Assembly: GCA_900754955.1 (NCBI GenBank)
Contig: CAAEEV010000093.1
Coordinates: 1 to 30,952 of the forward strand
Reading direction: 5' to 3'
Source: Eggerthellaceae bacterium
GTDB taxonomy: Bacteria > Actinomycetota > Coriobacteriia > Coriobacteriales > Eggerthellaceae
Length of the DNA stretch: 30,952 nucleotides
Part shown: positions 1 to 30,952 of the stretch, piece after piece
How the letters are laid out: every line of letters begins with the position of its first letter
Numbering within the stretch: position 1 is the first letter of the stretch
Position numbers and translations under genes: made by a program
Notes under the pieces: model-generated
What the model saw: the letters and a program-made list of their open reading frames with translations, nothing else
What the model was told of the DNA's origin: nothing
The model's database searches: none

Positions 1-35
1 CGCCGCGTCTGCGGCGTCAGCCGCGCCCGCCGCTT

Positions 36-62
36 TTGATTTCCGAGGGCCGCCATTACAAT
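36..62 (+). promoter_or_regulatory. candidate promoter of purE
   Basis: TTGATT (36-41) and TACAAT (57-62) are separated by 15 bp, a little short for a sigma-70 promoter, and lie about 70 bp before the purE start. A short GC hairpin (1-16, CGCCGC/GCGGCG) precedes it and may end an upstream transcript that lies outside the window. Confidence 0.4.
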
Positions 63-133
63 GGAGGACGGCAAAAGAGGCGTGGCAAACGCGCCGCGCC
101 AATCATGACTGACAACACAAGGAGGAAAGCGCA

Positions 134-601
134 ATGGCGTGCGATTGCAAGCCGGTCATCGGCATCATCATGGGCAGCGAGTCGGACATGCCGGCGATGG
201 AGCCGTGCATGAAGCAGCTCGACGAGTTCGGGGTTCCGTACGAGGTCAAGGTGGCGTCCGCTCACCGCAAGCCCGCCGTCGTGCACGAGTGGGCGTCCAC
301 GGCGCACAAGCGCGGCATCAAGGTGATCATCGCTGCAGCCGGCAAGGCCGCGCATCTCGGTGGCGTCGTGGCTGCATTCACGCCGTGCCCAGTCATCACC
401 GTTCCGATGAAGACGAGCGATCTGGGCGGTTTGGACTCCCTGCTGTCGATGGTGCAGATGCCCTCCGGCGTGCCGGTGGCGTGCGTGGCCATCAACGGCG
501 CGAAGAACGCCGCCATCCTGGCGGTCCAGATGATCGGCACCGGCTGCGACGGCGCCCGTCAGAAGATCATCGACTTCAAGAAGCAGATGGCCGAAGCGTA
601 G
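134..601 (+). CDS. purE: 5-(carboxyamino)imidazole ribonucleotide mutase PurE
   Basis: This 155-aa cytoplasmic enzyme converts N5-CAIR to CAIR in de novo purine synthesis. The class I PurE signatures are visible: the phosphate-binding GSESDMP near residues 14-20, SAHRKP near residues 43-48, and the AAGKAAHLGG loop near residues 68-77. Length is normal for a stand-alone PurE. The ATG at 134 follows the ribosome binding site AGGAGGAAAG at 120-129. No purK or other purine gene lies downstream in the window, so it appears monocistronic here. Overlapping frames are shadows of this gene. Confidence 0.96.
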   Translation: MACDCKPVIGIIMGSESDMPAMEPCMKQLDEFGVPYEVKVASAHRKPAVVHEWASTAHKRGIKVIIAAAGKAAHLGGVVAAFTPCPVITVPMKTSDLGGLDSLLSMVQMPSGVPVACVAINGAKNAAILAVQMIGTGCDGARQKIIDFKKQMAEA

Positions 602-639
602 GGTTTCGCCAGTCTGACGACCGACGGAATGACTTGTCC

Positions 640-748
640 GCCGAAAAGCCCTGCAGCGGCACAGCTGGTGCTCCAAGGTTTTCTCACGTACCGAAGTACG
701 TTTCGAAAGCCTTCCACGCCAGCTGCACTCGCCGCAGGGCTTTTCGGC
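640..748. repeat. long imperfect inverted repeat (~110 nt hairpin)
   Basis: The outer arms 640-654 and 734-748 are perfect 15-bp complements. Pairing continues with scattered mismatches through CAGCTGG/CCAGCTG to an apex CGTAC-CGAA-GTACG at about 688-701. No reading frame with coding character crosses it. It sits just after purE and could be a transcript end structure or a dispersed palindromic element. There is no T-rich tail. Confidence 0.75.
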
Positions 749-811
749 TGCTTGTACTCGACCTGACGGACAAAACGAGAAAAAGCGATCATCCCTTTTT
801 AGCATCCGACG

Positions 812-841
812 GGAGGGGTCGGCCGCAAGGTCGGCCCCTCC
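812..841 (+). terminator. strong hairpin before iorA
   Basis: Arms 812-824 and 829-841 form 13 pairs including two G-U pairs, closed by a GCAA tetraloop. It lacks a clear T-tract. It probably ends the purE transcript or insulates iorA, whose -10-like TATGAT (848-853) follows directly. Confidence 0.5.
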
Positions 842-845
842 TTGG

Positions 846-853
846 TATATGAT
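846..853 (+). promoter_or_regulatory. candidate -10 of the iorAB promoter
   Basis: TATATGAT lies about 40 bp before the iorA start, with no convincing -35 because the terminator-like hairpin occupies that position. AT-rich -10 boxes without clear -35 boxes recur in this window, for example at 28879 and 29477. Confidence 0.35.
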
Positions 854-892
854 GCCGACAACAAGACGAAGCGGGGCGAAAGCAGGCAGGCG

Positions 893-2935
893 ATGACGAA
901 AAAACTCCTGATGGGCAACGAGGCGTTCGCGCACGCGGCGCTCGAGGCAGGCGTGCGCGTGGTGGCGGGGTACCCTGGCACGCCGTCATCCGAGCTGATC
1001 GAGACGGTGGCGAAGCTTCATGCGGAAGGGCGCGCGCACGGCGTGCACGTGGAGTGGTCCACCAACGAGAAGGCGGCGCTCGAGCTGTTGGCGGGCGCGT
1101 CATACGCCGGCGCGCGCTGCCTGTTCACGTGCAAGCAGGTGGGCCTCAACGTGGCGAGCGATGCGCTCATGAGCCTCAACTACGTTGGCGTCAAGGGCGG
1201 CCTCGTGCTATTCGTGGCCGACGATCCCGGCCCCATCTCGTCTCAAACCGAGCAGGACACGCGCCGTTTCGGCGACTTCGCAAAGGTGCCCGTGCTCGAC
1301 CCTACCACGCCCGAAGAGGGCTTCGCCATGATGAAGAAGGCGTTCGATCTGTCCGAGCGCTACGGCACGCCGGTCATCGTGCGCCCCACCACGCGCATCT
1401 GCCATGCATCCACGTTCTTCGAGGTCGCCGATGAGACGCAGGCGCGTCCTCTGCCAGAGGAGGGCTTCGTCAAGGATCCGAAGTGGGTGATTTTCCCTCG
1501 CCGTGCTTGGGAGGGCCACGGCGAGATCACCGCACGTCTGAATAAGATGGGCGACGAGTTCTGCGAAGGCGGACTTTCGCAGTTCAATACGGTGGTTGAA
1601 GTTGCGTCCGGCGGATCGTTTGACCAGGCCACCGTCCTTCCGGGGGCGAAGTTCGTCGCGGCGAAGGGCGCGGAGGATTCGCTTGACGACATGCTGGAGC
1701 GGGAAGATCAAAAGCGCTCCAGCGCGGAGGGCGCGGATGCGCCGATCGTGGGCATCGTCGCCGGCGGGGTGTCCGCCGCGTATGTGCGCGAAGCATTGCG
1801 AATGCTCGAGGAGCTGCAGAAGGACGCGGGCTGCGCGCTGCCCGCTTACCGCTTTCTGCAAGTGGGAACGCCCTTCCCGTTCCCTGAGAAGCTGGCGCGC
1901 ATTTTCCTGCGCGGACTGAGAGCGGTTTTGGTGTTGGAAGAGCTGGACAACGTGCTGGAAGATGGGCTCGTCCGCATCGCAGGGCGCGCGCATCTGCGCT
2001 GCAATGTCTTCGGCCGCTCGTCCGGCGCGTTGCGTGACAGGGGGGAGAACACTGTCGACAACATCGTGTCCACCATCGCGAACTTCTTCACTTCCTTCGT
2101 CAGCGCCGATATCGTCCGTCCGCCCATCGAGACGCCCGTGCTCTGCGATATGCCGTTGCCCGCGCGTCCTCCCGTGCTGTGCGCGGGGTGTCCGCATCGC
2201 GGTAGCTTCTACGCGGTGAAGCGCGCGCTCGGCAAGCAAGAGGCTGTGCTCTGCGGCGACATCGGCTGCTACACGCTCGGCAACGCCGCCCCGCTCGACG
2301 CGGTGGACACGTGCCTGTGCATGGGTGCGGGCATCACGATGGCGCAGGGCTTCTCCGTGGTGGAACCGCAGAAGAAGCAGGTGGCGTTCGTGGGTGACTC
2401 GACGTTCTTCGCGAGCGGACTCACGGGCATCGCGAATGCGGTGTACAACGGGCACGACGTCACGGTGTGCGTGCTCGACAACGCCACGACGGCCATGACA
2501 GGCTCGCAGCCGCATCCCGGCACGGGTGTGACGCTCATGGGGCCGCACCGCAAGCCGATCGACATCGAAGGCGTGTTGCGCGCGCTCGGCGTGGAATGCG
2601 TCGTGGAAGCCGATCCGCTCGACCTCGAGGCATCCGTTGCCGCCGCGCGTGAGGCCATCGACTTCGCGGGGCCCTCGGCGCTCATCTTCCGCTCGCCGTG
2701 CGTGCAGCTGATCAAGCCCGCCGCGCCAGTGCGCGTCGATGCGGAGGCATGCACGGGCTGCAAGAAATGCATCACCGAGATCGGCTGCCCCGGCTTGGGT
2801 TTCTCGCCCGACGTGAAGGGGCCGCGCTCGAAGGACCGCGGCCAGGCGTTCGTCGACGCGGGTCAGTGCAACGGCTGCGGGTTGTGTGTCCAGGTGTGTC
2901 CCTTCGGAGCCATCAAGGAGGCCGATCGTGATTAA
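893..2935 (+). CDS. iorA: indolepyruvate ferredoxin oxidoreductase, alpha subunit
   Basis: This is the thiamine-diphosphate and iron-sulfur subunit (680 aa) of the enzyme that decarboxylates arylpyruvates to arylacetyl-CoA while reducing ferredoxin. The start of the protein has the IorA signature MGNEAFAHAALEAG followed by GYPGTPSSE. The TPP-binding half contains GDIGCYTLG and VAFVGDSTFFASG. The C-terminus carries a ferredoxin module with CTGCKKC and CNGCGLCVQVCP, enough for two [4Fe-4S] clusters. I chose ATG 893 because the residues coded from an upstream TTG at 842 are not family-like. The stop overlaps the start of iorB by 8 nt, so the two subunits are translationally coupled. The natural substrate could be indole-, phenyl- or hydroxyphenylpyruvate. 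Confidence 0.95.
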   Translation: MTKKLLMGNEAFAHAALEAGVRVVAGYPGTPSSELIETVAKLHAEGRAHGVHVEWSTNEKAALELLAGASYAGARCLFTCKQVGLNVASDALMSLNYVGVKGGLVLFVADDPGPISSQTEQDTRRFGDFAKVPVLDPTTPEEGFAMMKKAFDLSERYGTPVIVRPTTRICHASTFFEVADETQARPLPEEGFVKDPKWVIFPRRAWEGHGEITARLNKMGDEFCEGGLSQFNTVVEVASGGSFDQATVLPGAKFVAAKGAEDSLDDMLEREDQKRSSAEGADAPIVGIVAGGVSAAYVREALRMLEELQKDAGCALPAYRFLQVGTPFPFPEKLARIFLRGLRAVLVLEELDNVLEDGLVRIAGRAHLRCNVFGRSSGALRDRGENTVDNIVSTIANFFTSFVSADIVRPPIETPVLCDMPLPARPPVLCAGCPHRGSFYAVKRALGKQEAVLCGDIGCYTLGNAAPLDAVDTCLCMGAGITMAQGFSVVEPQKKQVAFVGDSTFFASGLTGIANAVYNGHDVTVCVLDNATTAMTGSQPHPGTGVTLMGPHRKPIDIEGVLRALGVECVVEADPLDLEASVAAAREAIDFAGPSALIFRSPCVQLIKPAAPVRVDAEACTGCKKCITEIGCPGLGFSPDVKGPRSKDRGQAFVDAGQCNGCGLCVQVCPFGAIKEADRD

Positions 2936-3524
2936 CATTCTTCTTGTGGGCGTGGGCGGTCAGGGTACGGTGCTCGCCGCGAAGGTGCTCGCTCAAGCGG
3001 CGCAGAACAAAGGCTGGCAGGTGCGCACGGCCGAGACGATCGGCATGGCGCAGCGCGGCGGCAGTGTGACGTCGCATGTGCGCATGGGCTCGTGCGGCGA
3101 GGCCGTGCATGCGCCGCTCGTCGCTCCGGGCACGGCCGATGTGATCATCGCCTTCGAACCCGGCGAAGCCGCGCGTGCTCTGCCGTATTTGGCGACCGAC
3201 GGCGTCATCGTCACGGCGTCCACGCCCGTTCAGCCGGTGACGGCAGCGCTCTCGGCGCAGGCGTACCGCGCCAGCGAAGTGCTCGAGGCCGTCGAGGCCG
3301 AGCTGCACGATCGTCCGGCGCAGATGCACGTGATCGACGACGCCGCCGTGCTCGCGCGCGTCGGCAACCGCCGCGCGCTCAACACCGTGCTGCTGGCGAG
3401 CACCGTGGCCTGCGGGGCCGTGCCGCTCACGATCGACGAGCTGAAGGACGCTATCGCCGCGTGCGTGAAGCCGCGCTTCGTCGAGATGAACATCGCGGCG
3501 GTGGACGCGGCGCTGCAGGCATAG
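2928..3524 (+). CDS. iorB: indolepyruvate ferredoxin oxidoreductase, beta subunit
   Basis: This 198-aa gamma-domain subunit pairs with IorA. The N-terminus MINILLVGVGGQGTVLAAKV is the typical GxGGQG start of the 2-oxoacid:ferredoxin oxidoreductase gamma domain, and ETIGMAQRGGSV follows. The GTG start at 2928 lies inside the last codons of iorA. With IorA it generates arylacetyl-CoA and reduced ferredoxin in amino acid fermentation. The CoA-ligase-type gene 640 bp downstream could use the arylacetyl-CoA. A GC hairpin at 3539-3557 (CGCGGCG/CGCCGCG) lies just after the stop and may end the transcript. Confidence 0.94.
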   Translation: MINILLVGVGGQGTVLAAKVLAQAAQNKGWQVRTAETIGMAQRGGSVTSHVRMGSCGEAVHAPLVAPGTADVIIAFEPGEAARALPYLATDGVIVTASTPVQPVTAALSAQAYRASEVLEAVEAELHDRPAQMHVIDDAAVLARVGNRRALNTVLLASTVACGAVPLTIDELKDAIAACVKPRFVEMNIAAVDAALQA

Positions 3525-3644
3525 TGCCGCATCACCCGCGCGGCGGCAGGCGCCGCGGCCAACGGCGCCGCTCATATCGCAGAGCGGTCCTGGCTGGCGC
3601 CGCCGCTGCCGCTCATCCGCAAAACACGTCGCGCAGGCGCTGCT

Positions 3645-3731
3645 TCCCAGCAGCAAGCGCCGCCTTCGACGTCGCCCAGCGGCAAGAGCCGCCTCACGTA
3701 TCTCCCAGCAGCAAGCGCCGCCTCCCACGCC
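3645..3731. repeat. 29-bp tandem repeat, three copies
   Basis: A 22-bp core (TCCCAGCAGCAAGCGCCGCC plus two bases) begins at 3645, 3674 and 3703, an exact 29-bp period with 7-bp variable fillers. Copies 1 and 3 are nearly identical and copy 2 differs at a few positions. It lies in the iorB-paaK intergenic region just upstream of the paaK promoter. The rest of 3525-3644 is GC-rich with small inverted repeats and no recognisable gene. Confidence 0.7.
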
Positions 3732-3769
3732 GTCCAGCCGAGCGACTCGTCGAATGCCAGCCCGTTCGC

Positions 3770-3797
3770 TTGCGCGCGTTCCGCAATCTGCTATCAT
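3770..3797 (+). promoter_or_regulatory. candidate promoter of the T-box leader
   Basis: TTGCGC (3770-3775), a 16-bp spacer and TATCAT (3792-3797) place the transcript start near 3804, just before the first stem of the T-box leader. Confidence 0.5.
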
Positions 3798-3810
3798 GCA
3801 ACGCGTAAAC

Positions 3811-4128
3811 CGTTGACGAGGAAGTAACGGTGGAAGCGCACTCGCAGAGAGCCGGGGATGCTGCGATCCCGGCAGAAAGCGGTCCATCAAATGGCCCTCC
3901 GAGGGCTCGGGCGAATCGTCGGGCGCGGTTGCAGCGCATGGCGCGGCAGGCGGCTTCGAGGTAGTAGCACGAGACGGGTGCTCCCGTAACAGAGCGGAAG
4001 CGTGACCAGCTCGAAAGCGTGTGGCTGGCGCGGTTCATGAGAGGGCGCGCAAGCGCCAAGCAGTGGTGGCACCGCAGGAGTTTCGCTCTTGTCCCTGCAG
4101 AGGAATGTAGGAGACAAGGGCGTTTTTT
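3811..4128 (+). promoter_or_regulatory. T-box leader with a Trp (UGG) specifier and terminator
   Basis: The order of T-box landmarks is clear. There is a stem I base GAGG (3818-3821) with the loop-E element AGUA, and the AGAGAG motif (3846-3851) followed by the distal stem CCGGGGAUG/GAUCCCGG. The 3' side of the specifier loop is AAAUGGC, bounded by CCAUC (pairs with GGUGG at 3829-3833) and CCUC (pairs with GAGG). The codon position next to the lower stem is UGG at 3892-3894. The T-box sequence UGGUGGCACCGC is at 4064-4075. A terminator follows: 4084-4094 pairs with 4110-4122 in about 12 pairs with one bulge, then six T at 4123-4128. Uncharged tRNA-Trp should favour the antiterminator. The base 3' of the codon is C rather than the usual purine. 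Confidence 0.88.
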
Positions 4129-4164
4129 ATTGCCTTCGTCTCCCCGAGAAAGGAGAGGAAGACC

Positions 4165-5406
4165 ATGCAGATGACCGACGACCAGCTCAACCTGATCAAA
4201 GAGCAGTTCCGCACGCTGAAGGACCGCTCGCCCTTCTATGCGAAGAAGTTCGAGGGCATCGACATCACCGACGTTCAATCGCAGGCCGATTTCGAGAAGC
4301 TGCCCTTCTCGGAGAAAGCCGACCTGCGCGCCGTATATCCGCTCGGGCTGCAGGCCGTGCCCGACGAGGAGATCGTGCGCATCCACAGCTCGTCGGGAAC
4401 CACGGGCACGCCGGTGGTGATTCCCTACACGCGCCAGGACGTTGAAGACTGGGCCACCATGTTCGCCCGCTGCTACGAGACGGCGGGCATCACCAACAAG
4501 GACCGCATCCAGATCACGCCGGGCTACGGCCTGTGGACGGCGGGCATCGGCTTCCAGGCGGGTGCCGAGAAGCTCGGTGCGATGGCCATTCCCATGGGGC
4601 CGGGCAACACCGAGAAGCAGCTGCAGATGATGCAGGACCTCAAATCCACCGTGCTCGGCGCCACGAGCTCGTACGCGTTGCTGCTCGCCGAGGAGATCAA
4701 CAGCCGCGGCCTGCGCGACAAGATCTACCTGCGCAAGGGCGTCATCGGCTCCGAGCGCTGGGGCGATAAGATGCGCAAGCGCATCTCGGGCGAGCTGGGC
4801 ATCGAGATCTTCGACATCTACGGCCTCACCGAGGTGTACGGCCCGGGCATCGGCATCTCGTGCACTGAGCATCACGGCATGCACGTGTGGAGCGATTACG
4901 TATACATCGAGATCGTCGATCCCGACACCGGCGAGGTGCTGCCCGACGGCGAGACGGGCGAGCTCGTGCTCACCACGTTGCGCAAGCAGGGCGCGCCGCT
5001 CATTCGCTACCGCACGCACGACCTCACGCGCATCATTCCCGGCACCTGTGCCTGCGCGTACGGGGATACGCATCCGCGTATCGACATCCTCGTGGGCCGA
5101 ACCGACGACATGTTCAAGGTGAAGGGCTGCAACATGTTCCCCGCTCAGGTGGAGGACGTCATCGCCATCACTGACGGCGCCAGCTCCGAATACCAGGTGA
5201 TGATCGAGAACATCTCGGGTCGCGACGTGCTCACCGTGCTGTTCGAGACGCCGCTTGAAGGCGAGGAGAAGAAACGCTGCGAGGAAGAGCTCGCCGGCAT
5301 CTTCAAGGCCAAGATCGGCTGCACCCCCGATGCGGTGGGCGTGCCCATGGGCGAGCTGCCGCGCAGCGAGAAGAAGACGAAGCGCATCTTCGACAGCCGC
5401 TACTAA
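4165..5406 (+). CDS. paaK: phenylacetate-CoA ligase family protein (arylacetate-CoA ligase)
   Basis: This is a 413-aa ANL-superfamily adenylate-forming enzyme. The P-loop is SSSGTTGTP (about 74-82); later motifs are YGLTEVYGPG, RYRTHD and GRTDDMFKVKG, and the C-terminal KKTKR carries the presumed catalytic lysine. Length is near the usual ~430 aa of PaaK. ATG 4165 follows AAAGGAGAGG at 4149-4158. Family chemistry is arylacetate + CoA + ATP to arylacetyl-CoA + AMP + PPi. Beside iorAB in a fermenting anaerobe it may instead run toward arylacetate and ATP. The leader upstream is a T-box reading UGG, so the likely ligand is a Trp derivative such as indoleacetate. Both the direction and the substrate are inference. 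Confidence 0.9.
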   Translation: MQMTDDQLNLIKEQFRTLKDRSPFYAKKFEGIDITDVQSQADFEKLPFSEKADLRAVYPLGLQAVPDEEIVRIHSSSGTTGTPVVIPYTRQDVEDWATMFARCYETAGITNKDRIQITPGYGLWTAGIGFQAGAEKLGAMAIPMGPGNTEKQLQMMQDLKSTVLGATSSYALLLAEEINSRGLRDKIYLRKGVIGSERWGDKMRKRISGELGIEIFDIYGLTEVYGPGIGISCTEHHGMHVWSDYVYIEIVDPDTGEVLPDGETGELVLTTLRKQGAPLIRYRTHDLTRIIPGTCACAYGDTHPRIDILVGRTDDMFKVKGCNMFPAQVEDVIAITDGASSEYQVMIENISGRDVLTVLFETPLEGEEKKRCEEELAGIFKAKIGCTPDAVGVPMGELPRSEKKTKRIFDSRY

Positions 5407-5439
5407 GCGCTCGCTGTTGAAACGACAGGGTTTCGCGCT

Positions 5440-5473
5440 GGCGGCCCGACCTCGCAGCCGAGGTCGGGCCGCC
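5440..5473 (+). terminator. terminator after the CoA ligase gene
   Basis: A perfect 15-bp stem (5440-5454 with 5459-5473) is closed by CAGC. The tail is poor in T, which seems common in this genome. It separates the ligase gene from the toxin-antitoxin pair. Confidence 0.7.
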
Positions 5474-5501
5474 GTCCGTTTGCGGCCGAACGCCTCGCGT
5501 G

Positions 5502-5525
5502 GTACATTTCCGTAAAACGTAAAAC
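5502..5525 (+). promoter_or_regulatory. promoter and direct repeat before the toxin-antitoxin operon
   Basis: A -10-like TACATT (5502-5507) is followed by the tandem word CGTAAAACGTAAAAC (5511-5525), just before the RBS GGAGG of the antitoxin. Such a repeat at the start site is a plausible autoregulatory operator for the RHH antitoxin; this is inference. Confidence 0.4.
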
Positions 5526-5540
5526 ACGAAGGAGGAAGCC

Positions 5541-5837
5541 ATGGAGAGCGTCATCGTCAACGCACGTGTTTCCCGCGCCAAGAAAGAAGCGGGCGCAGGC
5601 ATTCTCGCTTCACTCGGATCGACTACGACGGAGCTGATCAACGGTGCCTACGATTACCTTATCGAGCACCGCTCCCTGCCGGGTGCGTCGGCGGAGTCTG
5701 CCCCTTCGAGGGAGGCTTTCACCCGGTTTGTGTCGTGCAGCACGCTTGAAGTGGATTGGGACGATCGGGCGGCGTCGGGTGATTACCGCTCTCTCGTTCG
5801 CGAAGGAAAGCGGGCTGACTATGAATCTCTTGCTTGA
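5541..5837 (+). CDS. RelB/DinJ-type antitoxin
   Basis: This 98-aa protein begins with a ribbon-helix-helix-like segment (ESVIVNARVSRAKKEAG, then ILASLGSTTTELINGAYDYL) typical of RelB/DinJ antitoxins. An acidic, flexible C-terminus that would wrap the toxin follows. It has a strong RBS (AGGAGG at about 5530). Its stop overlaps the toxin start by 17 nt, a common toxin-antitoxin arrangement. It would neutralise the PIN ribonuclease downstream and probably represses its own promoter. RelB-like antitoxins more often pair with RelE folds; pairing with PIN is less common but known. Confidence 0.78.
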   Translation: MESVIVNARVSRAKKEAGAGILASLGSTTTELINGAYDYLIEHRSLPGASAESAPSREAFTRFVSCSTLEVDWDDRAASGDYRSLVREGKRADYESLA

Positions 5838-6279
5838 TACCAACGTTCTCATCGACTACCTGGGTCGCAAGGCGCCGTTCTTCGACGCTGCGCAGCGCAT
5901 CGTGGCGGCGGGTTTCTTCGGCGATGTTCGGTTGTGGACGTCGGTCTCCTCGCTCAAAGACGCGCTCTATGTGCTTGACCATTATCTGGATTCGGCGTGC
6001 GTCCAGAGGGCGATCGTCAGCGCGTGCGAAGTCATTGTGCCCGTTGATCTGTCGGGTGAGGAGGCTCTTCGGGCGGCAAAGCTGGGGTGGCGCGACTACG
6101 AGGATTGCCTGATCGCTCTAGCTGCCGAGAAGGTGCATGCCGACTATGTGATCACGCGCGACGCGAAGGGCTTCTCGCGGTCTTCGGTTCCTCCGATTTC
6201 CCCTGCCGCATGGCTTGAGGAAATGGAGCGCGAACACGGCCTTGCTTACGGGGTGGTGAACCTGAGCGAAATTACTTAA
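5821..6279 (+). CDS. PIN-domain toxin (VapC-like ribonuclease)
   Basis: This 152-aa protein has the PIN fold pattern: LLLDTNVLIDYL at the N-terminus (Asp6, Asp11), the central WRDYEDCLIALAA (Asp95) and DYVITRDAKGF (Asp114). These supply the acidic Mg-binding set of VapC-type RNases. Family members cleave RNA, often tRNA or mRNA; the target here cannot be told. Start ATG 5821 lies inside the antitoxin gene. The TAA stop is the first triplet of the long palindrome at 6277-6350, so the gene and the palindrome abut exactly. Confidence 0.85.
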   Translation: MNLLLDTNVLIDYLGRKAPFFDAAQRIVAAGFFGDVRLWTSVSSLKDALYVLDHYLDSACVQRAIVSACEVIVPVDLSGEEALRAAKLGWRDYEDCLIALAAEKVHADYVITRDAKGFSRSSVPPISPAAWLEEMEREHGLAYGVVNLSEIT

Positions 6280-6350
6280 CTCGAAATAATTACCGTTTTC
6301 GGTAATTATTTCGCGAAATAGTTTCCAAAAACGGTAATTATTTCGAGTTA
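6277..6350. repeat. AT-rich palindromic element with three copies of a 14-bp word
   Basis: Arms 6277-6299 and 6328-6350 are perfect 23-bp inverted complements. The word CGGTAATTATTTCG occurs inverted at 6282-6295 and directly at 6300-6313 and 6332-6345. The element starts on the toxin stop codon and ends on the -10 box TATACT (6349-6354) of the ATPase gene. It is far more AT-rich than its surroundings. Its position suggests an operator covering the ATPase promoter; a mobile-element end is an alternative. Confidence 0.85.
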
Positions 6351-6364
6351 TACTCGTTCCATAG

Positions 6365-7690
6365 ATGCATCGAATACGAATGGCGGTAGCTATGGAGCGA
6401 AAGATAGCGCAGCGGCTGAAGCAGTGGAAATCGCGACCAGATAGAAAACCGCTCATGCTGTTCGGCGCACGGCAGACGGGTAAGACGACGTCGGTTCTTG
6501 ATTTTGGCAAGAGAGAATACGAGCGGGTCGTCCACGTGGATTTTCTCAAGCAGCCTCAAATGAAGACGGCGTTCCAAGGCAGTCTCGAGCCGGAAATCAT
6601 CGTTGCGGCGATAGAGGCTTTGGGTCGATGCGAGATTGATCCCGGCAGCACGCTTTTGTTCCTTGACGAAGTGCAGGAATGCGATGCTGCGATTACCGCA
6701 CTCAAGTACTTCTGCAGTGATCTACCGCGTCTCGACGTTGTGGCGGCGGGCAGCTTGCTCGGCGTGCACGTGGCGCGTGAAGGCTCGTTTCCCGTGGGCT
6801 ATGTCGACACGCTGACCATGCGACCGATGGATTTCGAGGAGTTCTGCTGGGCGATTGACGAGCGGAAGGCCTTTGATCTGGTGAAGCTGTCGCACAAAGC
6901 GATGACGGCGTGCCCCGTTCATGATCGCATGATGGAGCTGTATCGCTCGTATCTTCTGGTGGGGGGCATGCCGGAGGCGGTGTTGAAGTATGCTGAATCG
7001 AAGAGCTTCGACATTGTGCGAGGTGTTCAGAACGATATAGCGACGCTGTATGTCGCCGATATGGCCAAGTACGCGTCTGCGCTCGATGCAACGAAGATCG
7101 TCGCCAGCTGGAATAGCATACCGAGCCAGTTGGCGAAGGAAAGCGGTTCGACCAAATTCATTTGGAGAAACATTGCAAGCGGGGCGAAGTCTGAAAGATA
7201 TGCGACAGCGGTTGACTGGCTTGTCGCCTCAGGCGTCGTGAATAAGTGCACGCAGATCACTGATGGCAAAGCGCCGCTGAAGTCTTTCGAGGTAGAGAGT
7301 TCGTTTAAGCTGTATCTGGCCGATACGGGGCTCCTTGCCAGCGCGTACGATGCGCGTCTGGATGATTTCTCCGACACGGGCAGCAAAACCGCGCGCTTCA
7401 GGGGCGGCATGGTGGAGAACTACGTCATGCAGCAGCTTGTTGCATCAGGGTTTAAGCCGTACTACTGGGGCATGCAGAGCACCCAGGAGGTGGAGTTCGT
7501 CGTACGCCTCGATGAGGGAGTTGTGCCCGTCGAGGTGAAATCAGGGCTACGCGTGCGGTCGACGAGTGCGGTTCGTTTTGCCGAGAAGTACGGCTGCCCA
7601 TATGTCGTCAGAGTGACGGCGAAGAACTTCGGCGAGACCGAAAGCGTCAAGAACATACCCCTGTATGCCGCGTGCTTAATCGGAAGGTGA
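6365..7690 (+). CDS. AAA ATPase with DUF4143 and nuclease-like C-terminus
   Basis: This is a 441-aa ATPase of the 'AAA plus DUF4143' type. Walker A is GARQTGKTT (34-42) and Walker B is LLFLDEVQE (97-105). A helical middle region follows, and the C-terminus QEVEFVVRLDEGVVPVEVKSG-like segment (about 380-400) has the PD-(D/E)xK pattern E...(V)EVK. The biological role of this family is not established. The -10 box at 6349-6354 would start transcription at about 6361, so translation from ATG 6365 would be nearly leaderless; ATG 6380 or 6392 are alternatives. Base composition and the AT-rich element upstream suggest transfer. The LysR gene begins 4 nt after the stop. Confidence 0.82.
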   Translation: MHRIRMAVAMERKIAQRLKQWKSRPDRKPLMLFGARQTGKTTSVLDFGKREYERVVHVDFLKQPQMKTAFQGSLEPEIIVAAIEALGRCEIDPGSTLLFLDEVQECDAAITALKYFCSDLPRLDVVAAGSLLGVHVAREGSFPVGYVDTLTMRPMDFEEFCWAIDERKAFDLVKLSHKAMTACPVHDRMMELYRSYLLVGGMPEAVLKYAESKSFDIVRGVQNDIATLYVADMAKYASALDATKIVASWNSIPSQLAKESGSTKFIWRNIASGAKSERYATAVDWLVASGVVNKCTQITDGKAPLKSFEVESSFKLYLADTGLLASAYDARLDDFSDTGSKTARFRGGMVENYVMQQLVASGFKPYYWGMQSTQEVEFVVRLDEGVVPVEVKSGLRVRSTSAVRFAEKYGCPYVVRVTAKNFGETESVKNIPLYAACLIGR

Positions 7691-7694
7691 TTCG

Positions 7695-8654
7695 ATGCGC
7701 ATCCAAACGCTTTACGAGTTCCTCGTGCTTGCAACGAGGCTCAACTTCACCGAAACGGCGAAAAACTTCTTCATCTCCCAATCGGTTCTGAGCGATCACA
7801 TCTCAGGGCTCGAGAAAGAGCTGGGTGTTCGGCTGCTCGTGCGCGATCGCCATTCCGTTCGCCTGACCGAGGCGGGCCGCATCTTCGAGAAGGGCGCCCA
7901 GGAGATCATCCTCGATTACGAGCAGGCGCTCGAAGAGCTGTCGCTTTATCAGGAGGGCGTCTCCACCATCATCCGCATCGGTTTTCTCATGGGATCGTAC
8001 GGTGCGTTTCTGCCGCTCGTATGCGAGCGCTATCGAAAGACTCATCCCGAGATAGAATTCCGGTTCAAAACGCTTGAGCTGCCGGAGATGCAGCCGGCGC
8101 TCAACAAGAACGAGATCGACGTCGGCTTCATGATCTTCACGAAGGGTTTTGAGGGATCTCAGTACGACCACCATGTCCTGTACACCGACTGCTACAAGCT
8201 CGCAGTGCCGAAGGGGCATCATCTCGCCAAGCGCGAAAGCGTGAGCTTGGCCGACCTCGCGGGCGAGCATGTTATTTCGCCTCGATTCAACCAGTCGAAG
8301 AGCATGCAGGCGCAGATGAGCATCAAGCTGCAGAATGCGGGCGTGAACGTTTCGGTCATCGACGACGTGTCAGACGTGGGCGCGCTCATGGCAACATGTG
8401 TGTCGGCGAACGCGGTGGCCCTCGCTCTCGACCACCTTGACGTGTTCGGCGGCGGAAACGTTGTGTTCCTTCCCATCGACGATCTCGACACCAAAATCCT
8501 CGTAGGGCCCGTTTGGAAGAAGTCGAAGGAAACGGAAGCGCTGCTGTCGTTCCTTTCGTTCTTCATGCGGGAGACGTGCGGTTTTTCCAAAGAGGATTTT
8601 CTCTCCCGCAAAGGCCCCGAGAGCTTCACCTGGAGATCAGACGCAGAAGGGTAA
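7695..8654 (+). CDS. LysR-family transcriptional regulator
   Basis: This 319-aa protein has an N-terminal winged helix (residues 1-60: LYEFLVLATRLNFTETAKNF, then SQSVLSDHISGLEKELG) and a type-2 periplasmic-binding-protein-like effector domain to about 295. The RBS GGAAGG lies within the last codons of the ATPase gene, so it can be read from that promoter. It converges on the permease gene at 8768-10042 and is the only LysR gene in the window. Whether it controls the permease/molybdoenzyme block is unknown, since no divergent promoter pair is present. Confidence 0.93.
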   Translation: MRIQTLYEFLVLATRLNFTETAKNFFISQSVLSDHISGLEKELGVRLLVRDRHSVRLTEAGRIFEKGAQEIILDYEQALEELSLYQEGVSTIIRIGFLMGSYGAFLPLVCERYRKTHPEIEFRFKTLELPEMQPALNKNEIDVGFMIFTKGFEGSQYDHHVLYTDCYKLAVPKGHHLAKRESVSLADLAGEHVISPRFNQSKSMQAQMSIKLQNAGVNVSVIDDVSDVGALMATCVSANAVALALDHLDVFGGGNVVFLPIDDLDTKILVGPVWKKSKETEALLSFLSFFMRETCGFSKEDFLSRKGPESFTWRSDAEG

Positions 8655-8696
8655 CGTGCAGGGTGCCGCGCAAGGGCAGCGCGCTCGCCCCGACGA

Positions 8697-8743
8697 CAGC
8701 TGGCCCGACAAGCGTCGCATGTGCGAAGCCGCCGGGCCAGCTG
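8697..8743. terminator. convergent terminator hairpin
   Basis: CAGCTGGCCCG (8697-8707) pairs perfectly with 8733-8743 around a 25-nt loop. It lies between the convergent LysR and permease genes and could serve both strands. Confidence 0.6.
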
Positions 8744-8767
8744 AAAAGATGCTTTCCTCCGATGGGA

Positions 8768-10042
8768 CTACATTGGCGGGAACCGCACAACGAGATAGAT
8801 GCCCGAGATCAGAATCGTGAGCAGCATGATGGGGAAGCACGTCTTGGTGAAGTAGGCGAAGGTGATCTCATGACCGTTCTTCTTCGAGATGTCCGACAGC
8901 ACCACATTGGCGCTTGCTCCGATGAGAGTGCCGTTGCCGCCGAGGCATGCTCCAAGCGATAGAGCCCACCACAGGGGCATGACGTCCATTCCCGTCGTCT
9001 CCATGGTGAGCAGGATGGGGATCATCGTGGCGACGAAGGGGATGTTATCCAGGAAACTCGAGATGATAGCCGACCCAATCAGCAGAACGAGCATCATGAC
9101 AAAGGTGTTGCCGCCCGTAACGTCGATAAGCGCATGGGCGAGCATGCTGATTACGCCTGTCTCGCTCAGCGCCCCGACGATGATGAAGAGCCCAGCGAAG
9201 AACGTGAGCGTCGTCCATTCGACCTCGAGCAGAGCTTGCTCGATCTTTTCGCGCGAGATGAGCAGGAGAATGCCTGCTGCGCTCATGGCGATGACGCTCG
9301 ATTCTACGCCAAGAACGCCGTGCAGCATGAAGCCGACGACTACGAGGACGATCATGACGAAACTGATGCGCAACAGCTTCTTGTCTCTGATGCAGTCGTG
9401 TTCGTCGAGCGCCATAATTTCGGCACGGCTTTCCGCGCTTGCTGACAGCTTGCGCCCGTACACGAAGTAGAAGACCGCGATGACGGCGGCCATGATAATG
9501 ACGACGGCGGGCGCGTCGTACAGGATGAAATCAAAGAACGTAAGCCCCGCTTCCGATCCGATCATGATGTTGGGCGGATCACCGATGAGCGTTGCCGTGC
9601 CGCCGATGTTTGAGGCGAGGATCTGCGTGATGAAGTACGGAACGGGACTTGTGTCGAGAAGCTTGCATACCGTCAGTGTCATGGGCCCTACGAGCAGAAC
9701 AGTCGTCACATTGTCGAGGAAGGCCGACAGGACGGCGGTGAGGATAGCGAACAGCATCATGATGCGCCACGGGTCACCGTGCGCCAAGCGTGCGCATTTG
9801 ATGGCGAGGAATTCGAAGAGGCCCGTCAGTTTCACGACGGCCACGAACAGCATCATGCCGAACAGGACACCGAGCGTGTTGAAATCGACGTGGCTGACTG
9901 CCACATCGAACGGAACGACGTGAAGAACGAGCACGAGCATGGCACCCACGATGGCGACGAGGGCGCGGTGAACCTTCTCGCTCATGATGAGCGCCATTGC
10001 TACGACGAAGATGGCGATGGAAATTATTTGCGCGGTATCCAC
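8768..10042 (-). CDS. ArsB/NhaD-superfamily ion transporter
   Basis: This 424-aa integral membrane protein of the ion-transporter superfamily (ArsB/NhaD/P-protein group) has about 11-12 hydrophobic segments. Two halves repeat the family signatures: FLDNVTTVLL with SNIGGTATLIGDPPN in the first, and FLDNIPFVATM with GACLGGNGTLIGASANVV in the second. It starts at GTG 10042, preceded by AAGGAG on its strand. It lies downstream of the molybdoenzyme and ferredoxin genes, separated from them by a hairpin, and likely moves a substrate or product anion, or Na+/H+, for that system. Direction and substrate cannot be told. Confidence 0.88.
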   Translation of the reverse strand: MDTAQIISIAIFVVAMALIMSEKVHRALVAIVGAMLVLVLHVVPFDVAVSHVDFNTLGVLFGMMLFVAVVKLTGLFEFLAIKCARLAHGDPWRIMMLFAILTAVLSAFLDNVTTVLLVGPMTLTVCKLLDTSPVPYFITQILASNIGGTATLIGDPPNIMIGSEAGLTFFDFILYDAPAVVIIMAAVIAVFYFVYGRKLSASAESRAEIMALDEHDCIRDKKLLRISFVMIVLVVVGFMLHGVLGVESSVIAMSAAGILLLISREKIEQALLEVEWTTLTFFAGLFIIVGALSETGVISMLAHALIDVTGGNTFVMMLVLLIGSAIISSFLDNIPFVATMIPILLTMETTGMDVMPLWWALSLGACLGGNGTLIGASANVVLSDISKKNGHEITFAYFTKTCFPIMLLTILISGIYLVVRFPPM

Positions 10043-10093
10043 GGGCGCTCCTTATCGAAAACATTGGCAAAGGCCGCATATGGGCTAAAGAAT

Positions 10094-10127
10094 GCCCTCC
10101 GCGCAGGGGGGGGTAGGCGCGGAGGGC
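10094..10127 (-). terminator. terminator after the ferredoxin gene
   Basis: GCCCTCCGCGC (10094-10104) pairs perfectly with 10117-10127. On the minus strand it is followed by ATTCTTT. It may attenuate read-through from the molybdoenzyme operon into the permease gene. The loop contains a run of eight G, a spot worth checking for assembly error, although no gene is affected. Confidence 0.6.
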
Positions 10128-10158
10128 GGTTGTGGGACGATGGTCTCGCTATCGTCGG

Positions 10159-10482
10159 CTACGAGAAGATGGCGACCTTCTTTTTGTCGATCTTGTTCGC
10201 GAGTTCTTCAAGCGTTCCGTAGTAGATGCATCCCGCTTGGCAATGATGGACGCAGCTCGGAAGCTTGCCTGCGGCTTGGCGGTCAGCGCAGCGGTCGCAG
10301 CGCTCAGTCGGAATGGGCACGAACTCGAACTGCCAATGACGCTCGGTGATCTGGTCAGGGCCGATTTGGCTGAGCTTGATGCCGAACTGGTCGGGCTTGA
10401 GATCGTGCTCCTGCTGACAGGCGATCTCGCAGGTGTGGCAACCTGTGCAGTAATCGTAATCAATGGCGAGGTACTTACGCAT
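10159..10482 (-). CDS. two-cluster ferredoxin subunit of a molybdoenzyme
   Basis: This 107-aa electron-transfer protein carries CTGCHTCEIAC (Cys12, 15, 18, 22) and CDRCADRQ...PSCVHHC (Cys62, 65, 77, 81). These are enough for two [4Fe-4S] clusters, with one spare Cys85. There is no signal peptide and no membrane segment, so it acts in the cytoplasm. It starts 2 nt after the stop of the molybdopterin subunit and its RBS GAGGAG lies in that gene's end, so the pair is translationally coupled. It is shorter than DmsB or NrfC-type proteins. It should feed electrons to, or take them from, the large subunit. Confidence 0.9.
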   Translation of the reverse strand: MRKYLAIDYDYCTGCHTCEIACQQEHDLKPDQFGIKLSQIGPDQITERHWQFEFVPIPTERCDRCADRQAAGKLPSCVHHCQAGCIYYGTLEELANKIDKKKVAIFS

Positions 10483-10484
10483 GG

Positions 10485-12743
10485 CTACTCCTCGATCTTG
10501 CTAATGGCGCAGAGCTGCGACTTGTACGAAGCTCCGAGACCAGATTTACCAGGGCGCATGGGAATGAGCTTGTTGATGTTGCACTCCATGACGCCGAACA
10601 GCGTGCCGTCGTCTGGATCGCGCTCGGGGAACCACCAGGCGTGGTCGGCCGATACGGTGTCCTTGCGGATGCGAACCGACAGCTCGGCCTTCTGCTTGCA
10701 CGAGCCGAACTGGTTTTCGATCTTCACCCAGTCGCCGTCCTTAATGCCGTACTGCGCTGCGGTCTCGGGATGGATGAGCACGGTGGGCTCGGGGTGGAGA
10801 CGTCTCATCGAGGGGCTCTGGCGATGCTCCGAGTGGAAGAATCCCCAGTGACGCGCGCCCGTGGTGAGAACGAGCGGGTACTTCTGGGCGAGCTCAGGCG
10901 TCGAGATGGGGCTCTCGGGTGGCTCTTCGTACGTCGGGAAGGGCGGGAATCCGAAGTGGACCATCTCGATGGAGTAGAAGTTGTAGCGGCCCGTCGGCGT
11001 ATTGAAGCCAGGCTGTCCGTCGGGGCGCAGGAGGCCCTTCTTGTGCTTGTCGTACTCAAACTCGGGGAACGCCCAGCAGCGCTCCTGCAGGGTTTCGTAC
11101 GTGAAGCCCGACTTCCGCAGGCAGAAATCGTAGAACTCCTCTTCGGTTTGCCACTGGTCCATGCCCTCGCCGCGACCGAACTTCTTGCCGATCTCGTACA
11201 TGATGACCTGGTCGGGCTTCGCCTCGCCCTGCGGCTCGATGGCCTGGTTGATGGTGCCGATGAGGTAGGGCTGATGGCCGTAGATGCCGATGCGCTCGGG
11301 GAAGCAAGCGGCGGGCAGCAGCACGTCGGCGCATGCCAGGGCCGTTGGCGTGAGGAACAGATCAACTACGACGTTGAAGTCCATGTTCTCCTGCAGCGCT
11401 TTGATGATGCGCTGCGGTGCGGCGCCCATGCAGGCGAGGGCGTTGTTCTGCATCATCCACATGGCCTTGATGGGATAGGGCTCGCCCGTCTCCATCGCGA
11501 CGAGGAGGTCGTCGGGACTGATGGCCTGCATCGCCTTGTTGGCGGGCCAGTTGCCGCAGATCTTCTTGTCCTGGTTGGGCAGATCGCGCGTGCACAGCTC
11601 CCAGTCGTCGCCTGCCGACCAGGGGATGTTGACGCCGAACGCGAAGGGCGCGTTCACCATGGTGCCTGGCTTCTCGAAATTGCCCGTGAGCGCCATGAGG
11701 TCGTAGGCCGCCATGCCCGTTACGAAGCCCTCGGAGGTGTGGTCCATGGCCACGCCCCACTGAAGGCAGCAGCTCTCTGCTTCGCCGATCTTGATGGCGG
11801 CTTCCTTGATGAGATCGACGTCGACGCCGCAGATGGGGGCTGCCCACTCGGGCGTGTAGGGCTTGAGGTGCTCAGCGAATTCGTTGTAGCCGTAGCACCA
11901 GCAGTCGCAGAATTCCTGATCCTGCAGGTTGTTCGCAACGATGTGATTGCAGATCGCCAGGGCGATGGCAGTGTCGGTGCCGGGGCGCAGCTGCAGGAAC
12001 ACGTCGGACTTGCCTGCAAGCCACGTGAGCTTCGGGTCGATGGTGATGAGCTTGGAGCCGCGCTTCATGCACTCGACGACCCAGTGGCCGAGCGTGCCGT
12101 CGGAATTGGCGACGACGGGGTTGTTGCCCCAGATGAGGATGTAGTCAGGACGACGCCAGCGCGGGTCGTCATAGCGGTCGGGCATGTACTGCGAGTAGTC
12201 GGCGATGAACAGCCCGCCCGACTTCAGCGAGGTGCTGAAACGACGCGGTGCGTAACAGGCGATGCCGGAGAGGAAGCCTGTGCCGTAGTTGGGGGTTCCC
12301 AGATAGCGCGCCATGAGCGGACCGTAGCCGTTAATGTCGCGGCCCGTTCCCTGCGTGACCCAGATGGACTCCGCGCCGTACGTGTCGATGACCTTGCCCA
12401 TCTCGCGCAAAATGACGTCGGCCGCTTCCTCCCAGCTCACGCGCTTGAAGGTGTTTTTGCCGCGGTCCTTGCGATCGCGCACCATGGGGTACACGACGCG
12501 ATCGGGGTTGTAGACCATCTCCTTGAGCGCCAGGCATCTCGGGCACAGGCGGCCCTGATTGTACGGATTTTCGGGATCGCCCTCGATTTTTTCGAGCTTG
12601 CCGTCTTTGACGTACAGCAGAACGCCGCAATTGTCATGGCAGCCTGGGCCCGAGCGGGCGGCGCTGCGAATGACTTCGTATTCGCCCTCCTGCCATCTCC
12701 ACGGACGCTTCACGTCGCCGTCTGCCGTTTTCGGTGTAGACAT
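10485..12743 (-). CDS. molybdopterin oxidoreductase, catalytic subunit
   Basis: This is a 752-aa member of the DMSO reductase family (bis-MGD cofactor). It has no Tat signal, so it is cytoplasmic. The N-terminal cluster motif is C-x3-C-x27-C (Cys35, 39, 67) followed by Cys70. The usual first cysteine is replaced by Gly32, so the cluster is incomplete or uses Cys70. The candidate Mo ligand is Cys163 in GIACYAPRR. The C-terminal domain has the dinucleotide-binding pattern (LVLTTGARHW, then HPETAAQYGIKDGDWV). The family includes acetylene hydratase and catechol dehydroxylases; the substrate here is unknown. ATG 12743 follows AGGAGGAGG. The LuxR gene lies upstream in the same orientation. Confidence 0.9.
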   Translation of the reverse strand: MSTPKTADGDVKRPWRWQEGEYEVIRSAARSGPGCHDNCGVLLYVKDGKLEKIEGDPENPYNQGRLCPRCLALKEMVYNPDRVVYPMVRDRKDRGKNTFKRVSWEEAADVILREMGKVIDTYGAESIWVTQGTGRDINGYGPLMARYLGTPNYGTGFLSGIACYAPRRFSTSLKSGGLFIADYSQYMPDRYDDPRWRRPDYILIWGNNPVVANSDGTLGHWVVECMKRGSKLITIDPKLTWLAGKSDVFLQLRPGTDTAIALAICNHIVANNLQDQEFCDCWCYGYNEFAEHLKPYTPEWAAPICGVDVDLIKEAAIKIGEAESCCLQWGVAMDHTSEGFVTGMAAYDLMALTGNFEKPGTMVNAPFAFGVNIPWSAGDDWELCTRDLPNQDKKICGNWPANKAMQAISPDDLLVAMETGEPYPIKAMWMMQNNALACMGAAPQRIIKALQENMDFNVVVDLFLTPTALACADVLLPAACFPERIGIYGHQPYLIGTINQAIEPQGEAKPDQVIMYEIGKKFGRGEGMDQWQTEEEFYDFCLRKSGFTYETLQERCWAFPEFEYDKHKKGLLRPDGQPGFNTPTGRYNFYSIEMVHFGFPPFPTYEEPPESPISTPELAQKYPLVLTTGARHWGFFHSEHRQSPSMRRLHPEPTVLIHPETAAQYGIKDGDWVKIENQFGSCKQKAELSVRIRKDTVSADHAWWFPERDPDDGTLFGVMECNINKLIPMRPGKSGLGASYKSQLCAISKIEE

Positions 12744-12767
12744 AGCTCCTCCTCCTGGTCGATGACT

Positions 12768-12788
12768 ATCGCCGTTACGGCGATTATA
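12768..12788 (-). promoter_or_regulatory. promoter -10 and palindromic operator of the molybdoenzyme operon
   Basis: On the minus strand a perfect TATAAT (12788-12783) runs directly into the palindrome ATCGCCGTTACGGCGAT (12768-12784, 8+1+8). The palindrome spans the expected start site, a good position for a repressor or regulator. No clear -35 is seen. Confidence 0.6.
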
Positions 12789-12827
12789 GGAGGGTGCAAG
12801 AAGGGCCTGTTTGCGGTTTATACGATG

Positions 12828-12850
12828 GGTGATCGGGAAAACCGATCACC
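12828..12850 (-). terminator. hairpin after the LuxR gene
   Basis: GGTGATCGG pairs with CCGATCACC (12828-12836 with 12842-12850) around a short A/T loop, 4 nt past the LuxR stop. There is no long T-tract. Confidence 0.6.
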
Positions 12851-12853
12851 GTT

Positions 12854-14350
12854 TCACTGCTCGCTGCGCTCCTCGTCAACCGTATCGATCAGCAGCTGCT
12901 GGGAGTTGATACCCATTTTCCGATAGATGCGGTAGATGTGCGTTTTAACCGTCGAGGCACTGATGCACAGCTCTTCCTGGATGAACTTTGCGTTCCTGCC
13001 CTTGGCCAAGAGGAAGAACACGTCGCGTTCGCGCGGGGACAGTCCATACCGATCGCACGCTTTATCGCAGCGCTCCTTGAAGGACTCCTCATGACCCTGG
13101 TCGGCTTCGTCGGTCGCAAGGCTCTCGGGCTCTGGATCGTCGATGGTGATGAGCTCCTCGAGCTGATGACGCGACTTCGAGTCGTCGGCCCCGTAGATCG
13201 AAAATGAGATGACGACGAAGCCCGCCAGCACGAGGACGACAAAGCTGAGCGTTGTGGTGTTGGTGAGCAGAACGGGCTGGAGCGTGAGCGTCAGAACGGC
13301 GCCGGCGAGCAATCCGGCCCAAAGCGGCCCTTGCCTCGATGCAAACCGGGCGATGGGCTGGAGGTGGAATTCGGAGTTCTCGGTGCAGACCGTGCTCCAC
13401 GCCATGACGTTGGTGAAAGCAAGGGCGCTGTTGATAAGGCAGCAGCAGGCGATCTTGCCCTCTTGGTTGAGGAGCGGGATGAGCAGGAGGCCGATGACGA
13501 TCACGGGAAGCGATATGCGCTGCACGATGCTGTTGTCGAAATTCGCCTTTGGGGCGAAGTAGGCGAGTATGGCGACGAGCGCGCATCCGACGATTCCGCT
13601 TGCTCCCACGATAGCCGCCGCTTTCGCGTCAAGGCTGCAGACGAAGAAGGTGATGAAGCCGTAGACGATGCCGTGCGCGCCCAGGGAGAGCGCCGCTGGA
13701 GCGGCGAGTGCCGAAGGGGGCTTGCGGTAGTCCTCGGTGGGGGCAGGATAGAAGCCTGCGGGCATCGTTCGGAACAGCAGGGAGAGCACGGCGAGCGATG
13801 CGATGGGAAGCGCGATGGCTCCCAGAAGGAACATGTTGTCGGGTGCAGCTGTTCCGATAGCGCCGAACAGCGCCGATCCGAACACCGCTCCGCAGCCGAC
13901 GGCTATGCCGGTGCACTTCGAGGGAATGGCGCTCAGGTAGGCACACCACACGAGGCAGAGAAGCGCCTTGCCGAAGCCGAATGCGATCCACCCGACGATG
14001 TCGAACGCTGTGGGGATGCTCCAAACTTGGTGGGCGAATCCGAGAAGCGCGACGACGATTCCGCATGCGCCGGCAACGGGAGCGAGGACTGCTCGGTGTC
14101 TGAAGATCTTGTCGGCGAAGCGGTGGCCTACAGCGTAGGAAATCGCGGTCGACGCGATGCCCACGGTGCAGAGAAGAAGGGCGTGGGAGACCCCTCCGAA
14201 GCTGAGTAGCGGCAGAGCGGGCGCGAACAGACCGATGATGTCCCAACCGATCATGCAGCCGAAGCCTATGCCGGCGAGAATGTAGGCGTAGAGCAGGTTG
14301 GTTGATTCAGCGGTGCGCGTACTTGTAAGAATCCCCTCGTCAGATGGCAT
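12854..14350 (-). CDS. LuxR-type regulator with a 12-helix membrane domain
   Basis: This 498-aa protein has an N-terminal MFS-like membrane domain of about 12 hydrophobic segments (residues 20-400). A short acidic linker follows, then a C-terminal LuxR helix-turn-helix (about 433-495: LSPRERDVFFLLAKG, then CISASTVKTHIYRIYRKMGI). This architecture is characteristic of Eggerthellaceae, where such genes sit beside redox-enzyme operons and probably sense a small molecule at the membrane. I chose ATG 14350 because it follows AGGGGGG; the upstream in-frame extension from 14503 is basic and not family-like. It lies between the molybdoenzyme operon and the divergent athLS locus and could control either or both. 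Confidence 0.9.
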   Translation of the reverse strand: MPSDEGILTSTRTAESTNLLYAYILAGIGFGCMIGWDIIGLFAPALPLLSFGGVSHALLLCTVGIASTAISYAVGHRFADKIFRHRAVLAPVAGACGIVVALLGFAHQVWSIPTAFDIVGWIAFGFGKALLCLVWCAYLSAIPSKCTGIAVGCGAVFGSALFGAIGTAAPDNMFLLGAIALPIASLAVLSLLFRTMPAGFYPAPTEDYRKPPSALAAPAALSLGAHGIVYGFITFFVCSLDAKAAAIVGASGIVGCALVAILAYFAPKANFDNSIVQRISLPVIVIGLLLIPLLNQEGKIACCCLINSALAFTNVMAWSTVCTENSEFHLQPIARFASRQGPLWAGLLAGAVLTLTLQPVLLTNTTTLSFVVLVLAGFVVISFSIYGADDSKSRHQLEELITIDDPEPESLATDEADQGHEESFKERCDKACDRYGLSPRERDVFFLLAKGRNAKFIQEELCISASTVKTHIYRIYRKMGINSQQLLIDTVDEERSEQ

Positions 14351-14521
14351 GCAATCCCCCCTGTCATACTGCTGCCCCGACAAAGAAAACGGGCGTCCCC
14401 CTTTTTTCAATATTACCATCCGACGCGAAAAAGCAAGGATCTCGATAGCCTGATGCAAAGCTGAGGTCTTGCTCCAGTGGGTCCTCGGCAATTCCAGAAA
14501 CAACGAGGAAAGGAATGTGCC
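14351..14521. promoter_or_regulatory. divergent promoter region between the LuxR and zinc-ribbon genes
   Basis: This 170-bp region must hold promoters for both directions. On the minus strand GGTAATATT (about 14411-14419) is a possible -10 for the LuxR gene, with an AT-rich tract of T and A near 14401-14410. On the plus strand I see no convincing -10. The RBS AGGAAAGG at 14509-14516 serves the zinc-ribbon gene. No further repeat stands out. Confidence 0.35.
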
Positions 14522-14734
14522 ATGTGCTTCAGACCCCCCACGATCGACGCTAACACGCCCATCAAATGCCCCCAGTGCGGTGCCGAGGTTGACCCGACGG
14601 CAACCGAATGCCCGAATTGCGGCGCGAAGGCCGCGGGCGCCCCGCCGATCCCTCCGATGCCGGGCGCACCTGGAACGCCGGCGGTCCCTGTTCCGCCTTC
14701 GGGGCCGAGCGTGCCCACTCCTCCGGGGAAATAA
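14522..14734 (+). CDS. small zinc-ribbon protein with proline-rich tail
   Basis: This 70-aa protein begins MCFRPPT and then has a four-cysteine zinc ribbon, CPQCGAEV...CPNCGAKA (about 17-37). The C-terminal half is almost only Pro, Gly, Ala and Val. ATG 14522 follows AGGAAAGG. It is the first gene of the athLS transcript and is separated from athL by an attenuator-like hairpin. The function is unknown: it could be a metal or cofactor helper, a scaffold for the enzyme, or a regulator. It has no transmembrane segment or signal. Confidence 0.8.
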   Translation: MCFRPPTIDANTPIKCPQCGAEVDPTATECPNCGAKAAGAPPIPPMPGAPGTPAVPVPPSGPSVPTPPGK

Positions 14735-14753
14735 GGGGAATCGTTCAAATCAT

Positions 14754-14786
14754 GTACCCCTCCCAATAAAGGAAGGGTACTGTTTT
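14754..14786 (+). terminator. attenuator-like hairpin before athL
   Basis: GTACCCCTCC (14754-14763) pairs with GGAAGGGTAC (14771-14780) with one mismatch, followed by TGTTTT. It could lower the yield of athLS relative to the zinc-ribbon gene. No separate athL promoter is evident. Confidence 0.55.
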
Positions 14787-14812
14787 CGGAAAGCTACGTG
14801 AGAGGAGAGAGG

Positions 14813-17428
14813 ATGGGGAATAACGTAAAGGGCACGCCGATCGTAAAGGGCCTTGGCTTCGACAGCTTCGGCCTCGGCAGCAACGCCTGCACGGTCGACG
14901 TTGACCGGGAGCAGGACAAGATCATCCGAATCAGACCGCTCCACTTCGACGAGCATCAGACGCCCGAGGAGCTCAACGCCTGGAAGATCGAGGCGCGCGG
15001 CAAGACCTTCGAGCCGGGATTCAAGACGCTGATCTCGCCGCTTTCGCTGTGCTACAAGAAGCGCGTCTACTCGAAGAACCGCATTCCGTACCCCATGAAG
15101 CGCGTCGACTGGGATCCTCAAGGAGAGCGCAACCCCCAGAATCGCGGCACAAGCGGATACGTGCGCATCAGCTGGGACGAGGCGACCGACCTCATCGCCG
15201 CGGAGATCAAGCGCGTTCAGGAGACTTACGGTCCCGCTTCCGTGTTGCTCGAACTTGACGGCCACGGCGAGACGAAGTGCGTGCACGCGTCTCACGGATG
15301 CCAGAGCCGCATGTTCGACCTCATCGGACGCTACACGCTGCAGATGCGCCAGCCCGACAGCTGGGAAGGTTGGTATTGGGGCGCCAAGCACATCTGGGGC
15401 ATGGATCCCCTCGGCCAGAACTCCCTGCAGAACAACGTCATTAAGGACATCTCGGAAAACGGCGACGCCGTGCTGTTCTGGGGTTGCGATCCCGAGACCA
15501 CGCCGCTCGGCTGGGGCGGCATGATGGCGAGCCGCATTTGCTACTGGTTCACCGAGATCGGCGTGAAGCAGATTCACATCGCGCCTGACGTGAATTACGC
15601 CAATGCGGTTCATGCGGACAAGTGGGTGCCCGTGCTGCCTAACACCGACGCGGCGCTGCAGCTTGCCATCGCCTACACGTGGATCGTCGAGGACTCCTAT
15701 GACAAGGAGTACCTCGAAACGCATGCGGTGGGCTTCGAGAACTTCAAGTACTACGTGCTCGGCGGCGAGGACGGTGTGCCGAAGACGCCGAAGTGGGCCG
15801 AGAAGATCTGCGGCGTGCCGAGCTACACCATCAAGGCGCTTGCTCGCTACTGGGCCAAGCATGCGGTGTCGATTGCGCACTGCAACGGCGGCTCCTACAT
15901 CCGCTCCTGCTTCGCACACGAGCCTGCACGCCTCGAAGTGGCGTTGCTCGGCATGCAGGGTCTCGGCAAGCCCGGCGCCAATCAGTTCAAGTTCATGGAG
16001 TGGACGCTGTACGGCATCCCCACGGTGACGCCGCTGCCGCCCTCGGTTGAGATTCCCGATCCGAGCCCCGCATACCGCGGATGGTACCGCTCATTCCCCG
16101 ACAGCTTCATCCCGAAGACGCTCATTCCCGAAGCCATCATGAATCCACCGGTGAGCTGGTACGGGCATCCGTCGGCCGGCATGCCGCGTGAGGATCAGTT
16201 CAACGGACCGTTCACCTTCCCGCTGGAGGGCAACGAGCGCATCCACATGATCTGGTCTGATACGCCCTGCTGGGAGACGTGCTGGAACGGCGGCGCCTCC
16301 ATGCAGGACGCGCTGCGCCACGAGTCGATCGAGTTTGTGATCGTGCAGCATCCCTGGCTTGAGAACGACTGCTACTTCGCCGACATCATCCTGCCGACCA
16401 ACACCAAGTTCGAAACCGAAGACATCGGCACCGACGCCGACAACGGCCAGTGGACTCTCGTGTTCTACGAGCAGCAGGCCATCCAGCCCCTGCTCGACTC
16501 CAAGTCGGACATGGAGGCCGTGGGCGAGGTTGCCAAGAAGCTCGAGAAGTACGGCGGGATCTACGAGAACCTCTACGAGCGCTACATGGAGGGCAAGACC
16601 TGCGACGACTTCATCCGAGCTGGCTTCGACAACACGGGCGCAGCGGAGAAGATGACGTTCGAGGAGTTCAAGGAGCGTCAGTACTATGCGTTCCCCACGC
16701 GCGAGGACTGGAAGGAGCTTCCCGCAGGGTTGATTGGGTTCCATGACGATCCCGTGAAGAACCCGCTGTCCACGCCGTCGGGCAAGCTCGAGTACTACTC
16801 GACTTCGCTCGCGCAGCACTTCCCCGATGACAAGGAGCGCGGCCCCATTCCCCATTGGGTCGATGAGGGCGCAGGGCATCAGGAGCGCCAGTACCTCGAG
16901 CGTGGCCGCAAGTACCCGTTCCTGCTCGTATCGAACCATCCGCGTTGGCGCGTGCACGCCAACCATGACGACGTCACCTGGTTCCGCGAGATGGAAGAGT
17001 ACGTGAAGGTGACGGGTCCCGACGGCTACAAGTACGAACCCGTGTGGGTGAATCCGATCGACGCCGGCAAGCTCGGACTTGAGACGGGCGACATCGTGAA
17101 GATCTACAACGAGCGCGGCGCGGTGCTCGGCGGCGTTCGCGTAACCGAGCGCATCATGCCCGGTGCGATCTCGCAGGATCACGGTGCGCGTGTCGATGGC
17201 ATCGTTTTGGGACGCGGCGGTCTGGACCGCGGCGGCGCCAACAACCTGATTGCGCCGACGGCGACCACGTCGAGTCATGCTGCCGGCGAGGTGACGGGCG
17301 GCTTCCTCGTGAACATCGAGAAGGTTGACGTGTTCAAGCTGGCGGAAGAGTACCCCGAGGCGTTTGCGCGCGACTACGACCCCGACTGCGGTCTGATCGC
17401 ATCGTCCCGTCTTGCGGAGGAGGAGTAG
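14813..17428 (+). CDS. athL: pyrogallol-phloroglucinol transhydroxylase-type molybdoenzyme, large subunit
   Basis: This 871-aa cytoplasmic molybdopterin protein of the DMSO reductase family lacks the N-terminal [4Fe-4S] motif, as the Pelobacter acidigallici transhydroxylase large subunit (875 aa, as I recall) does. His151, in DGHGETK, and Asp182-Ser183, in RQPDSWEG, align by spacing with that enzyme's catalytic His144 and Asp174 and its neighbouring Ser175. Ser would be the Mo ligand. The C-terminal MGD-binding domain has the typical HPRWRVHANHDD and GDIVKIYNERG. ATG 14813 follows GAGGAGAGAGG. athS starts 2 nt after the stop. The family reaction moves a hydroxyl between trihydroxybenzenes without net redox change. 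The real substrate may be another polyphenol or a dehydroxylation substrate. Confidence 0.88.
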   Translation: MGNNVKGTPIVKGLGFDSFGLGSNACTVDVDREQDKIIRIRPLHFDEHQTPEELNAWKIEARGKTFEPGFKTLISPLSLCYKKRVYSKNRIPYPMKRVDWDPQGERNPQNRGTSGYVRISWDEATDLIAAEIKRVQETYGPASVLLELDGHGETKCVHASHGCQSRMFDLIGRYTLQMRQPDSWEGWYWGAKHIWGMDPLGQNSLQNNVIKDISENGDAVLFWGCDPETTPLGWGGMMASRICYWFTEIGVKQIHIAPDVNYANAVHADKWVPVLPNTDAALQLAIAYTWIVEDSYDKEYLETHAVGFENFKYYVLGGEDGVPKTPKWAEKICGVPSYTIKALARYWAKHAVSIAHCNGGSYIRSCFAHEPARLEVALLGMQGLGKPGANQFKFMEWTLYGIPTVTPLPPSVEIPDPSPAYRGWYRSFPDSFIPKTLIPEAIMNPPVSWYGHPSAGMPREDQFNGPFTFPLEGNERIHMIWSDTPCWETCWNGGASMQDALRHESIEFVIVQHPWLENDCYFADIILPTNTKFETEDIGTDADNGQWTLVFYEQQAIQPLLDSKSDMEAVGEVAKKLEKYGGIYENLYERYMEGKTCDDFIRAGFDNTGAAEKMTFEEFKERQYYAFPTREDWKELPAGLIGFHDDPVKNPLSTPSGKLEYYSTSLAQHFPDDKERGPIPHWVDEGAGHQERQYLERGRKYPFLLVSNHPRWRVHANHDDVTWFREMEEYVKVTGPDGYKYEPVWVNPIDAGKLGLETGDIVKIYNERGAVLGGVRVTERIMPGAISQDHGARVDGIVLGRGGLDRGGANNLIAPTATTSSHAAGEVTGGFLVNIEKVDVFKLAEEYPEAFARDYDPDCGLIASSRLAEEE

Positions 17429-17430
17429 AC

Positions 17431-18255
17431 ATGGGCAAGGTGTTTGTTTTCGACGTCCTGAAATGCAGCGGTTGCCGCAACTGCCAGATCGCCTGCAAGG
17501 ACGAGCATGTCGACAATGACTGGTCTCCGTACGCGAAGCCGCAGCCCGATACGGGTCAGTTCTGGACGCGCATCGAGGAGCGCGTGCGGGGACAGGTGCC
17601 GAAGGTGAAGGTCTCCTACGTACTGCACATGTGCCAGCACTGCGATGACGCGCCGTGCATGAAGGCGGCTCCCGGGGCGGTCTACAAGCGCGATGACGGT
17701 CTGGTGATCATCGATCCCGAGAAGGCGCAGGGACGCGAGGAGCTTGTCAAAGCGTGCCCGTATGGCGCGATCTGGTGGAACGAGGAGCTCGCCATTCCCC
17801 AGAAGTGCACGGGATGCGCGCATCTGGTTGATGCGGGCGAGATTCCCCACTGCGTGGACGTGTGCTCGCATGACGCGATCCGCTTCGGCGACGAGAGGGA
17901 GTTCGCTGACGAGCTGGCTGCCGCAGGCTATCTCAAGCCCGAGCGGGGCGATCAGGACCGACCGCGCGTCTACTACCTCAATCTTCCCAAGCGTTTTCTT
18001 GCGGGCATCGTGATCGACCCCGAGGAAGACGAGGTGATCATCGGCGCGAAGGTGACGGCTCAGAACGATTCGACCGGTGAGGTGCTTGTCACCGAGACCG
18101 ACGAGTTCGGCGACTTCTGGTTCAACCAGGTCGACGCCAGCGATTGGCACGTGTACGTCGAGGCCGACGGGTTCATGACGCGCGTATTCGAGTCGAGTAC
18201 GAAGGAAGAGGATCGGAACATGGGTCCTTTGGAGATGTATCGGAGTCGCTTGTGA
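17431..18255 (+). CDS. athS: transhydroxylase-type iron-sulfur subunit with Ig/transthyretin-like C-terminus
   Basis: This 274-aa protein has the same length, as I recall, as the P. acidigallici beta subunit. Twelve cysteines (12, 15, 18, 22; 68, 71, 76, 109; 126, 129, 141, 145) give three [4Fe-4S] clusters in a DmsB-like ferredoxin fold. From about residue 190 a beta-rich domain begins (LAGIVIDPEEDEVIIGAKV, then TGEVLVTETDEFGDFWF). It resembles the carboxypeptidase-regulatory/transthyretin-like barrel that is a hallmark of the transhydroxylase small subunit. It follows athL by 2 nt and surely forms the heterodimer with it in the cytoplasm. Confidence 0.9.
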   Translation: MGKVFVFDVLKCSGCRNCQIACKDEHVDNDWSPYAKPQPDTGQFWTRIEERVRGQVPKVKVSYVLHMCQHCDDAPCMKAAPGAVYKRDDGLVIIDPEKAQGREELVKACPYGAIWWNEELAIPQKCTGCAHLVDAGEIPHCVDVCSHDAIRFGDEREFADELAAAGYLKPERGDQDRPRVYYLNLPKRFLAGIVIDPEEDEVIIGAKVTAQNDSTGEVLVTETDEFGDFWFNQVDASDWHVYVEADGFMTRVFESSTKEEDRNMGPLEMYRSRL

Positions 18256-18331
18256 GGGGGTGCATGCGCGGAAGCTCAAAGTGAGGGGTCTCACGTAAGG
18301 GAATTGCATCGGTTAGTTTTAGGAGGAAACA

Positions 18332-19786
18332 ATGGTGCAAGAAGCAATCGCGACTGCAAAGGAGCAGTCGGTCAAGTTTTTCAGCAGGGAGGGCTTTCTC
18401 AATAAGCGCGGCGTCGGCTTCGTTCTGGGTGCTGCGATTCTGATCGTCGCCATGTGCATCCCGGGGTCGGAGGCAATCTCCCGCCAGGGCATCATGGGCA
18501 TCGCTTCGCTGCTGTTCGCAGTGGTGTTCTGGGTATGCGGCACGCTGCCGTTGGGCGTGTCGGGCATCTTGGCTCTGATCATCGCCGTTCTGACGGGCGC
18601 AGCAGATATGAAATCCGCTTTCGGCGCGTTCGGCGGCTCGACGGTGTGGTTCATCGTGGCGATCTTCTCGCTGCCTGCGTTGCTCATGAAGACGCAGTGG
18701 CCCGTTCGCCTGATCAACAAGCTGCTCAAGTTCACGGGTGACAGCTCCGAGAAGCTCATCCTCGTGTTCATGTCCTGCACGGCTCTCGTGTCCACGATCA
18801 TGTCCGACACGGCCGCTGTGGTTTTGTTCCTCGGCATCGCCTTCGTCATCCTTCGTGCGGTTGGCGCGACGCCTGGCAGCTCCAACTTCGGCAAGGCCCT
18901 CATGATCGCCATCCCCATCGGCGCGGTCATCGGCGGCGTCGTGACCCCCGCGGGCAGCACGTTCAACGTGCTCGCCAACGGCATGATGGAGCAGATGGTC
19001 GGCTACAACATCTCGTTCCTGAACTGGATCATCATCGGCCTGCCCGTCGCTATCGTGTGCGTGCCGCTGTGCTGGTTCTCGATCGTCAAGATCCTCAAGC
19101 CCGAGCCCATCGCCAAGGTCGGCTTCGACAACCTGCGCCAGGCGGGTCAGGACGCTGGCAAGCCCACGGGTTTTGAGATCCGCGCCCTCATCATGATCGT
19201 TGCGCTTCCTGTTCTGTGGATTCTCGGCAGCTTCATCCCCGTGCTCAACACCACGACGGTCGCCATCATCGGTCTGGGCATCATGTTCATTCCGGGTCTC
19301 GACCTTCTGAAGTGGGACGAGTTCGTCAAGCAGGTTCCTTGGACGGTCATCCTCATGATGGGCTCCGTCATGTCGCTCGGCGATATCGTCAACGCAACGG
19401 GCGGCGCGCAGTTCGTCACCGACCTGTTCCTCGGCACGGGTGTTGCTTCACTCGACTTCACGATGTTCCTGCTCGTGTGTGTCATCGTGGTGTACCTGCT
19501 CCATACGGTCGCTCCCGCGGGTGCCGCCATCCTGAGCCTGTTCCTGCCCATCATGGTGGGCGTGTGCCAGTCGGTCGGCATTTCTCCTGCGGTTCCGACG
19601 GTCCTGCTTGCGTTCATCGTCGCTGGCAACTTCATTCTGCCGGTTAACCCCACGGTCATCATCACCTACGGCGAGGGTTACTTCACCGCAGGCGATATGG
19701 CCAAGTCGGGAACCATCCCGGCGATCATCTTCTGCGTCGCGATGGTGCTCTGGGTTCCGTTCATCGTAGGCGTGCTGGGCATCTAG
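18332..19786 (+). CDS. DASS/SLC13-type anion transporter
   Basis: This 484-aa membrane protein has about 11-12 hydrophobic segments and the divalent anion:Na+ symporter layout. STIMSDTAAVVLFLGIAF and PAGSTFNVLANG mark the first half; HTVAPAGAAILSLFLPIM and LPVNPTVI mark the second. A clear RBS AGGAGG lies at 18320-18325. It is 76 bp after athS with only a 5-bp hairpin between, so it is likely cotranscribed. Members carry dicarboxylates, sulfate or related anions. Here uptake of an aromatic acid (such as gallate) or export of the enzyme's product is a fair inference. Confidence 0.87.
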   Translation: MVQEAIATAKEQSVKFFSREGFLNKRGVGFVLGAAILIVAMCIPGSEAISRQGIMGIASLLFAVVFWVCGTLPLGVSGILALIIAVLTGAADMKSAFGAFGGSTVWFIVAIFSLPALLMKTQWPVRLINKLLKFTGDSSEKLILVFMSCTALVSTIMSDTAAVVLFLGIAFVILRAVGATPGSSNFGKALMIAIPIGAVIGGVVTPAGSTFNVLANGMMEQMVGYNISFLNWIIIGLPVAIVCVPLCWFSIVKILKPEPIAKVGFDNLRQAGQDAGKPTGFEIRALIMIVALPVLWILGSFIPVLNTTTVAIIGLGIMFIPGLDLLKWDEFVKQVPWTVILMMGSVMSLGDIVNATGGAQFVTDLFLGTGVASLDFTMFLLVCVIVVYLLHTVAPAGAAILSLFLPIMVGVCQSVGISPAVPTVLLAFIVAGNFILPVNPTVIITYGEGYFTAGDMAKSGTIPAIIFCVAMVLWVPFIVGVLGI

Positions 19787-19815
19787 CCGTCTCGGTCGCA
19801 TCTGACTGATTCAAT

Positions 19816-19853
19816 CGGGCTTTCCGGTCTGCGGGAGCAGGCTGGAAAGCCCG
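19816..19853 (+). terminator. terminator after the DASS transporter gene
   Basis: A 17-bp stem with two G-U pairs (19816-19832 with 19837-19853) has the loop GGGA, followed by ATCTGTTCT. It is the strongest hairpin in the window and separates the athLS/DASS transcript from the MFS gene. Confidence 0.8.
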
Positions 19854-19906
19854 ATCTGTTCTGCAACTGTTCGCTGTGTTGACTCAAGTGGGGAGATGAA
19901 TGCCTC

Positions 19907-21136
19907 GTGAACAAACAATTCAAGTACCAAAACTATGTGGCGGTTTCCGTCATTCTGACGCTCGTTGGAATTGCTGTGGCGCTGGGGCAGTTCAAGATCC
20001 CCTCGATCATGCCCGCCATCATGGAGCGTTTCAGCATGGATCTGGGATCCGCTTCGATGCTCATGTCGGTATTCACGCTTGCCGGCATCTTTCTGTCTCT
20101 GCCGACGGGTTTTCTTGCGCGGCGGTTCGGCGCCAAGAACATGGTGATGGCTTCGGTCGGCGTCATGGTTGTGGGCACGTTGATCGGGATGCTCGCGACG
20201 TCGGGCAGCGTACTGGTGCTGTCGCGTGCGGTTGAAGGCGTCGCTCTCGTGTTCTGCAGTGTGAGTGCGCCGTTGGTGCTGAGGAAATACGTCGCTCCCG
20301 ACAAGGTAGGCTTCGCGAGCGGCATCTGGTCTCTCTGGTTCTCGCTCGGCTCCTTCTTTGGCGGCGTGCTGACGCCGGTGTTTTTCGAGGCTCTTGACTA
20401 CCGGGGGACGTGGATCGCGTTCGCGGCGATCGTCCTTGCCGCTGGGTTGCTGCTGCTCTTTTTCCTGAGGCCGTTCTCGGGAGGGCGCTTCTTCGAGTCG
20501 ATCGAAAAGGCAGCGGGGGAGATCGGGCCCGCTTCTGTCTCGCGCGCTGATGCGGGCACGGGCACGGGCCGTAAGAAGCTCTTCACCCGCAACGTCGTCT
20601 TGGTTCTTCTGGGTTTCCTTTCATTCAACATCGTGCTCATCTCCTTCCTCTCGTTTAGTCCGACGTTTCTGCAGGAGGAGGGAATGGATCCTGTCTTGGC
20701 GGGCTTTGCGAGCACGCTTCCCATGCTCATTGCCATCGTGAGCTCGCCAGTGTTCGGTTTCTTGGCAGACAAGACGAAGCGCTACAAGATTCTCATGGCG
20801 CTGTCGATGGTGGTTCTCGGGCCTTGTGCGTGTGTTCTCCTCACGAGCAGCGGGCCGACGCTCTGGGTGGCCGCCTGCGTTATGGGTGTGATCGGGCTTG
20901 GCGCGCCGCCCATGTTCCTCATCATGTATCCGGCCGTCGTCGAGAACAAGGAGCTGATGCCCATCGCCATGGGTTTTCTCGTCATGACGCAGAGCCTCGG
21001 TCAGTTCATCGGCTCATCTGTCATGCCGTTCATCATTGAGTCGGGATGGATGGCGGCGGGCGTGTTTGTCACGGTGGTCGGTCTGGCGGGGACGGCTCTT
21101 CTCCTGCTTGTGAAATCGGATGCGATAAGGGATTGA
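19907..21136 (+). CDS. MFS transporter
   Basis: This 409-aa major facilitator has 12 predicted helices. The loop 2-3 motif is GFLARRFGAKN, close to the MFS consensus G-x3-D-R-x-G-R; the matching motif in the second half is GFLADKTKRYK. The central loop (about 190-220) is short and polar. The GTG start at 19907 follows GGGGAG with an 11-nt gap; an ATG at 19900 is in another frame. The substrate is unknown. Its place after the athLS/DASS genes suggests an aromatic compound or other carboxylate. Confidence 0.87.
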   Translation: MNKQFKYQNYVAVSVILTLVGIAVALGQFKIPSIMPAIMERFSMDLGSASMLMSVFTLAGIFLSLPTGFLARRFGAKNMVMASVGVMVVGTLIGMLATSGSVLVLSRAVEGVALVFCSVSAPLVLRKYVAPDKVGFASGIWSLWFSLGSFFGGVLTPVFFEALDYRGTWIAFAAIVLAAGLLLLFFLRPFSGGRFFESIEKAAGEIGPASVSRADAGTGTGRKKLFTRNVVLVLLGFLSFNIVLISFLSFSPTFLQEEGMDPVLAGFASTLPMLIAIVSSPVFGFLADKTKRYKILMALSMVVLGPCACVLLTSSGPTLWVAACVMGVIGLGAPPMFLIMYPAVVENKELMPIAMGFLVMTQSLGQFIGSSVMPFIIESGWMAAGVFVTVVGLAGTALLLLVKSDAIRD

Positions 21137-21145
21137 TGCGGGCGA

Positions 21146-21178
21146 ATCGGCGGGACGCTGCACCGCGGGCCCGCCGAT
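21146..21178 (+). terminator. terminator after the MFS gene
   Basis: ATCGGCGGG (21146-21154) pairs with CCCGCCGAT (21170-21178) across a 15-nt loop, starting 9 nt after the MFS stop. Confidence 0.65.
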
Positions 21179-21271
21179 CAGCTGGCGCGTGCGAGAGCGT
21201 TCCGCTCCTTCCGCCCCTCTGTTAACCGCATTGTTAAATCTTCCCACGCGTCCGTTGGCATGCGCGCCCGT

Positions 21272-21684
21272 TATGCTAAAGTAAGCGCCATGTTCCGCAC
21301 GGATGGACATATCGCGCATTTCGAGGCTGTAGCTCACGCTGTGATGAGCGAGCATTTCGCTATGCAGTGTCGTGGCGCACGCCAGCATGCCGCTGCGGGT
21401 ATGCGTTCGGCGCAGCAGCCGCTCGGCGCATCCTTCTCCACTTCCTATTATTATCGATACTTGTAGCACACGGGATTTCAAACTGGGTGCTCTTTTTTTG
21501 CACTCCCGTTTGCGATGTCGTGTGCGCCTCCGCCCCTTCATCGGGTGAGGCTTTCCGCTGCCGAAACCGCGTGGTTTCCGGCAGCATCCTGGTGAGCGTC
21601 GGCCGCGTTTCGGCCCTGTCATCTGCAGCATTCCCGTTGAAGGCCCTTGCATCTGTTCGTGTAGACGAGAAGAAGAGAAGGACC
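21272..21684 (+). promoter_or_regulatory. long leader of the symporter gene
   Basis: A -10-like TATGCT (21272-21277) precedes a leader of about 400 nt. It holds the Tyr-rich small ORF (21290-21466), a weak stem (21465-21469 with 21487-21491) followed by seven T (21493-21499), and alternative pairings of 21487-21490 with 21500-21503 and of 21470-21475 with 21504-21509. Further on is a strong hairpin 21557-21585 (GCTGCCG-AAACC with GGTTT-C-CGGCAGC). I found no T-box sequence. The remaining 21586-21668 shows nothing recognisable. Confidence 0.45.
21290..21466 (+). CDS. putative Tyr-rich leader peptide
   Basis: This 58-codon ORF starts 13 nt after the -10 box and ends STSYYYRYL-stop. Four Tyr codons fall in the last six positions (three of them TAT in a row, unusual in a high-GC genome). 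An internal ATG at 21401 would give a 21-aa version. Neither start has a strong RBS. A weak stem with a T7 tract overlaps and follows the stop. The peptide has no known relative that I recognise. It may be a leader peptide of a ribosome-mediated attenuator, or chance. Confidence 0.35.
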   Translation: MFRTDGHIAHFEAVAHAVMSEHFAMQCRGARQHAAAGMRSAQQPLGASFSTSYYYRYL

Positions 21685-23292
21685 ATGATCGAGAAGATTC
21701 TTCTGGTGTTGATATTCGTCGGCGTGGCGGTCGGCGTAGGAATTTACTGCCGCCGCTCGACCTCCACCGTCGACGGCTTCATTTTGGGCGGGCGCAACGT
21801 CGGACCGTGGATGAGTGCGTTCGCGTACGGTACGAGCTACTTCTCCGCGGTGGTGTTCGTGGGCTACGCGGGACAGTTCGGCTTCAAGTACGGCATCGCC
21901 GCCGTATGGGCGGGCATCGGCAACGCCATTCTGGGGTCGCTCCTCGCCTGGTGGGTGCTCGGTCCGCGCACACGCGAGATGACGCACCGCCTCGGCGCGC
22001 AGACTATGCCCGAGTTCTTCGGCGAGCGCTTCAAGTCGAAGGGGCTGCGCATTGCGGCTGCGGCGATCATCTTCGTGTTCCTCATCCCGTACACGGCGTC
22101 GGTGTACAACGGGCTATCGCGCCTGTTCGGCATGGCGTTCGGCTTGCCCTACGACGTGTGCGTGATCGGCATGGCGGTGGTCACCTGCATTTACGTGGTC
22201 GTCGGCGGCTACATGGCCACGGTCATGAACGACTTCATTCAGGGCATCGTGATGCTCGTCGGCATCGTGGCGGTCATCGCCGCGGTGCTTGCGGGCAACG
22301 GCGGCTTCGCGGAGTCGATCATTCAGCTGTCGCAGATTCCTGCTGAGGGCACGGCGCTCGAAGGAGCGTTCGTGAGCATGCTCGGACCCGACCTGTTCAA
22401 CCTGCTCGGCGTTGTGGTGCTCACGAGCCTCGGCACGTGGGGCCTACCGCAGATGGTGCAGAAGTTTTACGCCATCAAAAGCGGTCCTGCGGTGAAGCAG
22501 GGCGCCATCATCTCCACGCTGTTCGCGTTTGTGGTCGCGGGCGGCTCGTACTTCCTCGGCGGGTTCGGGCGCCTCTACAGCGACCAGATCGAGTACACCG
22601 CTGACGGCACGCCCGTGTACGATTCCATCATCCCCACGATGCTCTCGTCGCTGCCCGACATTCTCATCGGCATCGTGATCGTGCTTGTGCTGTCTGCCTC
22701 GATGTCGACGTTGTCGTCGCTTGTGCTCACGTCGTCCTCCACGCTGACCATCGACGTAATCAAGGGCAACATCGTCAAAAACATGTCCGAGAAGAAGCAG
22801 CTGACGTACATGCGCGTGCTGCTCGTGGCGTTCATTGTGATATCGGCGGCGCTCGCGCTTGTGCAGTACCACTCGAGCATCGTGTTCATCGCGCAGCTCA
22901 TGTCGTACTCGTGGGGCGCGCTTGCAGGCGCCTTCCTCGGGCCATTCCTCTGGGGTCTGTACTCGGGGCGCATCTCGAAAGCCGCCGTGTGGTGCTCGTT
23001 TATCGTGGGCGTGGGTCTCACCGTAGTGAACATGGGCCTCGGCTTCATCGGCACACCGCTCATCGCGTCGCCCATTAACTGCGGTGCGCTGTGCATGCTG
23101 CTGTCGCTCGTGATCGTGCCAGTGGTGAGCCTGTTTACGAAGGCGGTGCCGTTCGCGGTGAACCCGCCGAGCGTGCAAGGCGCCATCGATCGCGAGTACC
23201 AGCATGAGCTCGACACCGAGGAGCATCTCGAGAAGCCGTTCGAGCGCGCGATGCAGAAGCAGAAGGAGACGATTTCGACGGACGCGCAATAG
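21685..23292 (+). CDS. sodium:solute symporter (SSS family)
   Basis: This 535-aa membrane protein has about 13 hydrophobic segments. SSS features include FILGGRNVGPWMSAFAYG near residues 30-47, the TM3 region, and GLPQMVQKFYAIKS in the middle, near the family signature. ATG 21685 follows AGAGAAGG; the in-frame upstream extension from 21367 is leader sequence rather than protein. The charged C-terminal tail of about 45 aa is cytoplasmic. Family members take up sugars, amino acids, carboxylates or vitamins with Na+. The substrate is unclear; the Tyr-rich leader hints at an amino acid or aromatic compound. Confidence 0.88.
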   Translation: MIEKILLVLIFVGVAVGVGIYCRRSTSTVDGFILGGRNVGPWMSAFAYGTSYFSAVVFVGYAGQFGFKYGIAAVWAGIGNAILGSLLAWWVLGPRTREMTHRLGAQTMPEFFGERFKSKGLRIAAAAIIFVFLIPYTASVYNGLSRLFGMAFGLPYDVCVIGMAVVTCIYVVVGGYMATVMNDFIQGIVMLVGIVAVIAAVLAGNGGFAESIIQLSQIPAEGTALEGAFVSMLGPDLFNLLGVVVLTSLGTWGLPQMVQKFYAIKSGPAVKQGAIISTLFAFVVAGGSYFLGGFGRLYSDQIEYTADGTPVYDSIIPTMLSSLPDILIGIVIVLVLSASMSTLSSLVLTSSSTLTIDVIKGNIVKNMSEKKQLTYMRVLLVAFIVISAALALVQYHSSIVFIAQLMSYSWGALAGAFLGPFLWGLYSGRISKAAVWCSFIVGVGLTVVNMGLGFIGTPLIASPINCGALCMLLSLVIVPVVSLFTKAVPFAVNPPSVQGAIDREYQHELDTEEHLEKPFERAMQKQKETISTDAQ

Positions 23293-23477
23293 AGCGCGGA
23301 CGCGAGAAAAAGCTGCGGGCGTTGCGGGTGCGGCGGGATAGCTGCGTCGTGGGCGCTGCGGATGCGATTGACGCGTCGGGGCGGCTGTGGAGATTGCGGA
23401 TGCAGCGAACGCACCGGGGCGGCTGTGGCGCGGCGCAACGCGGCTTCGACACCGTGCAATAGGGCGCGAACACCGAG
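23275..23477. repeat. duplicated 3' end of the symporter gene and a 38-bp repeat
   Basis: The 32-bp end of the symporter gene including its TAG (23275-23306) recurs with changes at 23446-23477. Both begin TCGAC and share GCAATAG-GCGCG-AC. Between them CGGGGCGGCTGTGG occurs at 23377-23390 and 23415-23428 within two ~38-bp units. This looks like degenerate local duplication. Confidence 0.6.
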
Positions 23478-23490
23478 TTGCGCCCGTTCC

Positions 23491-23616
23491 GACCACTTTT
23501 GGAAAATTCCGGTCTCAAATCGCTCTTCTCGGCCTCAAAACAGGCAATTCGGGCCGAGAAGAGCCGATGGAGACCACTTTTACGTGTTTTCAGGCCGAGA
23601 AGGCTCGTTTCAGACC
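23491..23616. repeat. imperfect inverted repeat with a third arm
   Basis: Arms 23511-23534 and 23552-23575 are 24-bp complements with a few mismatches, around GCTCTTCTCGGCC. A third related arm lies at 23593-23616. The word GACCACTTTT is found at 23491-23500 and again from 23572. It is AT-richer than its surroundings. It may be a dispersed palindromic element; no transposase is present. Confidence 0.65.
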
Positions 23617-23644
23617 ATTTTGTTTGTGAGGTTTCGCGCTCAGC

Positions 23645-23776
23645 GCGGGTTGGCGGCACGCGAGACGCACATCGGGCGTGGGCTAGCAGCACTCGAGATG
23701 TGCCAGGCGTGGGCTGACAGCACCTGGGATGTCCCAGATGCGGGTTGGCGGCACGCGGGACGCACGTCCCGCGTGC
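23645..23776. repeat. 31-33 bp tandem repeat, four degenerate copies, ending in a perfect hairpin
   Basis: Units begin at 23645, 23676, 23707 and 23740 with the pattern GCG-GGYT-GCRGCAC. The last contains a perfect 12-bp hairpin (23751-23762 with 23765-23776). On the minus strand this hairpin lies 7 nt beyond the NRAMP-like gene's stop, so it is probably that gene's terminator. Confidence 0.65.
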
Positions 23777-23783
23777 CTCGCCC

Positions 23784-25262
23784 CTACGCCAGCCCCATGA
23801 TCTGCATGGCGAACAGCGCGACGGTAAGCCCGCCGACGATGGCGACGGTCGCCCACAGCACGATGCGGCGCGGCAGCTTGGCGCGGTAGTCCTTCATGAT
23901 GTACTTGTCGGCGGCGATGATCGCCATGAACGCAAGCAGGATAGGCAGGATCACGCCGTTGACGAACTGCGCCGTCAGCATGACCGACAACAGGTTGATG
24001 TTGGGCACGAGCACCACGATGGCCGAAAACGCGATCACGAAAGTGAAGATGCTCTTGAACGTGGGCGCCTCGCGCCACTTGAACGACACGCCCGCCTCCC
24101 AGCCGAACGCCTCGCAGATCACAAACGCCGTGGTAAGCGGCAGCACGCACGCCGCGAGGAACGATGCGGCCACCAGGCCGATGGCGAACAGAGCCTCGGC
24201 GTACTCGCCCGCGAACGGCACGAGTGCGCTGGCAGCGTCGGCGGCGCTGTCGATTGTGATGCCGGCGGGGTAGAGCACCGCGCCCGTGGTCACGATGATG
24301 AACCACGCCACGAGGCACGCGGCGATGGTGCCCGACACCGAGTCGACGCGCTGAGAGAACAGATCCTTCGTCGTGAGGCCCTTCTCCACCACGTTCGACT
24401 GCGAGAAGAACATCATCCACGGAGCAATGGTGGTACCGATCATGGCGATGACAAGAGAGATGAAGCCCGTGCTGCCCTCGGGGTGCGGAACGACGGTTGA
24501 GACGAGCGCGTCGTTCCAGTCGGGCTGCGCGAGAAACGCCGCCACAATGTAGGTGACGAACACGAACGACAAGATGAGAAACACGTTCTGCACGCGTTTG
24601 TACGACCCGCCGACGACAAGCAGCCACACGGCGATGGCGGCGATGGGAACCGATACGTACGTGGGCACGCCGAACATCTCCATGCCCGATGCGATGCCCG
24701 CGAACTCCGAGAAGGTGGTGCACACGTTGCCCACGAGCAGCGCGAGCATGGCGAGCGCGGTGAGGCGGATGCCGAAACGCTCGCGGATGAGTGCGGCGAA
24801 TCCCTTGCCCGTGACGGCGCCCATGCGTCCCGCAGTGGTTTGCACCACGATGAGCAGCACGCACATGATGGGGATGACCCACAACGTGCCGAACCCGAAC
24901 TCGGCGCCGGCGGTCGAGTAGGTGGAGATGCCGCCGGCGTCGTTGCCAGCCATGGCCGTCACGATGCCGGGACCCATGGCCGCGAGCAGCAGCCACACCT
25001 TGCTGTGCGGCTTCTTGACGGGCTCGGTCAGGGCGGCATCGGGGCTGGTCTCGGCGCCAGTGTCGGCCGCGAGGGCGTTCGCCTTGTGCGACGCGGCTTC
25101 CTCGGCTTTCGCGGCTGTTGCGCGCGCCTGCTTGCGTGCTTCCACGGCTTTGGCGCGTTCCTTGGCGCCGCTTGCACGGCGTGCGGCGCGGCTCTGCTCG
25201 CGACGCGGCTTAGCCTTGGCTCCGCCACGCGCCTGGGGCGTCTTCTCCGGCTTCGCAACCAT
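23784..25262 (-). CDS. NRAMP-related (NRMT-type) divalent metal transporter, probably Mg2+
   Basis: This 492-aa protein has an ~85-aa Ala/Lys/Arg-rich cytoplasmic tail followed by the SLC11 fold of 11 or so helices. In TM1 the canonical DPGN is replaced by NDAGG (residues 107-111). In TM6 the canonical MPHN is replaced by IAPWMMF (279-285). Loss of the metal-binding Met is the mark of NRMTs, the Mg-transporting SLC11 branch described, as I recall, from Eggerthella lenta. True Mn/Fe NRAMPs keep Met. It starts 4 nt after the upstream MgtE-like gene, so the two are coupled. ATG 25262 is preferred over an upstream in-frame start at 25334 lying inside that gene. Confidence 0.87.
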   Translation of the reverse strand: MVAKPEKTPQARGGAKAKPRREQSRAARRASGAKERAKAVEARKQARATAAKAEEAASHKANALAADTGAETSPDAALTEPVKKPHSKVWLLLAAMGPGIVTAMAGNDAGGISTYSTAGAEFGFGTLWVIPIMCVLLIVVQTTAGRMGAVTGKGFAALIRERFGIRLTALAMLALLVGNVCTTFSEFAGIASGMEMFGVPTYVSVPIAAIAVWLLVVGGSYKRVQNVFLILSFVFVTYIVAAFLAQPDWNDALVSTVVPHPEGSTGFISLVIAMIGTTIAPWMMFFSQSNVVEKGLTTKDLFSQRVDSVSGTIAACLVAWFIIVTTGAVLYPAGITIDSAADAASALVPFAGEYAEALFAIGLVAASFLAACVLPLTTAFVICEAFGWEAGVSFKWREAPTFKSIFTFVIAFSAIVVLVPNINLLSVMLTAQFVNGVILPILLAFMAIIAADKYIMKDYRAKLPRRIVLWATVAIVGGLTVALFAMQIMGLA

Positions 25263-25266
25263 GACG

Positions 25267-26634
25267 CTACGCTCCGAATCCGTGGAAGCCCGTGGCTCCG
25301 ACCACCTGCAGAAGCACGAGCGTGTACAGCGCAAGAAGCAGCGCCGCCGACACGACGATGCCGAGGATCTTCATGCCGCTTGCGCGCGTCTTGTCGCCCG
25401 ACACGTCGTCCTCGATGGCGTCCCACGCGTCCTCGGTGGTGACGATGCCGAGCAACGCGCCGCGCTCGTCGACGACGGGCATGGCGGGCAGGTCGTACTT
25501 GAAGATGTCCTCGACGACGTCGTCTTCGGGCTCATCGGGCGTGACGGAGAGGATCTCGTCGTACATGATGTCGCCGAGCTGCGTCTCGTCGTCGTTGAGC
25601 ACGAGGGTGCGCAGCGAAAGCACGCCGACGAGCTTGCCGTAATCCTCGGTCACGTACACGTAGTGAACGGTGGGGTGGTCCTCCTCGAGGCCGCGCAGCA
25701 CTTCGATGGTCTCGCGCACCGTCGTTTCCTTGGGAACGGCCACGAACTGCGTGGTCATCATGCCGCCTGCGGTGCCGTCCTTGTAGCCGAGCAGCTGGCG
25801 GATCTCCGCCGCGTCCTCGACGCCCATGAGGCGCAGAAGGGTCTCGGCCTTCTCGTACGGCAGGTCGCGCACGATCTCGGCGGCGTCGTCGGGGTCCATG
25901 TCGCCGATGAGGCGCGCCGCGCGGGCATCGTCCAAGTCATCGATGAACTCGGCCTGCAGCTCGTCTTCCATCTCGGAGATGGCCTCGGTGGCCTGCGCGT
26001 CGTCGAGGTGCTCGAACACCGAGGCGCGCTGCTGCGGGTCGAGCTGCTCGAGGATGTCGGCCACGTCGGCGGGATGCAGCTCGTCGAGGCGGCGGTGGGT
26101 GACCGACAGCTGCACCTTCGACAGGTCGCGGTCGAGCAGGTCCATGTAGTTCCAGGCGATGATCTTCTCGTCGATGCGCTTCTTGAAGAGCTTCGCGATG
26201 GCGACTACGGCTTTCTCGACGAGCGGGTGCAGGCCGCGCAGAATGCCGCGCATGCCCACTTCGGCGCCGAGCAGGCGCAGCTGCGTGCCCGATTGCGACA
26301 GCTTGAGGTCGTTTACGCGCACGACTTTCATACCCTGCGTGTCGACGATCTGCCGGTTGAGCAGGTCGCGCGCGAGCAGAACCTCGCTCGGCTGCAGATA
26401 GCTGAAACGGATGTCAACTGCGTTCACCGACAGCGTGATGCCGTCTTCGTCGAACTGGTCGACGTACTTGCGCCACGAAATCATGAACGGCACCTTGCCG
26501 GGCCCCTGGAAGGCGAGGCTCGTGATGCGCGGAAAGACCTCGCCCGTGGAAATGGCCAGGTCGGAGATGGTTCCGATTTTCTCGCCAGCCGCGTCGACGA
26601 CGGGCTTGCCGAGCATTTGAGAGAGGTAGAGCAT
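25267..26634 (-). CDS. PRC-barrel / MgtE-N / CBS protein without a Mg channel domain
   Basis: This 455-aa protein has, in order, PRC-barrel-like beta segments (about 1-165), an MgtE N-domain of helical repeats (about 185-290: HPADVADILEQLDPQQRASVFEHL and similar repeats) and a CBS pair (about 300-420: MMTTQFVAVPKETTVRETIEVL, then IMYDEILSVTPDEPEDDVVEDIF, DLPAMPVVDE). It ends in a single C-terminal helix (about 430-450). In MgtE the N and CBS domains sense cytosolic Mg2+ and gate the channel, but the five-helix MgtE pore is absent here. It is the first gene of an operon with the NRMT-type transporter and may be its Mg sensor. The RBS AAGGGAG precedes ATG 26634. Confidence 0.85.
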   Translation of the reverse strand: MLYLSQMLGKPVVDAAGEKIGTISDLAISTGEVFPRITSLAFQGPGKVPFMISWRKYVDQFDEDGITLSVNAVDIRFSYLQPSEVLLARDLLNRQIVDTQGMKVVRVNDLKLSQSGTQLRLLGAEVGMRGILRGLHPLVEKAVVAIAKLFKKRIDEKIIAWNYMDLLDRDLSKVQLSVTHRRLDELHPADVADILEQLDPQQRASVFEHLDDAQATEAISEMEDELQAEFIDDLDDARAARLIGDMDPDDAAEIVRDLPYEKAETLLRLMGVEDAAEIRQLLGYKDGTAGGMMTTQFVAVPKETTVRETIEVLRGLEEDHPTVHYVYVTEDYGKLVGVLSLRTLVLNDDETQLGDIMYDEILSVTPDEPEDDVVEDIFKYDLPAMPVVDERGALLGIVTTEDAWDAIEDDVSGDKTRASGMKILGIVVSAALLLALYTLVLLQVVGATGFHGFGA

Positions 26635-26825
26635 GGGACTCCCTTACGTTCTCAGGCATCCGTCTGCTGTGTCTGCGTGCGGCGCTCGGCGTTGTGCGGG
26701 TGGTCGCGGTGTGCGCGACAGGCAGCATGCCGGCGTGCGTGCGGCAGCGCAGAAAAGAGCAGAGAGATGCGTCGCAGTCGTCTTCCGACTGCCGACGCAA
26801 GGGAGGGAAGTCGGAAGATTACATA
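26635..26825 (-). promoter_or_regulatory. promoter and leader with two mutually exclusive hairpins before the Mg-transport operon
   Basis: On the minus strand a -10-like TATGTAAT (26825-26818) leads into a leader of about 180 nt. Hairpin A pairs 26809-26817 with 26782-26790 (9 bp, CTTCCGACT). Hairpin B pairs 26787-26798 with 26769-26779 (11 bp, one bulge). They share 26787-26790 and cannot form together. This is the layout of an attenuator or riboswitch. No T-tract follows B, so control could be of translation or by Rho. It does not match an M-box that I can recognise. Nothing else is evident at 26826-26924. Confidence 0.5.
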
Positions 26826-26924
26826 CTGTGAGGCTTCGATTTTCGAACCTTCACGTACGTTCCTTTCCTTCGAGTTTCCGTTTCGCACGCCCTGGCGGGC
26901 GCGCTGCTGTTCGTGCCGCGATAT

Positions 26925-26961
26925 AAAAAAACCGCACGTGCTGAAAACTCAGTCGTTGCGG
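26925..26961 (-). terminator. terminator of the tRNA-Arg gene
   Basis: On the minus strand CCGCA pairs with TGCGG (26961-26957 with 26936-26932), with CTGA/TCAG nested inside. A run of seven T follows (plus-strand A at 26925-26931). Confidence 0.85.
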
Positions 26962-26975
26962 ATTCTTAGCGTTAA

Positions 26976-27052
26976 TGGTGCGCCGTGAGGGATTCGAACC
27001 CCCGACGTACTGATTCGTAGTCAGTCCCTCTATCCAGCTGAGGTAACGGCGC
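26976..27052 (-). tRNA. tRNA-Arg (anticodon ACG)
   Basis: The acceptor GCGCCGT pairs with ACGGCGC. The D arm is CCTC/GAGG. The anticodon stem ACTGA/TCAGT holds the loop CTACGAA, so the anticodon is ACG. The T arm has GGTTCGAATCC. The discriminator is A and CCA is encoded (26978-26976). Confidence 0.96.
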
Positions 27053-27071
27053 ACGTATAACAGCGAAAGAT

Positions 27072-27100
27072 ATTTAACCACCAGGGGTTCGAGCTGTCAA
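27072..27100 (-). promoter_or_regulatory. promoter of the tRNA-Arg gene
   Basis: On the minus strand TTGACA (27100-27095), a 17-bp spacer and TTAAAT (27077-27072) lie 20 bp before the tRNA. It is the best sigma-70 match in the window. Confidence 0.8.
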
Positions 27101-27204
27101 CAACTTTTTTGAGAAATTTGGAACGGCGCGACAGCTCACCGAACGAGGGGTGTTACAGGCGGGTTACGCGCATGGTTGCGCATGGCCCGCCTGCGCGGAG
27201 CGGG

Positions 27205-27210
27205 TACAAT
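27205..27210 (+). promoter_or_regulatory. -10 box of the citrate synthase promoter
   Basis: GGGTACAAT gives a -10 TACAAT 24 bp before the start codon. The upstream DNA has a direct repeat GCGCATGG-TT-GCGCATGG at about 27168-27185, but no clear -35. Confidence 0.4.
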
Positions 27211-27233
27211 TTCAGAAAAGAGAAAGGCTGTGT

Positions 27234-28739
27234 ATGAGCGCAACATCCCGAGAAGACGTTCGATCCGAATCAAGCTCCAAGGAGGAACGCGCCGCAGATC
27301 GCGCGGGCGACGTGATCCTCGACATCGACGAGGCGGCCATCTGCGAGGGCAGCCCCGCGCTTCCGTGCGGCCCCAAGGCGCTCGAGGTTGACGAGAGCGA
27401 AGCGCGCAAGGTTCTCCTCTACGACAACTTCCGCGAAGTCAATCACATCGACCCCTCGTTCTACTCCCAGTACGACGTAAAGCGCGGCCTGCGCAACGCC
27501 GACGGCACGGGCGTCGTCGCGGGAATGACCAACATCTCCAACGTGCACGGCTACACGGTGGTGCAGGGCGAGAAGACCCCCGATGAGGGAGCGCTGTACT
27601 TCCGAGGCTACAGCCTGTACGACCTGCTTGACACGGGGAGCCAGGACCGCCGCTTCAACTATGAGGAGATCTGCTACCTGCTGCTCATGGGCGAGCTGCC
27701 CACGCGCGATCAGCTCGAGCGGTTCGTCGAGGTGATCGACTCGCAGCGCGAGCTGCCCGACGGGTTCACGGCCTCGATGATCATGCGCAACACGCCGCCT
27801 GACATCATGAACGTGCTCGCGCGTTCGGTGCTGCTGCTGTACGCCTACGACGAGCACGCCGAGGAGCGCAGCCCCGACCATGAGATTCACACGGCGCTCT
27901 CGCTCATCAGCAGGCTGCCGCGCATCATGGTGCTCACGTACTACTCGAAGGTGGCGCGCTTCGAGCACGGTTCGATGATCATGCACCGTTTCATCCCCGG
28001 CCAGTCGACGGCTGAGACGATCCTGTCGATGCTGCGCCCCGACCGCCAGTTCACGCCCGACGAGGCGCGCATGCTCGACATCATGCTGTGCCTGCACGCC
28101 GAGCACGGCGGCGGCAACAACTCGACGTTCGCCACGCGCGTTCTCTCGTCGGCTGACACCGACCCGTACTCGGCGTACGCGGCGGCCATCGGCTCGCTCA
28201 AGGGCTACCGCCACGGCGGCGCCAACCACCAGGTGCGCGCGATGCAGGCGGAGATCAAGCAGAACGTGCAGCATTGGGACAACGACGACGAAGTGGCAAG
28301 CTACCTCGCGCGCATCGTCAACAAGCAGGCGTACGACAAGACGGGCCTTGTGTACGGCATGGGGCATGCGGTCTACACGCTGTCCGACCCGCGTGCGGTG
28401 GTGTGCAAGCAGTTTGCCGAGAAGCTGGCGCGCGGCACCGAGTACGAGGCCGAGTTCGAGCTGCTCAAGTCGATCGAGCGCCTCGCGCCCGAGGTGATCG
28501 AGCGCGGGAAGGGCACGAAGAAGAGCATGTGCGCCAACGTGGACATGTACTCGGGGTTCGTCTACTCGATGATGGGCATTCCCGAGGACCTGTACACGCC
28601 GCTGTTCGCATGCGCGCGCATGGCGGGCTGGGCGGCGCACCGCTTCGAGGAGATCGTCGCGGGCAAGCGCATCATCCGTCCCGCGTACAAGAACACGTGG
28701 CAGGTGTGCCGGAAGTACGCTCCCTTCGACGAGCGATAG
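27234..28739 (+). CDS. gltA: citrate synthase
   Basis: This 501-aa enzyme condenses acetyl-CoA and oxaloacetate to citrate. The catalytic residues are visible: His in LCLHAEHGGGNNSTF, His in YGMGHAVY, and Asp in the MGIPEDLYTPLFACARMAGW region. FRGYSLYDLL lies in the large domain. It is longer than the usual ~430 aa because of a charged N-terminal extension of about 60 aa before the conserved core. ATG 27234 follows AGAAAGG; the upstream in-frame extension from 27150 crosses the promoter and was discarded. It is transcribed alone, divergent from tRNA-Arg. In an anaerobe it probably serves glutamate synthesis. Confidence 0.94.
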   Translation: MSATSREDVRSESSSKEERAADRAGDVILDIDEAAICEGSPALPCGPKALEVDESEARKVLLYDNFREVNHIDPSFYSQYDVKRGLRNADGTGVVAGMTNISNVHGYTVVQGEKTPDEGALYFRGYSLYDLLDTGSQDRRFNYEEICYLLLMGELPTRDQLERFVEVIDSQRELPDGFTASMIMRNTPPDIMNVLARSVLLLYAYDEHAEERSPDHEIHTALSLISRLPRIMVLTYYSKVARFEHGSMIMHRFIPGQSTAETILSMLRPDRQFTPDEARMLDIMLCLHAEHGGGNNSTFATRVLSSADTDPYSAYAAAIGSLKGYRHGGANHQVRAMQAEIKQNVQHWDNDDEVASYLARIVNKQAYDKTGLVYGMGHAVYTLSDPRAVVCKQFAEKLARGTEYEAEFELLKSIERLAPEVIERGKGTKKSMCANVDMYSGFVYSMMGIPEDLYTPLFACARMAGWAAHRFEEIVAGKRIIRPAYKNTWQVCRKYAPFDER

Positions 28740-28878
28740 CGGAGGCAGAGCGCAGCCAGACGCGATCGGCGAGCGCCAAGGAACGCGATGGGGCCGCGGT
28801 GAGCGCAGAGGGTGCGGTGCGCAGCGCGCGTCCGACCCGCCTGGGCGAGTTCTGCGAAACGAGGTGTTCGCCTGCGCG

Positions 28879-28884
28879 TATAAT
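28879..28884 (+). promoter_or_regulatory. -10 box TATAAT of the small Cys-rich gene
   Basis: GCGTATAATGGGCG lies about 70 bp before the start. No clear -35 is seen. The rest of the gap 28740-28954 is GC-rich, with a small GGCGCC/GGCGGC inverted repeat near 28901-28920, and shows no gene. Confidence 0.55.
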
Positions 28885-28954
28885 GGGCGCTGTAAAACGA
28901 GGCGCCGTCCAGGGCGGCGCGCAGAGCGCTCCAGCGCAACGATAGGGGGACGAA

Positions 28955-29185
28955 ATGCCTGCTCCTGCTGGGAAATTCAGAATGCTGACCGATGAGATCC
29001 TCGACGGTTTCGAGTTCAAGGATATCGCGTGCCGCTCCTGCAGCGGCTACGGCAACTGCGGCTACAAGAGCTACTTCCTTCGGCCCGAAGGCGGGGTGGC
29101 GTCGGTGTGCATGCGCCGTCGCAAGCAGCGGCAGTGCATGCGCGACGGCATCGAGTACAGCGACGATCTGCTGAAAGAGCTGTAG
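28955..29185 (+). CDS. small cysteine-rich protein of unknown function
   Basis: This 76-aa protein contains ACRSCSGYGNCGYKSYF (three Cys at about 26, 29 and 35), then VCMRRRKQRQC near residues 51-61, giving five Cys in all. A metal- or cluster-binding site is possible. It has no signal or membrane segment. ATG 28955 follows AGGGGG at about 28944-28949, and a good -10 lies upstream, which supports a real gene. An ATG at 28982 is an alternative start. I do not recognise the family. Confidence 0.7.
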   Translation: MPAPAGKFRMLTDEILDGFEFKDIACRSCSGYGNCGYKSYFLRPEGGVASVCMRRRKQRQCMRDGIEYSDDLLKEL

Positions 29186-29229
29186 AGGGCGAACCTCCCG
29201 TCCTTCTCGCCGTGAGCCTGCCAGCAAAG

Positions 29230-29251
29230 AAAAAGCCCCTTTCCAGGGGCT
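29230..29251 (-). terminator. terminator of the tRNA-Ser gene
   Basis: AGCCCCT (29234-29240) pairs with AGGGGCT (29245-29251). On the minus strand a T-rich tail follows (plus-strand A run 29230-29234). It may also end the small Cys-rich gene on the plus strand. Confidence 0.8.
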
Positions 29252-29262
29252 GTGTTTCAACA

Positions 29263-29350
29263 TGGCGGAGGCGGTAGGATTCGAACCCACGGAACCTTGC
29301 GGCTCAACAGTTTTCAAGACTGCCGCCTTCAACCGCTCGGCCACGCCTCC
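29263..29350 (-). tRNA. tRNA-Ser (anticodon TGA)
   Basis: The acceptor GGAGGCG pairs with CGCCTCC, the discriminator is G and CCA is encoded. The anticodon loop CTTGAAA gives TGA. A long variable arm (TTGAGCCGCAAGGTTCC region) is typical of a class II tRNA. The T arm has GGTTCGAATCC. Upstream on its strand a TATCCT -10 is likely. Confidence 0.96.
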
Positions 29351-29476
29351 GTGTCGGATCAGGATAGCACAACGCCCCTCGTCGCATCCCGCCGTACGCC
29401 ATTTTGCGACAAGTCTGCGCAGCGCGTGAAGCGGTCAGCTTGCACGGGACGTCCGCATGCGGGCGCGCTGTGTCGG

Positions 29477-29482
29477 TATAAT
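29477..29482 (+). promoter_or_regulatory. -10 box TATAAT of tadA
   Basis: The box ends only 6 nt before ATG 29489, so transcription should begin at or next to the A of the start codon. No ribosome binding site fits between them. Confidence 0.6.
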
Positions 29483-29488
29483 GCACCC

Positions 29489-30067
29489 ATGGAAAACAAC
29501 CCGCAAACACCTGCGCCCGAGCACGCGCGCCCGACGGGGCGCTTCGAGGCCCCCGACATGCGCGCCGAGCAGAAGGCGCTCGACGACATGTTCATGGGCG
29601 AGGCGCTCGCCGAAGCGCGCCGAGCCGCCGGTCTCGGCGAGGTCCCCATCGGTGCCGTGGTGGTGCACCGCCCGTTCGATCGTGCGACGCGCCGCTTCAC
29701 GGCCGAGCCGCGCATCATCGCGCGCGCCTGCAATCTGCGCGAGACGACGAAGGATCCCGCAGGCCACGCGGAGTTTCTCGCGATGCGCGAAGCAGCGCGC
29801 GTGCTCGACGCGTGGCGACTCGCCGATTGTACGGTCTACGTGACGCTCGAGCCCTGCATCATGTGCGCGGGTCTCATGCATCAGGCGCGGGTGGCGCGGT
29901 GCGTCTACGGAGCGCCCGATCAGAAGGCCGGCGCGCTCGGCACGCTCTACGCGATCAATCGCGACGAGCGCCTCAACCATCGGTTCGAAGTTGCCGCAGG
30001 TGTTCGGCGCGAAGAATGCGTCGCGTTGCTGCGCGCGTTTTTCTCGGAAAGAAGGAAGAAGAAGTGA
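29489..30067 (+). CDS. tadA: tRNA adenosine(34) deaminase TadA
   Basis: This 192-aa zinc enzyme makes inosine at the wobble base of tRNA-Arg(ACG), which is itself encoded at 26976-27052. The zinc and proton-relay motifs GHAEFLAM and LEPCIMCAG are visible. There is a hydrophilic N-terminal extension of about 30 aa before the core and an insertion after GAVVV (residues about 60-72) compared with short TadA. The start at 29489 is supported by the -10 box 6 nt upstream, giving a leaderless message. Starts near 29561 or 29588 would be possible but lack an RBS. The stop overlaps the GTG of ispE by GTGA. Confidence 0.92.
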   Translation: MENNPQTPAPEHARPTGRFEAPDMRAEQKALDDMFMGEALAEARRAAGLGEVPIGAVVVHRPFDRATRRFTAEPRIIARACNLRETTKDPAGHAEFLAMREAARVLDAWRLADCTVYVTLEPCIMCAGLMHQARVARCVYGAPDQKAGALGTLYAINRDERLNHRFEVAAGVRREECVALLRAFFSERRKKK

Positions 30068-30952
30068 GCGAATCGTCCAAAAACCGTCAGGCAACCGAAG
30101 TCGACATGCTTGCCACGGCGCGCGATGTGCAGTGGACCGCGGAGACGTTCCTCGGGCATGGCGCGATCAAGCTTGTGGCTCCTGCCAAGGTGAACCTGTT
30201 CCTCGGGGTGGGAGCGCGTCGCGCCGACGGCTTCCACGACGTTGCGAACATCATGCACGCCGTGGCGCTTCACGACATCATGTACATGCACCAGGCGCCG
30301 TGGACTAGCGAAGAGGACGCGTCCGACCTGCCCGATCATCTCGCGGTAGGCGGCCCCGAGGACAACGTGCTCGTGAGCATCGACTGCACCGACAAGACGG
30401 GCGTCGGCGCCGCGGCGCTCTCCATCCCCGCGCGCGACAACATCGCGTTCAAGGCGATCGACGCGCTCGCTCGCGTGCTGGGTCGCACGGATCGCGTGAA
30501 GCTTTCCCTGCGCATCGAGAAGAACATTCCGCACGAGGGCGGCTTGGGCGGCGGATCGTCGAACGCTGCTGCGGCGCTGTTCGGAGCGGCGCATTTCTGG
30601 GGCGTTGCAGAAGGCGACCCTGCGATCGAAGAGGCGGCGCAGCAGCTTGGAAGCGACGTGGCGTTCTTCCTTCACGGGGGCTGCGCGTTGTTTACGGGTG
30701 CGGGCGAGGTGTTCGACCATGCGCTCGAGCCGGCGAAGACGCCGCTCGTGCTCGTCAAGCCCGCCGCGGGCGTCTCCACGCCTGCGGCGTACCGCACGTT
30801 CGATGAAAACCCGGTGCCGATTCCCGCCGCTTGCGACGCGCGGGCGCATGAGGCGCGTGCGGCGGAGGATGTGCCCCTGTTCAACAACCTCGCGCCTGCC
30901 GCCGAGAAGCTCCTGCCCGAACTCGCCGAGGTGAGGGAGTGGCTTGTCGCCC
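30064..30952 (+). CDS. ispE: 4-diphosphocytidyl-2-C-methyl-D-erythritol kinase, 5' part
   Basis: This GHMP-family kinase of the MEP isoprenoid pathway is cut by the window end after about 296 codons. APAKVNLFLGVGARRADGFH is the typical IspE start (about residue 38 onward), and PHEGGLGGGSSNAAAAL is the ATP-binding GHMP motif. LGSDVAFFLHGG follows. GTG 30064 overlaps the tadA stop by 4 nt, so the two are coupled. It has about 35 extra N-terminal residues. An internal start at ATG 30106 is less likely. Confidence 0.93.
   Translation, partial: MSESSKNRQATEVDMLATARDVQWTAETFLGHGAIKLVAPAKVNLFLGVGARRADGFHDVANIMHAVALHDIMYMHQAPWTSEEDASDLPDHLAVGGPEDNVLVSIDCTDKTGVGAAALSIPARDNIAFKAIDALARVLGRTDRVKLSLRIEKNIPHEGGLGGGSSNAAAALFGAAHFWGVAEGDPAIEEAAQQLGSDVAFFLHGGCALFTGAGEVFDHALEPAKTPLVLVKPAAGVSTPAAYRTFDENPVPIPAACDARAHEARAAEDVPLFNNLAPAAEKLLPELAEVREWLVA

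Follow-up and report, generated by a model that had tools for sequence, protein, structure and literature searches.

The window analysed here is a stretch of 30,952 nucleotides from an Eggerthellaceae bacterium (contig CAAEEV010000093.1). Near its start, iorA and iorB, which probably encode an indolepyruvate oxidoreductase (IOR), are followed on the same strand by a T-box leader and a gene for an arylacetate-CoA ligase. An earlier reading of this DNA, the original prediction, proposed that a tryptophan-specific T-box controls the ligase, and that the gene serves the salvage of indoleacetate. The features are as follows, in window coordinates.

842-2935, plus strand: iorA, indolepyruvate ferredoxin oxidoreductase alpha subunit (TIGR03336; Pfam TPP, POR_N, Fer4)
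2886-3524, plus strand: iorB, indolepyruvate oxidoreductase beta subunit (PF01558)
3770-3797, plus strand: candidate promoter TTGCGC-N16-TATCAT, just 5' of the leader, found by eye
3804-4099, plus strand: T-box leader (RF00230 match, 59.4 bits)
3810-3904, plus strand: Stem I with specifier loop, AGAGA element and distal loop (model alignment, covariation)
3892-3894, plus strand: specifier codon UGG (Trp) (model alignment, register calibrated against pheS leaders)
4060-4098, plus strand: antiterminator with the 7-nt T-box bulge UGGCACC (fold alone, covariation)
4067-4070, plus strand: UGGC, complementary to the tRNA-Trp acceptor end GCCA (tRNA-Trp(CCA) genes of relatives)
4084-4128, plus strand: intrinsic terminator, a 16-bp stem with one bulged A, then T6 (fold, covariation)
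4165-5406, plus strand: PaaK-like AMP-forming arylacetate-CoA ligase, 413 aa, the regulated gene (PF14535, PF00501)

The ligase carries an AMP-binding (PF00501) and an AMP-binding_C_2 (PF14535) domain. It scores 387.7 bits on TIGR02155 (PaaK), below the equivalog cut-off of 646.3, and is therefore filed here only as PaaK-like and AMP-forming. Its best solved relatives are 4r1l, 2y27 and 2y4o; 4r1l, which presumably comes from Bacteroides, aligns over ligase residues 7-412, a full-length match to a solved PaaK. IorA reaches 649.4 bits on TIGR03336, just below the cut-off of 650.9, and the best IOR beta model gives IorB 155.9 against a cut-off of 230, all the models shown being below cut-off. 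Elsewhere in the window, a small gene and then a PIN-domain gene lie 3' of the ligase (5541-6279), possibly a toxin-antitoxin pair, and there are genes for two molybdopterin oxidoreductases and a 4Fe-4S subunit (10485-12743 on the minus strand, 14798-17428 and 17431-18255 on the plus strand).

The leader RNA and its specifier codon

The Rfam T-box model RF00230 matches the leader over its full length (model positions 1-219), with an E-value of 1.5e-12 when 450 bases are searched and of 1e-10 for the whole window on both strands. The predicted span of 3811-4128 is essentially right. No second T-box was found in the whole window, on both strands, with RF00230 at E-values up to 1. The 59.4 bits fall short of the Rfam gathering score of 93, which is a curation threshold and not a biological feature; the leader is absent from a default Rfam scan at that score, and an E-value search is needed. 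In 23 related genomes there are 57 T-box matches, spread over 21 of the genomes and including pheS leaders, and all 57 also lie below 93 bits. We therefore take the low score as a mark of lineage divergence. A clostridial leader (L203, see below) scores 122.2 bits, above the gathering score.

The landmarks expected of a T-box are in place, among them Stem I, the UGGC at 4067-4070 and the terminator with its T6. Judged by its sequence, the leader RNA is an ordinary T-box, and it has Stem I, specifier loop, T-box bulge, antiterminator/terminator switch and UGG in common with other Trp-specific RF00230 T-boxes. Hexamers similar to those of the candidate promoter precede the leaders of L002, L003 and L004, again by eye. 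A consensus scan for promoters and terminators reported neither this promoter, which is therefore only a candidate, nor the terminator, whose stem has a bulge.

In the model alignment GAGG pairs with CCUC below the specifier loop, and the triplet placed at the codon position, as originally predicted, is UGG (3892-3894). TBDB gives priority to a triplet 2-4 nt short of the specifier bulge's end (PMC7778990), and this UGG sits there. We calibrated this register on 59 leaders (the 57 from the 23 genomes, the window and the clostridial leader L055, after removal of four duplicate fetches), reading the triplet 6 nt 5' of the conserved GAG that closes Stem I. The leaders partition into 25 with UGG, 18 with UUC and 16 others. 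Those with UGG precede ECF genes (17), trpB2 (5) or the ligase (3), and TGG is in register in 25 of 25. The 18 pheS leaders show TTC in all 17 that can be anchored, and the remaining one, which has no GAG anchor, also shows TTC. For PheS, IlvD and TrpP, examples of the identities were checked with Pfam.

The calibration has one blemish. Among the 16 leaders before ilvD, 15 are anchored and 12 of these read GCC (Ala), a misfit for the branched-chain pathway. A motif search of the 59 leaders found the ilvD leaders to be without the usual GTGGNACCGC core. They belong to loci L091, L093, L094, L096, L098, L099, L105, L108, L111, L112, L114, L116, L118, L132, L134 and L138, where a branched-chain codon had been expected.

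The T-box bulge agrees with the codon. C occupies its variable position in 24 of the 25 UGG leaders, and T does so in all 18 pheS leaders. When 10 loci of relatives were scanned, the tRNA-Trp(CCA) genes found, eight in number, all ended in GCCA with G73, so the full UGGC-GCCA pairing is available; no tRNA-Trp gene was found in the window itself. Two UGG leaders, L086:1501-1726 and L203:476-703, have U in place of C in the bulge, which would turn their discriminator pairing with G73 into a wobble. The UGG specificity predicted for this T-box is borne out, as far as its letters can tell. Two other triplets, AUG (Met) and GGC (Gly), were considered as specifiers and are ruled out by the calibrated register. 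Furthermore, tRNA-Met has A73 and tRNA-Gly has U73, neither of which fits UGGC.

Folded alone, the terminator reaches -26.0 kcal/mol; the antiterminator, which shows the canonical 7-nt bulge, reaches -13.9 kcal/mol. The two share the strand 4085-4098 and are mutually exclusive. The whole leader folds better than its shuffles (z of -2.4; 1 of 100 shuffles as good). Its minimum-energy fold, however, retains the terminator but lacks the T-box Stem I; that this is not the fold of a T-box counts against the proposed reading.

Covariation was examined in alignments of leaders. In 25 leaders (23 distinct) the antiterminator has 98.9% of its cells paired with 19 two-sided changes, and the terminator 99.0% with 51. 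For Stem I, in 24 leaders, the values are 89.0% and 65, and both helices that flank the specifier loop covary; a 2-bp helix higher in the stem is without support in the same 24, with 45.8% of cells paired. On three measures (percentage of cells paired, number of two-sided cells, covariation score) no shuffle out of 500 equalled the real alignment. Two further measures are unexceptional, namely the number of pairs with a two-sided change (matched by 314, 92 and 12 of 500 shuffles) and the further pair types (matched by 487, 472 and 52). With partners slid along the sequence only 33-65% of cells pair overall, and 33-46% for Stem I, a comparison that favours the structures as drawn, since these were hand-drawn from the window and an ECF leader.

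Genes behind the UGG T-boxes of relatives

Relatives of the ligase, taken as the best 80 of 272 in a scan of genome contigs, formed the basis of the EGGERTHELLACEAE-type regulon survey. The window ligase groups in one clade with L001-L007, with support of 100/99. In L005 and L007, as in the window, a T-box alone stands between iorB and the ligase. L003 and L004 have T-box-trpB2-ligase after iorB, and L002 has T-box-ECF-ligase after iorB, the ECF genes encoding an S-like component, two ATPases and a T component. Pfam gives no match for the S component of L002; it owes its name to its resemblance to other S components, two of which (L055 and L115) were scanned and match TrpP. In L001 the order is trpB2-ligase, and the contig breaks off some 83 nt short of the likely trpB2 start, too early for a T-box to be visible. 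A second contig of the same genome carries iorAB-T-box-trpB2 (L100). By eye, the T-box on that contig (L100:1501-1743, minus strand) is a chimera, with a 5' half like that of L002 and an antiterminator/terminator half like that of the window.

There was no T-box match at the ligase locus of L006, nor, when coordinates were compared, at the ligase locus in any of 16 searched genomes outside the clade. Few of the Eggerthellaceae ligases are thus under T-box control, a point against the proposed reading. When the 80 ligase loci were searched with a strict regular expression for the core motif of T-boxes, it matched L002, L003, L004, L005 and L007 together with L055; its matches in L020, L021, L031 and L045 fall elsewhere and were ignored.

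The tree gives the window L001 as its sister and places L005/L007 as sister to L004, so the direct T-box-ligase arrangement occupies two separate branches, each beside trpB2-ligase relatives. Given this placement it probably arose twice through the loss of trpB2; repeated gains could also account for it. Such losses raise the question of whether the T-box is merely a passenger, left before the ligase by departed trpB2 or ECF genes and devoid of adaptive meaning. The order T-box-trpB2-ligase in L003 and L004, the resemblance of the window's start region to that of trpB2, and the other Eggerthellaceae-type genomes that have the ligase without a T-box would all fit such a relic. Nevertheless, the window, L005 and L007 all have an undamaged specifier, bulge, antiterminator and terminator, the direct arrangement is found on both branches, and clostridial UGG T-boxes stand directly before iorAB-ligase or, in L203, before the ligase. 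We considered a relic very improbable and rejected it.

What tryptophan genes do these organisms have? TrpA (PF00290) and IGPS (PF00218) were each found in none of 23 Eggerthellaceae-type genomes, a set with some incomplete MAGs (e.g. G006, 1.3 Mb) and with complete genomes (those of L016 and L028); 14 of 14 controls gave a match. TrpB2 (TIGR01415) is above cut-off in 10 of the 23 and the other matches have E-values of 2e-6 or worse, so we see no canonical TrpB in this set. G005 and G007, the genomes with the direct T-box-ligase arrangement, have no TrpB-type match at all, and the only other UGG T-box in each precedes a TrpP-type ECF gene (L120 and L115). Prephenate dehydratase (PDT), of the phenylalanine branch, is present in 22 of the 23. 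Experimentally, Eggerthella lenta fails to grow in its defined medium when tryptophan is left out (PMC10234575).

A second group of UGG T-boxes lies in the clostridia. L055, from the Clostridiaceae, has T-box-ECF-iorA-iorB-ligase in one run. Its family comprises 32 genomes, 28 of them with a match, and we took the upstream regions of 17 further ligases with at least 66% identity. A T-box was found at 8 of these 17 loci. It precedes iorAB-ligase with no other recognised gene between them in L194, L202, L204, L205 and L206, precedes ECF-iorAB-ligase in L191 and L192, like L055, and precedes the ligase alone in L203. Six of the 17 (L195 and L197-L201) have no T-box in the upstream region, and the contigs of three (L193, L196 and L207) are too short to judge. 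With L055 included, the specifier is TGG in nine of nine clostridial leaders; in L192 the anchor is AAG instead of GAG and the TGG was read by eye.

Most of the clostridial carriers have TrpA and IGPS (8 and 7, respectively, of the nine genomes with a T-box; 14 and 13 of 18 clostridial genomes), and in this group the switch is therefore not tied to auxotrophy. TrpA is also above cut-off in 16 of the 31 genomes of other loci (L047-L055, L058-L060 and L062-L080). In L194 (G077 C165), trpA and IGPS share the contig with T-box-iorAB-ligase, at a distance of about 9-13 kb. A separate observation concerns L048:5571-5680 and L049:4475-4584, where a TPP riboswitch scoring just below its gathering score lies directly 3' of iorAB-ligase; IOR needs thiamine diphosphate.

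A proposed salvage of indoleacetate under tryptophan starvation

We propose, with considerable confidence, that a tRNA-Trp T-box controls an AMP-forming arylacetate-CoA ligase for the starvation-induced salvage of indoleacetate to tryptophan. With charged tRNA-Trp the terminator at 4084-4128 would form and the ligase would be off. When the tRNA is uncharged, its anticodon CCA would read the UGG in Stem I and its GCCA end would pair with UGGC, stabilising the antiterminator, and the ligase would be made. The enzyme would then activate indole-3-acetate to indoleacetyl-CoA, IorAB would convert this to indolepyruvate by working in the direction of reductive carboxylation, and an aminotransferase would complete tryptophan. 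The organism itself, judging from its relatives, probably has no de novo tryptophan pathway, and tryptophan starvation would induce the salvage. Sequence comparison establishes the T-box with its UGG specificity and switch elements, the family to which the gene belongs and its partners in the regulon; binding of the tRNA, the substrate, the direction of the flux, the aminotransferase step and the auxotrophy of this organism are predictions.

Salvage is strongly favoured over degradation, in keeping with the original prediction. The T-box would open the gene under tryptophan shortage, and its partners import tryptophan or make it from indole. Support comes from the trpB2 and ECF partners in sister lineages, from the clostridial UGG iorAB-ligase operons, and from the lack of TrpA and IGPS in genomes that keep PDT. 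Where iorAB shares the operon, as in the clostridia, both steps from indoleacetate to indolepyruvate would be induced together. The iorAB genes of the window itself are not behind a detectable T-box; none was found in the 841 bases available upstream of iorA, which counts against the salvage reading. A second point against it is that sequence cannot tell indoleacetate from phenylacetate as the substrate of the ligase.

There is an alternative, in which the T-box is real and the ligase serves phenylacetate, 4-hydroxyphenylacetate or all arylacetates, for phenylalanine or tyrosine supply or for detoxification, with tryptophan as a proxy for aromatic starvation. The best solved relatives of the ligase are named phenylacetate-CoA ligases, and IORs are described as acting on phenyl-, hydroxyphenyl- and indolepyruvate (PMC13285125). 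We nonetheless regard this alternative as unlikely. The codon is UGG in 25 of 25 leaders of the class and in the nine clostridial ones (L055 being in both sets), the partners trpB2 and the TrpP-type ECF are related to tryptophan, and the presence of PDT in 22 of 23 genomes would make phenylalanine salvage unneeded. A broad substrate range would in any case be compatible with a role in tryptophan supply.

The ligase and IOR might also run oxidatively and form indoleacetate from tryptophan, with the T-box in some unusual role, e.g. energy or CoA scavenging in starvation. IOR is reversible in principle, which speaks for this idea. Furthermore, E. lenta releases indole-3-acetate, apparently derived from tryptophan (PMC10234575), and the oxidative direction therefore also occurs in the family. 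Against it, a T-box that is on when tryptophan is short would cause tryptophan to be wasted, and AMP-forming ligases typically favour acyl-CoA synthesis (PMC13285125). In addition, the Clostridium difficile operon CD2382-iorAB-butK includes a kinase and is recorded as dependent on SigL (PMC7438776). We considered the oxidative role and rejected it as highly improbable.

The same literature corrects the original prediction on one point. To call the ligase "catabolic or fermentative" is the wrong default for an AMP-forming enzyme, as the catabolic IOR-type operons described in the literature consulted have a kinase in its place (PMC7438776 and PMC13285125). In the C. difficile operon, aminotransferase-iorAB-butK, the iorAB core is shared and a kinase replaces the ligase; we read it as catabolic in design. 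The pair found here, an IOR next to an AMP-forming ligase, is that of Bacteroides, and the PaaK-like 4r1l is the best solved relative of our ligase. One Bacteroides ligase adjoining IOR proved in assays to be an arylacetate-CoA ligase; the authors suggested a biosynthetic role, since AMP-forming ligases favour acyl-CoA synthesis; the term T-box has no occurrence in the main text of that paper (PMC13285125).

Rumen anaerobes make tryptophan from indoleacetate. Reverse IOR, leading from arylacetates to aromatic amino acids, is described in methanogens (PMC13285125). A biosynthetic IOR is common to that route and to ours; the difference is that the ligase here, and the whole operon in clostridia, lies behind a tRNA-Trp T-box. 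A close precedent is iorAB-paaK of Geobacter, an operon that has been assigned to tryptophan biosynthesis and is given there with a conserved 5' sequence (PMC2700814). It has the same gene trio, the same assignment to tryptophan and a conserved leader, and the assignment supports the salvage reading. Its leader (Gmet_P1827 / GSU1739.1) is 91-98 nt long by coordinates and, in the available part of that source, is not called a T-box, a term applied there only to the leader of leuA. It may be another Trp-responsive element.

The known targets of Trp T-boxes include trpP (PMC7438776), trpX (PMC9382623), and trpE with trpB-like genes in Dehalococcoides (PMC2494555). In contrast to the synthetase, classical biosynthesis and transporter genes that T-boxes are known to control, the target here is an arylacetate-CoA ligase, joined in the clostridial relatives by iorAB. 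In the literature searched, which took in few subscription journals, we found neither this ligase nor iorAB described as a T-box target, and no co-occurrence of "T-box" with "indolepyruvate" or "phenylacetate-CoA ligase". The pathway was already known in outline and the link between iorAB-paaK and tryptophan had been proposed for Geobacter; the T-box target itself is unexpected and informative.

Taken more broadly, the data make it reasonably likely that a Trp-tRNA-gated "auxin salvage" regulon exists in anaerobes of two phyla, with the ligase and reverse IOR under UGG T-boxes. Where relatives lack TrpA and IGPS and trpB2 has gone from the operon, it may be the sole remaining route to tryptophan.

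Indoleacetate is usually regarded as an end product of bacterial tryptophan breakdown and as a host signal. A tryptophan-starvation switch on its re-activation would mean that this flow is reversed in some bacteria. The T-box regulon would gain a class of genes, and the direction in which an IOR-ligase pair works becomes testable from its regulation. Finally, the salvage reading predicts cross-feeding of indoleacetate to bacteria that are unable to make tryptophan.
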